A DNA stretch of 64,000 nucleotides from Polynucleobacter meluiroseus (GTDB lineage: Bacteria > Pseudomonadota > Gammaproteobacteria > Burkholderiales > Burkholderiaceae). Under the pieces are notes generated by a model. It ran no database searches, was not told where the DNA came from, and saw nothing but the letters and a program-made list of their open reading frames with translations. Position numbers and translations under genes: made by a program. Every line of letters starts with the position of its first letter. Position 1 is the stretch's first letter. This document shows, piece after piece, positions 1-64,000 of the stretch. The stretch spans positions 62,001 through 126,000 of the forward strand of contig NZ_OANS01000004.1 of NCBI RefSeq assembly GCF_900205755.1. Direction: 5' to 3'.

Positions 1-142
1 GTACGCCCGCTCGGTCTGCGGGGGTAATAGGCCTGATGCGATATTCGCCGACCGCTATGCCACCAATCATCACAGGCCAGGCTCTAATATATTCAGAACG
101 TAGGGCGGGATGGGGTTCGGGATTCGGCGTGAGTTGATCCAT
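1..142 (-). CDS. Partial gene, 5' end only (possible GNAT-like N-terminus)
   Basis: An open minus-strand frame starts at an ATG (142-140) and runs off the left edge, giving 47 codons. The visible protein begins MDQLTPNPEPHPALRSEY and later reads YRIRPITPADRAGV. The phrase RIRPITPADRAGV resembles the first strand of GNAT acetyltransferases, but too little is present to assign a family. It is divergent from the MFS gene at 299, so the 157 bp between them must hold both promoters. Function is unknown. Confidence 0.5.
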   Translation of the reverse strand, partial: MDQLTPNPEPHPALRSEYIRAWPVMIGGIAVGEYRIRPITPADRAGV

Positions 143-298
143 GGGGTAAGAAGGGCGAAGAGTGAGGTAATTACACTGTAAACAATACCCTAACTTACCC
201 ATTTAGAAGCGTTCGATTTCAAGAAAAACCCTCCCCTTTAGCGTCGGTAACTGCCGGAATTTACTATAGAATCTGCATAAATATTATAGGAATGCAGA

Positions 299-1585
299 AT
301 GACCGCTCTAAGTCGCCCTCAAATTAAAGTACTGAGCCTATCTGCCCTAGGTGGCATTCTTGAGTTTTATGATTTCATCATCTTTATTTACTTCGCTACC
401 TCAATTGGCGCTTTATTCTTCCCTGCCCATATTCCGGACTGGTTGCGACAGCTACAAACCTTTGGCATTTTTGCAGCAGGCTATTTAGCCCGTCCCGTTG
501 GCGGCATCATCATGGCGCACTTTGGTGATACGCGAGGCCGTAAAAGAATATTCACTTTCAGTATCTTTTTAATGGCGCTACCTACCTTGGCTATTGGCTT
601 GATGCCAACATACGCTGATATTGGTATTTGGGCACCTATTCTGTTACTCACCTTTAGACTGATGCAGGGTGCTGCGATCGGAGGTGAAGTGCCAGGTGCT
701 TGGGTGTTTGTCTCTGAGCACGTCGAGCGCAGACATGTCAGTTTTGCCTGCGCCGTCTTAACAGCGGGCTTAACCGGTGGAATCTTTTTGGGCGCGATTG
801 TGGCCTCGCTCGTGAATTCTTTCTATAGCCATACAGAAATCTTATCTGGAGCGTGGCGTTGGCCTTTTATTCTGGGAGGTGTATTTGGTATCGTTGCCGT
901 GTTGCTGCGCCAGTGGTTGCATGAAACTCCCGTCTTCCAAGCAATGCAGGCCCAATTGCAACGTTCAGAAATTCCTTTGCGTAAAGTCTTGCGCGAACAT
1001 CGACCTGCGATCATCTTGACCGCCTTATTGAGTTGGGTCTTAGCCGCCTCCATCATCACCATGATTCTGATGACACCAACCTTGTTGCAAACGAAGTTTC
1101 ATATTCCTCCTAAGTTGACCTTAGAAGCCAATATGTTTGCGACCCTCTGCCTTTCAGTTGGTTGTCTTACTTTTGGCGCTTTAGCCGGAAAATGGGGAGT
1201 AGGGCGCGTCATGTTGTTTGGAGCTCTTGGTTTGGCAGCTAGCTCATTGTTGCTTTACTATCAGCTGGCTATATCAGCCACTTACCTGCTGCCGCTTTAC
1301 GGACTAAACGGCTTTTTTGTGGGAGTGATTGCCCTTGTTCCTACGATAGGCGTTTTATCTTTTCCACCCGAAGTGCGCTACTCAGGCCTTTCATTTTCCT
1401 ACAACATATCCTACGCCGTATTTGGTGGACTCACACCAATTTTCGTAAGTCTTCTTATACCTTTGAGTTCAATGGCGCCGGCTTACTATGTGGCTTCTTT
1501 GGCAGTATTGCTGCTCTGTATCGGCATCTATTTGTTAATGACAAATGCGCCAATCGCCCGTGTTTTAGAAAAGGCGCAGCCTTAA
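299..1585 (+). CDS. MFS transporter, metabolite:H+ symporter (MHS) type
   Basis: A 428-residue inner-membrane carrier with about 12 hydrophobic segments. The N-terminal LEFYDFIIF stretch and the loop 2-3 motif HFGDTRGRKR (about residues 74-83) match the metabolite:H+ symporter branch of the major facilitator superfamily (citrate, alpha-ketoglutarate, proline/betaine and shikimate carriers). The likely role is proton-coupled uptake of an organic acid or zwitterion, but the substrate cannot be read from sequence. An AGGA about 8 nt before the ATG supports the start. It is monocistronic, with a UUCG-loop terminator about 140 bp downstream. Confidence 0.85.
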   Translation: MTALSRPQIKVLSLSALGGILEFYDFIIFIYFATSIGALFFPAHIPDWLRQLQTFGIFAAGYLARPVGGIIMAHFGDTRGRKRIFTFSIFLMALPTLAIGLMPTYADIGIWAPILLLTFRLMQGAAIGGEVPGAWVFVSEHVERRHVSFACAVLTAGLTGGIFLGAIVASLVNSFYSHTEILSGAWRWPFILGGVFGIVAVLLRQWLHETPVFQAMQAQLQRSEIPLRKVLREHRPAIILTALLSWVLAASIITMILMTPTLLQTKFHIPPKLTLEANMFATLCLSVGCLTFGALAGKWGVGRVMLFGALGLAASSLLLYYQLAISATYLLPLYGLNGFFVGVIALVPTIGVLSFPPEVRYSGLSFSYNISYAVFGGLTPIFVSLLIPLSSMAPAYYVASLAVLLLCIGIYLLMTNAPIARVLEKAQP

Positions 1586-1721
1586 GGAAATAACTGCGTT
1601 AGTTTCTACCTTTTCTTGGGAAAATTCAGGTAAAGCAGTAACAGGTGAAAACAAGGATTGACCTGCGTTGATGCCGATGTCATTTTAGTTAGGATTAGTA
1701 AAAAAAGATGTGATGTAACAA

Positions 1722-1752
1722 AGAAAGGTGCGCTTCGGTACACCTTTTTCTT
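1722..1752 (+). terminator. Rho-independent terminator with TTCG loop
   Basis: AAAGGTG (1724-1730) pairs with CACCTTT (1741-1747) around a TTCG-containing loop and is followed by a T-rich run. It would end transcription of the MFS gene. The rest of 1586-1886 shows only the leader of the next cupin gene. Confidence 0.75.
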
Positions 1753-1886
1753 GGATTGACCCCAGTTTTATTTTCATAACAAGCGTATAGTGAATTTACC
1801 AGTTGCACATTCTCAATACAGCCACTGATTTCGTATGCGTTTGAGAATCCGCAACACCATTGTCATGATTGACAGAGAGATACGCC

Positions 1887-2324
1887 ATGAACGCAAGCAC
1901 TCCAACTGCTCGGGACACCGAGTTTTCACATGTAAAAGCTCAGGACACACAATTTTTACCAGGTGGCTTACGGGACTTCTTTTTGTATCGCGACCTAGGC
2001 GTTGCCAAGGCAACGAATGGCAAGGTGATTGCACACATAGTAAAAGCAAATAAGCCCCCAGTGGAAGGCACTGGTTGGCACTACCATGTGGCTGAGTTTC
2101 AGATTGTGATCATGACCAAGGGTTGGGCACGATTCATGTATGAAGATAAGCCCACTTTAGTAGAGGCTGGTGATGTCGTTCATCAGGCGCCCGGAATTGT
2201 CCATTACCTCTTTGATTATTCACCGGACATGGAATATATCGAAATCGTCGGACCTGCTGATTTTGGGAGCGTACCTGTTGCCGTAGGTCCCGCGCAAGTT
2301 CCACCCGTGACTCCCTGGAAGTAA
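1887..2324 (+). CDS. Cupin-domain protein
   Basis: A 145-residue cytosolic single-domain cupin. The metal-binding motif 1 is visible as WHYHVAEFQIV (two His and a Glu) and motif 2 as GDVVHQAPGIVHYL, as in small beta-barrel cupins that bind a divalent metal. It has no signal peptide. The ATG at 1887 is preferred over the in-frame TTG at 1869 because the extra six residues add nothing conserved and a purine-rich GAGAGA lies upstream of the ATG. It converges on the APC permease gene with only 20 bp between stops. The reaction and ligand are unknown. Confidence 0.75.
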   Translation: MNASTPTARDTEFSHVKAQDTQFLPGGLRDFFLYRDLGVAKATNGKVIAHIVKANKPPVEGTGWHYHVAEFQIVIMTKGWARFMYEDKPTLVEAGDVVHQAPGIVHYLFDYSPDMEYIEIVGPADFGSVPVAVGPAQVPPVTPWK

Positions 2325-2344
2325 GAAAAATCTACTAAGTCGGA

Positions 2345-3709
2345 TTAGTCTGCACCAGTGGTTTGTTTATGGCGTCGCATTCTTGACATTGGGATAAAGC
2401 CCATGAGTAAGGTGCCCACCGCAATAGCTAAAGTCAATTCATTAAAGCCAAGCATGGCTAAGACCCCTACGATCCATAGTGCAATAGCGGAGATGGCCGG
2501 CCATAACAGCATAGTGATAAAGAGTTTTGGTGACGTAATGGCTTGCTTGCGAAAGTTCCAAGCACAGGCAAAACCCGCTAAACCGTAATAGTAAGCCGCC
2601 TGAACTCCAATAATATTGATTGAGGCTGTCATTACTTCCGCAATGCTGCTAGAGCCCAAAGAAAGTAGGAGGGTGATGATGCCAAATGCCGCAATTAAGA
2701 ATGTCGCTAAATAGGGGGTCCGCCAGCTAGCATGCACCTTCGCCCAGCGACTATGAAATACGCCATCGCGTGATTTAGAGAACATGGTGCGCGAGAACTG
2801 CAGCATAGAGGTTTCAATAGTGCCGATAGTAGACAGAATTAAAGCGAGAACTGCAAGGTAACTCCAAGGGCGGGGAATCATTTTCTCAGCCACGACAAAA
2901 ATAATATTGGTACCCGATTGGGTTAGCTCTTCATCGTTGAGGGCCATTAAGGACACACTGGCAAATGCCACGAAGGCTGCCAATATGATGATCATTGCCC
3001 CAACGATACCGAACCCTGGGCCCTTCTCAGGGTTTTTAGTTTCTTCGGTGAGATTGATAGCGACGTCCCAGCCCCAAAAAAAGAACAGGGCAATGACGGC
3101 ACCATTAGAAAAGCTGCTCGGTGTAAACGCCCAAGGAGAAAACTCTGCCCAAGTAAGTTGATGAATCGCGTTTGCACCAAATTTCAGAACAATGCCGACG
3201 CAGCAAATAAAAATGATAGTGAGCTCAATCAAGGTCATCACAATTTGCACTTTAGAGGTCAGGCCAATGCCTCGTACTACCATCAGTGTGATTGCAACCA
3301 GCCAGCCGAGCGCGCACAATGTCACCGCAAATTGAGACTCTGCATACGGAGAGTGAAGAAGCATCAAAGTGGCTGAGCCTGCTGGAATGCTAGCGGATGC
3401 CATAAATAAGGCGGATGCGACTAATATCGTCCAGCCCGCAAAAAACCCGAGCTTGGCATTAAAAATTTCACTTACCCAGGAATACGATGCCCCCGAGTTT
3501 GGGCGGTGCTGATTGAGGTGCATGTAAGCCAGCACGATGCCAATCATTAAAAATCCGCAGTACAGTAAGCTAGCTGGGGCAAGTACGCCCACGGCGGCAA
3601 TAAGGGCAACCAAAGTGGCGGAGATGCTGTAAGAGGGGGCTGAACCAGCAACGCCAATCAGGATAGATTGGACTATGCCCAAGGAGTCCTTTTGCAATTC
3701 TGTTTTCAT
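2345..3709 (-). CDS. APC-superfamily amino acid permease
   Basis: A 454-residue integral membrane protein with about 12 hydrophobic helices. The N-terminal SILIGVAGSAPSYSIS segment and NSGASYSWV further in are typical of the APC amino acid/polyamine/organocation family. Later WGWDVAINLTEETKNPEKG matches the conserved helix 6 to loop region. The role is probably amino acid or amine uptake or exchange across the inner membrane; the substrate is not predictable. It lies about 340 bp upstream of a D-amino-acid-oxidase-like gene on the same strand, with a small plus-strand gene between, so a shared substrate is possible but unproven. Confidence 0.85.
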   Translation of the reverse strand: MKTELQKDSLGIVQSILIGVAGSAPSYSISATLVALIAAVGVLAPASLLYCGFLMIGIVLAYMHLNQHRPNSGASYSWVSEIFNAKLGFFAGWTILVASALFMASASIPAGSATLMLLHSPYAESQFAVTLCALGWLVAITLMVVRGIGLTSKVQIVMTLIELTIIFICCVGIVLKFGANAIHQLTWAEFSPWAFTPSSFSNGAVIALFFFWGWDVAINLTEETKNPEKGPGFGIVGAMIIILAAFVAFASVSLMALNDEELTQSGTNIIFVVAEKMIPRPWSYLAVLALILSTIGTIETSMLQFSRTMFSKSRDGVFHSRWAKVHASWRTPYLATFLIAAFGIITLLLSLGSSSIAEVMTASINIIGVQAAYYYGLAGFACAWNFRKQAITSPKLFITMLLWPAISAIALWIVGVLAMLGFNELTLAIAVGTLLMGFIPMSRMRRHKQTTGAD

Positions 3710-3782
3710 AATTACTTGTTATTGTAATTTTGTATGCGCATAGAATTCCAGTTTCTCATTGAATCGTCTCCTGTTTAAGGCT

Positions 3783-4010
3783 ATGAACCCCATTTTCTCG
3801 CACATCTTAAACTGGTTTAGGCCTGCCGCCTTGCCACCATCTGCTCCTGTGGTAGCGGCAAGGCAACTTATTAAGGCAATCGATCGGGGAGGGATCCCCC
3901 TTAACCCCATGAAGGTAAATCGGATAGCGCGAGATTTGGGGCTTGAAGTTTCAATATCAGCGCCTATGCCAGAGACTATTGAGCGAATACGGCAACTACT
4001 GAATTCCTGA
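3783..4010 (+). CDS. Small conserved-looking hypothetical protein
   Basis: A 75-residue protein with a hydrophobic, proline-rich N-terminus (NPIFSHILNWFRPAALPPSA) and a charged helical C-terminal part. The stretch IDRGGIPLNPMKVNRIARDL followed by PETIERIRQLL resembles a family of short uncharacterised Burkholderiales proteins with the pattern AIDxGGxPLNPxxVNxIAR. That resemblance is recalled, not searched. An in-frame TTG at 3759 would give 83 residues; the ATG is chosen. It lies between two minus-strand genes. No function is proposed. Confidence 0.55.
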   Translation: MNPIFSHILNWFRPAALPPSAPVVAARQLIKAIDRGGIPLNPMKVNRIARDLGLEVSISAPMPETIERIRQLLNS

Positions 4011-4047
4011 GTACGCCCCAGAAAAACGAGATGAGCTCGACTACAGT

Positions 4048-5148
4048 TTATTGAAGCCCAAAGAATCGGTTCGCTTCATCGATGATGGCGTCGTATTCTT
4101 TTAGATTGGGTTTATCGGGGCTACCGCCCTCAATAAACGTGCCGCCTAGCACTCCAATATCTCGGGGAGCAGAGTGAGGCAAATGCTTGGGGAAAAGATA
4201 AAAAGACCGTTTTACCTTTTGATTCGCTTCAGTTTCGCCTTCACCAAAATAAACCAAAATCATATAGTCCATATTTTCAGGAACTTGATCCTTGAGCATA
4301 ATCAAATGCCCCTGAACCGGCACTAGAGTCGCATCTCCCGTTAACTCAATTGCGCCGAGTCCACTACAGTTAAAAATAAACTGTTGGCCCAGTTCATCAA
4401 ACGCATGAATTTTCCCAGGAACGATGGGGATGCGGTGCGCATTGATAAAATCATGTAACTCATCCATGAGAAGTGCGGTATTCATAAAAATGCCGTCATC
4501 ATAGACAACCATTTGGCGAGTTGTACCATTGCCAAAGTTCAGCAGTACATCTTTAGCCGGATTGATGACTTTACCAACATAGGATTCAAGTCCAGAATCT
4601 TCTCTACTATTAAAGTAGCTAGGAACTAAGCGAGCTCCTTTTTTAAAATCCTTATTTTTATTTCTGGCTACATCATCATAAAAACGATAGGCTTCAATGC
4701 CAATTTGGTCAATGATGGATTGCATTTCATGATCGTTATCCATGGAGACTGGAGCTAAAAGACCGCCGGCAATATGAGATGTCAATGAATCTATTTTTTC
4801 GGCATAAATGGTGATATTTGAGTAGCCGCGCTTGATTAAATCGTAGGCAGTAAATAAGCCGACCAAGCCAGCGCCAATAATGGCGATGGGACTAGATTGA
4901 TTTAGTAAGTTATTGGTATCTGGTGAATCTATTAATAAAGAATTAACGTATCTTGCAGATCCAGGACCGAGAGTCCAGCCACTTCCGCCATGACCATAGT
5001 TATGTGCGATAACCTTGCTATTTGTTTTCTCAATACTTAAATTGGGCATGCCGTGTTTCATGGGGCGATAACCCAGAATCTTTTCACCCAAATTGGCCTG
5101 TGCAAGCTGTGGTGGAATGATATTTCTGACTTCAATTGCTTCAGTCAT
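4048..5148 (-). CDS. D-amino-acid-oxidase-like FAD enzyme with permuted motif order
   Basis: A 366-residue flavoprotein with all the landmarks of D-amino acid oxidases but in rotated order. The parts normally near the C-terminus come first: GYRPMKHGMPNLSIE (residues 26-40, equivalent to the substrate-carboxylate Arg segment) and HNYGHGGSGWTLG (49-61, the FAD-contacting loop). The Rossmann dinucleotide motif follows at 90-97 (G92, G94, G97), then HIAGGLLAPV (125-134). The protein ends just after DIGVLGGTFIEGG (330-342) and one helix, where a normal family member would run into the RP motif. The likely reaction is FAD-dependent oxidative deamination of a D-amino acid or glycine-like amine to the oxo acid, ammonia and peroxide. 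It has no signal peptide. An AAGG lies about 8 nt before the ATG. The permutation is read from motif order; activity is inferred. Confidence 0.8.
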   Translation of the reverse strand: MTEAIEVRNIIPPQLAQANLGEKILGYRPMKHGMPNLSIEKTNSKVIAHNYGHGGSGWTLGPGSARYVNSLLIDSPDTNNLLNQSSPIAIIGAGLVGLFTAYDLIKRGYSNITIYAEKIDSLTSHIAGGLLAPVSMDNDHEMQSIIDQIGIEAYRFYDDVARNKNKDFKKGARLVPSYFNSREDSGLESYVGKVINPAKDVLLNFGNGTTRQMVVYDDGIFMNTALLMDELHDFINAHRIPIVPGKIHAFDELGQQFIFNCSGLGAIELTGDATLVPVQGHLIMLKDQVPENMDYMILVYFGEGETEANQKVKRSFYLFPKHLPHSAPRDIGVLGGTFIEGGSPDKPNLKEYDAIIDEANRFFGLQ

Positions 5149-5297
5149 GTAATGCCTTATTCTTGTTTACTCTGACGCAAGTTAATAAAAGAAAATATTT
5201 TTGCCAAGATATATTAATCTGCAAAGTTGAAAAATGAGCTTAAGTAGTACAGGATTACTAGGCTCAATACCCTATGCGCAGTTTAGTAAATTAAGGA

Positions 5298-5313
5298 TGT
5301 CACTTTTGTGACA
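5298..5313. promoter_or_regulatory. Perfect inverted repeat, candidate operator
   Basis: TGTCAC-TTTT-GTGACA is a perfect 6-4-6 palindrome in the 245-bp divergent region between the flavoenzyme (start 5148) and the exported cupin (start 5394). It has dyad symmetry typical of a dimeric repressor or activator site. It differs from the CRP consensus TGTGA-N6-TCACA. The regulator is not identified. Confidence 0.5.
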
Positions 5314-5393
5314 AGAGTACTGATTAAAAAGCGCTTTAGACAGGCGTGCTAGCGCTCATTCTTCCACCATGTGTTATTAGAAAGCAAAAGTCG

Positions 5394-5828
5394 ATGCATT
5401 ATTTTTCTGTTATCTCTGTCGCGTTAATAGCCTCTTTTCTTAGTCTTCAAGTTCAAGCTCAAGCGGATCCTGCTCAAGCCCAAGTCAAAGTAACGCAAAT
5501 ATTAAAAACAACCAAGGAATGGGATGGAAGTCCCTTACCGCCTTACCCGAGTCAAAATCCTGAAATCACGATTCTGAGCTATGAAATACCCGCAGGGGTG
5601 AGATTGCCGGTACACCGGCATCCTGTGATTAATGCCGGGGTTGTCATGCAAGGCAACCTTACGGTGATTTCTGAAAGTGGTAAAGAACTAGTGCTTAAGC
5701 AAGGCGATTCGATCGTAGAGCTAGTAAACCAGTGGCACTATGGCGAAAACAAGGGATCTGAGCCAGTCAAACTCATCATGTTTTATGTTGGTGAGGTGGG
5801 CGTACCTTTAGTCGTTAAGCAGGAATAA
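5394..5828 (+). CDS. Exported cupin-domain protein
   Basis: A 144-residue protein with a Sec-type signal peptide: hydrophobic core VISVALIASFLSLQ and a cleavage-compatible AQA-like site near residues 20-23. The mature part is a cupin barrel with motif 1 LPVHRHPVINAGVV and motif 2 GDSIVELVNQWHYGEN, so a metal-binding periplasmic cupin is likely. A GTG at 5346 is in frame but would spoil the signal peptide, so the ATG at 5394 is used. It lies 78 bp before the ABC-importer lipoprotein gene with no visible terminator, so co-transcription is possible. Function is unknown. Confidence 0.75.
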   Translation: MHYFSVISVALIASFLSLQVQAQADPAQAQVKVTQILKTTKEWDGSPLPPYPSQNPEITILSYEIPAGVRLPVHRHPVINAGVVMQGNLTVISESGKELVLKQGDSIVELVNQWHYGENKGSEPVKLIMFYVGEVGVPLVVKQE

Positions 5829-5876
5829 AACTACTTGTGCCCTGCCCAATTGTTTTAAAGTACTTACTTATTGTGA

Positions 5877-6659
<783 letters not shown>

Positions 6660-6678
6660 TTTTCCAGAAAATACGGAT

Positions 6679-7338
6679 ATGAGTCTAGTAAATATCCTGT
6701 TGGCGCTGGGAAATGGTGTTTTCTATACCGTCGTTGTAACCTTAGTTTGCAGCATGACTGGCCTGACGGTTGGCCTGCTGCTTTCTAGCTTACATCGACT
6801 ATCGATCAGCAGCGTTTCACGCCTCATCGATCTTTATACCTATGTTTTTCGTGGCGTGCCTGTATTGGTTTTACTCTTTATGGTGTATTTTGGCCTTCCT
6901 GGTATTGGTCTCAAGCCACCCCCATTAATGGCCATGGCTCTCAGCCTGGGTTTAGTTGCCGGCGCGTATTTAACAGAAGTATTTCGTGGGGCATTTAATT
7001 CAGTTGACCCAGCAGAAATTCTTGCAGCGCAAGCGATGGGGATGAGCCGCATTCAGGTCCTCAGATATATTGAAATTCCTCAGATGCTGCGTTTTGCCAC
7101 ACCCGGCATGGTCAATGAATTTACTTCCGTCCTGAAGTATTCACCCTTTGCTTACACTGTTGGCATTCCGGAGATTACCAAAGAGGCGATGACCTTAACC
7201 GCCAATACCCTGCAGGGCATTGAGATTTACCTTGCAGTGGGAATTCTCTATTTTTTAATTTACCGAATTCTATTGCTTGGCGTTCAACTGATCCAAAAAT
7301 ATTATGAAATTCCAAGTATGAAAGAAGCTGCGATATGA
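6679..7338 (+). CDS. ABC transporter permease, polar amino acid family
   Basis: A 219-residue inner-membrane permease of the HisM/GlnP type with about five hydrophobic segments. The EAA-loop region is visible as AQAMGMSRIQVLRYIEIPQ (about residues 117-135), which docks on the ATPase. YTYVFRGVPVLVLLF near residue 50 is the usual N-terminal family signature. Its last four bases overlap the start of the ATP-binding gene (ATGA), indicating translational coupling. It pairs with the second permease at 8069 as a heterodimer. Confidence 0.9.
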   Translation: MSLVNILLALGNGVFYTVVVTLVCSMTGLTVGLLLSSLHRLSISSVSRLIDLYTYVFRGVPVLVLLFMVYFGLPGIGLKPPPLMAMALSLGLVAGAYLTEVFRGAFNSVDPAEILAAQAMGMSRIQVLRYIEIPQMLRFATPGMVNEFTSVLKYSPFAYTVGIPEITKEAMTLTANTLQGIEIYLAVGILYFLIYRILLLGVQLIQKYYEIPSMKEAAI

Positions 7339-8063
7339 CAGTCATCGCTATCCGAGAGCTTGCCAAACAATTTGGCGATCAAGTTGTGCTCTCAGGGATT
7401 AATTTAGACTTAGCGCAAGGCGACGTGAAGGTCTTGATGGGTTCTTCTGGTAGCGGTAAATCAACCTTGTTGAGATGTTTAAATCGGCTGGTTGAGCCTA
7501 CCTCTGGGTCGATTCAATTTCAATCGAAAGAAATTTTGGGCCCCAACGTCGATGTGCGACAGTTGCGGAAACAGATTGGTTTTGTATTTCAGCAATTTGC
7601 CTTATATAGCCACCTGACCGTTTTGGAAAATGTCACCTTAGCTTTACGTAAACTAGAGGGCATTGGTCTAAAACAGGCCAATGAAAAGGCCTTGCATGAG
7701 CTAGCTCAATTTGACATGGTGCCCCATCAAAGTAAATACCCATCTCAATTGTCAGGTGGTCAAAAGCAGCGCGTTGCAATTGCACGGGCTTTAGCAATGG
7801 ATCCAGCAGTGCTCCTGCTCGATGAGCCAACCTCAGCCTTAGATCCAGTGATGTCCCGAGATGTCGGCGAGTTGATTAATCGCCTGCACCACAATGGAAT
7901 TACGATGATTTGTGTAACGCATGATCTTGGTCTTGCCAGCACCATTTCTGACAGAGTGCTGTTTTTGGATAAGGGCATTATCCGAGCGGATGAGCGGCTT
8001 GACGTTTTAGCGAGCAATCACTCTGATCCAGAGTTGCAAGCATTCTTCGGCAAGAGGGAGTAG
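7335..8063 (+). CDS. ABC transporter ATP-binding protein, polar amino acid family
   Basis: A 242-residue cytosolic ATPase. It shows Walker A GSSGSGKST (about 36-44), the Q-loop FQQFALYSHLTV, signature motif LSGGQKQRVAIARAL (about 139-153), Walker B VLLLDEPTSALDP and the switch His in CVTHDL. It is closest in architecture to GlnQ/HisP-type subunits. It lies between two permease genes, overlapping the first by 4 bp and separated from the second by 5 bp. It powers import through the 6679 and 8069 permeases. Confidence 0.93.
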   Translation: MTVIAIRELAKQFGDQVVLSGINLDLAQGDVKVLMGSSGSGKSTLLRCLNRLVEPTSGSIQFQSKEILGPNVDVRQLRKQIGFVFQQFALYSHLTVLENVTLALRKLEGIGLKQANEKALHELAQFDMVPHQSKYPSQLSGGQKQRVAIARALAMDPAVLLLDEPTSALDPVMSRDVGELINRLHHNGITMICVTHDLGLASTISDRVLFLDKGIIRADERLDVLASNHSDPELQAFFGKRE

Positions 8064-8068
8064 ATAGC

Positions 8069-8737
8069 ATGACTTCTTGGGGTGCCTTCGAGCGTGACCT
8101 ATTGGAGCAGATGCCTCTCATTTTGGCGGGTCTTGTAAACACTCTGCAATTGGCAGTCATTATCAGTATCACCGGATTTGTATTGGGCATCTTTGTTTTC
8201 TACCTCACACTTAGCAAGAGTGGGTTAGTACGTAATGTCACCAATGGCTACATTTCTTTCTTTATTGGTATGCCCCTGATCGTGCTCTTGTTTTTGATGT
8301 ATTACGGGCTTCCCCAAAGTGGCATTCGCTTGAATCCATTTACGGTTGCTGTAATTGGCTTTACCTTGAATGTGGCTGCTTACAATGCAGCTTACTTAAA
8401 AACAGCCTTTAACGGACTTGATAGCAGTCAGATTGAGGCTGCTACAGCACAAGGCTTCAAGCCATCACAAATATTTCGTTTCATTACGCTGCCACAAGTC
8501 TTGCGTACTTCTGTGCCGGCACTCACAAACCAAGTCATCGGTAATCTTAAAGATACCTCCATCACGTTTTTAATTCAATACACCGAGTTTTTCGCGCGGA
8601 TGCAGGAGTTAGCCTCTACCAATTTCCAATTCTTTAAAGCCTACTTACTTACTGCCTTGGTGTATTTGCTCTTGGTTTCAGTCATTGTGATGCTAGCCCG
8701 CAGCATTGAAAAACGCATGATTATTCCAAGTGCCTAG
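8069..8737 (+). CDS. ABC transporter permease, polar amino acid family (second)
   Basis: A 222-residue inner-membrane permease paralogous to the 6679 gene. Both share the FxGxPLxVLLFLMYYGLP-like N-terminal region (here FFIGMPLIVLLFLMYYGLP) and an EAA loop (AATAQGFKPSQIFRFITLPQ). About five hydrophobic segments are visible. It should form the heterodimeric channel with the first permease. The gap of 32 bp to the adenosine-deaminase-like gene suggests one transcript. Confidence 0.9.
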   Translation: MTSWGAFERDLLEQMPLILAGLVNTLQLAVIISITGFVLGIFVFYLTLSKSGLVRNVTNGYISFFIGMPLIVLLFLMYYGLPQSGIRLNPFTVAVIGFTLNVAAYNAAYLKTAFNGLDSSQIEAATAQGFKPSQIFRFITLPQVLRTSVPALTNQVIGNLKDTSITFLIQYTEFFARMQELASTNFQFFKAYLLTALVYLLLVSVIVMLARSIEKRMIIPSA

Positions 8738-8769
8738 ACCATTGCTCCCAGATTACTTGACTGCAAACT

Positions 8770-10236
8770 ATGACTTTTAATATGGGATTATTCAAGCGTC
8801 TCATCTGCCTGATGGTATTGATGGCATTGATAGTGCCGCTGACTCATGGGGCTGAGCAGAGCGAGATAAAAACAAATTATCGGGCTACTGAAAAGTATTA
8901 CCAGAGCATGATGAGTCCATCATCCCTGCCAATTGCGCAACTGCAACAGTTCATTCACTATTTACCAAAAGGGGGCGACATTCATCATCATTATGTTGGC
9001 GCACTTTATGCTGAAACCTATTTAGATTGGGTTGAGAAAAAAGGCTATTGCATTCATCGCACGAATTTTCAGATTGAGACCCAAGTAGTGAAGGGTAGCG
9101 AGGATGCTACTCAAGAATGTATCAGCGCCTCTTTAGTGCGTGCAGATACTTTATTCTATACACGTCTATTGCAGCATTGGTCTGATAAAGATTTTGACAA
9201 TGCACAACCGGCGGATCTGCAGTTTTTTAGCACCTTTGCTTATTTTTTTCCAATTGCATATGCCTTTAATCAAGAGGGTTTGCAGATCTTAAAAAGTCGT
9301 GCACAAGATGAAAATTTGCAATACATAGAGACTACTTTTCAGATAGCCCCTTCTAGAGGCAGTAAAGCCAGTAATTACAAAAACCATTTACTGGGCTCCC
9401 AAGAAGATCTCAGGATCAATGAGGCCTTGGAATCCTCTTTTCAGGAATTACAGCAAGATCAAGATTTTCAACAGGCGATTCGTGATTATGTTGAGTCGAT
9501 TGATATTCTTTTTTCGCAAATCAACGATTCCGCATTTACCATCAAGGCGCAAGCCTACGCCTTAAGAAATGAAGAGCCCAATGCCTTTTTTGAACGGCTC
9601 TACGCCGCTTTTGTAGCCAGTCAAAAATCCAGCAATATTGTTGGTGTAAATATTGTTGGGCCAGAGAATGAGTTTGTTTCAATGCGGGACTACGCCTTGC
9701 AAATGAAAATGGCCCGTTTTTTAAAGCAGAAATTTCCTAAAGCAAGACTCTCTTTTCATGCAGGGGAGTTGGCATTGGGGATGGTGCCACCTGAGGACCT
9801 GAGAAACCATATCACTCAGGCCGTTCGCATTGCCGGCGTTGAGCGCATTGGCCATGGTTTAGATATTGTGTATGAGCGTAATTTCAATGAACTCATGCAA
9901 GAAATGAAGCAAAAGAAGATTGCTGTAGAAATCAATTTAACCAGTAATGAATTTATTGCAAAAATAGCTGGCCAAAGTCACCCGATTATTCTTTACGCTA
10001 AAAATGGTGTTCCGATTGTTATTTCTAGTGATGATGAGGGCGTTTCCAGGGGAAGCATCAGTCAGGAATACCTGCTGTACTTAAGTCGCTATAAACCGTC
10101 TTATTCAACATTGAAGAAAACCATTTACAACAGCATTTCCTATTCCTTCCTGAGTGAGCAAGAAAAGGCTACACAAATTCAATTACTGGATGACAAGTTT
10201 GCGCGCTTTGAAAAGCAAATTGCCTTATTGCAATAA
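8770..10236 (+). CDS. Exported adenosine-deaminase-family protein
   Basis: A 488-residue amidohydrolase with an N-terminal signal peptide (LFKRLICLMVLMALIVPLTHG). Zinc ligands and catalytic residues of the adenosine deaminase fold are in place: GGDIHHHYVGAL (HxH at 72 and 74), SFHAGEL (His and the proton-shuttling Glu), RIGHGLDI and ISSDDEGV (the metal-binding Asp pair). The roughly 140-residue longer N-terminal half recalls the secreted ADGF/CECR1-like branch rather than cytosolic Add (about 330 aa). It probably deaminates adenosine or a related purine in the periplasm. It follows the ABC importer genes directly, so its product or a related compound may be the imported ligand; this is inference. 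Confidence 0.8.
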   Translation: MTFNMGLFKRLICLMVLMALIVPLTHGAEQSEIKTNYRATEKYYQSMMSPSSLPIAQLQQFIHYLPKGGDIHHHYVGALYAETYLDWVEKKGYCIHRTNFQIETQVVKGSEDATQECISASLVRADTLFYTRLLQHWSDKDFDNAQPADLQFFSTFAYFFPIAYAFNQEGLQILKSRAQDENLQYIETTFQIAPSRGSKASNYKNHLLGSQEDLRINEALESSFQELQQDQDFQQAIRDYVESIDILFSQINDSAFTIKAQAYALRNEEPNAFFERLYAAFVASQKSSNIVGVNIVGPENEFVSMRDYALQMKMARFLKQKFPKARLSFHAGELALGMVPPEDLRNHITQAVRIAGVERIGHGLDIVYERNFNELMQEMKQKKIAVEINLTSNEFIAKIAGQSHPIILYAKNGVPIVISSDDEGVSRGSISQEYLLYLSRYKPSYSTLKKTIYNSISYSFLSEQEKATQIQLLDDKFARFEKQIALLQ

Positions 10237-10320
10237 ATAACGATCCAAAAAAGGTCTCTGAAACGGGGCATGCAAGATCAGGCTACCCGGCTAATGACTG
10301 GTGCCTGAACATTTAGTTCC

Positions 10321-11133
10321 TTATCTATCATCCGTAAATTGCAGGCTAAGGACGTCGTAAACCGCATTCAGCGGCAACATGGATACCTCTATCGAACCAC
10401 TGTATTGGTCAACCGACAAGGCTAGCGGTGTAATGACGGCAATGATGAGAGCTGTGGTGATGCCAATAGCCAAACTCATGGTTCTTTTTGAGCCAGCGAG
10501 GTGGGGTGCAGCTACTGCAAGTTGGAGCAAAAAAGCCACTACAAACAACACTACCCAGCGCAAATGCTCTACTTGGTGCCACCGAAAAGACATTCTTTTC
10601 GATCGAGCCTGATATCAAGAGTCTAAGATCGTTGCGAGTTCTCGTCCTGCTTGGGTGCCTTCAAGAAGGGGTGCAACCGCAACCGTTTGTTTAAAAATCG
10701 ATTGAAATATCTCACCCGTGTGGACCGAAAGCGTTTCTTTCCCTAGCAGTGGCCATTCTTCCTCCATAGCAGACTGTAAATAGTCCTTCACCTGATATTG
10801 CAAGTTTTTATTGGCTAATAAAGGGGTGTTATTTACGAAATCCACATACTGCAATAAGGCAGTTCGCTCTGCGCGAATCGCGTCTGTATGCGCATTAAAG
10901 CTGCCAACCAGTGTCGAGCCCATGAATGCTGCCGCAAGAGCAAACATGGTCGCGGCTGGGCTATAAAAAGTGCCGTGAATACCTCTAAAGCTGTAGAAAA
11001 AGTCTCTTAATCGCGGCGTATAAACAATCCATACGATGAATATTGCGAAGGCAACATAGGTCACAAGCACGCTCAAGAATATGGTTGAGTCAGAGGAGTA
11101 AAAAAGAGTGTCTAGTGCAGTTTTGAAGTTCAT
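10321..11133 (-). pseudogene. DUF4239/bestrophin-like membrane protein interrupted by in-frame TGA
   Basis: The first 172 codons encode a membrane protein with helices near residues 18-38 and 57-77, then a helical region with AHTDAIRAERTALLQYVDF. A TGA at 10617-10615 stops it after GRELATILDS. The same frame then continues without interruption for 98 more codons: YQARSKR, then two further transmembrane segments (WVVLFVVAFLLQLAVAA and MSLAIGITTALIIAVITPLA). The layout TM-TM-soluble-TM-TM fits DUF4239 proteins, in which an RxxR segment precedes the third helix. So one nonsense mutation appears to split an originally 270-residue protein. Readthrough or two proteins are alternatives. The family assignment is from recall. 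Confidence 0.65.
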
Positions 11134-11376
11134 ACTTTATTGGGTGAGGGCTTAGATATAAAGAACATGCTATCAGAAAGTATATTTAATTAGGCGGCAT
11201 CTCAAGCAGCCCAACAATATCGTCAATTGCAAGTCTGCGGCGCTGCTTATTGAGTGCGATTAAATTTAATCAAATATGGTGCATATCCCTTTTACCTTTT
11301 CATTGAAGATCCGATAGTAGGGAGAGTGTAAGATTGAATTAAATTAAAAAGAAGTGAGAAATTGATCGGGAGCCAT

Positions 11377-12420
11377 ATGCAAGTCAAAAAAAGAGTATTT
11401 TTAATCATAGCCAGCTTTTTCTTACTCAGTCCAGTTTTGGCGAATGACAAGCTTGAAATGACCGAGTACATGATCCCGAGTGATACTCCAGGCATTTCTC
11501 TTTATGTGCGCAATAAGCACCCCGTGGGAATGAAAAAGTTCTCGAACGAAAAAACCGTGTTGTATGTTCATGGCTCTACTTATCCAGCTGAAACTGCCTT
11601 TGATTTATCTCTGGGCGGAACCTCATGGATGGAATACATCGCCTCAAAGGGTTACGATGTGTGGCTAGTGGATATCCGTGGCTATGGCAAATCCACGCGT
11701 CCTGCTGAGATGGATCAGCCCGCTGAGCAAAATGCCCCAATTGTTAGAACCAATGTCGCGGTGAGAGATGTTTCATCAGCCGTGGATTACATCCTCAAAA
11801 AACGTAATATCAATAAAATGAATTTACTTGGTTGGTCTTGGGGTACCACCATGATGGGGAAGTTCACAGCTGAAAATAATGCAAAGGTGAATAAGCTGGT
11901 TTTGTACGCGCCACAATGGCTGCGTCAAGGGGGTGCTCCATTAACCGATAAGGGCGGAGATTTGCCTGCTTATCGCGTGGTATCCATTGCGGATACAAAG
12001 TCACGCTGGCTCAATGGCGTGCCTGAAAGCGCCAAAGCCAGTTTAATTCCTGCGGGATGGTTCGAAAAGTGGTCCGAAGCGACCTTTGAAACTGATCCTT
12101 GGGGTAAAACTCAAAACCCTAAAAAGCTCAGAGCTCCCAATGGAACGGTGCAAGACGCCCGTGAATTTTGGACTGCTGGGAAGCCTGTCTATGCACCTCA
12201 GGATATTCGGGTACCAGTCATGTTGGTGCATGCCGAGTGGGATGCAGACCTTCCAAGCTACATGCTGTATGAGTACTTTACTAAGCTAGAGAACGCGCCC
12301 TACAAAATTATGCTGCAAATTAGCGAAGGGACGCATACGATCATTATGGAAAAAAATCGCATGCTGATGTTTAGGGGTGTCCAGGAATTTTTAGACACCT
12401 CTTTTAAACCTGAGCAATAG
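11377..12420 (+). CDS. Exported alpha/beta hydrolase
   Basis: A 347-residue protein with a signal peptide (RVFLIIASFFLLSPVLA) followed by an alpha/beta-hydrolase fold. Visible are the oxyanion-hole region YVHGSTYPAE, the nucleophile elbow GWSWGTTM, the acid-bearing strand MLVHAEWDADLPS and the terminal catalytic His in SEGTHTIIME. It is probably a periplasmic esterase or related hydrolase; the substrate is unknown. A TTG at 11362 with a GAAGTGAG upstream is an alternative start, but the ATG gives a clean signal peptide. It converges on the SDR gene with a 2-bp gap. Confidence 0.82.
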   Translation: MQVKKRVFLIIASFFLLSPVLANDKLEMTEYMIPSDTPGISLYVRNKHPVGMKKFSNEKTVLYVHGSTYPAETAFDLSLGGTSWMEYIASKGYDVWLVDIRGYGKSTRPAEMDQPAEQNAPIVRTNVAVRDVSSAVDYILKKRNINKMNLLGWSWGTTMMGKFTAENNAKVNKLVLYAPQWLRQGGAPLTDKGGDLPAYRVVSIADTKSRWLNGVPESAKASLIPAGWFEKWSEATFETDPWGKTQNPKKLRAPNGTVQDAREFWTAGKPVYAPQDIRVPVMLVHAEWDADLPSYMLYEYFTKLENAPYKIMLQISEGTHTIIMEKNRMLMFRGVQEFLDTSFKPEQ

Positions 12421-12422
12421 AC

Positions 12423-13181
12423 TTAACCCCGACCAACAAAAGGCATCTTGGTGGCCATAATGGTCATGGATAAAATGTTGGTCTCTAATGGCAGTTGTGC
12501 CATCTGTAATACCGCTTGTCCAACTTGGTCTACATCCATGCGGGGTTCAACTTTGATGGATTGATCTGCCTGCATAATGCCAGCTGCCATCGCCTCAGTC
12601 ATTTCTGTAGCGGCATTACCAATATCAATTTGACCGCAGGCAATATTGAATGCCCGTCCATCGAGTGCAATGGTTTTGGTAAGGCCGCTGATGGCATGCT
12701 TAGTAGCCGTGTAAGGTGCTGACATAGGTCTTGGTGTGTGTGCCGAGATTGAGCCATTGTTGATAATTCTGCCGCCTTGTGGTGATTGCGCTTTCATCAT
12801 CCGAATCGCTTCTTGCGAACACAGAAATGCACCACTGAGATTGGCGTTGACGACATTCATCCACTGTTCATAAGTGAGATCTTCCATTGGAATGGCGGGG
12901 GCACCAATACCGGCATTATTAAAGAGCACATCAATCCGACCAAACTTGTCTTTAATTGCGGCGAATAGCTTCTTCACTTGATCGGGTTTACCTACGTCAC
13001 ACGCCACTGCCAAGCAGTTGTCAGTTGTGCCATGAATGGTGACAATCGCCTTTTGTAATTTTTCAAGATCACGTCCAGCAAGTACTACCTTAAATCCACC
13101 TTGAAGCAGCGCTTTTGCTGCCGCTCTGCCAATACCTACGCCAGCCCCGGTGACAAGAGCTACTTTATTGGTTTGACTCAT
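12423..13181 (-). CDS. Short-chain dehydrogenase/reductase (SDR)
   Basis: A 252-residue classical SDR. It has the NAD(P)-binding motif [11 protein letters not shown] (about 11-21), NNAGIGAPA, the catalytic Ser in [21 protein letters not shown] and the YTATK form of the YxxxK motif. It should catalyse NAD(P)(H)-dependent oxidation or reduction of a small alcohol or ketone in the cytosol. The substrate is not predictable. It stands alone on the minus strand, facing the exported hydrolase gene. Confidence 0.88.
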
Positions 13182-13402
13182 CTGGTTCTTTCTAATTAAT
13201 GTCTCAAATTTATTTTATCTTGCGAAATCTACTATCAAGATTGTTTGCGTAGCAATAGTATATAAAGTCATTGTGAGGCTCATCTTCAGATCTTTGCCTA
13301 CTTTGCCAAGCTATCGCTTCCTGCAGTTAAATAAAGCGCATCCTCTTTTTTCTCCCCCCTCAAAGATCTACCCTGATCTCTTCCATTTAGAGGAGAAATA
13401 TT
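13182..13402. other. Gene-free leader/intergenic stretch
   Basis: This AT-rich segment upstream of the SDR gene, together with the rest up to 13767, makes 586 bp without a normal-sized gene. I see no terminator, tRNA or long open frame here. The SDR promoter must lie in it. Confidence 0.4.
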
Positions 13403-13501
13403 TTGATCTTGACGATTTTGTTGTGGTTTGCGGGTTTTTTTACTAAGCTGAAAATCTTGTTGCTTGCCTTGTTTCCATTTTTATCTGTTTGGCCTTTTTA
13501 A
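13403..13501 (+). CDS. Candidate 32-residue small membrane protein (TTG start)
   Basis: AGGAG at 13391-13395 is followed 7 nt later by TTG and 32 codons ending in TAA. The product is almost wholly hydrophobic (starts MILTILLWFAGFF, ends LFPFLSVWPF), with one Lys-containing break TKLK. A good ribosome site makes it worth listing. The T-rich composition alone could give such a frame by chance, so support is weak. Confidence 0.25.
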   Translation: MILTILLWFAGFFTKLKILLLALFPFLSVWPF

Positions 13502-13614
13502 TCTCATTTTCTCTTTCACCCATCTGACTTTTCCTACCCTTAAATCATCCCCAGTCCCTTTGAATTAAGCCTCGTCGGCACTACTCTGATGACTTCACCA
13601 TAGGAGGAATCGTC

Positions 13615-13746
13615 TTGCGCGTATCTATTGAGTGTTCCCACAGACAGTTGCAATTATTTAAGCTTCAGATGGACTCGCGTACGGTCCTGGTGCTGATTTG
13701 TATTTGGTTAATTTGGGGAATACTGGGTTATCTAAAGATCATCTAA
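13615..13746 (+). CDS. Candidate 43-residue single-pass membrane protein (TTG start)
   Basis: A perfect AGGAGG (13602-13607) lies 7 nt before a TTG that opens 43 codons to TAA. The first 20 residues are polar (with SIECSHRQLQLFK); residues 23-40 form one transmembrane helix (TVLVLICIWLIWGILGYL) with a short KII tail. An internal ATG at codon 19 (13669) could also start a 25-residue form. It ends 22 bp before the convergent FGE-like gene. Function is unknown. Confidence 0.45.
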   Translation: MRVSIECSHRQLQLFKLQMDSRTVLVLICIWLIWGILGYLKII

Positions 13747-13767
13747 AGTGCTTTTAGTGGATAGCCT

Positions 13768-14553
13768 CTAGGGCTTCACGATATCAGCTACACACCTAAA
13801 GCCGATATACACCACTGCAATATCAGCGGGCTTTGACTCAATATCAGATTCTTGCTGTCTATCTGGTCCATACCACCAAGAAGCACCACGCGTCATATAT
13901 CCGCTATTGCGCTCAGTAGCAGTCCACTCCCAGACGTTACCTCCCATGTCGTACATGCCGTTCACACCCGGTTGCGTGCTTCCTGTAATCACATGCCCTG
14001 TGCCGCGATTTAGAGCGCCCTCAGGAGCCAAGCCCTTGTAATCGCCACAGCCTCTAAGGCAGTGTGAAGAAGAGGGGTTGCTTCCACCTGGATAGGGATA
14101 GCGTTGACCCTTTGTAAAGCCTGCTGGAGGATTTGATCTTTGCTCTAGAAAAGCGGCGTTTGTCCATTCAGGATCTGTTGGTAAACGTTTGCCATAGTAA
14201 CGACAGATGTCCTCAGCTTCCTTCTGATTCAAATGGACTGCTGGCTCCATATCGTTTGCAGGCAAGCCATAAGGGGTTCTCCAGGTCCAACCTGGTTTTT
14301 GCACGAATCCGCCCTCATAAGAAAGGCCGCCACCTTTTTTTTCAGAGGCACTGACAAAGCCTGTGGATGATGTGTAGGTTTTCACATCGGCAATGTTCAT
14401 CTCCGTTTGGTCCCATACCAAATTGCCTATTTGCACAGTTGGGATAGACGAATTCGGGACACTTTGACTGGCGGTCGCTCCAAGCAGCAAACTCGTTGCG
14501 ATGAGGGTGAGCGTTATGCCAAGAGTAATTTGGGAGATATCAAACTTTTTCAT
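13768..14553 (-). CDS. Formylglycine-generating-enzyme-fold protein (SUMF1 type), likely non-catalytic for FGly
   Basis: A 261-residue exported protein with an N-terminal hydrophobic signal (ITLTLIATSLLLGATA). It has the FGE-sulfatase fold signatures: VHLNQKEAEDICRYYGKRLPTD-like core (shown by EAEDICRYYGKRLP), GMYDMGGNVWEWTATE, RGASWWYG and the terminal IGFRCV. The segment between RGASWWYG and GFRC lacks the CYRYRC-like stretch that carries the active-site Cys pair in true FGEs. So it may be a ligand-binding or redox-unrelated member. It lies 77 bp downstream of the histidine kinase on the same strand. Confidence 0.8.
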   Translation of the reverse strand: MKKFDISQITLGITLTLIATSLLLGATASQSVPNSSIPTVQIGNLVWDQTEMNIADVKTYTSSTGFVSASEKKGGGLSYEGGFVQKPGWTWRTPYGLPANDMEPAVHLNQKEAEDICRYYGKRLPTDPEWTNAAFLEQRSNPPAGFTKGQRYPYPGGSNPSSSHCLRGCGDYKGLAPEGALNRGTGHVITGSTQPGVNGMYDMGGNVWEWTATERNSGYMTRGASWWYGPDRQQESDIESKPADIAVVYIGFRCVADIVKP

Positions 14554-14630
14554 AGAAGGATAGTAGCAAGCTAAATAGTAAAATCAACTTAATGGCGCAA
14601 GGGCATCCCGGGTCTTTTGATTCTCTAAAG

Positions 14631-16058
14631 TCACGCTCTAGGCAGTTCAATCATGAAGCAGGCGCCACTATCTTGGTTATTGCGCGCGCTGATTTCACCA
14701 CCATGCCGATTGATAATATTTTTTGAAAGCCATAGACCAATGCCAGTCCCAGTGGCTTTATTGGTCACCATCAGCTCAAAAATTTTAGCTTCTTGACCCG
14801 CTTTAATGCCATGTCCGTTATCTTGAATGGAAATTGTGATTAAATCACTCGTAGCAATACTAGAAAAAATGATTTTTTTATGATCTTGTTCTAGCTCATC
14901 AAATGCTTCAATTGCATTATTAAAAAGGTTGATAAGCACCTGTTGCCACTCAGCTAAATTAATATTGATTTGATGATCGGGGTTGCAATTAAATTCAAAA
15001 GTGATTCTTTTGGTCTGTAATTTACTCTTAGAAATTTCCATTACCTCGGCAATAGACTCAGATACATTCACTACGGTAACCGCATCATTTTCATTCTTCG
15101 TCATTCTCGACAAATTTTTGACTATTTCTGCAGCACGATTAATATCCCCCAGCATGCTTTTATTTAACTCTTTTAAAAGTGCAACATTCGTTGGATCAGA
15201 TTCCAACTTCATCTCTAAAAATTGGGCATTTAACTTAGTCGCCCCAAGGGGTTGATTAATCTCATGAGAAATAGTTGAGGCCAAAGCATTGATAGAGGCA
15301 GATCTATTCAGTTTTTGAAGCGACAGGATCATCTCATTTCGACCTTCTAGAGCATGCCCGAGCTTGAGGTTCATATTATTGATGCGACTATGCTCTGTAA
15401 AACCAAGATGCAGTCTTAAAATGATGTATGTGAGGTTCCTAATAGACCCGAGCAAAATAATGCAGCACCAAATAATGAGGTTATAGGTTTTAAGATCAAA
15501 TGCAAAACCACTGTAACCACTAAAGACATTAACGGACCTCATAAAATATAAGCCGCTTACAAGAATAAATACTCCCATCAGGAATTTAAAAAACACTTTA
15601 TTTTCAAATTCCCTGGAGGTGAGATTCGCTTGATAAAAACAGATCAAGTTGGCAATCCCGAAAAAAATGGTTGAAGTGGCTGTCATGAGGGGTGCAATTT
15701 GCCCATCATTGGCATTTCTTTCAAATTCAACGATGGCAAAAAGTAGCGCTGGAAGAATAGGGGTGAACCAGCTCAACCGATAGTAAAATTTTTGTGTAGA
15801 CAGTCTTTTTAGTGATTCTGCTAACAGTAGGATAGACAGTGTTTCAAGAGAAACCATCATGCTATAGCTGAAAAATACAGGAATCTCACCTCTAAAGACG
15901 GTAACTAAAGTCGCTATTGCGGTTGCAGCACAACCATAAATCCATAGCTTTGCGGAGGCATCATTCTTCTTCCAAAAGAGAGCGGCAATTAAAACTCCCG
16001 CTGAAAGGCTAATAGCGCTATAAAGAATGAAGAGGGTTTGGATTGTAAATTGCTGCAT
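14631..16058 (-). CDS. Membrane sensor histidine kinase, no adjacent response regulator
   Basis: A 475-residue protein. The N-terminal 220 residues hold about six or seven hydrophobic helices, forming an integral-membrane sensor. The C-terminal half has the HisKA H-box STISHEINQPLG (phospho-acceptor His265), the N-box LFNNAIEAFDEL, G1 IQDNGHGIK and G2 GTGIGLWLSKNIINRHGG. It should autophosphorylate in response to a membrane signal. No receiver domain is fused and no response regulator gene is nearby, so its partner lies elsewhere. The downstream FGE-like gene may be co-transcribed. Confidence 0.88.
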   Translation of the reverse strand: MQQFTIQTLFILYSAISLSAGVLIAALFWKKNDASAKLWIYGCAATAIATLVTVFRGEIPVFFSYSMMVSLETLSILLLAESLKRLSTQKFYYRLSWFTPILPALLFAIVEFERNANDGQIAPLMTATSTIFFGIANLICFYQANLTSREFENKVFFKFLMGVFILVSGLYFMRSVNVFSGYSGFAFDLKTYNLIIWCCIILLGSIRNLTYIILRLHLGFTEHSRINNMNLKLGHALEGRNEMILSLQKLNRSASINALASTISHEINQPLGATKLNAQFLEMKLESDPTNVALLKELNKSMLGDINRAAEIVKNLSRMTKNENDAVTVVNVSESIAEVMEISKSKLQTKRITFEFNCNPDHQININLAEWQQVLINLFNNAIEAFDELEQDHKKIIFSSIATSDLITISIQDNGHGIKAGQEAKIFELMVTNKATGTGIGLWLSKNIINRHGGEISARNNQDSGACFMIELPRA

Positions 16059-16084
16059 TTATGTGCTTGCGTGCCCGCTAGACT

Positions 16085-16263
16085 TTGCTTGTTTTAATTA
16101 TTAGTATCCTATCCGAAATCATACAGGCACTAGAAAAACTAGAGATTTTGCTAATGATTGGTATGGCTGAAATTTTTAAAGCAAGGGGTATCACTTCAGA
16201 AGCTTTATACAAAGCACTAAAGCCCAATACAAAACCCCTGCGAGAAGCGAGGCTTAGTAATAC
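16085..16263 (+). pseudogene. Remnant of a HigA-like addiction-module antidote gene
   Basis: The plus-strand frame reads ALEKLEIL then GMAEIFKARGITSEALYKAL and KPNTKP. This fits the helix-turn-helix core of the 'probable addiction module antidote' family, which has a pattern like GMxxIAKxxGxxxEALYKAL. The beginning of the domain is missing, there is no convincing start codon, and the frame runs into a tRNA-like fragment at 16264 rather than the normal C-terminus. No partner toxin is visible. I read it as a decayed gene. Confidence 0.45.
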
Positions 16264-16322
16264 TGGTGGGTCGGGCGAGATTGACTTCGTTGAAACTTCG
16301 TTTTCGAACTCGCGATCAACGG
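16264..16322 (-). repeat. Degenerate copy of tRNA-Lys 3' end with a 21-nt insertion
   Basis: The first 19 nt (16264-16282) equal the 3' terminus of the tRNA-Lys gene, including the encoded CCA. A 21-nt insertion follows (16283-16303), and then 19 nt (16304-16322) resume the tRNA sequence with one mismatch at 16315. It is in the same orientation as the intact tRNA at 20137. It looks like an old attachment-site scar. The remainder of 16323-16442 shows a short hairpin with ACGGAT/ATCCGT arms and nothing else I can name. Confidence 0.6.
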
Positions 16323-16442
16323 TACTTAGACAACGGATTGTGTATCCGTTGCAGTCAGATTTAAGACCAACGGGTAACAAATCCTTTGGCCTTAAATTCC
16401 AACGAATCGTTGATCCAGTGCTCCATTTGAATATATGGCTAT

Positions 16443-16772
16443 TTAATCGTTAAATGGAATATTTACTTCTATGAAGCTATTGCTTGCTGACTTATTAACT
16501 GCGTCAATGATTTCAGATACATTAGGTTTAATTCTCGGCCAACTAGTGGTGCTAAGTACCACTAGGGAAACTTTTCTTTGAATAAGATTTTGTTGATAGC
16601 GAAGATTGGTATCAGTTGTAATAAAAACCTCAAAACCATGTGATTCCGCTGCACTTAAGAGTTCACCATTTTTTAGGGTTGACCACCCCAGTTCATAAGC
16701 GGTCGAGACATCATGAGCAGGTAAAAATTCTTTTAAGGGCGCAGGTGTTCCCTGATCAAATAATATCTTCAC
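16443..16772 (-). CDS. DUF5615 PIN-like protein, probable toxin
   Basis: A 109-residue protein of the DUF5615 (PIN_5-like, VapC-related) family. It begins MKILFDQGTPAPLKEFL, with an acidic residue at position 5 in the first strand. It carries ELLSAAESHGFEVFITTDTN, matching the family's second acidic cluster (TTD). Such proteins are expected metal-dependent RNases acting as toxins; activity here is inferred. Its start overlaps the DUF433 gene stop by 4 bp (ATGA), the standard pair arrangement. Confidence 0.78.
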   Translation of the reverse strand: MKILFDQGTPAPLKEFLPAHDVSTAYELGWSTLKNGELLSAAESHGFEVFITTDTNLRYQQNLIQRKVSLVVLSTTSWPRIKPNVSEIIDAVNKSASNSFIEVNIPFND

Positions 16773-16990
16773 GCAGCAGTAAGTGAATTCTTGGCTGCAA
16801 AATCTAAAACAGCACGAGCTTGCTCAAGTGTGATTCCTGGAAAGATTTCAACAAATTCTTTGATCGTAATGCCATCCTCTAGATTTTCAAAGAGGGCAGC
16901 GATAGGCACACGAGATCCGCAAAATACTAAAGCTCCGCTTACGCGCTCTGGAGCGCTTTCTACGTCTGGGCAGTTTGACCAATTAATCAT
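16769..16990 (-). CDS. DUF433 protein, probable antitoxin
   Basis: A 73-residue DUF433-family protein. The conserved phrases are CGSRVPIAALFENLEDG and FPGITLEQARAVLDFA, forming a winged or homeodomain-like helical fold. DUF433 genes typically precede DUF5615 genes as antitoxin or DNA-binding partner, and here the two overlap by 4 bp. It begins the two-gene unit on the minus strand. The pair lies between the degenerate and the perfect copies of the tRNA-Lys end, so it belongs to an acquired segment. Confidence 0.78.
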   Translation of the reverse strand: MINWSNCPDVESAPERVSGALVFCGSRVPIAALFENLEDGITIKEFVEIFPGITLEQARAVLDFAAKNSLTAA

Positions 16991-17077
16991 ATTCAGATAT
17001 TAGCATTTTGATGTTTTAAAGTCATCATCTCAAAGTACCTACTTGAGGAAGTGGTTTTATATACCTTTAGACTGGTT

Positions 17078-17112
17078 TTTAGAGCAGCAGTGCTGAAGTC
17101 CGTTGCTCTAAA
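17078..17112. other. Long-armed stem-loop near the attachment repeat
   Basis: TTTAGAGCA (17078-17086) pairs perfectly with TGCTCTAAA (17104-17112) across 17 nt. It has no strong T run on either side, so a terminator role is uncertain. It may be an RNA or recombination structure. Confidence 0.35.
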
Positions 17113-17136
17113 TTCTTCTGTTTGTATATTGAAAAA

Positions 17137-17169
17137 GCCCTTGAACATGCATTCAAGGGCTTTATTTTT
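17137..17169. terminator. Strong bidirectional rho-independent terminator
   Basis: GCCCTTGAA (17137-17145) pairs with TTCAAGGGC (17152-17160), with TTTATTTTT after it on the plus strand and a T run after it on the minus strand. It directly abuts the perfect copy of the tRNA-Lys end. It has the position a terminator downstream of tRNA-Lys would have, so it may be that gene's original terminator, displaced by insertion. Confidence 0.8.
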
Positions 17170-17205
17170 GGTGGGTCGGGCGAGATTCGAACTCGCGACC
17201 AACGG
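17169..17205 (-). repeat. 37-nt perfect direct repeat of tRNA-Lys 3' end (att-like)
   Basis: These 37 nt are identical to 20137-20173, the encoded CCA through the anticodon-stem side of tRNA-Lys, and diverge at the next base. The orientation is the same. This is what tRNA-targeting integrases leave at the far end of an inserted element. The enclosed segment is about 3.0 kb. Confidence 0.8.
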
Positions 17206-17253
17206 GCTTAAAGGGGTTTAATTGGCTCAAACAGGGTTACAAATTGCTCAAGC

Positions 17254-17847
17254 CTATTGGCTTTTCTCCAGGCGCTCCAAAATGAGATCGGCAAGAATGG
17301 ATTCATCGCCATTAAAAGCTAGCTCCATTGCTTGATAAATTTGTTCCTGCTCCAGGTCGGAGTAGTCGAGTTGATAGCCAGCTGATTGACTAAGTTGGGA
17401 GATGAATATGCGTTGTACGCGACCATTCCCCTCTCGAAATGGGTGAAGGGCATTGATCTCTGAAAGGTAATGCGCCAATCTTTTGGATAAGGCATTTACA
17501 TCCAAACCTCTGAGCCAGTTTTCACGAGCTAGTTTGTTGAAGATGTCGTTTGCCGCAGATTCAATAAAGCGCACATTAGCAAAGCGACTATTGCCACGAC
17601 TGATATCAACGGTACGAATCTTTCCAGCCCAGTCATATACGTCCTGAAAGAGGGCAAGATGAATGCGTTGAAGATGGGCAAGGTCAAACTGACCTGCTAT
17701 GGGATTTTCTAGAATTTCAATTGATCGCAAAGTAGATAGCTCACCTTCATAGGCGTCTAAATCTTCTGCGTTAGTTATTTCTGCTTTGTTTCGAAGTACG
17801 TCTGTACCTGGGTAGCAGTAAGTGTCATCCGCGTCGTAGCGTGACAT
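17254..17847 (-). CDS. Fic-family protein, probable AMPylating toxin
   Basis: A 197-residue single-domain Fic protein. The catalytic motif is complete: HPFREGNGRVQR (135-146, matching HxFx(D/E)GNGRxxR), so AMP transfer to a target protein hydroxyl is expected. The N-terminal flap region YDWAGKIRTVDISRGNSRF (71-89) is normal. It lacks its own inhibitory helix, as in class I Fic, where a separate antitoxin supplies it. That antitoxin is encoded immediately upstream with a 23-bp overlap. It sits just inside the perfect tRNA-Lys repeat. Confidence 0.88.
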   Translation of the reverse strand: MSRYDADDTYCYPGTDVLRNKAEITNAEDLDAYEGELSTLRSIEILENPIAGQFDLAHLQRIHLALFQDVYDWAGKIRTVDISRGNSRFANVRFIESAANDIFNKLARENWLRGLDVNALSKRLAHYLSEINALHPFREGNGRVQRIFISQLSQSAGYQLDYSDLEQEQIYQAMELAFNGDESILADLILERLEKSQ

Positions 17848-18022
17848 AGCGTTGTTTAGTTTCTTCTAATATTTGCGCAATACTTTTTTTGCCGGCAACG
17901 TAATCAGTGAGGTTTTGCTCTAACTGCTTGGTTGGGACAATACCTTCAATCCGAGCAGATGCCACAGCGTTAGACACGTTGTATTGGCGGGCTTGGGATT
18001 GGGTGGAAAGCTTAATCGGCAT
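17825..18022 (-). CDS. VbhA-like Fic antitoxin
   Basis: A 65-residue helical protein with SARIEG at 22-27, fitting the inhibitory motif (S/T)xxxE(G/N) whose Glu blocks ATP binding in the Fic pocket. The rest (YVAGKKSIAQILEET) matches the short VbhA antitoxin layout. It overlaps the Fic gene by 23 bp and precedes it, so antitoxin is made first. This makes a class I Fic toxin-antitoxin pair; neutralisation is inferred from the motif. Confidence 0.78.
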   Translation of the reverse strand: MPIKLSTQSQARQYNVSNAVASARIEGIVPTKQLEQNLTDYVAGKKSIAQILEETKQRYVTLRRG

Positions 18023-18125
18023 GCATCCATTTTAATAGATTTAGACCTGATTTCCTAGGAATTTATGCCTAATAATTTAGCCGTAACCCCCTATATTTCA
18101 TGGGGTTAGGGCGGTATTTGAGGGG

Positions 18126-18515
18126 TTATTGGTGGTAGCGGTATTCCTGAGTCTTCCCGCCGTATCCATAGCTAGCAGCCCTGACATCTTGCACATAGAT
18201 ATAGCTCTCTTCATGAAGATTACCTAGGATGCGCTCAAAGCCCTGAAAAGCCTCTTTTATGAACTGAGCCTTCTCATCTTTGGTATTGGTCTCATCAGTA
18301 ATCTTGATATCAAAGTAAAAACTATTCTTGCCTTGCTCGCTTAATAGCTCACCGCCCACAAACCAACAATCTAGATCTACGTATTCGATGGCAATGGCAG
18401 TAACTTCCTTTTTCTTACCCAGAATGCGATGAGTAAGGTCTAGCAGTAGCTCGTTAATGGCTTTAGTCGTAGCGGCATTCTTTTGTCCGCTGACTTTAAC
18501 ATTCAAGATTGGCAT
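18126..18515 (-). CDS. Tautomerase-superfamily protein
   Basis: A 129-residue protein starting MPILNVKVSG, leaving Pro as N-terminal residue after Met removal, which is the catalytic base of the 4-oxalocrotonate tautomerase superfamily. The length is about twice a 4-OT subunit, fitting members with two beta-alpha-beta units. The C-terminal DVRAASYGYGGKTQEYRYHQ is distinctive, but its ligand is unknown. It lies 77 bp downstream of a marR gene on the same strand. A 19-nt box shared with the marR promoter lies 38 nt before its start, so MarR control is likely. Confidence 0.75.
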   Translation of the reverse strand: MPILNVKVSGQKNAATTKAINELLLDLTHRILGKKKEVTAIAIEYVDLDCWFVGGELLSEQGKNSFYFDIKITDETNTKDEKAQFIKEAFQGFERILGNLHEESYIYVQDVRAASYGYGGKTQEYRYHQ

Positions 18516-18552
18516 GTAATTCTCCTTTGTAAATAAATCAATTCAATAAAAC

Positions 18553-18571
18553 TAATTAGCTATGCAACTAT
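18553..18571 (-). promoter_or_regulatory. MarR-box copy upstream of tautomerase gene
   Basis: TAATTAGCTATGCAACTAT here is identical to 19030-19048. Its core TAGCTATGCAACTA is a partly symmetric sequence as expected for a MarR dimer. It sits 37 nt before the tautomerase ATG. Confidence 0.65.
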
Positions 18572-18592
18572 TAGGGAAATAAAAAAGTCCCG

Positions 18593-19009
18593 TTACTTCA
18601 GGGCAGAGCTAATACACCGAAGTTGTCCAACAACATCCTCAAAATTGTTATTGCCTAATACTTTCTTAAGACGCTTGGTAACTGCACCACTAGCTGCATT
18701 AATGGCATCTTTCAACTCCACAGCCTTTTTGGTCGGATGAATCTCTTGTTCGCGGCCATCCTTTTCAGAGGCAAGCCGCTTAATCAGCCCCAATCTCTCC
18801 AATCCATCCAAACCTCTGGTGGCAGTGGGGCGGCTTATATTCATCTCTAAAGCCAACTCACTTTGTAATAGCGGAGCTTTATCCAGAACGACCCTGAGCA
18901 TGAAGGCTTGAGAAGGGGTGAGCCCAAAAGGCTTAAATGCACTAGTCCATTCCCGCTCTAGCTGGCGAGCTAGGCTGGTGGTATTGAAATAGAGGCATTG
19001 TTCAAACAT
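18593..19009 (-). CDS. MarR-family transcriptional regulator
   Basis: A 138-residue winged-helix regulator. The core runs SQAFMLRVVLDKAPLLQSEL then the recognition helix region MNISRPTATRGLDGLERLGL and the wing KRLASEKDGREQEIHPT, the classic MarR pattern. It probably represses itself and the downstream tautomerase gene in the absence of a small ligand, since an identical 19-nt box precedes both. It is divergent from the Abi_alpha gene, with its box in the shared upstream region, so that gene may also be controlled. Confidence 0.88.
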   Translation of the reverse strand: MFEQCLYFNTTSLARQLEREWTSAFKPFGLTPSQAFMLRVVLDKAPLLQSELALEMNISRPTATRGLDGLERLGLIKRLASEKDGREQEIHPTKKAVELKDAINAASGAVTKRLKKVLGNNNFEDVVGQLRCISSALK

Positions 19010-19029
19010 AGGTGTAGTGTAAATGATAT

Positions 19030-19048
19030 TAATTAGCTATGCAACTAT
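19030..19048 (-). promoter_or_regulatory. MarR-box copy upstream of marR, in divergent region
   Basis: This is the second exact copy of the 19-nt TAATTAGCTATGCAACTAT. It is 20 nt upstream of the marR ATG and about 90 nt upstream of the Abi_alpha start, so it can serve autoregulation. Confidence 0.65.
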
Positions 19049-19134
19049 ATATTAGTTAAACCATCTTTTGATTGATTAGAGCCTTTAAATCTGAGAAGAT
19101 TAAAGCATGTAATCAAATTCAACCTGGGGTGAAT

Positions 19135-19950
19135 ATGCCAACGGATCCGTTAAAAGATGTGAGTGAAATAGCTAAGGCCGCAGCTGAAATTACAAAGAAT
19201 GTTCCTGTATATGAAGATGCTTTGCAGCCTGCGGCAAAGCAAGTAGGCCTAGCTTTGGAGACGGTTGGCAAGGCAGTAAATGCCGCATTATTGCCTGTCA
19301 CTGCGCTTATATGGAGTGCGGATCAACTTAAGGATTTTGTTAATACAAGAGTGGCTAAAAAGCTAGAAAACATTCCTCCAGAGAATATCATTCCTCCCAA
19401 GTTAACTATTGCTGGCCCAGCTATTGAGGCTCTCAGGTACGCCGGTAGTGATGAGCAATTAGCCGATCTTTATGCAAACTTATTGGCGACGGCAATGAAT
19501 CGGGATACTGCTTCCGGAGCTCACCCGGCATTCGTTGAAATTATTAAACAGCTGACTTCTGATGAGGCAAAAATTACCAAATTATTCTTAAGTCCAACTG
19601 TATTTCCAGTAATTACAGTGGCCTGGGAGTATAAAAATCCAACTGAGGGTAAAACGGGTGGACAGGATGTATTGGTGAATTATTCGCACATTGGAGTTCA
19701 GGCTGGCTGCGAGTTTCCCGACCTCACACCTACTTATTTGGATAATTTATGTCGACTTGGGTTGGCAGAAATTCCTACATTTTATCAATACACAGGGTTG
19801 GGTGTATACGATGCACTTGAAAATGATTCCAAGGTAAAGCAAATAGTCTATGAAATTGATGAAAATCTTGAATTGAAATCAAAGATTACAAAAAACGGGC
19901 TGAAGATTACATCGATGGGACGTCAATTTGTCATGGCTTGTTCAGGATAG
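19135..19950 (+). CDS. Abi_alpha (DUF4393) family protein, putative phage-defence
   Basis: A 271-residue protein matching the Abi_alpha/DUF4393 family. Diagnostic parts are an amphipathic N-terminal helix region (SEIAKAAAEITKNVPVYEDA), the PPENIIPPKLTIAGPAIEAL core, and DEQLADLYANLLATAMN followed by AHPAFVEIIKQLTSDEAKI. The family is named for an abortive-infection gene; function in this strain is inferred. GGGGTG just upstream supports ATG 19135 over TTG 19072. It lies inside the tRNA-Lys-bounded island, opposite to the MarR gene. Right after its stop, base composition changes sharply to GC-rich. Confidence 0.8.
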   Translation: MPTDPLKDVSEIAKAAAEITKNVPVYEDALQPAAKQVGLALETVGKAVNAALLPVTALIWSADQLKDFVNTRVAKKLENIPPENIIPPKLTIAGPAIEALRYAGSDEQLADLYANLLATAMNRDTASGAHPAFVEIIKQLTSDEAKITKLFLSPTVFPVITVAWEYKNPTEGKTGGQDVLVNYSHIGVQAGCEFPDLTPTYLDNLCRLGLAEIPTFYQYTGLGVYDALENDSKVKQIVYEIDENLELKSKITKNGLKITSMGRQFVMACSG

Positions 19951-20077
19951 CCTGCGAAAGGCGATCGTCCGGAAACACGACACTTTCAAGTTGCTCACGG
20001 TCCGCGGCGGTCACCCAGCGTCGGCCATCCCCACTCGAAACGTCCGCAAAGATCCGAATTGTGTCGAACAGTTCCAG
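19931..20077 (-). pseudogene. GC-rich gene remnant of unknown origin
   Basis: A minus-strand frame without a start codon reads 48 codons to TGA: LELFDTIRIFADV, GDGRRWVTAADREQLESVVF, PDDRLSQAILNKP. The amino acid make-up looks protein-like, and the DNA at 19951-20080 is clearly more GC-rich than the Abi_alpha gene beside it. A TAA lies two codons upstream. Read as a leftover of a foreign gene; the family was not recognised. It overlaps the end of the Abi_alpha gene by 20 bp. Confidence 0.35.
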
Positions 20078-20100
20078 CGTTTAACTAACCCAGAAAGACA

Positions 20101-20130
20101 AAACCCCCACTATTGCTAGTGAGGGTTTCT
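20101..20130 (-). terminator. Terminator downstream of tRNA-Lys
   Basis: On the minus strand AAACCCTCAC pairs with GTGGGGGTTT around TAGCAATA and is followed by TTGTCTT. It begins only a few bases beyond the tRNA CCA end and would end tRNA-Lys transcription. It may also stop the plus-strand Abi_alpha transcript. Confidence 0.7.
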
Positions 20131-20136
20131 TGATGC

Positions 20137-20212
20137 TGGTGGGTCGGGCGAGATTCGAACTCGCGACCAACGGATTAAAAGTCCGCTGCTCTACCGACTG
20201 AGCTACCGACCC
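20137..20212 (-). tRNA. tRNA-Lys (anticodon TTT)
   Basis: A 76-nt cloverleaf on the minus strand: acceptor GGGTCGG/CCGACCC, D-arm GCTCAGTCGGTAGAGC, anticodon loop CTTTTAA with TTT, T-arm CGCGAGTTCGAATCTCGC-like, and an encoded CCA end. Its 3' 37 nt are duplicated at 17169, so it is an integration target that was rebuilt by the inserted element. Confidence 0.95.
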
Positions 20213-20224
20213 AGTAAAACGAAG

Positions 20225-20230
20225 ATTATA
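20225..20230 (-). promoter_or_regulatory. -10 box for tRNA-Lys
   Basis: A perfect TATAAT on the minus strand lies 12 nt before the tRNA 5' end, which puts transcription start within a few bases of the mature tRNA. The -35 match is poor, at CAGGTA with 17-nt spacing. Confidence 0.55.
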
Positions 20231-20299
20231 GCAATAAGTTGCTTACTTACCTGAGGGTTTCATTGAGACCGCCTGATGAGCCTTAGCCTGATTGGCTTC

Positions 20300-21628
20300 T
20301 TAGGAGTTTATCCGCCGTGCTACTGGTGGATTTTTCGAGAAATAATCCTTAATTCCTCGTAGGATAGCGTCAGCGATCCGGTCTTGATATTTCTCGTCAT
20401 TGAGGCGCGCTTCTTCTTGGGGATTGCTAATAAAGGCAGTCTCTACCAAGATCGACGGAATATCGGGCGCTTTAAGTACGGCAAAGCTCGCTTGCTCTAC
20501 TTTGCTTTTATGAAGCGGCGCAAAACCACCAATCTGCTTCAGAATCGAGCTGCCTACTTGCAAGGAGTCATTAATTTGCGCCGTGGTCGACATATCAAGT
20601 AATAAATTCGCCACTTGCTTATCTTGAGTCTTAATATTGATCCCACCAATCAGGTCGGAGGCATTCTCTTTATTCGCCATCCAGCGGGCGGTGGTACTGG
20701 TGGCACCCAATTGCGAGAGAGCAAACACGGAAGCCCCTTTGGCATTGCTTTCAATAAAGGCATCCGCATGGATAGATACAAATAAATCAGCCTGCACAGC
20801 ACGTGCCTTTTGTACCCGCATGCCGAGTGGCACAAAGTAGTCGCCATCCCTAGTAAGGAAAGGGCGCATATAGGCCTCATTCTCAATCTTATCTCCGAGG
20901 CGCTTAGCAATCGAGAGCACAACATTTTTTTCTTTAGAGCCCATCGCGCCAATCGCTCCAGGATCTTCACCACCATGCCCTGCATCAATCGCAATGGTGA
21001 TTAAGCGTTTGTACTTGGATGCAACAGGCGCTGGTTTGCTTTCTGGAATAGCTTGTGCCACTGGGGCAGTGGGGATATCTTTCTTAGTCGCAAATTGGGC
21101 AATGAGATCGATTTCTTCATTGGATTTAGCGAGGGCCTTTTCTTTACGGGCACTGCTCTTGACCAACTCCATTAAGGGATCCGGTGGTGTTGCGGGGTAT
21201 AAATCTAAGACCATGCGATATTGATAACCTGCAATGGGATCGAGCGTAAAGAGCTGCGGCTTAATAGGTTCTTTTAAGTCAAAGACTAAGCGCACTGTCC
21301 CCGGCTGAAACTGCCCCACCCGAATCTGCGAAACATAAGGATCGTTAGGCTTTACTTTGGCAACCAGTTCTTTGAGGGTGGAATTGAGTTCCATGCCCTT
21401 GACATCCACCACGAGCCTGTCAGGATTGGTGAGCACTTGCTGACTAATTGGTAAGGGCGTATCAGACTCTAAGGTCACGCGGGTGTAGTCTTCTGAGGGC
21501 CAAATACGCACCCCTAAAATCTGCGCACCCCAAGCAATCTCAAATTCAGTCAGTACTAAGGCAAAGCCTAGTGTCTTGGCTAAAGTCTGTAAATGTCTTC
21601 TTCTGAGGGGGTTCGGGGCAGACTGCAT
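20300..21628 (-). CDS. amiC: N-acetylmuramoyl-L-alanine amidase AmiC
   Basis: A 442-residue periplasmic cell-wall amidase that cleaves the amide between MurNAc and L-Ala to split daughter cells. An N-terminal twin-arginine-like signal (RRRHLQTL plus hydrophobic run) fits AmiC export by Tat. Next comes an AMIN domain (about 35-145, VTLESDTPLPISQ, LVVDVKGMEL). The Amidase_3 domain follows (about 210-435), with zinc ligands in IDAGHGGEDPG, the downstream Glu region, VSIHADAF and the catalytic Glu in ILVETAFISN. It is 2 bp from tsaE, giving the betaproteobacterial tsaE-amiC order. Confidence 0.92.
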   Translation of the reverse strand: MQSAPNPLRRRHLQTLAKTLGFALVLTEFEIAWGAQILGVRIWPSEDYTRVTLESDTPLPISQQVLTNPDRLVVDVKGMELNSTLKELVAKVKPNDPYVSQIRVGQFQPGTVRLVFDLKEPIKPQLFTLDPIAGYQYRMVLDLYPATPPDPLMELVKSSARKEKALAKSNEEIDLIAQFATKKDIPTAPVAQAIPESKPAPVASKYKRLITIAIDAGHGGEDPGAIGAMGSKEKNVVLSIAKRLGDKIENEAYMRPFLTRDGDYFVPLGMRVQKARAVQADLFVSIHADAFIESNAKGASVFALSQLGATSTTARWMANKENASDLIGGINIKTQDKQVANLLLDMSTTAQINDSLQVGSSILKQIGGFAPLHKSKVEQASFAVLKAPDIPSILVETAFISNPQEEARLNDEKYQDRIADAILRGIKDYFSKNPPVARRINS

Positions 21629-21630
21629 GT

Positions 21631-22158
21631 TTAAGCAAAAGTCAACAAGGACAACAGCGCTCTACCTTGGGCAGTATCTGCATTAATCTCAATCTGGCGG
21701 GCTTGCTCCTCAGGCTGTCCGTCAGTCACCCCAGGCTCCAAGCGAATACGCAAATCAAACGGGGGGAGAGTGGCTTCGGCTTTTTCAGGCCATTCGATTA
21801 AACAAAAGCCAGGCATGTCAAAGTATTCTGTAAAGCCAGCCTCTTGCCACTCCAAAGGGCTACGCATGCGATAGAGATCAAAGTGATGCGCTGTGAGGCT
21901 GCTGCCGTTGTTGGTCTCAAGAGTGTAAGGTTCACACAGGGTGTAAGTAGGACTCTTCACTTTGCCCGCATACCCCATTCCTTGAATGAGATAGCGTGCA
22001 AAAGTCGTCTTGCCAGCCCCGAGATCGCCTTCTAAAGCGATATTAATATGTGCGGTTGGTTCTAGCAATAATTGACTCAGGCAGCGCGCAAGGTGCTGAG
22101 CTAGGGCAGCAGTTTCTGCTTCCTGCCTACAATACTGAGAGAATGAATCCATCGCCAT
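21631..22158 (-). CDS. tsaE: TsaE, ATPase for tRNA threonylcarbamoyladenosine synthesis
   Basis: A 175-residue P-loop ATPase that works with TsaB and TsaD to make t6A37 in ANN-decoding tRNAs. The Walker A is EGDLGAGKTTFAR (about 43-55), followed by KSPTYTLCEPY and HFDLYRMRSPLEW and LIEWPEKAE, which are all family landmarks. It is slightly longer than E. coli TsaE (153 aa) owing to a longer middle and tail. It precedes amiC on the minus strand and is divergent from queG. Confidence 0.92.
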   Translation of the reverse strand: MAMDSFSQYCRQEAETAALAQHLARCLSQLLLEPTAHINIALEGDLGAGKTTFARYLIQGMGYAGKVKSPTYTLCEPYTLETNNGSSLTAHHFDLYRMRSPLEWQEAGFTEYFDMPGFCLIEWPEKAEATLPPFDLRIRLEPGVTDGQPEEQARQIEINADTAQGRALLSLLTFA

Positions 22159-22218
22159 GCCCTAGTTTATTCAATTATGTGAGCCTCTTGCGCTAATTAA
22201 GCCTATTTGGTATTCCTG

Positions 22219-23325
22219 ATGACCACTGATCCCTTTCCTAAGAGTTCTGAAGTGCAGCTCGATAAGCTACGCAACTGGCTGCAGGACCAAGCGCATGGCT
22301 TTGGTTTTGACGATTTACGCATTACGGACACCCACTTAGGTGAGGCAACCGAGCATCTGCAGCAGTGGTTGGCTGAAGGGCGCCACGGCCAAATGGACTA
22401 CATGGAGCGCCATGCCGCCTTACGCTCGGATCCAGGACTGCTCGTGCCGGGCACCGTCAGGGTGATTTGCGTAACGATGAACTACCTCCCGCCCACCTTC
22501 AGTCTGGAGGGAGAGTGGCAACGTATCGCAGATCCTAGTGCAGCAGTAGTGTCCATGTATGCCCGTGGGCGGGATTATCACAAGGTTTTACGCCAGCGCC
22601 TGCAAGACTTTGCCAAAGCGGTTGAAGCACATCTCGGTAGCTTTGGCTATCGGGTCTTTACGGATTCAGCACCTTTGATGGAAGTGGAGTTAGCCCGAAA
22701 GGCGGGCTTAGGCTGGCGTGGTAAACATACCTTATTGCTTAATCGAGAGTCTGGTTCCACCTTCTTTCTGGGTGAGATCTTGGTAGATGTACCACTACCG
22801 ATGGATCAGGCTCAAGAGCCGCACTGCGGTAGCTGCACAGCATGCATTGATGTTTGCCCAACCCAAGCCATTACCGCACCCTATCAAATGGATGCAAGAA
22901 GATGCATCTCTTACTTAACCATTGAAAATCACGCCGCCATTCCAGTGGAGTTTCGTAAGGCGATGGGTAATCGGGTATACGGCTGTGATGACTGTCAACT
23001 GATCTGCCCTTGGAATAAGTTTGCTAAACGCACGGCATTACCCGACTTTGCAGAGCGTCACGGCCTTGGTAAAGCAAGCCTCTTGCACCTTTGGTCTTGG
23101 ACTGAGGGTGAGTTTGAGAAGCGCCATGAAGGAAGTGCTATTCGGCGCATTGGGTATTCGCGCTGGAGACGTAATCTTGCCGTTGCAATGGGTAACGCGC
23201 TTACTGCCGCCGATTTACCAGAGACGGAGAAGGAGCCTATTCGAATTGCATTACAAACGGCGCTACCGCAAGCAGATGCTTTGGTAGCTGAGCATATTGA
23301 GTGGGCGTTAAATACTGAGCGCTAG
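22219..23325 (+). CDS. queG: Epoxyqueuosine reductase QueG
   Basis: A 368-residue cobalamin- and iron-sulfur-dependent enzyme that performs the last step of queuosine synthesis in tRNA, epoxyqueuosine to queuosine. Two [4Fe-4S] motifs are clear: CGSCTACIDVCPTQAI (about 203-218) and CDDCQLICPWN (about 257-267). The DUF1730-like N-terminal half has YARGRDYHKVLRQRL and GWRGKHTLLLN. ATG 22219 is used rather than an in-frame TTG at 22207. It is divergent from tsaE. Confidence 0.93.
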   Translation: MTTDPFPKSSEVQLDKLRNWLQDQAHGFGFDDLRITDTHLGEATEHLQQWLAEGRHGQMDYMERHAALRSDPGLLVPGTVRVICVTMNYLPPTFSLEGEWQRIADPSAAVVSMYARGRDYHKVLRQRLQDFAKAVEAHLGSFGYRVFTDSAPLMEVELARKAGLGWRGKHTLLLNRESGSTFFLGEILVDVPLPMDQAQEPHCGSCTACIDVCPTQAITAPYQMDARRCISYLTIENHAAIPVEFRKAMGNRVYGCDDCQLICPWNKFAKRTALPDFAERHGLGKASLLHLWSWTEGEFEKRHEGSAIRRIGYSRWRRNLAVAMGNALTAADLPETEKEPIRIALQTALPQADALVAEHIEWALNTER

Positions 23326-23609
23326 GCAGGCAAGAGTTCTAATTTAATTTTTTTACCTAGTACTGTTGCTGCGCTAGCCAATGTCGCTAATGTCAGGCTG
23401 GTGTCATCTTCATCTAGCAGGCGATTTAATGAAGCGCGACTGGTGTTCATGAGCTTTGCCATTACTGTTTTTGTAATTTTTTTGTCGTTCATGGCTTTGC
23501 CGATTTGCCATGCAATCACGCGCTTAACTGCAACAGCAGTTGCCTCCTCTAGTAAGGCTTCCTCTTGAAGAAAGTCATCAAAACTTGTTCCGATATATTT
23601 TGTCTTCAT
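23322..23609 (-). CDS. XRE/HigA-type antitoxin
   Basis: A 95-residue protein with a helix-turn-helix: ITKTVMAKLMNTSRASLNRL (about 45-64), then LTLATLASAATVLGKKIKLEL, the usual XRE antitoxin ending. The N-terminal half, FDDFLQEEALLEEATAVA, is typical of antitoxins that follow a Gp49/HigB-like toxin. Its start lies inside the end of a truncated toxin frame at 23578-23724, so the toxin is no longer functional and this is an orphan antitoxin. Its stop overlaps the queG stop region by 4 bp. Confidence 0.78.
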   Translation of the reverse strand: MKTKYIGTSFDDFLQEEALLEEATAVAVKRVIAWQIGKAMNDKKITKTVMAKLMNTSRASLNRLLDEDDTSLTLATLASAATVLGKKIKLELLPA

Positions 23610-23724
23610 TTGCTTTCCCGATCGTCTTTTTATCCGCTTGCTCTAAGTCTTTTAGCCAGTCACGCACAGGCTCCAGGCCCAGTTCAGTTTTAAAAAATTT
23701 GACTGAAAGTTTTATTTGACTCAT
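23578..23724 (-). pseudogene. Truncated HigB/Gp49-like toxin
   Basis: Minus-strand ATG at 23724 opens 48 codons: MSQIKLSVKFFKTELGLEPV and RDWLKDLEQADKKTIGK. This matches the N-terminus of the phage-derived Gp49/HigB toxin family (FFxTExGxEPVRxWLKxL...xIG). After IGK the frame continues only as ANEDKIYRNKF and stops, reading the antitoxin's own start region in another frame. Normal members are about 100-115 residues, so the catalytic C-terminal half is missing through an internal deletion that left the antitoxin intact. Confidence 0.72.
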
Positions 23725-23810
23725 TTAGCTACTGTATCAAAAAAGATACATACGTTCATTACCTTCCATGTCTTAAGCAATGTCCCCGCTCCAAAGTCCT
23801 ACAATAAAGC

Positions 23811-24593
23811 ATGTCTGTAACCAAGCCATTCGCTTTAGATCCTAGCAATACTGTTGCAAGCGCCGTCACTGAGCGCTATAAAAGTCGTGAAGACGCCTTT
23901 TGGGCTGGCGTGCGTCATGCTATGGGGCCGCCTGCCATTGTGCTGTTTGCGGGTATGGTGGGCTTTGGGGCAATGGGTAAAACCAATGGCCTCGATATCT
24001 GGTTTACCAGCTTTACGAGCATCTTTATGTTTGCGCTACCAGGACAGGTTGTCTTGTTTGAGATGGTGATTACTGGCTCATCCATGTTGGCCATCATTCT
24101 TGCGGTGACATTGACTGCCACCCGTTTTGTCACCATGACAGTGACTCTCTTTCCGCAATTTGATCGCAAAGATCGAGATCGCAAGTTGTACGCTAGCGTG
24201 CACTTAGTGGCCATGACTGCATGGGCGGTTTCTATGAAAGAGTTTCACACTCTTGAGGTGAAGCATCGCTTTAGTTACTTCTGTGGGCTGGGCTTGGTGT
24301 GCTGGTTGATTTCTATTCCGGGGACGGTCATCGGATTCTTTTTAGCGGGCGCGGTACCAACCTACATCACCTTGGGCCTGGTCTTCATTAATCCCTTATA
24401 TTTTTTGTTGAACTTTACCGAGGTAAAGCCTTGGGTTAATCGTATTGCGATTGTGCTCGGTTGCTTACTGGGCCCAGTGTTTTTCTTAATCCATCGGGAT
24501 TCCAGTTTGCTCACTACGGGATTGGTAGCTGGCACGATTGCTTATCTCGTTGACCGCAAATTATTGCGACACCGCCCAGGGTTGATTAGCTAA
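23811..24593 (+). CDS. azlC: AzlC-family branched-chain amino acid exporter, large subunit
   Basis: A 260-residue membrane protein of the AzlC/YgaZ family. It has several hydrophobic segments, and the conserved region following FWAGVRHAMGPPAIVLFAGM (about 24-43), TRFVTMTVTLFPQF and the mid-protein WAVSMKEFH. With the small AzlD partner it exports branched-chain or related amino acids. The first base of azlD is the last base of the azlC stop (TAATG), so the pair is translationally coupled. Confidence 0.85.
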   Translation: MSVTKPFALDPSNTVASAVTERYKSREDAFWAGVRHAMGPPAIVLFAGMVGFGAMGKTNGLDIWFTSFTSIFMFALPGQVVLFEMVITGSSMLAIILAVTLTATRFVTMTVTLFPQFDRKDRDRKLYASVHLVAMTAWAVSMKEFHTLEVKHRFSYFCGLGLVCWLISIPGTVIGFFLAGAVPTYITLGLVFINPLYFLLNFTEVKPWVNRIAIVLGCLLGPVFFLIHRDSSLLTTGLVAGTIAYLVDRKLLRHRPGLIS

Positions 24594-24934
24594 TGCACGA
24601 CATGCTACAAGGTTGGAGCTTATGGCTTGCCCTTATCGGGGCTTGTGTCGGCACGTATTTTTGTCGCGCTATTGGCGTGTTCTTTTCCAAGCGGATTGAT
24701 CAAAACAGCGAAATCTTTCGTTGGCTAGCTGCCGTTACCTACGCAATGGTGGCTGCGCTAACGGTACGGATGATTCTGCTACCCATTGGTCTGCTTGATA
24801 CGGTGCCAGTATGGATTCGGATTGGGGTATCGCTTTTGAGTGTGGCCGTGATGATCTCAAGCCCGCAACGCCGCCTCGTCCCAGCCTTATGTACCGGGAC
24901 TTTATTACTGGTTTCCTACGGGGTAATGCGCTAG
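24593..24934 (+). CDS. azlD: AzlD-family small subunit
   Basis: A 113-residue protein with about four hydrophobic helices, typical of AzlD/YgaH. The phrases ACVGTYFCRAIGVFFSKR and WLAAVTYAMVAALTVRMIL fit the family. It directly overlaps azlC and completes the exporter. A weak hairpin (ATTCAGG/CCTGAAT at 24966-24987) follows but lacks a T run. Confidence 0.85.
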   Translation: MHDMLQGWSLWLALIGACVGTYFCRAIGVFFSKRIDQNSEIFRWLAAVTYAMVAALTVRMILLPIGLLDTVPVWIRIGVSLLSVAVMISSPQRRLVPALCTGTLLLVSYGVMR

Positions 24935-25092
24935 GACGCTACTAATTGCTTCTTTTTAGCCGCTTATTCAGGAAATTAAGCCTGAATATCACTCTGCTGC
25001 ACTCAATACAGTCAGTCAACTGATACCCACTTATAATGAATTTGTTAATTTATTGACCTTGTTTCCCCAAATTTCAGTGAGAAAGACCCCGC

Positions 25093-25500
25093 ATGTTCGC
25101 TACTAAACCTTATTTGACACAGAATGATGTACAGAAGATCTTGGCCGCTGCGGATGCTTATGCTGCCAAAAATAACTTGGCTGTGACCATTGCTGTTTGT
25201 GATGATGGCGGACATGTAATGGGTTTAATTCGGCGTGATGGCTGTGCGCCAGTGTCTACTTACATTGCTCAAGAAAAGGCCCGTGCTGCTGCTATGGGTA
25301 AACGCGAGAGTAAGGTTTACGAAGACATCATTAACAACGGCCGTACTTCATTCTTATCTGTGCCCCATATTGGCGGCATGTTGGAAGGCGGAGTCAACAT
25401 TGAAGTAGATGGATTTACCATCGGCGCAGTCGGCGTTTCCGGCGTGAAATCGTCCGAGGATGCCGAAACTGCTAAAGCCGGCATTGCGGCCATTCTGTAA
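25093..25500 (+). CDS. GlcG/HbpS-like (DUF336) protein
   Basis: A 135-residue protein covering the full GlcG/HbpS domain. It has LTQNDVQKILAAADAYA at the start, AVCDDGGHVMGLIRRDG, a Ala-rich QEKARAAAMGKRES helix and GGMLEGGVNIEVDGFTIGAVGVSG near the end. Family members bind haem or cobalamin or small ligands; the role is unknown. It lacks a signal peptide. It lies 6 bp upstream of the helicase gene and may be co-transcribed. Confidence 0.82.
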   Translation: MFATKPYLTQNDVQKILAAADAYAAKNNLAVTIAVCDDGGHVMGLIRRDGCAPVSTYIAQEKARAAAMGKRESKVYEDIINNGRTSFLSVPHIGGMLEGGVNIEVDGFTIGAVGVSGVKSSEDAETAKAGIAAIL

Positions 25501-25506
25501 GTTATC

Positions 25507-26997
25507 TTGATAAATATCGACCCTGAAATAATTACTCCTGAGGGAGCTCCAGCAACACCGGCCTCCCCACCTAGCATTACCTTTGCTGACTTCGGCTTAG
25601 ACCCACTTATTCAAAAAGCGGTTTCTGAGCAGGGTTACAGCACCCCTACACCGATTCAAGCGCAAGCCATTCCCCACGTATTGGCGGGCAGTGACTTGAT
25701 GGGTGCAGCGCAAACAGGGACGGGTAAGACCGCTGCCTTTGTTCTGCCCATCATTCAGCAGATTTTGCGTCACGCTAGCAGTAGTGCTTCGCCAGCGCGC
25801 CATCCTATTCGGGCTTTGGTATTAACGCCAACCCGTGAGCTGGCAGTGCAAGTGGCTGAGAACGCTGCTAACTATTCACGTCACACCGATTTGCGTGCAG
25901 CGGTAGTGTACGGCGGCGTGGATATGAAAGAGCAAGTCGCTACTTTACGCAATGGTGTCGAGATTTTGATCGCTACGCCAGGTCGCTTACTCGATCATAT
26001 TGGCTCCAAAGTCGCTAACCTCTCTCAAGTAGAAATTCTGGTTCTAGATGAGGCGGATCGCATGCTGGATATGGGTTTCTTACCTGATTTACAGCGCATT
26101 ATTAGCTTGATCCCCCCACAACGCCAAACTTTATTGTTCTCGGCTACGTTTTCTCCTGAGATTAAGAAGCTGGCACAAAGTTATCTACGCACACCAGTAA
26201 CAGTAGAGGTTGCGCGTCAAAATGCCGCTGCGGATACAGTGAAACAAGTCATTCATATGGTGGCTTCAGCAGATAAAGAGCATGCAATTGTGAAGTTGTT
26301 AGCAGAGCGCACTCGTCAAGGTTTATCGCGCCAATGCATCATTTTTACTAATAGCCGTTTGGGTTGCGCCAAGTTGTCACGCGCCTTGGAACGTGATGGT
26401 ATTAAAGCGGGCGCGATTCATGGAGACAAGAGTCAGGGTGAGCGTACTCTGACTTTGGATGCCTTTAAATCTGGTGCGATTGAAGCCTTAGTGGCAACGG
26501 ATGTAGCCGCTCGCGGCTTAGATATTCCGGATATGCCATTAGTGATTAATCATGAGCTCCCCTTTAATGCAGAGGATTTTATTCACCGTATTGGCCGTAC
26601 TGGGCGTGCCGGTAGTAAGGGTGATGCGATTGCTTTAGTAGATGCAAAAGAGAAGCGCCTGCTGGACGATATCGAAAAGTTAATGAAGCGCAAGTTAGAT
26701 GTTCAGCCCTTGCCGGATATTGATGTTCCTACGAGTCATGCTAGAGCGCATTCTTCTGGCAGCCCTTACTCCTCAAATTCTTCTAGTAGTTCGCAGAGCA
26801 GATCAAGCTATAGCAGACCAGCGCCTGCAAAAGCCCCCGTGGATCCTTTCTTTGATAAACCGTATGAGCCTAGCCCAAGAGCTCAATCAGCCAGTGCTGG
26901 TAGTGAAGTCTCTCAGCAACCTGCGGAGAAAAAAGTTGGCATTGTGTCTGCTAAGTCTGCTGTCGGTGCTTTATTGGGTGGCTTTAAGAAGAAATAG
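25507..26997 (+). CDS. DEAD-box RNA helicase, RhlE type
   Basis: A 496-residue ATP-dependent RNA helicase. Motifs in order: Q-motif FADFGLDPLIQKAV with TPTPIQAQAIP, Walker A AQTGTGKTAAF, PTRELAVQ, TPGRLLDH, DEAD in VLDEADRMLDMGF, SAT, TDVAARGLD and HRIGRTGRAG. The C-terminal 90 residues are Ser/Pro-rich and disordered. RhlE-type enzymes act in ribosome assembly or RNA decay. The only start near the conserved beginning is a TTG at 25507 without a clear ribosome site, 6 bp after the preceding gene. Confidence 0.9.
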   Translation: MINIDPEIITPEGAPATPASPPSITFADFGLDPLIQKAVSEQGYSTPTPIQAQAIPHVLAGSDLMGAAQTGTGKTAAFVLPIIQQILRHASSSASPARHPIRALVLTPTRELAVQVAENAANYSRHTDLRAAVVYGGVDMKEQVATLRNGVEILIATPGRLLDHIGSKVANLSQVEILVLDEADRMLDMGFLPDLQRIISLIPPQRQTLLFSATFSPEIKKLAQSYLRTPVTVEVARQNAAADTVKQVIHMVASADKEHAIVKLLAERTRQGLSRQCIIFTNSRLGCAKLSRALERDGIKAGAIHGDKSQGERTLTLDAFKSGAIEALVATDVAARGLDIPDMPLVINHELPFNAEDFIHRIGRTGRAGSKGDAIALVDAKEKRLLDDIEKLMKRKLDVQPLPDIDVPTSHARAHSSGSPYSSNSSSSSQSRSSYSRPAPAKAPVDPFFDKPYEPSPRAQSASAGSEVSQQPAEKKVGIVSAKSAVGALLGGFKKK

Positions 26998-27022
26998 TTC
27001 CGCTGATAATGCGGACTGAAGA

Positions 27023-27346
27023 TTAAAAATAAGGATCGTAATCGCTGGGGAGACATTTGCGTTTCGGCAGCGCAGGCATTTCTTCACCTGCCTTAACGAC
27101 CCCCAGTCTGTAGTGCCAATAGTGCCAAGAGCGTGGACTGAAATTCCCTGCTTGCGCATTAGTAAGTACATCACGTAACACCTGATCGCCGACAGCATGA
27201 ACTAAAACTTGAACATCCGCGTAGTCACCAATATCCATAATTTGAGCAATCAATCTTTCTGGCCAAGACATGGTTTGTTCCGCGCTTTGCCACCAAATGT
27301 ACCGGGTGGCAAGATGTTGAATCTCATCGAATTTTCTGCTGAGCAT
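27023..27346 (-). CDS. Conserved-looking hypothetical protein
   Basis: A 107-residue soluble protein rich in Trp and His (YIWWQSAEQTMSWPERLIA and FSPRSWHYWHYRLG) ending in PALPKRKCLPSDYDPYF. The FSPRSWHYWHYRLG stretch looks like a conserved core shared by short betaproteobacterial proteins of unknown role, from recall only. It converges with the helicase and lies 66 bp from gluQ. No function is assigned. Confidence 0.6.
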   Translation of the reverse strand: MLSRKFDEIQHLATRYIWWQSAEQTMSWPERLIAQIMDIGDYADVQVLVHAVGDQVLRDVLTNAQAGNFSPRSWHYWHYRLGVVKAGEEMPALPKRKCLPSDYDPYF

Positions 27347-27412
27347 ATGGGCTTGTTTATGGAGTTAACCTTATGATTTTACTTGAAAAATACCCTTTTT
27401 TGTAGCCTAAAA

Positions 27413-28384
27413 CTAGGCCATTTCAGTCCAAGCATGTGTTGCCGCCAGCAACCATTCGGCAGTAGTGACGTCATCCCCACTCGGCAAATGATGGAGGCCT
27501 AAGTGGGTAGCTGCTTTGCGCAGTTCATTGAGGGCTTGCTGCGGAGTATCCGTCTGAATACCTGTTGCTAGGGTTTGCTTACTCAACTTTTCTCCGTGGG
27601 CATCGAGTACTAAGGGAAGATGTAAATACTGAGGTGTTGGATATCCCAAAATCGTTTGTAAGTAAATCTGCCTAGCGGTATTACTCAGTAAATCCTCGCC
27701 CCGCACGATATGCGTAATTCCTTGTGACGCATCGTCCACAACTACGGCCAGCTGGTAAGTAAAGAGACCGTCACTCCGCTTCACAACAAAGTCTCCGACT
27801 TCGCCAGTTAGATTCTGTAGTTGAGGCCCTAAGCGCTGATCAGTAAAGCGCACCTGCAGATCTTCCGTATTTGAACTGAGTGCCAATCGCCAGGCTGTTG
27901 AGGGATTGGTGAATTCTGCCGATGAATAGGCCAGCATTTGCCGTGGTCGACAGCTACCTGGATACACCTGCTCTTGATTGCGTGGGGTGACAATCCCTTG
28001 CGCTGCTAAGGTATTTGTAATCGTTTGGCGTGAGCAAGTGCAGGGGTAGAGCGCTTGGAGTGTGTTTAAGTGCTCCAAAGCCGCTTGATAGCGTTTCTGC
28101 TGCCCAATATGTGATTGCCAACTCACTTCCCCATCCCAATAAAGACCACAGGCTTGCAGTTGCTCTAGGATGGTTTCTCCAGCTTGTGGAATGCACCTCG
28201 GGGTGTCGATATCCTCCATTCTGACGAGCCATTGGCCGCCGTGAGCACGGGCATCCAACCAGCTGCCTAAGGCAGTTGCCAAAGATCCAGCATGTAATGG
28301 CCCGGTCGGCGAAGGGGCAAATCGCCCGCAATAGCCGTCAGATGGGGATGAAGGTGTTTTGAGATTAGACACAGCTAAAATCAT
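27413..28384 (-). CDS. gluQ: Glutamyl-Q tRNA(Asp) synthetase
   Basis: A 323-residue GluRS-like enzyme lacking the anticodon-binding domain. It attaches glutamate to queuosine at position 34 of tRNA-Asp. Motifs: HIGH-like FAPSPTGPLHAGSLATALG (about 22-40), the zinc-site CTCSRQTI and YPGSCRPR, and KLSKQTL as the KMSKS-like loop. Its substrate modification comes from queuosine synthesis, whose last enzyme (queG) is also in this window. The start is only 3 bp from the divergent dnaE start; a GTG four codons in is another possible start. Confidence 0.9.
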   Translation of the reverse strand: MILAVSNLKTPSSPSDGYCGRFAPSPTGPLHAGSLATALGSWLDARAHGGQWLVRMEDIDTPRCIPQAGETILEQLQACGLYWDGEVSWQSHIGQQKRYQAALEHLNTLQALYPCTCSRQTITNTLAAQGIVTPRNQEQVYPGSCRPRQMLAYSSAEFTNPSTAWRLALSSNTEDLQVRFTDQRLGPQLQNLTGEVGDFVVKRSDGLFTYQLAVVVDDASQGITHIVRGEDLLSNTARQIYLQTILGYPTPQYLHLPLVLDAHGEKLSKQTLATGIQTDTPQQALNELRKAATHLGLHHLPSGDDVTTAEWLLAATHAWTEMA

Positions 28385-28387
28385 CTC

Positions 28388-31300
28388 ATGGCTTCACCAG
28401 ATTTTGTTCATCTCCGCGTTCATTCCGAGTTTTCCATTACAGATGGAATTGTGCGGCTGGACGACGCGGTTGCTAAGGCGGCTGCTGATGGCATGGGTGC
28501 CTTAGCACTGACCGACTTAAGTAATTTATTTGGTTTGGTGCGGTTTTACACTGCGGCTCGCTCTAGCGGCGTTAAGCCCATTGCTGGTGCTGATGTCTGG
28601 ATTAGTAATGCCCAAGACCCTGATCAGCCCACCCGTTTATTGCTCTTGGTGCAAAACCCCTCTGGTTATCTCAATCTCTGCCAGTTGCTCAGCAAAGCCT
28701 CCCTAGAAAATCAGTCACGGGGTCGCGCAGAAATAAACCCCGCTTGGTTTACTGAACCCGCTTCAACGGTCGAAGATCGCGCTGCTAATAGAACCTTGGC
28801 TTATGGCCTCATTGCCCTCTCAGGAGCACGCTGGAGTGATGTCGGCGTTGCTCTCTTATCTGGACAAGAGGCGCAAGCCAAAGCCGCCGCTAAACGTTGG
28901 GAAGCTTTGTTTCCGAATGCGTACTTTATTGAAGTGCAGCGGGGCGGTCATCCTCAAGATGAAAAGCATTTACAACTTGCCTGTCATTTGGCTAGCGATC
29001 TCGATTTGCCGGTGGTAGCTACGCACCCCGTGCAGTTCATGCAAAAGAGCGATTTTATTGCGCATGAGGCGCGGGTCTGCATTGCCGAAGGTGAGCTACT
29101 GGGCAATCCCCGTCGTCAAAAGAAATTCAATGATGAGCAGTATTTCTTATCGCAGGCGGAAATGGCCGCCCGCTTTGCTGATTTGCCAGTGGCCTTAGCC
29201 AACTCAGTCGAAATCGCTAAGCGCTGTAACTTATCGTTAGTTTTAGGTAAACCGCGTTTACCGGATTTTCCGACGCCACCTGGCATCACTCTTGATGAGT
29301 ACTTGTTGGCACAATCGGAGATCGGTTTAAAGCGCCATATGGAGCGCAATTTTCCGGACGTTGCTGAGCGTGAGAAAGAAGCTGCCCGCTATCAGGAACG
29401 CCTAGTCTTCGAAGTGAAAACGATTTCACAAATGGGCTTTCCAGGTTACTTCCTGATCGTGGCGGATTTTATTAACTGGGCAAAAAACAATGGTGTACCC
29501 GTTGGGCCTGGGCGTGGATCAGGTGCGGGCTCTTTGGTGGCTTACTCCTTAGGCATTACCGATCTTGATCCCTTACGTTACAACTTACTCTTTGAACGCT
29601 TCTTAAATCCAGAGCGGGTATCGATGCCCGACTTTGATATCGACTTTTGCCAGCACGGGCGCGATCGCGTCATTCAATACGTCAAGGATAAATATGGCAA
29701 AGAGGCGGTCAGTCAAATTGCCACCTTCGGTACGATGGCCGCCAGAGCGGCGATTCGGGATGTGGGTCGCGTCTTAGAGCAAGGCTACAACTTTGTTGAC
29801 GGCATTGCTAAACTCATTCCCAATAAGCCCGGTCAGTACATGACCATTGAGATGGCGAAGAAGGAAGAAAAGCAATTAGCTGAGCGTGAGAAGAATGAAG
29901 ATGAGGTACGTCAGTTACTTTCTCTTGCGCAACAACTAGAGGGCATGACCCGCAACGTGGGTATGCACGCGGGTGGTGTCTTAATCGCCCCGGGACGCCT
30001 CACCGATTTTTGCCCGCTCTACACTCAAGAAACCAAAGACCAAGATAGCAGCTCGGTCATCAGCCAATTCGATAAAGATGACGTAGAGGCCATTGGCTTG
30101 GTGAAGTTTGACTTCTTGGGTCTGACAACCTTAACGATTTTGGCCGCTGCCGAGCGCTGGATTAAAGCCTTACACCCAGAGCGCAAAGATTGGAATATTG
30201 GCGAGATTCCACTCGATGATGCGGGTGCTTTTGAGGTCTTGAAAAAAGCCAATACCGTTGCCGTGTTCCAGCTAGAAAGTCGCGGCATGCAAGGCATGCT
30301 CCGAGAAGCCAAGCCAGACCGCTTTGAAGACATCATTGCATTGGTTGCTTTGTATCGACCAGGTCCGATGGATCTCATCCCCGACTTTATCGAGCGTAAA
30401 CACGGACGTCAAAAAGTAGAGTATCCCGATCCCCGCATTGAACCAGTTTTGCGCGAAACCTACGGCATCATGGTTTATCAAGAGCAGGTCATGCAGATGG
30501 CGCAGATGATTGGTGGCTACTCATTGGGCGGCGCTGATATGTTGCGCCGGGCGATGGGTAAGAAGAAGCCCGAAGAGATGGCGCAGCATCGCAAAATCTT
30601 TAGTGACGGTGCCAAAGTCGGCGGTATTACCGAGGGCAAAGCCAACGAAATTTATGACTTAATGGAGCGTTTTGCGGGCTATGGCTTTAATAAATCCCAC
30701 GCAGCTGCTTATGCCCTATTAGCCTATCAAACAGCTTGGTTAAAAGCCTATTACCCCGCTGAATTTATGGCAGCCAACTTATCCTTAGCCATGGATGACA
30801 CCGACAAGGTGAAGATCTTGTACGACGATTGCTTGGTCAATCGTATTCGGGTGTTCTCACCCGATATCAATACGGGCGTCTACGAGTTCACGCCACTAAG
30901 ACTGACTGATGAGTTGCCCGAAACCCCCTTAAGCCATATCCGTTATGGTTTAGGCGCGGTGCGGGGGACCGGCGAGGCTGCAATTGAGGTCATTGTGAGA
31001 GTCCGTGAGGCTGGCGGACCCTTTAAGGACATCTTTGATTTTTGTGCACGCGTGGATCGTCGGCAAGTCAATCGCCGTGCGATTGAAGCTTTAATACGCG
31101 CGGGCGCTTTTGATAGTTTGTATCGTGACGCGATGCCGGCTGGCACGAAACCTTATGAAATTCGTTCGACCTTGTTAGCTTCCTTGGCGCGCGCGATTGA
31201 AGCTGCTGAACAAGCGGAAGCCTCCATTCATCAAGTGAGTTTATTTGAGGTAGCGGGTGAGGCCGACAGCCATCAACCGGAATTAGTCCGTGAGCCCGTT

Positions 31301-32005
31301 TGGTCCGAGAAAAAACGCCTCCAAGAAGAAAAGACTTCGCTAGGATTATGTTTAACAGGCCATATGTTCGACGCCTATCGCGCTGAAACAGCCCATTTCA
31401 TTCGGCAATCCTTAGCCAAGGTCACCGAGGGCAAAGATCAACTCATCGCTGGCATTATTACCTCTGCTCGCATGCTCACAGGCCAACGTGGCCGGATGAT
31501 GATTGCGACAATTGATGATGGTAGCGCCCAGCTGGAAGTGACCCTCTATAGCGAGGTCTACGAATCTAATCGCTCGTGGTTAAAGGAAGACGAGCTCCTG
31601 ATTGCTAAAGTGAACGTGTCACCCGATAAGTTCTCAGGGGGTGTACGGATCGTTTCTGAAGGAGTGATGGATATCACAGGGGCACGCATGCGTTTTGCAC
31701 GCAACGTCCATTTGCAAATGGACACCGGTATGGATTTGCGTACTTTGCGTAATCAGCTCGGCCCCTATCTGATGAGTAACCGCGTGCGCGATCCTAAAGC
31801 TGGACCTGGAGCGCCGGTGTTAGCAAGTAGCCACGAGGGTATGAAAGGCTTAATGCTCACTGCTGCGGTGACAACGAGTGGCGGAGCCTGCCTTATGCAG
31901 TTTCCTGAAGAATTGCGCATCTATCCCGATGATGCTTGCCTCAATAGCTTAAATCAATTATTGACAGTGAAGCACTATCAACCTGTGCAAGTTCAATATC
32001 AGTAA
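28388..32005 (+). CDS. dnaE: DNA polymerase III alpha subunit
   Basis: A 1205-residue replicative polymerase catalytic subunit. It has an N-terminal PHP domain (FVHLRVHSEFSITDGI), then the C-family polymerase core with GPGRGSGAGSLVAY (about 376-389) and the metal-binding PDFDIDFCQ (about 414-422). The helix-hairpin-helix/beta-binding part follows (GYGFNKSHAAAYALLAYQTA). An OB-fold is near residues 1010-1090 (LIAGIITSARMLTGQRGRM). The length is slightly above E. coli DnaE (1160). It is divergent from gluQ, with almost no intergenic space. Confidence 0.96.
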   Translation: MASPDFVHLRVHSEFSITDGIVRLDDAVAKAAADGMGALALTDLSNLFGLVRFYTAARSSGVKPIAGADVWISNAQDPDQPTRLLLLVQNPSGYLNLCQLLSKASLENQSRGRAEINPAWFTEPASTVEDRAANRTLAYGLIALSGARWSDVGVALLSGQEAQAKAAAKRWEALFPNAYFIEVQRGGHPQDEKHLQLACHLASDLDLPVVATHPVQFMQKSDFIAHEARVCIAEGELLGNPRRQKKFNDEQYFLSQAEMAARFADLPVALANSVEIAKRCNLSLVLGKPRLPDFPTPPGITLDEYLLAQSEIGLKRHMERNFPDVAEREKEAARYQERLVFEVKTISQMGFPGYFLIVADFINWAKNNGVPVGPGRGSGAGSLVAYSLGITDLDPLRYNLLFERFLNPERVSMPDFDIDFCQHGRDRVIQYVKDKYGKEAVSQIATFGTMAARAAIRDVGRVLEQGYNFVDGIAKLIPNKPGQYMTIEMAKKEEKQLAEREKNEDEVRQLLSLAQQLEGMTRNVGMHAGGVLIAPGRLTDFCPLYTQETKDQDSSSVISQFDKDDVEAIGLVKFDFLGLTTLTILAAAERWIKALHPERKDWNIGEIPLDDAGAFEVLKKANTVAVFQLESRGMQGMLREAKPDRFEDIIALVALYRPGPMDLIPDFIERKHGRQKVEYPDPRIEPVLRETYGIMVYQEQVMQMAQMIGGYSLGGADMLRRAMGKKKPEEMAQHRKIFSDGAKVGGITEGKANEIYDLMERFAGYGFNKSHAAAYALLAYQTAWLKAYYPAEFMAANLSLAMDDTDKVKILYDDCLVNRIRVFSPDINTGVYEFTPLRLTDELPETPLSHIRYGLGAVRGTGEAAIEVIVRVREAGGPFKDIFDFCARVDRRQVNRRAIEALIRAGAFDSLYRDAMPAGTKPYEIRSTLLASLARAIEAAEQAEASIHQVSLFEVAGEADSHQPELVREPVWSEKKRLQEEKTSLGLCLTGHMFDAYRAETAHFIRQSLAKVTEGKDQLIAGIITSARMLTGQRGRMMIATIDDGSAQLEVTLYSEVYESNRSWLKEDELLIAKVNVSPDKFSGGVRIVSEGVMDITGARMRFARNVHLQMDTGMDLRTLRNQLGPYLMSNRVRDPKAGPGAPVLASSHEGMKGLMLTAAVTTSGGACLMQFPEELRIYPDDACLNSLNQLLTVKHYQPVQVQYQ

Positions 32006-32018
32006 ATATGAGCAAGCA

Positions 32019-33173
32019 CTAGGTAGCCCGCTGTACTGCCTCTTGCACAGCGGTGATCACTTGATTCGGTTCCATCAAATCCAAACAGGCGCTCGGGCTG
32101 TCGGAACGATCTTCACAGCCCGCTTTGCGGCAGGGCACACACTCACCGGGGCCTTGCAAGATCGTCACATTCCCCACGGTTTGCGAGCGGGCGCATAATA
32201 CGTAGGGCTGCTTATCAGCAAAGCCATTAGGCCACGGGCCAAAATTGGTAGGTGGTGTGGGGCCAAACAGTGCAATTGTTGGAATATTGCACGCGGCAGC
32301 TAAATGAGTAATGGACGTATCCACCCCTATGTAGACTAAAGCACCACGCAGTAAGGTGCTCGCTTGGGGAATCGATAATTGACCTGCCGCATCGATGACC
32401 TGCTCACGCGTTGTGTCATCCAACAAAGAAACAATATCCCGATTCAGTTGCAAATCTTGCTTAGCTGGAGAAGCGCTTAAGATAACCTGCCAGCCTTGAT
32501 TGACTAACCAGGTCACCAGCTGTTGCCAGTACGCAAGAGGCCAGCGCTTGTAGGCAGTTAGCGGACCTGCATGCACAACAACATAATGAGAATTTAACTG
32601 TCTACTAATTGCTGGCGGCAAAGGTTCTCCGGCAGGAGGGATCACAACGATAGGTCCGCTAAAGACGTCCGCGGCCTGAGGATAAAAACTCTCTAAGAGA
32701 CGTAATTTTTCCGCAATGACATGTTGTGAAAAATAATCAATGTCGACGGTATGACTGCAAAGCGCTTTCTTCCAAGCGTTTTGCCGCGCATGTTTCTTCT
32801 GTTGTGCTGGTGAGCCTTGTTCACCTTGTGGATGTCCGCTGATAACTCCAACCCTATTTCGCGCGGCAACCAAGCCGTAAAAATAAGCCCGATCGCTTGG
32901 TTGTGTGACTACTGCCAAATCATAACGTTGAAAGAGTCTTAAAAATAGGCGGAGATATTCACCGAACTTTGGGCGATTGGAGGTTTCAATCAGTTGATCA
33001 ATATCTGGGTTGCCTTTGAGCATCTCCAGTTTGCCTTGATAGCCCAAGAAATCCAACTGCGCATCAGGCCAAAGCTCCCGCGCTTTGGCAATTAAGGGGG
33101 TGGTGACGAGCACGTCGCCAATTTGGCGAGTAGCGATAAATAAGACTTTTTTAGGTTTGGTGGGGGTAGGCAT
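32019..33173 (-). CDS. Glycosyltransferase family 9 (heptosyltransferase-like)
   Basis: A 384-residue GT9 enzyme of LPS core assembly. The N-terminal VLFIATRQIGDVLVTTPLI and FLGYQGKLEMLKGNPDID, the acceptor/donor region VVVHAGPLTAYKRWP and the GVDTSITHLAAACNIPTIAL sugar-nucleotide site are family hallmarks. It probably transfers heptose or another sugar on the cytosolic face of the inner membrane. A Cys-rich tail (CVPCRKAGC) may bind metal. It is last in a three-gene glycosyltransferase unit facing msbA. Confidence 0.87.
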   Translation of the reverse strand: MPTPTKPKKVLFIATRQIGDVLVTTPLIAKARELWPDAQLDFLGYQGKLEMLKGNPDIDQLIETSNRPKFGEYLRLFLRLFQRYDLAVVTQPSDRAYFYGLVAARNRVGVISGHPQGEQGSPAQQKKHARQNAWKKALCSHTVDIDYFSQHVIAEKLRLLESFYPQAADVFSGPIVVIPPAGEPLPPAISRQLNSHYVVVHAGPLTAYKRWPLAYWQQLVTWLVNQGWQVILSASPAKQDLQLNRDIVSLLDDTTREQVIDAAGQLSIPQASTLLRGALVYIGVDTSITHLAAACNIPTIALFGPTPPTNFGPWPNGFADKQPYVLCARSQTVGNVTILQGPGECVPCRKAGCEDRSDSPSACLDLMEPNQVITAVQEAVQRAT

Positions 33174-33183
33174 GAATAGTGAA

Positions 33184-33987
33184 TTAATTCAGGGATTGAG
33201 ACATTTCCTGAATCTTTTTCTTGAGTCGAGCCACGCTAGCATCACCGAGAGATTGGTCTCTCACTCGGTGATAGAGGTGGATCACCTCAGTCGCCCATGA
33301 GCCACTTTTTCTAGTGACGCCAGAATGCTCTAAGCGAAAGACAAAGTCTGCATCTTCATGTGCCCAGCCAACTAAATTTTCATCAAAGCCACCAATCGCT
33401 AACGCATCTGTTTTCCAACAGGACATATTGCAACCCTTAATGCGGCGCCAGAAAAAGCGCTTAAAGTGCCGCCAATTGCCATCACCACGCTTGAAGATCA
33501 GTTGCAAGAATTTATTAAGATCACCCTGTAAGCGGTAAGTCAAAATCTGACGCTTGAATTCTGAGAAATCCCAAGACTGTTTGGTTAATAACGCTTTACT
33601 CAGTTTGTCACTCAAGAGAATTCGGCTACCAGTGATAAGAAACTTTTTTTGTGCGAGTTTGCGATGTTGAGCCACAAAATCAGGTTGCGCAATACAGTCC
33701 CCGTCGATAAAGATGAGGTAACTCCCCGTCGAAGCTGCAATAGCATGATTTGCAATGCGGGTTTTGCGACAGCCGTCATCCTCCTGCCATACCTGAGTTA
33801 GTGGGACGCATGTTTTTGCTGCTAGCTCATCAATTACGAATTTGGTAGCCTCCTTAGAGCCATCATCAGCAACGATGATTTCGTAATCGGGATCTGTTTG
33901 AGTGCACAAGGAAAGAAGGCAGAGACGCAATGCCTCAGGCCAGTTATATGTAGCCACAATGACGGAAATTTTAAAAGGTGGCATCAA
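33184..33987 (-). CDS. Glycosyltransferase family 2
   Basis: A 267-residue GT-A fold enzyme. It has the N-terminal ISVIVATYNWPEALRLCLLS, the Asp pair in IIVADDGSKE, the DGDCIAQPDF motif (metal-binding DxD-like) and the WAHEDADFVFRLEHSG domain typical of the family's C-terminal half. The nucleotide sugar and acceptor are unknown; context suggests LPS core. It overlaps the upstream GT2 gene by 4 bp. Confidence 0.85.
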   Translation of the reverse strand: MMPPFKISVIVATYNWPEALRLCLLSLCTQTDPDYEIIVADDGSKEATKFVIDELAAKTCVPLTQVWQEDDGCRKTRIANHAIAASTGSYLIFIDGDCIAQPDFVAQHRKLAQKKFLITGSRILLSDKLSKALLTKQSWDFSEFKRQILTYRLQGDLNKFLQLIFKRGDGNWRHFKRFFWRRIKGCNMSCWKTDALAIGGFDENLVGWAHEDADFVFRLEHSGVTRKSGSWATEVIHLYHRVRDQSLGDASVARLKKKIQEMSQSLN

Positions 33988-34760
33988 GTTTGAGCGCTTT
34001 CAAGTTCAGCAGTTTGATTGAGTTTTCGGAGTTTTGTGTAGCGATAATACGATCCCTGCGCATTCGCAAAAGCCAGTGACAGCCCTTGAGGGCCATCTAA
34101 GAAACCGGCTCTCAGAATATAGGTCCTGATAAATGCCCAAGTCCCATGCGTTATCGGCGCTAAGATCGACGCTTTTTTGCCTTTCAGGAAAGCCTGCTTG
34201 GCGGAGTCTGTGGAATAGCGCTCCATTTTTGCTGTTACTTGAGCCGCATTCATGAAGCTGTAATGCAGCAGGGAGTTAGTTAATTTGGCCACTTGGCCAT
34301 TGGGAATCAGGCGCTCATGCACTAAATCATCCGAAAAACGGGCGGTGCCACGGCGAAATAGGCGCTCAACATAGTCTGGCGTCCAACCAGAATGGCGCAT
34401 AAAGCGCCCACAAAACCAAGATAGGCGCGGAATGGCAAAGCAGTCCACTCCAGCGGAATGGTGCATCGCTGTCAAAATCTCGGAGCGTAGTGCTGGAGTC
34501 AGCCTTTCATCAGCATCCAAAGAAAGTATCCAGTCGCCGGTGGCAAGGTCTAAAGCCCGGTTCTTTTGGGGCCCAAAACCCGGCCAATCTGCTGGTTGGG
34601 AGATCAGCGCACCATAGTTTTTGGCAATTTCTAGGGTGCCATCGTTGCTGGCTGTATCAACCACCACAATCTGCTGGGCAATCCCCTCTAAAGACGCTAG
34701 ACAGTCGCCTAAATTGGCCTGTTCATTGCGAGTGATGAGTATGACTGATAAGGTGGGCAT
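33984..34760 (-). CDS. Glycosyltransferase family 2, WaaE/KdtX-like
   Basis: A 258-residue GT2 enzyme. It carries [52 protein letters not shown] and [10 protein letters not shown], the typical WaaE/KdtX pattern of LPS core beta-1,4-glucosyltransferases. The [16 protein letters not shown] segment also fits. It is the first gene of the minus-strand unit and its start is 10 bp from divergent msbA, which fits a joint LPS role. Confidence 0.87.
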
Positions 34761-34770
34761 AATTCATTAT

Positions 34771-36534
34771 ATGAATGCTCTAGACCGTACTGCCCTAAAT
34801 CGCTTAACCGCCTATCTTAAGCCCCATATTGGGCTAATTATTGGATCTCTTATTGCCATGGCTTTTGTGGCGGGAGCCGAGACTTCGATCCCGGCCTTAA
34901 TGAAGCCATTACTGGATAAAGGCTTCACCGGAGAGCTAAATAGCAAGTTATGGCAAGTGCCTGTTTTTCTGGTGGGTTTGGCGGTAGTTCGCAGCTTAGC
35001 CCAATTTTTATCCAATTATTTACTCACGCGCGCTATCAACTCCGTGCTCCTGAAATTGCGTCAGGAGATGTTTCAAACATTGTTACAGGCTAGCACGGAG
35101 TTCTTTCAAAAGAACTCCGCATCGAACTTAATAAATGCGGTGGTGTTTGAGGTCAATAACGTCCTCACCATTATGGGTGGCATGCTCATCAGCCTCGTGA
35201 GAGATTCATTAACGGTCGTAGGCTTAATTGGCTATCTGATCTATTTAAATTGGCAGCTCACATTGGTAGTGTTAGGGATCTTTCCGATCATCGCTTTTGT
35301 GATGGGTAAGATCAATAAGCGTCTGCGTTCACTCAACCGTGAGCAGCAAAGCCTCACTAGTGAGTTGGCCTATATCGTAGAAGAGACCGCTGCGGGCTAC
35401 AAGATCGTCAAAGTGCATGGCGCTGAAGATTATGAGATGGGGCGATTTATGGAAAAAGCCGAACGCCTGCGCCAGTTTGCCTTGAAATCGGCGGTGGCAG
35501 GTGGGTTAAATCAACCCATCACCCAGTTGATTGCCTCAATGGCTTTATCGATCGTGCTGGTGATTGCCTTGATGCAATCGGCCTCTCAGGGAACGACGGT
35601 AGGTGGCTTTGCTGCGTTTGTCACAGCCATGATGCTGGTGATATCTCCGATTAAACACTTGGCGGATGTCAATCAACCCTTGCAGCGTGGTTTAACTGCC
35701 GCGGAAATGATCTTCGCTTTAATGGATCAGCCAGTGGAAGAGGCGGAATCCCGCAAGACCAATATGCAGGCTTTAGACAAGGCGCAGGGTGCGATTCGTT
35801 TTGAAGATGTGGGCTTTTCCTACCAGCAGGAAGTGGGGCGCAAAGATGCGCTTTCAGGTGTTAATTTAAATATCAAGCCTGGCGAGATCGTTGCTTTTGT
35901 TGGCCCCTCTGGTGGCGGTAAGTCCACCTTAGTGAATTTGTTGCCACGCTTCTTTAAGCCAACCAGTGGCCATATTTATTTGGATGACATTCCTCTTGAA
36001 AATATTGTGCTGGCTGATGTGCGTCGCCAAATAGCCTTCGTAAGTCAGGACGTGGTGCTATTTAATGACACGATCGCGGCCAACGTAGCTTATGGTTTAG
36101 GTAATGATGAAAAGATTGATCGGGCGCGTGTCAAGGCAGCGCTAGAGGCTGCCAATCTTGCCGTATTGATGGCCGAATTACCAGAAGGAATAGATACCTT
36201 AGTGGGGGATAACGGCAATCGACTTTCCGGCGGTCAACGTCAACGCATGGCCATTGCACGAGCCATTTATAAAAATGCACCGATCTTGATTTTGGACGAA
36301 GCCACGTCCGCACTTGATTCAGAGTCTGAGCGCCAAGTACAAGATGCTTTAGAGCATTTAATGGCAGGCAGAACTACCTTGGTAATCGCGCACCGTTTAT
36401 CTACCATCGAGAATGCAGATCGTATTGTGGTCTTAGATCATGGGCATGTTGTCGAGAATGGCTCACATGATGAATTGATCGCTCAAGATGGGTTGTATGC
36501 CAATTTACATCGCATTCAATTTGCCAATGCGTAA
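34771..36534 (+). CDS. msbA: Lipid A export ATP-binding/permease MsbA
   Basis: A 587-residue half-transporter that flips lipid A-core across the inner membrane. About six transmembrane helices span residues 20-300, with coupling region [19 protein letters not shown]. The nucleotide-binding domain has Walker [17 protein letters not shown]-loop [11 protein letters not shown], signature [16 protein letters not shown], Walker [16 protein letters not shown] and AHRLSTI. ATG 34771 is chosen; an upstream in-frame extension to 34621 would overlap the glycosyltransferase gene and has no family similarity. Confidence 0.95.
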
Positions 36535-36946
36535 AAGCAGAATCGTCCTAGTGCCGCTATTGCTGGTCCTAAGCTATGCATCGTCAGCCTTTGCCGAGTG
36601 GATTGACTACGCTGATGCTTCTACTAAGGGCAGTGCTGTGACTTTTTCAACCTCAAGTCTTAAGCAATTTGATGATGTTCATTACGCGGTAACCGTATTC
36701 ACCAATTACAACGCCGTGCAGACGATTGAGCTTAATAAGCGCAAGATTCAATATGAATCCAAGTCAGAGACCCAGCTGTTTGGTTGCGAGACTCAGGATT
36801 TTGCTTTGGGTGACTATGAGCTTTACCAAAACAAAAATGCTACTGGCTCAAAAACGGTAGTCAATCAAAAAGAAATTATCTGGAATCCAGTCGCTCCTAA
36901 AACTCTACAGATGGAACTTTTGCGGAAATTCTGTCGAGCGATTTAA
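36527..36946 (+). CDS. Exported surface-adhesin-E-like protein
   Basis: A 139-residue protein with a signal peptide ([19 protein letters not shown]) and a small beta-rich mature domain starting EWIDYADAS. The pattern of a Trp-Ile/Val opening, two Cys (CETQ and FCRAI) and [13 protein letters not shown] suits the surface-adhesin protein E family. The start overlaps the end of msbA by 8 bp, so translation is coupled. The role in the envelope is unknown. Its stop overlaps the convergent rng gene end by 4 bp. Confidence 0.7.
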
Positions 36947-38406
36947 CTAAGAACAATATCGTATTGTTCTTGGCGAAAGCTACCTTCGGCTTGTAGTGTG
37001 ATGGGTTTGTTAATAAAGTCACCCAACTGCGCCAAAAAGCGATTTTCTTCTTCCAGAAATAAATCAATTACGTCGGGAGAAGCCACGATACGGAACTCCC
37101 GTGGATTAAATTGGCGATGTTCACGTACGATTTCTCTTAAGATTTCATAGCAAATGGTTTGCGCGGTTTTTACTTCACCTTTACCAGCACAAGTGGCGCA
37201 GGGCTCACAAGTAATGTGAGCCAAAGATTCGCGGGTACGTTTGCGGGTCATCTCCACTAATCCTAGGGTGGAGAATTCGCTGATGGAGGAGCGGGCGTGA
37301 TCGCGCTCTAAATTGCGCTTGAGCTCCTGTAGAACCGAGTCTTGATGATCTTTGCTCAGCATGTCGATGAAATCAATAATGATGATGCCACCGAGGTTTC
37401 GCAGGCGCAGCTGCCGAGCGATAGCCTGAGCAGCTTCGAGATTGGTTTTAAATACTGTGGCATCTAGATTGCGTGCACCCACATAACTTCCGGTGTTCAC
37501 ATCAATGGTGGTCATGGATTCAGTCTGATCAATCATCAAATAACCACCAGACTTGAGATCAACGCGGCGACCTAAGGCCTTATTAATCTCCGTATCAACA
37601 TCAAAAAAATCGAAGAGCGCGCGCTCGCCACGGTGCAGGCTCAATTTGCCCAGCAGATTGGGCATGTAATCTTTAGCAAAGGCAGTGAGCTTCTCAAAAT
37701 TTTCCGCAGAGTCAATCCGAATTTGTGCGGTCTCTTCACCTGCGACATCCCTGAGAACTCGCTCAGCCAAACTGAGGTCCTGATACAGCAGACTAGGGGC
37801 TGACTGATGATTGACTGCCTCACGGATCTTTTCCCAGGTTGTCCGAAGATAGAGCATATCGTGCACCAACTCTGTATCTGTTGCATCTTGGGCGCTGGTG
37901 CGCACGATAATTCCGCCTTTTTCGTCAGCAGGCATTAGGCTGGCTAAACGCGACTTGATTGCTTCGCGTTCTTCGGGTTTATCAATACGTTGAGATACGC
38001 CAATATATTTTTCAGAGGCAGCATCACTACCCGCTGGAGGCAAATAGACAAGGTTGCGACCGGCAATGCTGAGCTGGGTGGTGAGGCGCGCACCCTTAGT
38101 TCCTAAGGGATCTTTGAGAACCTGCACCAAGACGTTTTGCCCCTCGAAGAGCAGCTTCTCAATTTGTGCCTGAGGATTATTCTGAATAATATCGGCTACG
38201 TGGATGAAAGCTGTGCGTTCCAAACCGACTTCAATAAAAGCAGATTGCATACCTGGCAGCACGCGTACGACTTTAGCTAGATAGATATTGCCGACGATAC
38301 CGCGTTGGCGAGTGCGCTCAATTTGCAATTCCTGCACCGCTCCTTGCTGAATCAAAGCAACCCGAGTCTCTTGCGGTGTGATGTTGATCAGGATCTCTTC
38401 GGTCAT
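36943..38406 (-). CDS. rng: Ribonuclease G
   Basis: A 487-residue endoribonuclease of the RNase E/G family that matures 16S rRNA 5' ends and takes part in mRNA decay. The S1-like domain is near residues 35-120 (RQRGIVGNIYLAKVVRVLPG, SAFIEVGLERTAFI). The catalytic region has TIDVNTGSYVGARNLD and GGIIIIDFIDM (metal-binding Asp residues), and the Zn-link CEPCATCAGKG. A GTG 4 codons upstream (38418) overlapping the maf stop is an alternative start. It is the last gene of the long minus-strand row. Confidence 0.93.
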   Translation of the reverse strand: MTEEILINITPQETRVALIQQGAVQELQIERTRQRGIVGNIYLAKVVRVLPGMQSAFIEVGLERTAFIHVADIIQNNPQAQIEKLLFEGQNVLVQVLKDPLGTKGARLTTQLSIAGRNLVYLPPAGSDAASEKYIGVSQRIDKPEEREAIKSRLASLMPADEKGGIIVRTSAQDATDTELVHDMLYLRTTWEKIREAVNHQSAPSLLYQDLSLAERVLRDVAGEETAQIRIDSAENFEKLTAFAKDYMPNLLGKLSLHRGERALFDFFDVDTEINKALGRRVDLKSGGYLMIDQTESMTTIDVNTGSYVGARNLDATVFKTNLEAAQAIARQLRLRNLGGIIIIDFIDMLSKDHQDSVLQELKRNLERDHARSSISEFSTLGLVEMTRKRTRESLAHITCEPCATCAGKGEVKTAQTICYEILREIVREHRQFNPREFRIVASPDVIDLFLEEENRFLAQLGDFINKPITLQAEGSFRQEQYDIVLS

Positions 38407-38414
38407 ATAGGGGG

Positions 38415-39038
38415 TCACTTACGGATCACTTTAGCGTGATCCAATAGCCGGTTCACTTCAAATATAGGAAGTCCCATGATACCGCTATAGCTTCCGTTAA
38501 TTGAGGGAATAAAAGTAGCGCCTAGACCCTGAATTCCATAAGCGCCAGCTTTGCCTAGCGGCTCACCACTAGCGATATAGCGTGTTATCTCTGAATCTGA
38601 TAAAGATGCAAAAGTCACCTCAGAAACCTGTACTGATACAAGGGGCGCACTGTCAGGCTCAATTTGTAAGGCAACTGCGGTGAGAATCTGATGTGTTTTG
38701 CCGCTCAGCATCCTCAGAATGCGCGCCGCATCCATGGCATCAGCAGGCTTGCCTAAAATTTCTCCTACGATGCTTTCGGGCAAGCTAACGGTAGTGTCAG
38801 CACTCAAGATTGGAGCCCAGGGTAACAAGCGCTGCTGCCAGCGTAAACACGCCAGTTCACTCTTGGCTAGCGTAACGCGTTGCACATAGTCATGTGCTTT
38901 TTCATAGGGCAGGGGGGTTTCTAAACTCTCAGTATCTTCACCTGCTTTGGCTATGAGCATCTCATAACGAACCCCCATTTGCGTGAGGAGTTCTTGCCGG
39001 CGGGGACTTTGTGAGGCGAGGTAAATGAACGTGAACAT
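38415..39038 (-). CDS. maf: Maf nucleotide pyrophosphatase, YhdE type
   Basis: A 207-residue Maf-family enzyme that hydrolyses non-canonical or excess nucleotides (dTTP/UTP class by sequence). It starts with YLASQSPRRQELLTQMGV, has ILSADTTVSL, GKPADAMDAARILRMLSGKTH and the YhdE-type ending YGIQGLGATFIPSINGSYSG. It is 29 bp from rlmH. Specificity is inferred from the QGxGATFI motif. Confidence 0.9.
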   Translation of the reverse strand: MFTFIYLASQSPRRQELLTQMGVRYEMLIAKAGEDTESLETPLPYEKAHDYVQRVTLAKSELACLRWQQRLLPWAPILSADTTVSLPESIVGEILGKPADAMDAARILRMLSGKTHQILTAVALQIEPDSAPLVSVQVSEVTFASLSDSEITRYIASGEPLGKAGAYGIQGLGATFIPSINGSYSGIMGLPIFEVNRLLDHAKVIRK

Positions 39039-39067
39039 GATGCGATTTTAACTTCCGTTAAAAAGAC

Positions 39068-39511
39068 TTATTCACGGTGATAGGGGTGGCCTTGCAAAAT
39101 AGTCCAGGCGCGATACAGTTGCTCAACGAGCAATAACCTTGCCATTGCGTGTGGCAGCGTCAGGCTCGAGAGGCGCCAGAGCGCTTGTGCACTGTCTTTA
39201 AGGTTGGCATCAAGGCCATCCGCGCCGCCAATTAAGAAAGCAACATCTAGACCCGTTTGGCGCCAATGAGCAAGTTGGGTCGCGATATTTTGGGTGGTGA
39301 GATCTTTGCCTCGCTCGTCCAAAGCAATTACGTGCGCACCCTTGGGAATAGCAGCGGCAATCTTCACGGCTTCTTTGGCAGGCGTAAGATCTGGTTTGAG
39401 TTCTTTAATCTCAATGCTGCAATCTGCAGGCATGCGTTTGAGGTAGTCCTGTGTCACTGACGCAACCCAGTCAGGCATTTTGTGGCCAACCGCAATGATC
39501 GTTAAACGCAT
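39068..39511 (-). CDS. rlmH: 23S rRNA pseudouridine1915 N3-methyltransferase RlmH
   Basis: A 147-residue SPOUT methyltransferase using SAM to methylate Psi1915 in helix 69. Landmarks: [14 protein letters not shown] at the start, [25 protein letters not shown] and the C-terminal [20 protein letters not shown], which includes the catalytic tail. The usual rsfS-rlmH linkage is kept (13 bp gap). Confidence 0.95.
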
Positions 39512-39524
39512 GCTTAGGGACTAC

Positions 39525-39917
39525 TTAGTCTGCGTCGTCGTCAGGTTCGCTGGCTTTAGCCAGTCCTTTGTCGCTAGCTAATTTAACGCGTACGGGCTTA
39601 GCGCCCCACATACCTTCCAGCTGGTAGTACTGACGCAATAGCGGCTGCAAAATATGCACCACAATATCTCCGCAGTCGACCAAGACCCACTCGCCAGTCT
39701 CTAAGCCTTCGACAGAAATCACTTCTCCACCCTTAGCATTGACATCTTCTTTTACGCACATCGCCAAGGAGCGGGTCTGCCGATTGCTCGTACCCGTAGC
39801 GATGATCACACGATCAAACAAGTCGGTAAGTTTGGTAGTGTCGTATACCCGAATGTCTTGGGCTTTGACGTCTTCCAAGGAATCAATGATGATGCGTTGT
39901 AATTTTTTTAAATCCAT
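39525..39917 (-). CDS. rsfS: Ribosome silencing factor RsfS
   Basis: A 130-residue protein that binds L14 and blocks subunit joining when nutrients are low. Core: IIDSLEDVKAQDIRVYDT, DRVIIATGTSNRQTRSLA, EGLETGEWVLVDCGDIVVHI and FYxLE-like YYQLEGMW. The C-terminal acidic tail is ordinary. It is followed by rlmH and preceded by nadD in the standard order. Confidence 0.95.
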   Translation of the reverse strand: MDLKKLQRIIIDSLEDVKAQDIRVYDTTKLTDLFDRVIIATGTSNRQTRSLAMCVKEDVNAKGGEVISVEGLETGEWVLVDCGDIVVHILQPLLRQYYQLEGMWGAKPVRVKLASDKGLAKASEPDDDAD

Positions 39918-40000
39918 AATGTATTAATAACTTCTTCTATTTTTAGGTTGCTGTTGAATTGCTTGTAACTGAGTTGGTATATGGGTTGATCTTAGCTTGA

Positions 40001-40681
40001 TTACTTGTATAAACCTAGATTTGTGATGATTTCTAATGCATGGCTCGGAATTTGCGCTGTTGCTAGGGTATCGGCTGCGCTAGTTTTGAGAGATTGGCGA
40101 ATGTCGGTCGAGGAAAGGTCTACTGAAAGGCTCTCATCTAGGTAGATGCGGCCAAAGGGGGTATTTTCAAGGTCTGCGGCGCTTTGACTGCGATGCGCAT
40201 CTAAAAAAGACTTGATTTCAGGGCTTAACTCGCTTCCTAGGGAGTGATGTGGTCTGCTTGCCACTGATAAATGCACATAATCGAGCAATTCTTGCCAAGA
40301 ATGCCAAGTAGCTAAATTCAGCAAAGAGTCCGCGCCCATTAACCAAATGAGACTGGTTTCTGAGCTATAACGGGTCCTTAATGTTTTAACAGTATCGAGG
40401 GTATAACTGGGCCCTATGCGGTCGATTTCCAGTCGATCTATCCCAATCTGTGTCGGAATCTGAGCGTAGAGAAAAGCTCTCGCCAAATCCGCTGCCGCCG
40501 CCTCAGTGAGTTGATAACGAATTTCAGCCGGCGTGATGTCGATCCCTTTTTGCCATGGCTCACCACTCGGCACCAAAAGCAACTCATCAAGTTCAAAGAG
40601 TTTGGCAAAATGGGTAGCAAGTTTTAGATGTCCTAGATGGGGCGGATCGAAAGTGCCGCCTAAGATGCCGATGGTTTTCAT
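40001..40681 (-). CDS. nadD: Nicotinate-nucleotide adenylyltransferase NadD
   Basis: A 226-residue enzyme forming deamido-NAD from NaMN and ATP. It has [20 protein letters not shown] (about 4-23, nucleotidyltransferase HxGH), the [11 protein letters not shown] strand and the [11 protein letters not shown] motif near the end. It overlaps hemF by 4 bp. Confidence 0.94.
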
Positions 40682-41628
40682 ACTGCTAACCAGTTGCGTG
40701 GTTTGAGATAATATTCATAGAGCTTGGCCTCGGGACTGCCTGGCTTGGGCTCCCAGTTGTACCACCACTGCACTACAGGCGGCATGGACATTAGGATGGA
40801 TTCAGTACGACCCCCTGAATGCAGGCCGAAAATGGTGCCGCGATCAAAGATCAGGTTGTATTCTACGTAGCGACCGCGACGATATTCCTGAAAAGATTTT
40901 TGTTCCGCAGTAAAAGGCGTTTGATATCGGCGCTCGACTATCGGCAAGTAAGCCTTGATAAAAGCATCACCCACCGCCCTTGTCAAAGCAAAACTCTGAT
41001 CAAAACCTAAGGTATTAAAGTCATCAAAAAAAATGCCGCCGATACCGCGTGGCTCTTCACGATGCTTTAAATAAAAATACTCATCACACCAATTTTTAAA
41101 CTGGGGATACAGCGCTTCACCAAAGGGATCTAAGGCGTCTTTTGCGGACTGATGAAAGTGTTTGCAGTCCTCATCAACTCCGTAGTAAGGGGTCATATCA
41201 AAGCCACCACCAAACCACCAAACGGGTTCTTTATCGGGGGCCTGTGCGATAAAGCAGCGTACGTTCATGTGCGTCGTAGGGATGTGTGGATTACGCGGAT
41301 GAAATACTAGTGATAGGCCTAATGCCTCAAAACTACGACCCGCAAGTTCAGGTCGATGATGAGTGGCGGAAGGCGGCATTTGCTGACCACGAACATGAGA
41401 AAACCCCACTCCCGCTTTTTCTAAAATGGCACCATTTTCTAAGATGCAAGTACGACCATAACCTTGCAGCTTGCTGTCCTCTGGTTTAGTCCAGTCATCC
41501 GCAATAAATACCTTGCCGTCGATGGCGCTCATTGCCAAAGTAATGCGCTCTTGCAAGCCCAAAAAGTAGTCTTTTAAGGCAATGATATCAATCTGCGTGG
41601 CTTGCTCAGGGCTTTGATTGGCGGACAC
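40678..41628 (-). CDS. hemF: Oxygen-dependent coproporphyrinogen III oxidase
   Basis: A 316-residue haem-synthesis enzyme converting coproporphyrinogen III to protoporphyrinogen IX with O2. The family signature [15 protein letters not shown] is visible (about 137-151), with [10 protein letters not shown] before it and [13 protein letters not shown] after it, plus [19 protein letters not shown]. It implies aerobic growth. It lies between purD and nadD, with a 20-bp gap to purD. Confidence 0.96.
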
Positions 41629-41648
41629 GGGATCTCTATTTGACTGCG

Positions 41649-42926
41649 TTACTTAACAGCACGATAGCCAATATCTTGCCGATACTGCATACCATCGAAA
41701 TGGATTTTGGCGATAGCTTCATAGGCTTTTTGCTGAGCCCCCCGTACCGTGTCTGAAAGCCCAACCACGCACAGCACGCGCCCCCCAGAGCTCACTAATT
41801 TACCGCCCTCTAACTTGGTACCCGCATGAAAGGTAAGCTGGTCTTCTGTGTCTGGTGCGATGCCAGTGATTGCATCCTCTGTGCGCGGCGTCTCGGGATA
41901 ATTTTTTGCGGCAACCACGACGCCTAAGGCAGTGCGTCGATCCCAATCTAAATCAACAGTATTGAGTGTGCCGTCCACAGCGTGATCCAGCACGTTAAGC
42001 AAGTCACTGCGTAAGCGTGCCATGATCGGTTGCGTTTCTGGGTCACCCATACGACAATTAAATTCTAAGCACTTGATTTTTCCATCAGGAGTAATCATTA
42101 AACCGGCGTATAAGAAACCGGTGTATGGCAAGCCGTCGGCTTCCATGCCTCTCACGGTGGGCATGATGACTTCACGCAGAGCACGCGCATGAATTTCAGG
42201 AGTGACTACGGGGGCGGGGGAGTAAGCACCCATACCACCAGTGTTGGGGCCTTGGTCGCCATCCAGTAAGCGTTTGTGATCTTGACTGGTCGCTAGCGCT
42301 AAAGCATTTTTACCGTCTACCAAGACAATAAAGCTAGCTTCTTCTCCAGTAAGAAATTCTTCGATGACCACGCGGGCACCTGCATTACCTAATTTGTTAT
42401 CGGCCAGCATCATATCTACTGCAGCATGAGCCTCGGCCAAGTTCATGGCGACGACGACGCCTTTACCGGCAGCCAAACCATCTGCTTTAATCACGATAGG
42501 TGCGCCCTTGGCATCTATGTAGGCGTGAGCCTCGAGCGTACTAGAAAAGGTTTGATAGTCCGCCGTCGGAATGCCATGCCGCTTCATGAATGCTTTGGAA
42601 AAATCTTTCGAGGATTCAAGTTGAGCAGCTAATTGCGTTGGTCCAAAAATACGCAAACCATTGGCCCGAAAGAGATCCACGATGCCAGCAGCTAACGGAG
42701 CCTCTGGCCCAACAACGGTCAGATGAATCTTTTCACGTTTGGCAAAATCAACCAACTCTTGGAGACCTGAGATAGGAAGGTTAGTAATGCCAGCAGCCGT
42801 TTGTTTGGCAGTAGCAGTTCCACCGTTACCGGGGGCAACATAGACAGTTTGCACTTGGGGAGACTGTGCCAGTTTCCACGCTAATGCATGTTCGCGACCA
42901 CCGGAGCCAACTAGAAGAATTTTCAT
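41649..42926 (-). CDS. purD: Phosphoribosylamine-glycine ligase
   Basis: A 425-residue ATP-grasp enzyme, step 2 of purine synthesis. It starts [19 protein letters not shown], has [14 protein letters not shown], the ATP-grasp [37 protein letters not shown] and [16 protein letters not shown]. Full length. Confidence 0.96.
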
Positions 42927-42993
42927 ATCAATAAAGGAATGGGTTGAATGAGATCAATAAGGAGATCATGAAAGAGATTTAATCGTATTGACA

Positions 42994-43713
42994 TTACAAA
43001 GCAGCATTACTAAATACATCTTGCACATCATCTAGATTTTCGAGGGCATCGAGTAATTTCTGCATGCTTTCGGCTTGATCACCCTCAAGGGCGATTTCAT
43101 TTTCGGGGCGCATGGTGACCGTTGCCAGTTCAGCTTTTAGGCCTGCATGAATTAAAGCATCTTGTATCGTTGAAAAATCATGAACTGGAGTTAATACCTC
43201 AAGAGAGCCATCCTCGTGGGTCATGACATCATCTGCACCAGCATCTAAGGCCGCTTCCATTAATTGATCTTCGTTAGTGCCGGGAGCAAACAGCATCTGA
43301 CCACAATGTTTAAACAGAAACGCAACGGATCCTTCGGCACCCATGTTGCCACCGTTTTTTGCAAAGGCATGGCGTACCTCAGCAACTGTGCGGGTGCGAT
43401 TATCAGTCAGGCAATCCACAATGACCGCTGCGCCGTTGATGCCGTAACCCTCATAGCGAATCTCTTCATAATTCACACCTTCGAGGGAGCCAGTACCACG
43501 CGCAACCGCTCTTTGCACGTTGTCATTGGGCATATTGGCGTCTTTGGCTTTATCAATTGCTAGTCGCAAACGGGGATTGGTGGCAAGATCACCGCCGCCT
43601 AATTTGGCGGCTACGGTAATTTCTTTAATGAGTTTGGTCCATATCTTGCCGCGCTTTTCGTCTTGTCGACCCTTGCGGTGCTGAATATTGGCCCATTTTG
43701 AATGGCCAGCCAT
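42994..43713 (-). CDS. YebC/PmpR-family protein
   Basis: A 239-residue member of the YebC/PmpR/TACO1 family, which helps ribosomes through difficult stretches or acts as a regulator. It starts [20 protein letters not shown] and has [17 protein letters not shown] and [19 protein letters not shown]. It is first in the minus-strand row, 67 bp before purD. Confidence 0.93.
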
Positions 43714-43798
43714 ACTGGTGAAATCCTTCTACTGAATTAAGCTAAGGCATCTATTTTAAGGGCTTCTACCCCAAAGGATGTCAGTCCTTACTCTTTTT

Positions 43799-43827
43799 TT
43801 GTTACACTCTCACCTCTTAGCAATAAG
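43799..43827 (+). promoter_or_regulatory. Candidate promoter of tRNA-Leu
   Basis: TTGTTA (43799-43804) and AATAAG (43822-43827) are separated by 17 bp and lie about 30 nt before the tRNA. The -10 match is moderate. Confidence 0.4.
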
Positions 43828-43855
43828 AAATGCAGTTTTTCCTCTGCAAACACCT

Positions 43856-43940
43856 GCCCCGGTGATGGAATTGGTAGACGTGCCGGATTCAAAATCCGGT
43901 GCCGCAAGGCGTGGCGGTTCGAGTCCGCCCCGGGGCACCA
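43856..43940 (+). tRNA. tRNA-Leu (anticodon CAA)
   Basis: An 85-nt class II tRNA: acceptor GCCCCGG/CCGGGGC, anticodon stem CCGGA/TCCGG with loop TTCAAAA (CAA), a long variable arm, T-arm GGCGGTTCGAGTCCGCC and an encoded CCA. It reads UUG codons. Confidence 0.95.
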
Positions 43941-44058
43941 GCGCTTTATATCTCATTTCAGCCAATCACCGCTCGGTATCTTCCGAGCCTGCGCTATATT
44001 GATAGAATTGTTAATTCAGTGGGTTCAAAACCCTAACTTCTATTCTTAAGTGCGCACC

Positions 44059-44442
44059 ATGACCCCTTCGCAGACCTCTGTTGAATTAACAGAAATCATT
44101 TTTCCAGAGCATTGCAATCATTACGGCACCTTATTCGCCGGCAACGGACTGTTGTTAATGTCAAAAGCCGCCTTTCTGGCAGCACGCAACTTCGCTGATT
44201 CCAATATGGTGATTGTGAAATGCTCGGACGCAGAGTTTTTGGCTCCCGTTCCACAAGGTCGAGTACTCACCCTGCATGCCGAAGTGACCAGAGTGGGGCG
44301 CACCTCTCTGACGGTGACTGTCAGTGGCCATTCAAAAGACTTAGGCGGTCTTGCCGAGCCGGTTCTTAAAGCCCAATTTGAAATGGTAGCGGTGGACGCA
44401 CAAGGTAAGCCGCAGGAAATTACCAAATCCATTACCTCATAA
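44059..44442 (+). CDS. Acyl-CoA thioesterase, hotdog fold
   Basis: A 127-residue hotdog-fold thioesterase of the YciA/cytosolic acyl-CoA hydrolase type. It has VELTEIIFPEHCNHYGTLFAG (the H-x-N-x-x-G-x-L/F motif with catalytic Asn or Asp region), MSKAAFLAARNFA and VGRTSLTVTVSG. It lies 36 bp before prpC and may be co-transcribed, so it could tune propionyl-CoA or related acyl-CoA pools; this is inference. A GTG at 44050 is in frame. Confidence 0.82.
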   Translation: MTPSQTSVELTEIIFPEHCNHYGTLFAGNGLLLMSKAAFLAARNFADSNMVIVKCSDAEFLAPVPQGRVLTLHAEVTRVGRTSLTVTVSGHSKDLGGLAEPVLKAQFEMVAVDAQGKPQEITKSITS

Positions 44443-44477
44443 AACATCGATTAATTTTGACTTAGTGAAAGAAGCAG

Positions 44478-45635
44478 ATGAATACGCCAGTTGAAGAAAA
44501 AACATTTAAGCCTAAAAAATCGGTTGCACTTTCTGGCGTGACTGCCGGTAACACTGCGCTGTGCTCTGTGGGTAAAACGGGCAATGATTTGCATTACCGC
44601 GGCTACGATATTTTAGATATCGCTGCCATTTGTGAGTTTGAAGAAATCGCGCATTTATTGATTCATGGCAAATTACCTACCGCGCCAGAACTGCGTGCTT
44701 ATAAGGCAAAGTTAAAGTCCATGCGCGGCATCCCCGCTAGCGTCAAGGTGGCGCTTGAACAACTTCCAGCCAACACTCATCCCATGGACGTCATGCGCAC
44801 GGGCGTATCCGCTTTAGGTTGCGTACTGCCTGAGAAAGAGGGCCATAACGTGCCGGGCGCACGTGATATTGCAGATCGTTTAATGGCTTCATTAGGCTCG
44901 ATGTTGCTCTATTGGTATTGCTGGACCAATCAAGGGAAACGCATTGAAGTGGAAACCGATGATGATTCAATCGGCGCCCACTTCTTGCATTTATTGCATG
45001 GTAAAAAGCCTTCCGCAAGTTGGGAGCGTGCCATGCATACCTCTCTTAATTTATATGCTGAACATGAGTTCAATGCTTCGACTTTCACCGCGCGTGTCAT
45101 TGCCGGAACAGGTAGTGATATGTATTCTGCAATTACTGGCGCTATTGGTGCCTTACGGGGACCAAAGCATGGCGGCGCGAATGAAGTGGCGTTTGAGATT
45201 CAAAAGCGCTATGACAGCCCAGATGAAGCGGAGGCGGATATTCGTCAACGTGTAGAGAATAAAGAAGTGGTGATTGGCTTTGGTCATCCTGTCTACACTG
45301 TGAGCGATCCTCGTAACGTGGTCATTAAAGGTGTTGCGCAATCACTTTCTAAAGAGGCAGGGTCAACCAAGATGTATGACATTGCGGAGCGCCTGGAAAC
45401 CGTGATGTGGGATGTGAAAAAAATGTTTCCTAATTTAGATTGGTTCAGCGCGGTGAGTTACCACATGATGGGTATCCCTACAGCAATGTTTACCCCTTTG
45501 TTTGTGATTGCTCGAACCAGCGGTTGGGGCGCGCACATTATTGAACAGCGGATTGATAACAAGATTATTCGTCCCAGCGCAAACTATATTGGGCCCGAGG
45601 ATTTAAGCTTTGTTCCCATGAACAGTCGTAAATAA
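44478..45635 (+). CDS. prpC: 2-methylcitrate synthase
   Basis: A 385-residue citrate-synthase-fold enzyme condensing propionyl-CoA with oxaloacetate. Motifs: [12 protein letters not shown], catalytic His regions in [13 protein letters not shown] (about 222-234) and [15 protein letters not shown], and the Asp in [19 protein letters not shown]. The short PrpC-type N-terminus and its place before acnD-prpF-prpB favour methylcitrate over citrate synthase. First gene of the methylcitrate cycle cluster. Confidence 0.93.
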
Positions 45636-45676
45636 TTTTATCTAAGCGCAAATAATCACCAGCAGGCATCAATCAA

Positions 45677-48289
45677 ATGCACATGAACACCTTGTTTAAA
45701 AAATCCCTGCCCGGCACTGCACTTGCCTATTTTGATGCTCGTGAAGCTGTCGAGACCCTCAAACCAGGGGCTTGGGCGAAGTTGTCTTATACGGCAAGGG
45801 TGCATGCAGAAAATATTGTGCGCAAAGCCGAGCCTAGTGCGATCAATGATTATTTAATGCAGTTAATTGAGCGCAAGCGGGAGCGGGATTTTCCTTGGTT
45901 TCCGGCGCGCGTAGTGTGCCATGACATTTTGGGTCAAACCGCTTTGGTGGACTTAGCGGGACTTCGGGATGCGATTGCGGATCAAGGTGGTGATCCTGCT
46001 AAGGTAAATCCGGTGGTGCCAGTACAGCTGATTGTGGACCATTCCCTCGCAGTTGAATATGGCGGCTTTGAACCTGACGCTTTTCAAAAGAATCGAGATA
46101 TTGAAGACCGTCGTAATGAGGATCGCTTTCACTTTATCAACTGGACCAAAACTGCCTTTGATAATGTGGATGTGATTCCTGCTGGCAACGGCATCATGCA
46201 TCAGATTAATTTAGAGCGCATGTCTCCTGTGATTCATAACGATCATGGCTTGGCTTATCCAGATACTTGTATTGGCACAGATTCCCATACGCCCCATATT
46301 GATGCCTTAGGCGTGATTGCTGTTGGCGTTGGTGGCCTCGAAGCTGAGAACGTCATGTTAGGTCGCGCATCTTGGATGCGTTTGCCAGAAATTATTGGAG
46401 TGCACTTAACAGGCAAGCGCCAAGCGGGCATTACCGCTACTGACCTTGTGCTCGCATTAACTCAGTTTTTGCGTCAAGAAAAAGTCGTTGGTGCTTATCT
46501 TGAGTTTTATGGTGAGGGCGCAGCAAGTCTGAGTATTGGCGATCGTGCCACGATTTCTAATATGGCTCCAGAGTATGGGGCAACCGCAGCCTTGTTCTCG
46601 ATCGATGATCAGACATTGACTTATCTACGCTTAACCGGGCGCACTGAAGAGCAAATCAAATTGGTAGAGATCTACGCCAAAGAAGCAGGGCTTTGGTCGG
46701 ATAGTTTAAAGACGGCTGAGTATGAGCGGGTGTTGAGCTTCGACTTGTCTTCTGTAGTGCGTAATATGGCAGGCCCATCTAATCCCCATAAATTGCTACC
46801 GACTTCTGCTTTGGCTGAGCGGGGTATTTCTGGTAATTTGGAGTCCGCTCGCAAGGAAGAGGCGGCAGGCTTGATGCCCGATGGTGCTGTGATTATTGCG
46901 GCGATCACGAGCTGTACCAATACTTCTAATCCACGCAATGTGATAGCTGCCGGCTTGATGGCGCGTAACGCGCGACGCCTCGGTTTGGTTCGCAAGCCCT
47001 GGGTTAAATCATCTTTAGCGCCAGGATCTAAAACTGTTGAGTTATATCTGCAAGAGGCCGGCTTACTTGAAGAGCTTGAGGCCTTGGGTTTTGGGATCGT
47101 CGCATTTGCCTGCACAACCTGCAATGGTATGTCGGGCGCACTCGATCCCCACATTCAGGAAGAAATTATTGAGCGGGATTTGTACACCACTGCCGTCTTG
47201 TCGGGGAACCGCAACTTCGATGGCCGTATTCATCCGTATGCCAAGCAAGCCTTCTTAGCTTCGCCACCTCTAGTGGTGGCTTATGCCATTGCAGGCACAA
47301 TCCGTTTTGATATCGAGCGTGATGTTCTTGCGGTGGTTGATGGCAAAGAAATTCGCCTAATGGATATTTGGCCAGATGACGCAGAGATAGATGCGATCGT
47401 TGCCAAAGCAGTCAAACCGGAACAGTTCCGCAAAGTATATGTGCCGATGTTCGAGCATCGGGTTGAAAATACCGCCGCTGTAAGCCCCCTCTATGATTGG
47501 CGTCCACAATCCACTTATATTCGTCGCCCACCCTATTGGGAAGGCGCACTGGCTGGTGAGCGTACTCTCAAAGGCATGCGTCCTTTAGCCCTTTTGCCCG
47601 ATAACATTACGACGGATCATCTATCGCCATCTAATGCGATCTTGCTGGACTCTGCCGCAGGAGAGTATCTGGCAAAGATGGGCCTTCCTGAAGAAGACTT
47701 CAATTCTTACGCGACCCATCGAGGTGATCACCTGACTGCGCAACGCGCAACCTTCGCCAATCCCCAACTCGTCAATGAAATGGCTGTGATTGATGGGGTA
47801 GTGCAAAAAGGATCCTTGGCGCGGGTCGAGCCAGAAGCTCAAGTAATGCGTATGTGGGAAGCAATTGAAATCTATATGCAGCGTAAACAGCCGCTCATCA
47901 TTATTGCGGGTGCCGATTATGGTCAAGGGTCTTCGCGTGATTGGGCAGCCAAGGGGGTTCGCTTAGCTGGCGTTGAAGTTATTGTGGCTGAGGGATTTGA
48001 ACGCATACACCGTACGAACCTTATTGGTATGGGCGTCCTCCCCTTGGAATTTAAATCCGGCGTTAATCGCAAAACTCTCGGCTTGGATGGTACTGAAACG
48101 TATGATGTAGAAGGAGCACTCAGTCCACGCGCAGAACTCAATCTCGTGATTCATCGCAAGGCGGGTGAAGCTATTAAAGTCCCTATCACTTGTCGCTTGG
48201 ATTCGGATGAAGAGGTTTCAGTTTATGAAGCTGGCGGAGTGTTGCAACGCTTTGCTCAAGACTTCTTAGCTAGCAAACAGGAGCACTGA
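45677..48289 (+). CDS. acnD: 2-methylcitrate dehydratase, Fe/S-dependent
   Basis: An 870-residue aconitase-family enzyme that dehydrates 2-methylcitrate to 2-methylaconitate. It carries the cluster-binding ITSCTNTSNPRNV and FACTTCNGMSG motifs, plus DSHTPHIDALGVIAVGVGG and YGQGSSRDWAAKGVRL. With PrpF it replaces PrpD, which is absent here. A second ATG three codons in is possible. It ends 2 bp before prpF. Confidence 0.94.
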   Translation: MHMNTLFKKSLPGTALAYFDAREAVETLKPGAWAKLSYTARVHAENIVRKAEPSAINDYLMQLIERKRERDFPWFPARVVCHDILGQTALVDLAGLRDAIADQGGDPAKVNPVVPVQLIVDHSLAVEYGGFEPDAFQKNRDIEDRRNEDRFHFINWTKTAFDNVDVIPAGNGIMHQINLERMSPVIHNDHGLAYPDTCIGTDSHTPHIDALGVIAVGVGGLEAENVMLGRASWMRLPEIIGVHLTGKRQAGITATDLVLALTQFLRQEKVVGAYLEFYGEGAASLSIGDRATISNMAPEYGATAALFSIDDQTLTYLRLTGRTEEQIKLVEIYAKEAGLWSDSLKTAEYERVLSFDLSSVVRNMAGPSNPHKLLPTSALAERGISGNLESARKEEAAGLMPDGAVIIAAITSCTNTSNPRNVIAAGLMARNARRLGLVRKPWVKSSLAPGSKTVELYLQEAGLLEELEALGFGIVAFACTTCNGMSGALDPHIQEEIIERDLYTTAVLSGNRNFDGRIHPYAKQAFLASPPLVVAYAIAGTIRFDIERDVLAVVDGKEIRLMDIWPDDAEIDAIVAKAVKPEQFRKVYVPMFEHRVENTAAVSPLYDWRPQSTYIRRPPYWEGALAGERTLKGMRPLALLPDNITTDHLSPSNAILLDSAAGEYLAKMGLPEEDFNSYATHRGDHLTAQRATFANPQLVNEMAVIDGVVQKGSLARVEPEAQVMRMWEAIEIYMQRKQPLIIIAGADYGQGSSRDWAAKGVRLAGVEVIVAEGFERIHRTNLIGMGVLPLEFKSGVNRKTLGLDGTETYDVEGALSPRAELNLVIHRKAGEAIKVPITCRLDSDEEVSVYEAGGVLQRFAQDFLASKQEH

Positions 48290-48291
48290 AC

Positions 48292-49488
48292 ATGTCAGCC
48301 AAAGCCGTTCCGCAAATCGCTATTCCTGCCACGTACATGCGTGGGGGTACCAGCAAGGGCGTGTTCTTTCTGTTGAGTGATATGCCTAAGGTTGCGCAAG
48401 CGCCTGGAGCGGCACGGGATGCCTTATTGATGCGTGTCATTGGCAGTCCTGATCCTTATGAAAAGCAAATTGATGGCATGGGCGGTGCTACTTCGAGCAC
48501 TAGTAAAACCGTCATTCTGTCTAAAAGTTCCCAGCCCGACCATGATGTAGATTATTTATTTGGCCAAGTGTCGATTGATAAGGCCTTTGTAGATTGGAGT
48601 GGTAACTGCGGTAATTTATCTGCGGCAGTAGGTCCATTAGCGATTCGTAAGGGGCTCGTCGATGCGGCTAGGATTCCGCAAAACGGTATTGCTACTGTCC
48701 GTATTTGGCAGGCCAATATTGGTAAAACGATTATTTCCCATGTTGCGATCACGGATGGCCAGGTACAGGAGACGGGTGACTTCGAGCTCGATGGGGTCAC
48801 GTTTCCCGCGGCAGAAGTGCAACTGGAATTTATCAACCCTGCGGCTGAAGAAGAGGGGGCATCTGGAGCGATGTTCCCGACAGGAAATTTGGTAGATGAT
48901 CTCGACGTACCGGGCGTAGGCGTGCTTAAGGCAACCATGATTAATGCAGGTATTCCGACAATCTTTATTAATGCGGCGGACATCCAGTACAACGGTACAG
49001 AATTGCAGGGCGATATTAATTCCGATCCTCAGGCATTGCAATTACTGGAAACAATTCGGGCCTACGGCGCGCTGCGCATGGGTTTAATTACAGACATTGC
49101 CCAAGCCGCTACCCGCCAGCACACGCCCAAGCTAGCCTGGGTAGCATCACCCGCTGAATATAAATCCTCCAGCGGCAAAGTAGTCAAAGCCGTTGAAATA
49201 GATTTGTTGGTGAGAGCGATGTCCATGGGCAAATTGCATCACGCCATGATGGGTACTGCGGCAGTGGCAATTGGAACTGCAGCCGCTATCGAAGGTACCC
49301 TAGTAAATACCGCCGCGGGTGGCGGTGATTTAAGTAGTGTACGTTTTGGCCACCCGTCGGGTACTTTGCGAGTTGGTGCTCAAGCTTCATTGGTGGATGG
49401 GGAATGGCAGGTAGTTAAAGCCATCATGAGCCGTAGTGCTCGTCTACTCATGGAAGGTTCGGTCTTTGTACCGGGCGACTCTTTCTAA
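48292..49488 (+). CDS. prpF: 2-methylaconitate cis-trans isomerase PrpF
   Basis: A 398-residue protein of the PrpF family, which isomerises the AcnD product so that aconitase can rehydrate it to 2-methylisocitrate. Landmarks: TYMRGGTSKGVFFL (about 14-27), GMGGATSSTSKTVI, DWSGNCGNLSAAVGPLAI (Cys and the proton-transfer region) and MGKLHHAMMGTAAVAIGTA. It is close-packed after acnD. Confidence 0.94.
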   Translation: MSAKAVPQIAIPATYMRGGTSKGVFFLLSDMPKVAQAPGAARDALLMRVIGSPDPYEKQIDGMGGATSSTSKTVILSKSSQPDHDVDYLFGQVSIDKAFVDWSGNCGNLSAAVGPLAIRKGLVDAARIPQNGIATVRIWQANIGKTIISHVAITDGQVQETGDFELDGVTFPAAEVQLEFINPAAEEEGASGAMFPTGNLVDDLDVPGVGVLKATMINAGIPTIFINAADIQYNGTELQGDINSDPQALQLLETIRAYGALRMGLITDIAQAATRQHTPKLAWVASPAEYKSSSGKVVKAVEIDLLVRAMSMGKLHHAMMGTAAVAIGTAAAIEGTLVNTAAGGGDLSSVRFGHPSGTLRVGAQASLVDGEWQVVKAIMSRSARLLMEGSVFVPGDSF

Positions 49489-49534
49489 ATCAAAAAATAA
49501 GAATCATTAAATAAGAATCAATAAAGGAATGTAT

Positions 49535-50398
49535 ATGACTAGCCGTGAAACTCTCAAAGCACTGGTTGAAGCCCGTCGTGGCCTGCTCGTTCCTGGGGCT
49601 TTTAATGCAATGTCTGCACGGGTCATCGAAGACCTTGGCTTCGAGGCTATCTATGTCACGGGTGCTGGGGTAACCAATATGTGGTTTGGCTTACCAGATC
49701 AAGGTTTTATGGGTTTGCATGAGATAGCTGATCATACCGCCCGCATTCGGGATGCAGTGCAAGTGCCCTTGATTGTGGATGCCGATACAGGCTTTGGTAA
49801 CGCCCTCAACGTCCGTCACACGGTGCGTGTACTTGAGCGTGCTGGCGCAGATTGCATTCAGTTTGAGGATCAAGTTGCACCGAAGCGCTGCGGCCACTTT
49901 TCAGGAAAAGAAGTGATTTCTACTGAGGAGGCGGTTTCTAAAATTAAGGCCGCAGTCGATGCGCGTCAAGATAGCAATCTTCTTATCATGGCACGGACAG
50001 ATGCTTGTGCAGTGTATGGTTTCGAAGCAGCAATTGAGCGCGCTGAAAAGTTTAGCGAAGCGGGCGCGGATATTTTGTTTGTTGAGGCGGTTACCACTGC
50101 AGAAGAGATTCGCTCTTTACCGCACCGCTTAAGCAAGCCTCAACTCATGAACATGGTGATTGGTGGCAAAACCCCCATCATTGGTAGCGAAGAATTAGCT
50201 GGCCTTGGTTATGGGATTGTGCTCTACGCCAATGCAGCTTTGCAGGGTGCAGTAGCCGGCATGCAAAAGGCCTTGACTGTTTTGCGGGATGCGCAGCGCA
50301 TTGATGAAGATCCTAATTTGGTCGTCCCATTTGCTGAGCGTCAGCGCCTGGTAAACAAACCATTTTTGGATGCACTCGAGAAAAAATACTCCGTCTAA
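49535..50398 (+). CDS. prpB: 2-methylisocitrate lyase
   Basis: A 287-residue enzyme splitting 2-methylisocitrate to pyruvate and succinate. It shows VPGAFNAMSARVIEDLGFE, the Mg2+-binding IVDADTGFGN, FEDQVAPKRCGHFSGKE (catalytic KRCGH) and LLIMARTDACAVYG. ATG 49535 is chosen over 49529 because AAAGGA then sits 6 nt away. It is last in the order prpC-acnD-prpF-prpB; no PrpR is nearby. Confidence 0.95.
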   Translation: MTSRETLKALVEARRGLLVPGAFNAMSARVIEDLGFEAIYVTGAGVTNMWFGLPDQGFMGLHEIADHTARIRDAVQVPLIVDADTGFGNALNVRHTVRVLERAGADCIQFEDQVAPKRCGHFSGKEVISTEEAVSKIKAAVDARQDSNLLIMARTDACAVYGFEAAIERAEKFSEAGADILFVEAVTTAEEIRSLPHRLSKPQLMNMVIGGKTPIIGSEELAGLGYGIVLYANAALQGAVAGMQKALTVLRDAQRIDEDPNLVVPFAERQRLVNKPFLDALEKKYSV

Positions 50399-50429
50399 AG
50401 CAGATGGAAGTGGCTCAGTAGCCTAGTTT

Positions 50430-51578
<1,149 letters not shown>

Positions 51579-51623
51579 TCAGCAGACTATACCAAGCTAA
51601 TGGCAGATGCGTAGAGGTAGATT

Positions 51624-52178
51624 TTAGTGATGCTGTAAATAGTTCATCACCCAAGCTGGATCGCTGTCACTTGGGAATATGGGGTAATGCACCGCTTCAA
51701 TCACACCGTTATTAGCGATGAGCGTGACGCGCTTAAGCAAAGTCATGTCTGCAGCAACAAAGGTTGGAAGCTGTAAAGCCTTCTGAAATAGTAGCTTGTC
51801 ATCACTCACTACCGGAAAAGGCAAGTGCAAACGGTCGGCCATCTCTTGTTGGTAATCGGTCGCTTGTGTGCTTAAGCCCACCACTTCAGCGCCGAGTGCT
51901 TGCAGCTCTTGATAGTGATCCCTAAAGGAGCAGCTCTGCGGTGTACATCCTCGAGCACCAGGTATTTGATCCCAGCCCTCAGGCAGGGCAACATTGGGTT
52001 GACCAGTCATTGGATAGCAATAGATCACTAGCTTTCCAATCAGGCTGCCCAAGTCAATGAATTTGCCAGTAGTGGCTTGTAAAGCAATGCGAGGTAGCCT
52101 CATCCCGATTAGATGATCGGTAGCGCCGTCATCTTTTGGAACGGGAAGATCGGTAGGAAGTTGATTTAGATTGGTCAT
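51624..52178 (-). CDS. Peroxiredoxin (AhpC/TSA-Prx family)
   Basis: A 184-residue thioredoxin-fold protein. The active region reads YCYPMTGQP, then GARGCTPQSCSFRDHYQEL, with two Cys separated by four residues. VVGLSTQATDYQQEM and LPFPVVSD follow as in PrxQ-like enzymes. It probably reduces peroxides in the cytosol; no signal peptide is seen. It lies 36 bp downstream of cysB, so the pair may be one transcript. Confidence 0.8.
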   Translation of the reverse strand: MTNLNQLPTDLPVPKDDGATDHLIGMRLPRIALQATTGKFIDLGSLIGKLVIYCYPMTGQPNVALPEGWDQIPGARGCTPQSCSFRDHYQELQALGAEVVGLSTQATDYQQEMADRLHLPFPVVSDDKLLFQKALQLPTFVAADMTLLKRVTLIANNGVIEAVHYPIFPSDSDPAWVMNYLQHH

Positions 52179-52214
52179 GAACTGATTCCTTACGGTCTAC
52201 TCAATTAATCGAAC

Positions 52215-53156
52215 TTAGATCTCATAGACATCACCCTCATTATTCATTGCCTGCTCAACAATTTTGCGCGTCAGGGTTGGTGAAAATAACTCAATGAAGG
52301 TATAGACAAATGATCTGAGGTAAGCACCTTGCTTAACGCCTAGATGTGTGACGTTACTGCCAAATAAGTGCCCAACCGGAATCACTTTCAAATTACGGTC
52401 CCTATCCGCATCGTATGCCAAACCAGCAACGATACCGACGCCCATGCCGATTTCAACATAAGTCTTAATGACGTCCGCATCAATGGCCTCCAAAATAATG
52501 TCAGGCTGCAAGTTGCGTTGCAGAAACGCAGCATCAATTTTGCTGCGACCTGCGAAGGCTTTGTCATAGGTAATCAGCGGGTACTTGGCAACTTCTTCTA
52601 GGGTGATAGCAGCTTGATTTAGTAGGGGGTGGCTCAATGGCACCATGAGAACATGTTGCCATTGATAGCCAGGTAAAGCCAGCACGCCAGGGGTATTGGC
52701 GATACCTTCAGTGGCAATGGCTATATCGGCACGGTCTTGGGTAAGTAGATCAGCAATTTGACCTGGGTTGCCTTGCTGAATGCTGACGCGCACTTTGGGA
52801 AAGCGCTTAGTAAATTCACTTAATACTTTAGGTAAGGCATAGCGCGCTTGTGTATGCGTGGTGGCAATCACGAAGTTTCCCTGATCTTGACTAGCAAAAT
52901 CTTTGCCCACACGTCGCAGAGTTTCTACTTCATCTAAGATGCGTTCAATCGAGACCAAAATGCGTTTGCCTGGCTCAGTGAGCGAGCGAATGCGTTTGCC
53001 GTGACGCCGGAAAATTTCAACACCCAACTCGTCTTCGAGTTCAATAATCGCCTTCGAGACCCCTGGCTGCGAGGTAAAAAGCGCCTTAGCAGCAGTAGTG
53101 AGATTAAAGTTTTGCCTGACGGCTTCCCGGACAAAGCGAAATTGGTGCAAATTCAT
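52215..53156 (-). CDS. cysB: CysB-type LysR regulator
   Basis: A 313-residue LysR-family activator of sulfur assimilation. The N-terminal winged HTH is FNLTTAAKALFTSQPGVSKA (about 17-36) followed by LEDELGVEIFRRHGKRI. The effector domain starts near residue 92 with FVIATTHTQARYALP, a CysB/Cbl-type signature for sensing O-acetylserine or thiosulfate. A 9-bp palindrome sits 13 bp upstream of the start, a likely self-regulating site. Confidence 0.92.
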   Translation of the reverse strand: MNLHQFRFVREAVRQNFNLTTAAKALFTSQPGVSKAIIELEDELGVEIFRRHGKRIRSLTEPGKRILVSIERILDEVETLRRVGKDFASQDQGNFVIATTHTQARYALPKVLSEFTKRFPKVRVSIQQGNPGQIADLLTQDRADIAIATEGIANTPGVLALPGYQWQHVLMVPLSHPLLNQAAITLEEVAKYPLITYDKAFAGRSKIDAAFLQRNLQPDIILEAIDADVIKTYVEIGMGVGIVAGLAYDADRDRNLKVIPVGHLFGSNVTHLGVKQGAYLRSFVYTFIELFSPTLTRKIVEQAMNNEGDVYEI

Positions 53157-53168
53157 GAGGATTCCATT

Positions 53169-53192
53169 CTATATATCTTTAGCGATATATAG
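53169..53192. promoter_or_regulatory. Palindromic box upstream of cysB
   Basis: CTATATATC, a 6-nt spacer, then GATATATAG form a perfect 9-bp inverted repeat between the lptG end and the cysB start. Its dyad form and position fit a LysR autoregulatory site. Confidence 0.5.
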
Positions 53193-53219
53193 ATTAAATT
53201 CTATATGAATATCCAATAA

Positions 53220-54374
53220 TTATGATTTTGATACCCAGCGCAATCCCAAAATGGCTAAGAGGAAGTAAAACAAGGGGGGTGTCAAAGCTGTCAGTAAAGG
53301 TGGCCATGAACCAAGTAGCCCTACGTTGGAGAACAAAGAGTTAAACAACTGAAAACTCATGCCCAGCATAATGCCGCCAAAGACTTTGAAGCCCACACTT
53401 CCAGCGCGGACTTTGAGATAAGCAAAGGGTAGCGCTAAAGCGAGCATCACAAAAATGGTCAGCGGATAAATCACCTTCTTCCAAAATGCGATCGCATGAC
53501 GTTGAATATCTTGCTTGTTATCTTGTAAGTGAGAAATAAAGCGGCCTAGACTCAGGATCGACATTTTCTCTGGGCTAATCAGCAGGACACCCAAGATTTG
53601 CGGGGTGACTTCGGAGACCAGGCTGATGGTGGGGTGTTTATAAGTGTGAGCGGTGTACACGGGCTCAAGCGAATCGGTTTGTTTAGTTTCTGTAAAGCGG
53701 GTTTCTGTTACCTCATTCAATACCCAGGTACCCATCTGGTCAAATTGCCCGCTGACAGCGCTACGAATCGAGAGCAAGCGATACATATCATCGAATTCAT
53801 ACATACGGATATTAGCAATCTCATTATCTTTCTCGATCTTGCCCACGTTGACATAACGTACTCCAGGTCTAATAGGACCGTTCCCATCTTCATCACGCAA
53901 TCGGTCTTTGACCCAAACACCTGTTTTAAATTGAGAGGTATAGGCAGAGCCTAGGGCTTTCATCCGTATCTTCTCGGAGAGATTCTCTGTGTATGGGCCC
54001 ACACCCTCGCTAATAATTAAGGTCAGCACGATGAGGGGTAAGGCAATTTTCGCTAAGGTCAGCAATCCTCGTTTTGCGTCTAAACCCGCAATTCGCAAAA
54101 TGGTGAACTCAGATTGACTCGCAAGCATGGCAAAGACATAGATTCCCCCAATCAAACCAGCGATCGGAATGATTTCAGAGATGCGGCTGGGCGCCTTTAG
54201 GAGTACATGCAACAAAGCTAAAGGCAAGGTGTAGGCACCCTTGATGGAGCCTAGCTCACTCAAAATATCAAAGAACAAAAAGAGAGCTACCAAAGCAAAT
54301 AAGATGAAACCAAACGCAGCGTAAATTTGCCGTGCTAAGTAGCGCTCATAAATAAAAGGAAAGAGCAATCTCAT
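53220..54374 (-). CDS. lptG: LPS export permease LptG
   Basis: A 384-residue inner-membrane subunit of the LptB2FG transporter that extracts LPS for delivery to the outer membrane. It has helices at both ends with a large periplasmic beta-jellyroll between (about 135-275). The N-terminal ERYLARQIYAAFGFILFALV and LIGGIYVFAMLASQSEFTILRIAG match LptG. It overlaps lptF by 4 bp (ATGA). Confidence 0.93.
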   Translation of the reverse strand: MRLLFPFIYERYLARQIYAAFGFILFALVALFLFFDILSELGSIKGAYTLPLALLHVLLKAPSRISEIIPIAGLIGGIYVFAMLASQSEFTILRIAGLDAKRGLLTLAKIALPLIVLTLIISEGVGPYTENLSEKIRMKALGSAYTSQFKTGVWVKDRLRDEDGNGPIRPGVRYVNVGKIEKDNEIANIRMYEFDDMYRLLSIRSAVSGQFDQMGTWVLNEVTETRFTETKQTDSLEPVYTAHTYKHPTISLVSEVTPQILGVLLISPEKMSILSLGRFISHLQDNKQDIQRHAIAFWKKVIYPLTIFVMLALALPFAYLKVRAGSVGFKVFGGIMLGMSFQLFNSLFSNVGLLGSWPPLLTALTPPLFYFLLAILGLRWVSKS

Positions 54375-55483
54375 TTACTTATCCATGCGGGTAATTGACG
54401 GCGCCACCAATTTAAGGAGGGGTTGATGCGATTGCGAATGAGCACGATCGCCATGAGAATGGCAAGTAAGTGAATCAGCCAGACGCCCACAAAGACACTC
54501 ACTTTGCCTTGAGAGACAAAATTTTGTGTCAGATTTAAGAGGTTGCTATAAATCAAATAAACCAGCACGGCATAAAATAGAGCAGTGTAGTTACCCAGGC
54601 GCGGGTTGACATACGCTAGTGGGATCGCAATTAGTACTAAGCCGAGCGCCATCAAAGGTAAGCCAACGCGCCACAACAGCTCAGCACGATTGGGGTTGAG
54701 GGTGGCAGGATTGGGGTCATCGAGCAATTCCATCACCGTCTTTTCTCGGTCACGCGGTGGCGGCTGCAAGGTTTCTTTGCTGCGAATATCCGTGGTGTAG
54801 TCATCAAATTCTAAGATGCGGAAATTGGGCTCGGCTGGTAAGCCTTCATAGCGACGTCCCTGATGCAGAACAATAGACTTACCCCCGTCGGCATTATTTT
54901 GCATATAGCCAGTAGAAGCAACTGCAACACTGACGCGTCCATTTTTCATCTCAGTGGCAAAAATATTCTTTACTTCATTTTTTTGGACGTCTAAGTCCTC
55001 AATAAAAAAGACGCGCTCGGCTTTGGCTGACTCTTTGAATTGCCCTGCAACGACCATCGCAACATCACTACGCTGTTGAAAACGTTGGCTGATGAGGGTG
55101 GACTCGCGATTAGCCCAAGGCCATACAAAAAGAGCCAACAAGGCAATGATGACAATAAGGGGGGCGGCAAACCGTAAGATTGGGCCAATCAGACTAGTAA
55201 TGCTAAGACCACTTGCAAACCAAACGATCATTTCGGAATCTTTGTACCAACGTACCAAAACGATCAGCACAGCAACAAATAAAGAAACGGTGAGCAAAAC
55301 TGCCATGTAACCCAGAGTGGCTAAAGCAATTAACACGAGGGTATCTTCTGGACTAACAGCGCCGTTAGCGGCAAATCCCAAAACGCGGATCACTAAGGTC
55401 GTAATCATGATGGTGACTAAGACCAAAAAGACACCCCCAGTCGTAAAACTGAGTTCGCGGCGAAGGGCTTGCTGAAAGATCAT
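54371..55483 (-). CDS. lptF: LPS export permease LptF
   Basis: A 370-residue partner of LptG with the same fold: six helices and a periplasmic domain. IFQQALRRELSFTTGGVFLV at the start and WYKDSEMIVWFASGLS (coupling helix) are typical of LptF. The pair is first in a minus-strand unit lptF-lptG and is divergent from pepA. Confidence 0.93.
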   Translation of the reverse strand: MIFQQALRRELSFTTGGVFLVLVTIMITTLVIRVLGFAANGAVSPEDTLVLIALATLGYMAVLLTVSLFVAVLIVLVRWYKDSEMIVWFASGLSITSLIGPILRFAAPLIVIIALLALFVWPWANRESTLISQRFQQRSDVAMVVAGQFKESAKAERVFFIEDLDVQKNEVKNIFATEMKNGRVSVAVASTGYMQNNADGGKSIVLHQGRRYEGLPAEPNFRILEFDDYTTDIRSKETLQPPPRDREKTVMELLDDPNPATLNPNRAELLWRVGLPLMALGLVLIAIPLAYVNPRLGNYTALFYAVLVYLIYSNLLNLTQNFVSQGKVSVFVGVWLIHLLAILMAIVLIRNRINPSLNWWRRQLPAWISK

Positions 55484-55607
55484 GAATGCGAGGTTATGTG
55501 TAAGAAAGTCTTAATGTGAATTTGCTAAAGTAAAGAATCTTCATGGAGGATAATGGATAAATACTGAATTACCCTTCCGAACTCACTTAAAGATGCTGTA
55601 ATACATT

Positions 55608-57209
55608 ATGACAATCCAATTTAGTACTAAGATTTTCCCGCAAGCTGAAATGGCTCACCCTAAGCAATTACAGTCTTGTTTTGCTGCCTTGCTCGCCCAA
55701 GCGACAGATTGCTTGGTTTTAGCCTACACCAAAGCGGATCTAGATGTTTTAGTGAGCTCTAAAGGGAAAGCTGGCTTTTTGGGTGAGCTCAATCAATTAT
55801 TGGCTGGAAGCGTATTCCGAGCGCAGGCTTTAGGTGATTTAGATGAGATAGCAGCTTCGCTCTGCATTTTGCGTGCAGAGGCCTCTTGGCCGACGGCCAG
55901 CATTAAAGCGAAGCGGGTTTTACTGGTGAGTTTGGGTGATATGAAAGCGCCTGGCGCTCGCGGCTTGCCTGCTTATTCAAAAGTAGTGCGGGCTGCCGTT
56001 AAGCAACTCGGCGGTAATTCGATTGTGAGCGCGCTGTGGTTTGTGCCTAGCTTTGCACTGGGACACCGCTCAGATTTAATCGGCGAAGAAGTGCGCTTAA
56101 CCATGCAATACGCAGGGGATCAGGCATACCGTTTTGGTGTGCGCCATCCAGCGCTGAAATTTAAAGCGAAAGATAAAGCAGATACGTTTGCAAAATTGGT
56201 ATTTGCTGGCAATAACACTTGCGCTAAAGAGCTTAAGGCTGCAGTGGCTGAAGGTAGTGCGATGGTCGAGGGCATGAATCTTGCCAAGGATTTGGGTAAT
56301 CTGCCTGCCAATATTTGTACGCCGCCCTATCTTGGCAAGACAGCACAAGGACTTGCTAAAAAAGTAGGCCTCAAAGTAGAGGTATTAGGTCGTAAGCAAA
56401 TTGAAGCATTAAAGATGGGGTCGTTTCTGTCGGTAGCTCAAGGCTCCGATATGCCGCCGCAATTTATTGTGATGCGTCACCAGGGCGGTAAAGCAGGGGA
56501 CGCACCAATTGTCTTGGTGGGTAAGGGAATTACCTTTGATACCGGTGGCATTTCACTCAAGCCGGGTGAGGCCATGGATGAAATGAAGTACGACATGTGT
56601 GGTGCCGCCTCAGTTATGGGCACTATGTACGCGATTGCGCAAATGCACTTGAAGAAGAATGTTATCGGCGTAATTCCCACTTGCGAAAACATGCCTTCAG
56701 GTCAAGCTACTCGTCCAGGAGATATTGTGACCAGCATGTCTGGCCAGACTATTGAAATTCTGAATACAGATGCGGAAGGTCGCTTAATTCTGTGCGACGC
56801 CTTAACTTACGTCGAGCGTTTTAAACCTAAGGCGGTAATTGATGTTGCCACCCTGACTGGCGCCTGCATCATTGCCCTTGGCCATGTCCACAGTGGCGTC
56901 TTCTCCGATGATGAGGGGCTGGTGGATGCCTTAAGCAAAGCGGGACACGCGTCCTTGGATACGGTTTGGCGTTTGCCTTTGGATGCTGCATATCAAGAGC
57001 AACTCAAATCCAATTTTGCGGATATCGCCAATATAGGTGGCCGCCCAGCAGGAAGCGTGACAGCAGCCTGTTTCCTCGCGCGCTTTACTGAGAAATACAA
57101 GTGGGCCCACTTGGATATCGCTGGTACAGCTTGGAAGAGCGGCGCTGCTAAGGGAGCTACTGGTCGTCCGGTACCACTGCTATTTAATTTCTTGCTTGAG
57201 CAAAAGTAA
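55608..57209 (+). CDS. pepA: Leucyl aminopeptidase PepA
   Basis: A 533-residue M17 aminopeptidase. The two-zinc site is clear: [16 protein letters not shown] (Lys, Asp) and the NTDAEGRL signature (about 385-392). [18 protein letters not shown] precedes it. It removes N-terminal residues from peptides in the cytosol and in other bacteria also binds DNA. It is 30-odd residues longer than E. coli PepA. Divergent from lptF, followed 11 bp later by holC. Confidence 0.94.
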
Positions 57210-57220
57210 GCGCTTTAGTA

Positions 57221-57685
57221 ATGGCAAGGATTGATTTTCACAGTAACGTCAAAGATAAGTTGGAATATGCTTGCCGTCTCACGCGCAAGATTTGGAGCGC
57301 TACAGCCGCAGGTGAGCCTGTCCGAAATATTGTGATGGTTGGCGAGAAGTCAGATTTAAAAACTTTGGATAACTTGTTGTGGACCTTTAGTAAGGTCGAC
57401 TTTTTACCGCATTGCTATATTGATGAGGAAGCGGCGCTAGAAACGCCTATCGTCTTGACGGATGATCCTGCCTCACCCGCTTTGACAGGGCTACCTCATG
57501 CAGATGTCATGATCCATTTAGGAATGCGTATGCCCAAGGATGTCGCGGCTTTAGTGGCGCGCTTTCCCCGTATCGTGGAAGTAGTTACCGTAAATGAGGC
57601 AGAGCGTTTAGCTGGTCGTGAACGCTTTAAAGCCTATCGCGATCTAGGTCATGAGTTGCATAACTTTGATCAATCCAAAAGTTAA
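57221..57685 (+). CDS. holC: DNA polymerase III chi subunit HolC
   Basis: A 154-residue clamp-loader accessory protein linking SSB to polymerase III. It starts RIDFHSNVKDKLEYACRLTR and has WTFSKVDFLPHCYIDEEA and the IVLTDDPASP segment. The order pepA-holC is common in proteobacteria. Confidence 0.9.
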   Translation: MARIDFHSNVKDKLEYACRLTRKIWSATAAGEPVRNIVMVGEKSDLKTLDNLLWTFSKVDFLPHCYIDEEAALETPIVLTDDPASPALTGLPHADVMIHLGMRMPKDVAALVARFPRIVEVVTVNEAERLAGRERFKAYRDLGHELHNFDQSKS

Positions 57686-57713
57686 TTGCTGTTGATTTAG
57701 GCCCCCATACTTC

Positions 57714-58523
57714 ATGCTCATTCATCCTCAATTTGATCCGGCTGTCATTCACATTGGATCTTTTGCGATCCATTGGTATGGTTTGATGTATCTCATGGCC
57801 TTTGTACAATTTTTACTATTGGGTCGCATGCGTATTCGCGAGCCTCGGTATCAGGCTTTAGGATGGACGTATAAAGACTTAGAGGATCTCTTGTTTGCAG
57901 GAGTCTTGGGTGTCGTATTGGGCGGTCGCTTAGGCTATACCTTGTTTTACATGCCGGGTTATTACTTGGCAAACCCGCTCAGTATTCTCAAAATTTGGGA
58001 AGGGGGCATGTCCTTTCATGGTGGTTTATTGGGGGTGCTCGTAGCATTGGCTTGGTTTGCGCATCAACGCAAAACAAGCTTTCTTTTTATTGGTGATTTG
58101 GTCGCCCCCTTGGTTCCTTTTGGTTTGGCATTTGGCCGCTTAGGTAACTTTATTAATGGTGAGTTGTGGGGCAGGCCCACCGATCTTCCTTGGGGCATGG
58201 TCTTTCCTTTGGTGGACTCCTTGCCGCGTCACCCTTCGCAAATCTATCAACTCTTTGGTGAAGGGCTCCTGCTCGGCACCGTTTTATGGATTTACTCTAG
58301 CAAACCAAGACGCTTAGGTCAGGTTTCAGGGCTGTTCTTATTAGGTTATGGCCTCTGTCGCTTTTTGGCAGAGTACGCCCGTGAGCCAGATGCGTTTTTG
58401 GGTTTACTAGGATTGGGCTTGTCGATGGGTCAATGGCTTTGCGTGCCGATGATTTTCTTGGGTGGGTATTTGTTGCTCGTCCCCAAAGAAAAAGCTAGCC
58501 AAAATAGGAATATGGCTGCGTAA
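57714..58523 (+). CDS. lgt: Prolipoprotein diacylglyceryl transferase Lgt
   Basis: A 269-residue inner-membrane enzyme adding diacylglycerol to lipobox Cys residues. It has the Lgt signature [20 protein letters not shown] (about 141-160), [14 protein letters not shown] and [12 protein letters not shown]. Seven hydrophobic helices are visible. It would act on the ABC-importer lipoprotein at 5907. Confidence 0.95.
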
Positions 58524-58669
58524 GAAACTACAGGTATTCCCTTGGTCAAATTGCTCGATTTAGTGTCAATTTCTAGTATATTAGAGGCACTTTGAACGGT
58601 AATCAGCACTTTTAGCATCCCCCAACACCTAAGTTAACTCCTTAATAAATCCTTATTTGAGAATGAAGC

Positions 58670-59974
58670 ATGCTTGAAAAGCTAGCAAAAGCACGATATT
58701 TTTCACGCGTTGTCGGTGCCGTCAATCGGCTTGTTTCTGAGCGTGGCGAATCCAATGCGGTGAGTATGGCGGACGAGGTCATCAACAACTATCGCAAGCT
58801 CTCAAAAGATCAGCATGTTCGTTTCTTTACTTTCTTATTTGAAAAGTTGAATCCAGATGCTGCAGCAGTAGTGAGTGCTGCACAAGAATTTGCCGCTGAA
58901 GCAAATGCACGCAATTACATTCGCTTACAACGGGCCAGTGAGCCTGCACGTCAAGAATTGTTTCGCCGCCTGAATCGCGCCAAAAATGGTACCGCTGCTT
59001 TAGTAGCCATGCGCCGAGACTTGTTGCAGGTATTAGACAAAAAGCCTGAGTTAACTGCTGTGGATTTCGATCTACGCCATCTTTTGTCATCTTGGTTCAA
59101 TCCTGGGTTCTTGAAGATGCATCGGGTGGATTGGAAATCGCCCGCTGAGGTTCTAGAGAAGTTGATTCAACATGAAGCGGTGCATGCTATTGACGGTTGG
59201 GATGACTTGCGTCGGCGCTTGCAACCCGATCGCCGTTGTTTTGCTTTCTTTCATCCACAGTTACCAAATGAACCTTTAATCTTTGTCGAGGTTGCCTTAC
59301 TGCCGGAGATTCCTTCTCTCATTGCACCTCTGGTGGATAAGAAAGCGGAAACGGTTGAACAGGTTTCGCAATATAAGGTCGCTGCGTTTTATTCAATCAG
59401 CAACTGCGAACCTGGGCTGCGCGGTGTCTCCATGGGCAACTTCCTGATTAAGCGGGTTGCCGAACAACTGCATGCAGAATTTCCGGGGCTAAAGACCTTC
59501 GTCACACTTTCACCCATTCCCGGCTTTATTGACTGGATCGCTGCAGGCGCTGAGCTTGGCAATTCACCAGCTGCAGAGCAAGTGAAACCGGCCGTCAAAT
59601 TGGCGCGTGAAAACGCTTTAGCCAGCCTCCATTTAGAGAGTAAATCATGGCCTGAGCGCATTAGTGCCGGTTGGCATCCTGATTCAGCGAGCGAAAAAGA
59701 AAAAGCGGCTTTGATGTGTTTAGCGAGTATTTATTTAGGTGTTTGTTCGCCAGCACGTCAAGGCAATCCAGTTGCCAAGTTTCACTTGGGTAATGGCGCC
59801 AAACTGCATCAAATTAATTGGTCTGCTGACTTATCGCGTAAGGGTTTACGCCAATCAGCATCCTTGATGGTCAATTACTTATACGATCTTTCCGCGGTTG
59901 AGGAGAATCATGAGCGCTTTGCTAATGGTGAGGTCATCTATTCACGGCCAGTCGCCAAGTTAATGGCAGGTTGA
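58670..59974 (+). CDS. Malonyl-CoA decarboxylase
   Basis: A 434-residue MCD-family enzyme (helical N-terminal domain about 1-130, then a GNAT-fold domain). Landmarks: VDFDLRHLLSSWFNPGFL, HEAVHAIDGWDDLRRRLQPD, RCFAFFHPQLPNEPLIFVEV and FVTLSPIPGFIDWI (His/Ser of the catalytic site). It converts malonyl-CoA to acetyl-CoA and CO2. It precedes a TRAP carrier and a malonyl-CoA synthetase, as in rhizobial mat clusters, so malonate catabolism is likely. Confidence 0.92.
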   Translation: MLEKLAKARYFSRVVGAVNRLVSERGESNAVSMADEVINNYRKLSKDQHVRFFTFLFEKLNPDAAAVVSAAQEFAAEANARNYIRLQRASEPARQELFRRLNRAKNGTAALVAMRRDLLQVLDKKPELTAVDFDLRHLLSSWFNPGFLKMHRVDWKSPAEVLEKLIQHEAVHAIDGWDDLRRRLQPDRRCFAFFHPQLPNEPLIFVEVALLPEIPSLIAPLVDKKAETVEQVSQYKVAAFYSISNCEPGLRGVSMGNFLIKRVAEQLHAEFPGLKTFVTLSPIPGFIDWIAAGAELGNSPAAEQVKPAVKLARENALASLHLESKSWPERISAGWHPDSASEKEKAALMCLASIYLGVCSPARQGNPVAKFHLGNGAKLHQINWSADLSRKGLRQSASLMVNYLYDLSAVEENHERFANGEVIYSRPVAKLMAG

Positions 59975-60009
59975 GACTGCTGGCGCAACATTAGTAGTAA
60001 ATCAGTGCC

Positions 60010-60062
60010 TTAAATTAGGGCAATTTTAAATAGGGTTTAAAATCGTTTTTGCTTAAATAGGT
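60010..60062. promoter_or_regulatory. Repeat cluster and palindrome upstream of malonate TRAP genes
   Basis: TTAAATTAGGG (60010-60020), TTAAATAGGG (60026-60035) and TTAAATAGGT (60053-60062) repeat one motif. A perfect palindrome ATTTTAAA-TAGGG-TTTAAAAT spans 60023-60043. Together they look like an operator for a local regulator of the TRAP genes. Confidence 0.45.
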
Positions 60063-60124
60063 AGCTTAGAGGTTGGTTCAAAGTTGATAATAAAAAAATA
60101 ATCACGAATTATTAGGAGATAACC

Positions 60125-61159
60125 ATGTCAGACTCAAATCAGATTAGTTCATTACGTCGCCAATTATTATTGGGCGCAGCTGGCGCCTCATTGGCAGGCT
60201 ATAACTTACCCACTTGGGCGCAGGACGCTTCCAAGAATTTAAAAATTTCACATCAATTTCCTAGTGGTACGGATTTCCGCGACCGTCTGTGCAAAAAGTT
60301 TGCAGAAGAGGTCAGCAAAAGAACCAAAGGTGCATTGAAGTTCGATGTCTACCCACAGTCTTCCTTGATGAAGACCAACGCCCAATTTAGCGCACTCCGT
60401 AAGGGCGCGCTTGACCTCAGCTTTTACCCATTGCCGTATGCAGGTGGTGAAGTTGTCGAGGCCAATATTGGTTTGATGCCTGGTTTGGTAACTAGCTATG
60501 AACAGGGCGCGCGTTGGAAAAATGCTGAGGTTGGCAAGATTCTGAATAAAGTACTCGAGTCCAAAGGCATTGTGATTGTGAGCTGGGTATGGCAAGCCGG
60601 CGGTGTTGCTACTCGCTCAGGTCCTATTATTGTTCCTGATGATATTAAGGGCGTGAAGTGCCGTGGCGGTAGTCGTGAATTTGACATTATGCTCAAGGCA
60701 GCAGGTGGGTCAGTAATGACATCAATTCCCTCCAATGAAATTTATCAAGCAGTGCAAACGGGCTCTTTAGATGCTGCCTATACCTCTTCTGCTAGCTTGA
60801 TGTCTTTCAAGTTGGCCGAGCTAACTAAGAATTTCACCTCCGCTAAAAACAAGTCTTACTGGTTTATGCTGGAGCCTCTCATGATGTCCAAGGCCATTTT
60901 TGATGCCTTGCCAGCAAATCAGCGCGACATCATCATGGCGGTGGGTTTGGAAATGGAGAAATACGGTACAGAGCAAGCAAAGCTAGACGATATTGATGCC
61001 GCGATTGCGTTCGCTAAGGGCGGCAATAAGGTGTTTGAGTTGGATATGGCTGCAGTTGATAAATGGAAGGCAGTTGCTAAGGGCTCCGCATGGAAAGACT
61101 TTTCCGACCGGAATGAAACTTGCGCAGCCATGATGCGTTCAGCGGAAAAGATCTCTTAA
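60125..61159 (+). CDS. TRAP transporter substrate-binding protein DctP family, probably malonate
   Basis: A 344-residue periplasmic receptor with a Tat-like signal (SLRRQLLLGAAGASLAGY). The mature part has FRDRLCKKFAEEVSKRTKG and GVKCRGGSREFDIMLKAAGG, plus the IPSNEIYQAVQTGSLDAAYT region of DctP proteins. The carboxylate-binding Arg lies in the KCRGGSR segment by family analogy. AGGAG is 6 nt before the ATG. Its place between malonyl-CoA decarboxylase and malonyl-CoA synthetase points to malonate. Confidence 0.88.
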   Translation: MSDSNQISSLRRQLLLGAAGASLAGYNLPTWAQDASKNLKISHQFPSGTDFRDRLCKKFAEEVSKRTKGALKFDVYPQSSLMKTNAQFSALRKGALDLSFYPLPYAGGEVVEANIGLMPGLVTSYEQGARWKNAEVGKILNKVLESKGIVIVSWVWQAGGVATRSGPIIVPDDIKGVKCRGGSREFDIMLKAAGGSVMTSIPSNEIYQAVQTGSLDAAYTSSASLMSFKLAELTKNFTSAKNKSYWFMLEPLMMSKAIFDALPANQRDIIMAVGLEMEKYGTEQAKLDDIDAAIAFAKGGNKVFELDMAAVDKWKAVAKGSAWKDFSDRNETCAAMMRSAEKIS

Positions 61160-61160
61160 T

Positions 61161-61679
61161 ATGATGCGCCTTCTTCAAGCGCTTGACAAATGGATGTCAG
61201 CGCTCAACAAATTTATTGTCCTACTAGGCGCCATTGCACTGATGGCTGCCGCTCTGATTTTGAGTTACAGCGTCTTGTCGCGTGCTATTTTCCATGAGGC
61301 GAATGACTGGCAGGATGAAGCGGCGCTATTCTGTTTGGTAGGAGTAACCTTTCTCTGCGCTGCTTACGTTCAAGAAAAGCGCGGCCATATTGGTATTTCG
61401 GCAATTGAAGGGCTCTTACCCCATCCAGTTAATCAAGTTCGTAGGGTTGCCATTGATATCATCTCCTGCCTGTTTTTCGCCTTCTTCTCGGTAAAGACTT
61501 GGGACTTACTGCATGAAGCTTGGGTCGATGGGCAGGTGACAAACTCCACTTGGGCGCCAGCCTTATGGATACCGTACGCGATGATGTTTGCGGGTATGTG
61601 TTTGTTGACCTTCCAGATTTTTTTACAAATATTCATCAGAAAACAAGTGGTCTCTGATCCATTAAGCGGAGGTCATTAA
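61161..61679 (+). CDS. TRAP transporter small membrane subunit (DctQ)
   Basis: A 172-residue protein with four transmembrane helices. EANDWQDEAALFCLVGVTFLC (the conserved WxxE/D region) and EKRGHIGISAIEGLLP are typical of DctQ. It starts 1 bp after the receptor gene and ends 2 bp before the large subunit, so the three TRAP genes are tightly coupled. Confidence 0.88.
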   Translation: MMRLLQALDKWMSALNKFIVLLGAIALMAAALILSYSVLSRAIFHEANDWQDEAALFCLVGVTFLCAAYVQEKRGHIGISAIEGLLPHPVNQVRRVAIDIISCLFFAFFSVKTWDLLHEAWVDGQVTNSTWAPALWIPYAMMFAGMCLLTFQIFLQIFIRKQVVSDPLSGGH

Positions 61680-61681
61680 TC

Positions 61682-63037
61682 ATGTCTGTACTTAGCATTG
61701 GTATTTTATTTGCCATAGTGACCTTGGTCATTATGTTTTCGGGAATCTCGATTGCTTTCGCCTTGGGCATTGTGGCTGTCATCTTTATGGCCATTTTCAT
61801 GCCTGCTTCTTCGCTGGATACTATCGCGCAGAATGTCTACGAGGAGATGTCGAGCATTACCCTGATGTCGATTCCGCTCTTTATCTTGAAGGGTGCTGCC
61901 ATCGGGCGATCCCGTGCCGGTAAAGATTTATACGATGCATTGCATGTTTGGATGGGAAAAATTCCTGGCGGTTTGGGAGTAGCCAACGTATTTGCTTGTG
62001 CTTTGTTTGCCGCGATGGCGGGCTCAAGTCCAGCAACCTGCTCTGCGATTGGTAGCGCGGGTATTCCTGAAATGCGTAAGCGGGGCTACTCCCCAGGCTT
62101 TGCTGCAGGCATTATTGCGGCCGGCGGCACCTTGGGAATTCTGTTGCCACCCTCTATCACGATGATTTTGTATTCTGTTGCTGCAGAGCAATCCTTGGGC
62201 CGTTTATTTCTAGCGGCGATCGGTCCTGGCGTGATGCTCGTTTTATTCTTCTCTGCTTACACGGTGTATCGCTTTCGTAAAGAGTATTCCACTGCTTACA
62301 AGGCTTACCAGGTGAACGCAACTTCTGCACCAATTCTGGATCGCCAGACTTACACCATGCAGCAAAAGATTAGTGCTCTACCAAGAGTGCTACCTTTCCT
62401 ATTGCTGTTAATTGGTGTGATGATGGCTTTGTATGGTGGCTATGCCACTCCAGCGGAAACGGCCGGTTTAGGCGCTGTCTTTGCCTTCGTGCTGATTGCA
62501 GTGATTTACGGTATGTGGCGTTTTAAGGATCTTTATCCACTGTTGGATGTGACTATTCGCGAGTCAGCGATGTTGATGTTCATTATTGGCATGTCCTTGC
62601 TTTTTGCCAACGTCATGAGCTATTTGCATTTAAGTCAAACCGCAGCCCAAGCGATCGTTGATTTAAATGCCTCACGTTGGATTTTGTTGGCCGCCATTTT
62701 ATTTATGGTGATCATCTTGGGATTCTTTTTACCCCCTGTATCGATCATCTTGATGACTTCGCCAATCTTTTTACCTCCACTACGCGCTGCGGGATTTGAT
62801 CTCGTTTGGTTTGGTGTGGTGATGACTATCGTCATGGAGACGGGCTTGATACATCCTCCCGTTGGACTCAATATTTTTGTCATCAAGAATATTGCGCCTG
62901 ATATCACTTTGCGTGAAATTATTTATGGTGTGATGCCGTTTGTTGTCATCATGTTGCTTTCAGTAGTATTGCTGTGTTTTTTCCCAGAAATCGCTACTGG
63001 TTTATCAGATTGGGTAATGGGCACGCCGCTTGTTTAA
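61682..63037 (+). CDS. TRAP transporter large membrane subunit (DctM)
   Basis: A 451-residue integral membrane subunit with about 12 helices that carries out Na+-driven uptake. SSITLMSIPLFILKGAAIGRS, FAAMAGSSPATCSAIGS (substrate/ion-binding hairpin) and GGTLGILLPPSITMILY are DctM signatures; the second hairpin is FLPPVSIILMTSPIFLPPLR. It completes the probable malonate importer. Confidence 0.9.
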   Translation: MSVLSIGILFAIVTLVIMFSGISIAFALGIVAVIFMAIFMPASSLDTIAQNVYEEMSSITLMSIPLFILKGAAIGRSRAGKDLYDALHVWMGKIPGGLGVANVFACALFAAMAGSSPATCSAIGSAGIPEMRKRGYSPGFAAGIIAAGGTLGILLPPSITMILYSVAAEQSLGRLFLAAIGPGVMLVLFFSAYTVYRFRKEYSTAYKAYQVNATSAPILDRQTYTMQQKISALPRVLPFLLLLIGVMMALYGGYATPAETAGLGAVFAFVLIAVIYGMWRFKDLYPLLDVTIRESAMLMFIIGMSLLFANVMSYLHLSQTAAQAIVDLNASRWILLAAILFMVIILGFFLPPVSIILMTSPIFLPPLRAAGFDLVWFGVVMTIVMETGLIHPPVGLNIFVIKNIAPDITLREIIYGVMPFVVIMLLSVVLLCFFPEIATGLSDWVMGTPLV

Positions 63038-63065
63038 GAATCTCAGAACTCAAGGAATGTTGTTA

Positions 63066-64000
63066 TGAATTTGTATTCAGTACTAGAAAAAGGTTTCCCG
63101 AAGGACAAATCAGCCTGTGCCATTGAGACACAGGACGGTTTGTATTATTCATGGAAAGATATCGAGCGCGGTACCGCCATGATGGCAAATCTGCTAAAGA
63201 ACCTGAAGTTACCTAAGGGTTCTCGGGTTGCTGTACAGGTTGAAAAATCTCCAGAAGCACTTTTTTTGTACCTCGCTACGATTCGTGCTGGCTATATTTA
63301 TTTGCCATTGAACACGGCCTATCAAGCGGCAGAGATTCAGTATTTTTTAGAAAACGCTCAGCCAGCCCTGGTTGTTTGTACTAGCAAGAATTTCTCTTGG
63401 GTTTCGAAGGTTGCCTTCAAGTCAGGCACTAAGCATGTCTTTACTTTAGATGAAGATCGCAAGGGCAGTCTATTAGATCGCGCTAGCGTTCAGAGTGACA
63501 AGTTCAAAACAGTCGACATGAAAGACAATGATTTAGCAGCCATTCTCTATACCTCCGGCACAACTGGCCGTAGTAAGGGTGCGATGCTGAGCCACAATAA
63601 TTTAGCGAGCAATGCCAAGGTACTGCAAAAGTTTTGGGGTTGGAAAAAAGGCGATGTGTTGTTGCATGCTTTGCCTATTTTTCACGTGCATGGATTATTT
63701 GTTGCGGCTCATGGCGCCTTAATTAACGGCAGCAAGATGATCTGGTTGCCACGTTTAGATACGGCGCAGTTAATTCATTACATGCCACAGTCCACGGTGT
63801 TGATGGGTGTGCCTACTTTTTATGTGCGTTTGTTAGCTGATAATGGTTTCAATAAATCAGTGACCCGCAATATGCGTTTATTTGTTTCTGGTTCGGCACC
63901 GTTGTTGACTGAAACTTTTAACAGCTTCAAAGAGCGTATCGGCCAGCCTATTCTAGAGCGCTATGGCATGAGCGAAACGGTCATGCTGGTATCAAATCCC
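63066..64000 (+). CDS. Malonyl-CoA synthetase, partial (cut by window edge)
   Basis: 311 codons are open to the window end. It is an AMP-forming acyl-CoA synthetase that begins NLYSVLEKGF and carries the ATP-binding P-loop YTSGTTGRSKGAM near residue 160, then SHNNLASNA and the GYG/SGSAPL region with YGMSE near the end. AAGGA is 8 nt before the ATG. Context with malonyl-CoA decarboxylase and a TRAP carrier identifies it as MatB-like: malonate plus CoA to malonyl-CoA. Confidence 0.88.

Follow-up and report, generated by a model that had tools for sequence, protein, structure and literature searches.

D-amino-acid oxidase (DAAO) is a textbook flavoenzyme. The canonical chain begins with the Rossmann motif that binds FAD and ends with HNYGHGG, which is a DAAO-type signature. 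Studies of DAAO have assigned roles to three residues (in pig numbering): R283, which is the arginine for the substrate carboxylate, G313, and Tyr228. Another residue, Tyr224, belongs to the active-site lid. The vertebrate DAAOs (pig, 1dao and 1an9; human, 2du8) and human D-aspartate oxidase (6rkf) share with the protein that we describe here the Pfam DAO fold, the GxGxxG motif, and the equivalents of R283, G313, and Tyr228. HNYGHGG is also common to this protein and vertebrate DAAO, while 6rkf has HHYGHGS. Canonical bacterial proteins of the DAAO type, from Streptomyces (L084, L087, and L088), Nocardia (L085), and Vibrio (L086), have the same motifs in chains of similar length (317–385 amino acids), and in all five of them HNYGHGG lies near the C-terminus, behind the FAD motif.

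In the window (the 64,000-nucleotide stretch of DNA from the freshwater bacterium Polynucleobacter meluiroseus that we analyzed), one open reading frame with an ATG start encodes an intact protein (Table 1) in which this order is reversed: HNYGHGG comes before the FAD motif. Because of the reversed order, we class it as a permuted variant and not as an ordinary member of the DAAO family. The glycines of GxGxxG are present (G92, G94, and G97). In our view, the gene probably encodes a single-chain FAD enzyme of the DAAO family, a putative working amine oxidase or dehydrogenase, whose chain is naturally circularly permuted. The strands that close the canonical chain, together with the FAD-binding helix (pig 272 to about 331), would now form the N-terminus, and the new chain ends would lie after pig residue 271. 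Roughly 6–15 residues would join the moved module to the first Rossmann strand (by arithmetic, with the end of the pig helix taken near 331). By alignment, R28, H49, and G55 are the equivalents of pig R283, H307, and G313; RPMKHGMPNLSIE starts at R28, and residues 49–61 are HNYGHGGSGWTLG. The protein begins straight with the moved module, and upstream of the start just six further codons are open.

Table 1. Parts of the rotated gene and its protein, with positions in the window.
Feature	Position	Strand	Basis or remark
Circularly permuted DAAO-like flavoprotein	4048..5148	-	366 aa, stop codon included; no internal stop
Module that is C-terminal in canonical DAAO, residues 28–73 (R28, HNYGHGG at 49–55, FAD-binding helix)	4930..5067	-	Alignment
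Linker from the former C-terminal helix to Rossmann strand 1, residues 74–87	4888..4929	-	Between model helix 62–72 and strand 88–91
IIGAGLVG, FAD dinucleotide-binding motif, residues 90–97	4858..4881	-	Equivalents of pig G7, G9, and G12
Y317, equivalent of pig DAAO Tyr228	4198..4200	-	Alignment of 21 rotated and 7 canonical proteins; profile alignment
Residues 333 to the end: VLGGTFIEGG strand (333–342) and last helix; ends at the equivalent of pig 271	4048..4152	-	Model; stop codon included

Residues 88–285 align with positions 3–205 of pig DAAO (1dao) and residues 12–82 align with positions 267–340. In the native order, the best Pfam match is DAO (84.3 bits, with a cut-off of 27.9), and it is split, with the better stretch running from residue 88 to residue 363 on profile positions 2–297. 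If residues 88–366 are placed before residues 1–87 in silico, then the same model matches with 88.7 bits in a single stretch (2–350 of 353). The first-pass annotation had claimed that the segments that close the C-terminus of this family stand ahead of the FAD Rossmann motif, and both the DAAO alignment and the mending of the Pfam match by rotation bear this out. The rotated letters also match pig DAAO 4–340 in one stretch. The total score against this single protein is nearly unchanged (39.4 bits native, 38.9 bits rotated) because HMMER adds up separate pieces, so the gain is in continuity. More generally, the protein matches vertebrate DAAO and D-aspartate oxidase at near full length once it is rotated, with the change of order at pig 271/272.

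A profile of eight relatives that were rotated back gave single near-full-length stretches for its three best DAAO-family matches (E = 1e-43 to 1e-46, 153–163 bits), and it matched pig DAAO 3–330 in one stretch (E = 1e-43), which is above chance. A native-order profile, which also has eight members (the two profiles differ in membership), matched those same three proteins in two stretches, with 122–132 bits. One alternative is that another FAD family of the superfamily gained an unrelated N-terminal module. Glycine oxidase ThiO, DadA, and the C-domain of MnmC are in the same Pfam superfamily and give weak NCBIfam matches, far below the curated cut-offs; in the native order, ThiO is the best of the NCBIfam matches (57.4 bits against a cut-off of 250.8), and no NCBIfam equivalog scores above its cut-off for the window's protein. 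However, the N-terminal module is not unrelated, as it aligns by itself to DAAO 267–340 and carries HNYGHGG. Also, the rotated profile matches DAAOs and D-aspartate oxidases with E-values of 1e-34 to 1e-46, versus 2e-9 for the best glycine oxidase. So, the gain of a foreign module by a relative such as ThiO or DadA seems very unlikely.

That the order is a rotation, rather than a fusion or a duplication, had been proposed from the first reading of the sequence, and our results agree: each motif is single, the chain stops where the moved module would start, and the rotated letters give a full-length match to Pfam DAO. A second copy of the module (or a partial duplication) was considered and rejected, as the HNYG-type motif is single in the window's ORF and in all 41 of the other ORFs with this motif. 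Among the ORFs with both motifs at the loci that we fetched with these queries (n = 42), 37 are rotated and 5 are canonical. (For counts of motif order and of signals, ORFs that share a C-terminal end were counted once, and the broken L013 was excluded.) In 38 rotated ORFs, 35–44 residues separate the HNYG motif from GxGxxG.

AlphaFold2 gave a model with a pLDDT of 71.4 and a pTM of 0.77 from nine sequences, and a second model with a pLDDT of 78.0 and a pTM of 0.81 from eleven sequences, two of them distant. Residues 86–366 of the second model align to pig DAAO 1–271 (VIA), with a Z-score of 18.6 and an rmsd of 3.1 over 252 residues; the first model gives the same aligned ranges with Z-scores up to 13.0. 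DAAO and D-aspartate oxidase lead the structural matches of the second model, with further superfamily members behind them, from Z = 16.6. (D-amino-acid and D-aspartate oxidases are also the leading matches of the protein among solved structures.) The structural alignment stops at the rotation point and leaves DAAO 272–340 over. In the model, the N-terminus forms strands at residues 20–31, 36–42, and 45–51 and a helix at 62–72. The sequence of this module suits the place of DAAO 272–340, and we infer that the module would fill that place in space. Sequential aligners cover about residues 79–366 and barely reach residues 1–78, and the mean pLDDT of residues 51–80 is near 59 in the second model. 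The Foldseek TM-scores against DAAOs are only 0.50–0.56 by query length, a range that is expected of a sequential aligner faced with a rotation but that does not confirm the full fold.

The model also bears on the two ends of the larger module. The chain had been described as ending directly after VLGGTFIEGG and one helix, and it does: the last predicted helix is at residues 349–362, and the stop is at the equivalent of pig 271. The linker had been placed at about residues 62–87. This holds for about 73–87, but residues 62 to about 72 align with the last helix of DAAO (the alignment reaches pig 330).

To compare active-site residues, we aligned 21 rotated and 7 canonical proteins. The equivalent of pig R283 is arginine in all 28 and hence in every rotated protein. 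The equivalent of G313 is glycine in 27 (including all 21 rotated proteins) and serine in human D-aspartate oxidase. The equivalent of Tyr228 is tyrosine in 15 of the 21 rotated proteins, the window's among them, and in 6 of the 7 canonical ones. Unlike vertebrate DAAO, the window's protein does not keep Tyr224, Tyr55, or Tyr314, and it has a seven-residue insertion at about 322–328. (In the Tyr224 column, which lies in a poorly aligned region, it has lysine, and pig is alone among the 7 canonical rows in having tyrosine.) The six rotated proteins without Tyr228 (L016, L021, L026, L027, L033, and L089) have a GxGWSLSWG variant and also lack the GGT motif. Thus, the rotated family need not share one reaction, and this subgroup may act on a different substrate.

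We propose that the protein adopts the standard DAAO fold and binds FAD between its two modules. R28 and Y317 would hold the substrate carboxylate, FAD would take up a hydride from the alpha-carbon, and hydrolysis of the imine would give a 2-oxo acid and ammonia. As most of the Polynucleobacter copies that we examined lack a signal, they are probably cytosolic and would use oxygen as the acceptor and imported D-amino acids as substrates. In many relatives the signal resembles that of a twin-arginine lipoprotein, and these proteins may work in the periplasm.

These signals were identified with a rule of our own (a twin arginine and then an uncharged stretch), which is not a validated predictor. 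By this rule, 21 of 38 rotated ORFs and none of the 5 canonical ORFs have a twin-arginine-like signal, and 17 of the 21 have a lipobox as well; the window's protein has no such signal. (This count covers loci up to L138, as later loci are census stretches.) The Pfam twin-arginine model scores above its cut-off for L010. Of ten further N-termini, none passes: one reaches 17.8 bits (cut-off 22.7), and nine have no match. We therefore rejected the Pfam model as proof of export, and the export claim rests on our signal rule.

A second possibility is that proteins with the same rotated fold are not oxidases: they could be dehydrogenases that feed cytochrome c or quinone, or enzymes for another amine. 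Some members of the family would fit this, given the export-type signals and the loss of Tyr228 in 6 of 21 rotated proteins. Also, on a plasmid of Kozakia baliensis (L089, 2884–4544), a signal-bearing rotated gene has, by the annotation, a cytochrome c gene 5 bases downstream, whose product matches the Pfam cytochrome c models, and such a neighbor suits a dehydrogenase. But the window's protein has neither a signal nor an adjoining cytochrome gene, it has all three of the R283, G313, and Tyr228 equivalents, and the solved proteins nearest to it are D-aspartate and D-amino-acid oxidases. So, we consider a dehydrogenase or an enzyme for another amine to be possible, but clearly less probable than not.

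The first-pass annotation presented this protein as a single odd enzyme that might have relatives. Relatives do exist, and they make it a member of a widespread rotated family rather than a single case. Seven loci at 80–83% identity (three in genomes titled Polynucleobacter and four in metagenome bins) have the rotated order. So do a relative at 67% identity in a genome of the same genus and another at 54% identity in an alphaproteobacterial bin. Within Polynucleobacter, 14 of 151 genomes have a match, including the window's own genome and one match that is just a fragment. In a sample of the class, the matches in 2 of 274 genomes are the window's own and one 74-residue fragment. In a plasmid collection, 5 of 72,556 records match in rotated order, at 26.5–28.3% identity. 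These are from actinomycetes and alphaproteobacteria (Nonomuraea, in an 11.85-Mb record, and Mesorhizobium, Rhizobium, Bradyrhizobium, and Niveispirillum); the rotated relative in Kozakia was found with other queries. The breakpoint is common to relatives that are 23–28% identical to the window's protein. The search for homologs with the same order, which had been suggested as a check, thus succeeded in Polynucleobacter, in metagenome bins, on plasmids, and in genomes from across the phylum.

For the phylum, we used two overlapping samples, of 398 and 337 genomes. The native-order profile matches 99 of the 398 genomes at E = 1e-6; the match is nearly full length in 20 of these (the window's own genome included) and partial in the other 79, where it falls mostly on the FAD motif. 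With the rotated-back profile, 21 of the 398 genomes have a match (the longest covers positions 1–281 of 324), and in 20 genomes the two matched pieces lie in rotated order. These are the same 20 genomes as above. Because the rotated-back profile was built from rotated proteins, we added two controls. First, a canonical profile (A6, from five proteins) matches 44 of the 398 genomes, and 19 of the 20 rotated genes have the best E-values (to 2e-38), with canonical-order proteins following from 5e-22 down. At E = 1e-10, A6 misses the window's own gene and finds the other 19 rotated genes. Second, a DNA pattern for H(N/H)YGHG matches 28 of 337 Pseudomonadota genomes, at 28 loci. By our own rule, 18 of these are DAAO-type frames (H(N/H)YGHGG and then a FAD motif within 45 residues), 8 are unrelated frames, and 2 lack such a peptide. 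All 18 of the DAAO-type sites are rotated and none are canonical. Canonical DAAO-type proteins are nevertheless present in the phylum (for example, L086 from Vibrio), and the rotated-back query matches Burkholderia glumae plasmids collinearly, so the rotated order is a preponderance in one sample and not an absence of the canonical order. We also read three canonical-order proteins of the wider superfamily (L134 and L138, which match the canonical profile, and L074, which matches the rotated-back profile), and unlike the window's protein, they lack HNYG.

Given this spread, there is next to no chance that the rotated order is an artefact in which a frameshift, an assembly join, or a pseudogene makes one apparent gene from two. 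Broken copies do occur: a Mesorhizobium gene (L013) is split into two overlapping ORFs, and two others (L028 and L037) have an in-frame stop inside the matched stretch. However, the rotated frame is open in the window's own genome and in many independent genomes, and every DAAO-type site in the motif census is rotated. These open frames refute an artefact, and they also refute the sequencing error, making two genes from one, that had been named as a possible refutation of the rotated reading. Separately, we considered whether L013 (Mesorhizobium onobrychidis plasmid pOM4, 5932–6995) might be a split-gene intermediate. We rejected this because the first of its two ORFs stops within the FAD motif, and we read the locus as a gene with a frameshift (or with a sequencing error).

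In viral contigs, we found no close relative of the window's protein. Three loci there match the family profile, and the pattern search finds the same three contigs. In two different IMG/VR contigs (L048, 3895–4983, and L050/L051, 1420–2454), rotated DAAO-like genes adjoin terminase-like genes; the label "terminase-like" is our reading of the ORFs, and the rotated gene in L050 lacks the C-terminal part.

In a tree of 21 rotated-back proteins, 7 canonical proteins, and 1 outgroup, the canonical proteins form one side of a branch with support of 98/99. The ThiO-like outgroup has a branch of length 3.09 and is placed among the rotated proteins, which makes the rotated group need 2 changes. An outgroup branch of this length cannot serve as a root, so our reading is confined to the canonical side of the split. 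The canonical branch and the common breakpoint would fit most simply with a permutation that arose once, long ago. Solved structures from the superfamily show the canonical order, and we therefore take the rotated order to be the derived one. A more speculative idea, which we think is rather unlikely, is that the rotation was a functional adaptation. The moved N-terminus would have made a signal peptide and a lipid anchor possible and thereby given rise to a periplasmic branch of DAAOs that passes electrons from D-amino acids (such as those of peptidoglycan) to the respiratory chain, and the signal-less Polynucleobacter copies would be later returns to the cytosol.

Among the papers listed from a collection of 5.39 million open ones, we found no description of a permuted DAAO, and the passages considered from PMC12502724 and PMC5169069 do not treat one. 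A natural circular permutation thus defines a branch of the DAAO family that is diverse among bacteria, which is a larger finding than the first-pass annotation stated. With its single breakpoint, the permutation is an experiment of nature that bears on which chain connections the DAAO fold needs. Furthermore, canonical-order models split the rotated proteins, so annotation may miss part of the D-amino-acid catabolism of some bacteria. The rotated enzymes also have chain ends at a new place, which could be of use for tagging or for biosensors.

The neighbors of the window's gene include a downstream APC-type amino-acid permease on the same strand (2345–3709), an ABC system with an amino-acid-type binding protein (from 5901; its two membrane proteins were read by eye only), two cupins, and an adenosine-deaminase-like protein. 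We did not find a conserved neighborhood in Polynucleobacter: nine loci (the window, L001–L007, and L010, with ORFs read by eye) have seven different flanks. The genes around the orthologs are different ones, so the gene seems to move on its own, and its context is weak evidence. In more distant relatives, a gene for a thiamine-diphosphate enzyme follows the rotated gene in Nonomuraea and in three rhizobial plasmids (as judged from annotation, ORFs, and Pfam matches of two). The two of these enzymes that we tested are nearest to indolepyruvate/phenylpyruvate decarboxylases, at scores below the cut-off. Such a pairing, of an enzyme that makes 2-oxo acids with one that uses them, would be expected for a D-amino-acid oxidase.

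The recurrent cassette, with the rotated gene and then the thiamine-diphosphate enzyme, spans 4482–8708 in L014, 4363–8690 in L015, and 5872–8691 in L012. The rotated gene is preceded by a BBE-type FAD oxidase in L014 and by an annotated FAD-binding oxidoreductase in L015, and genes annotated as multicopper oxidases are nearby in both. Finally, in L109 (3117–6548, from G002), a Tat-type ortholog is flanked by a GlcD-like FAD oxidase on one side and, on the other, by an acetolactate decarboxylase that scores above its NCBIfam cut-off.
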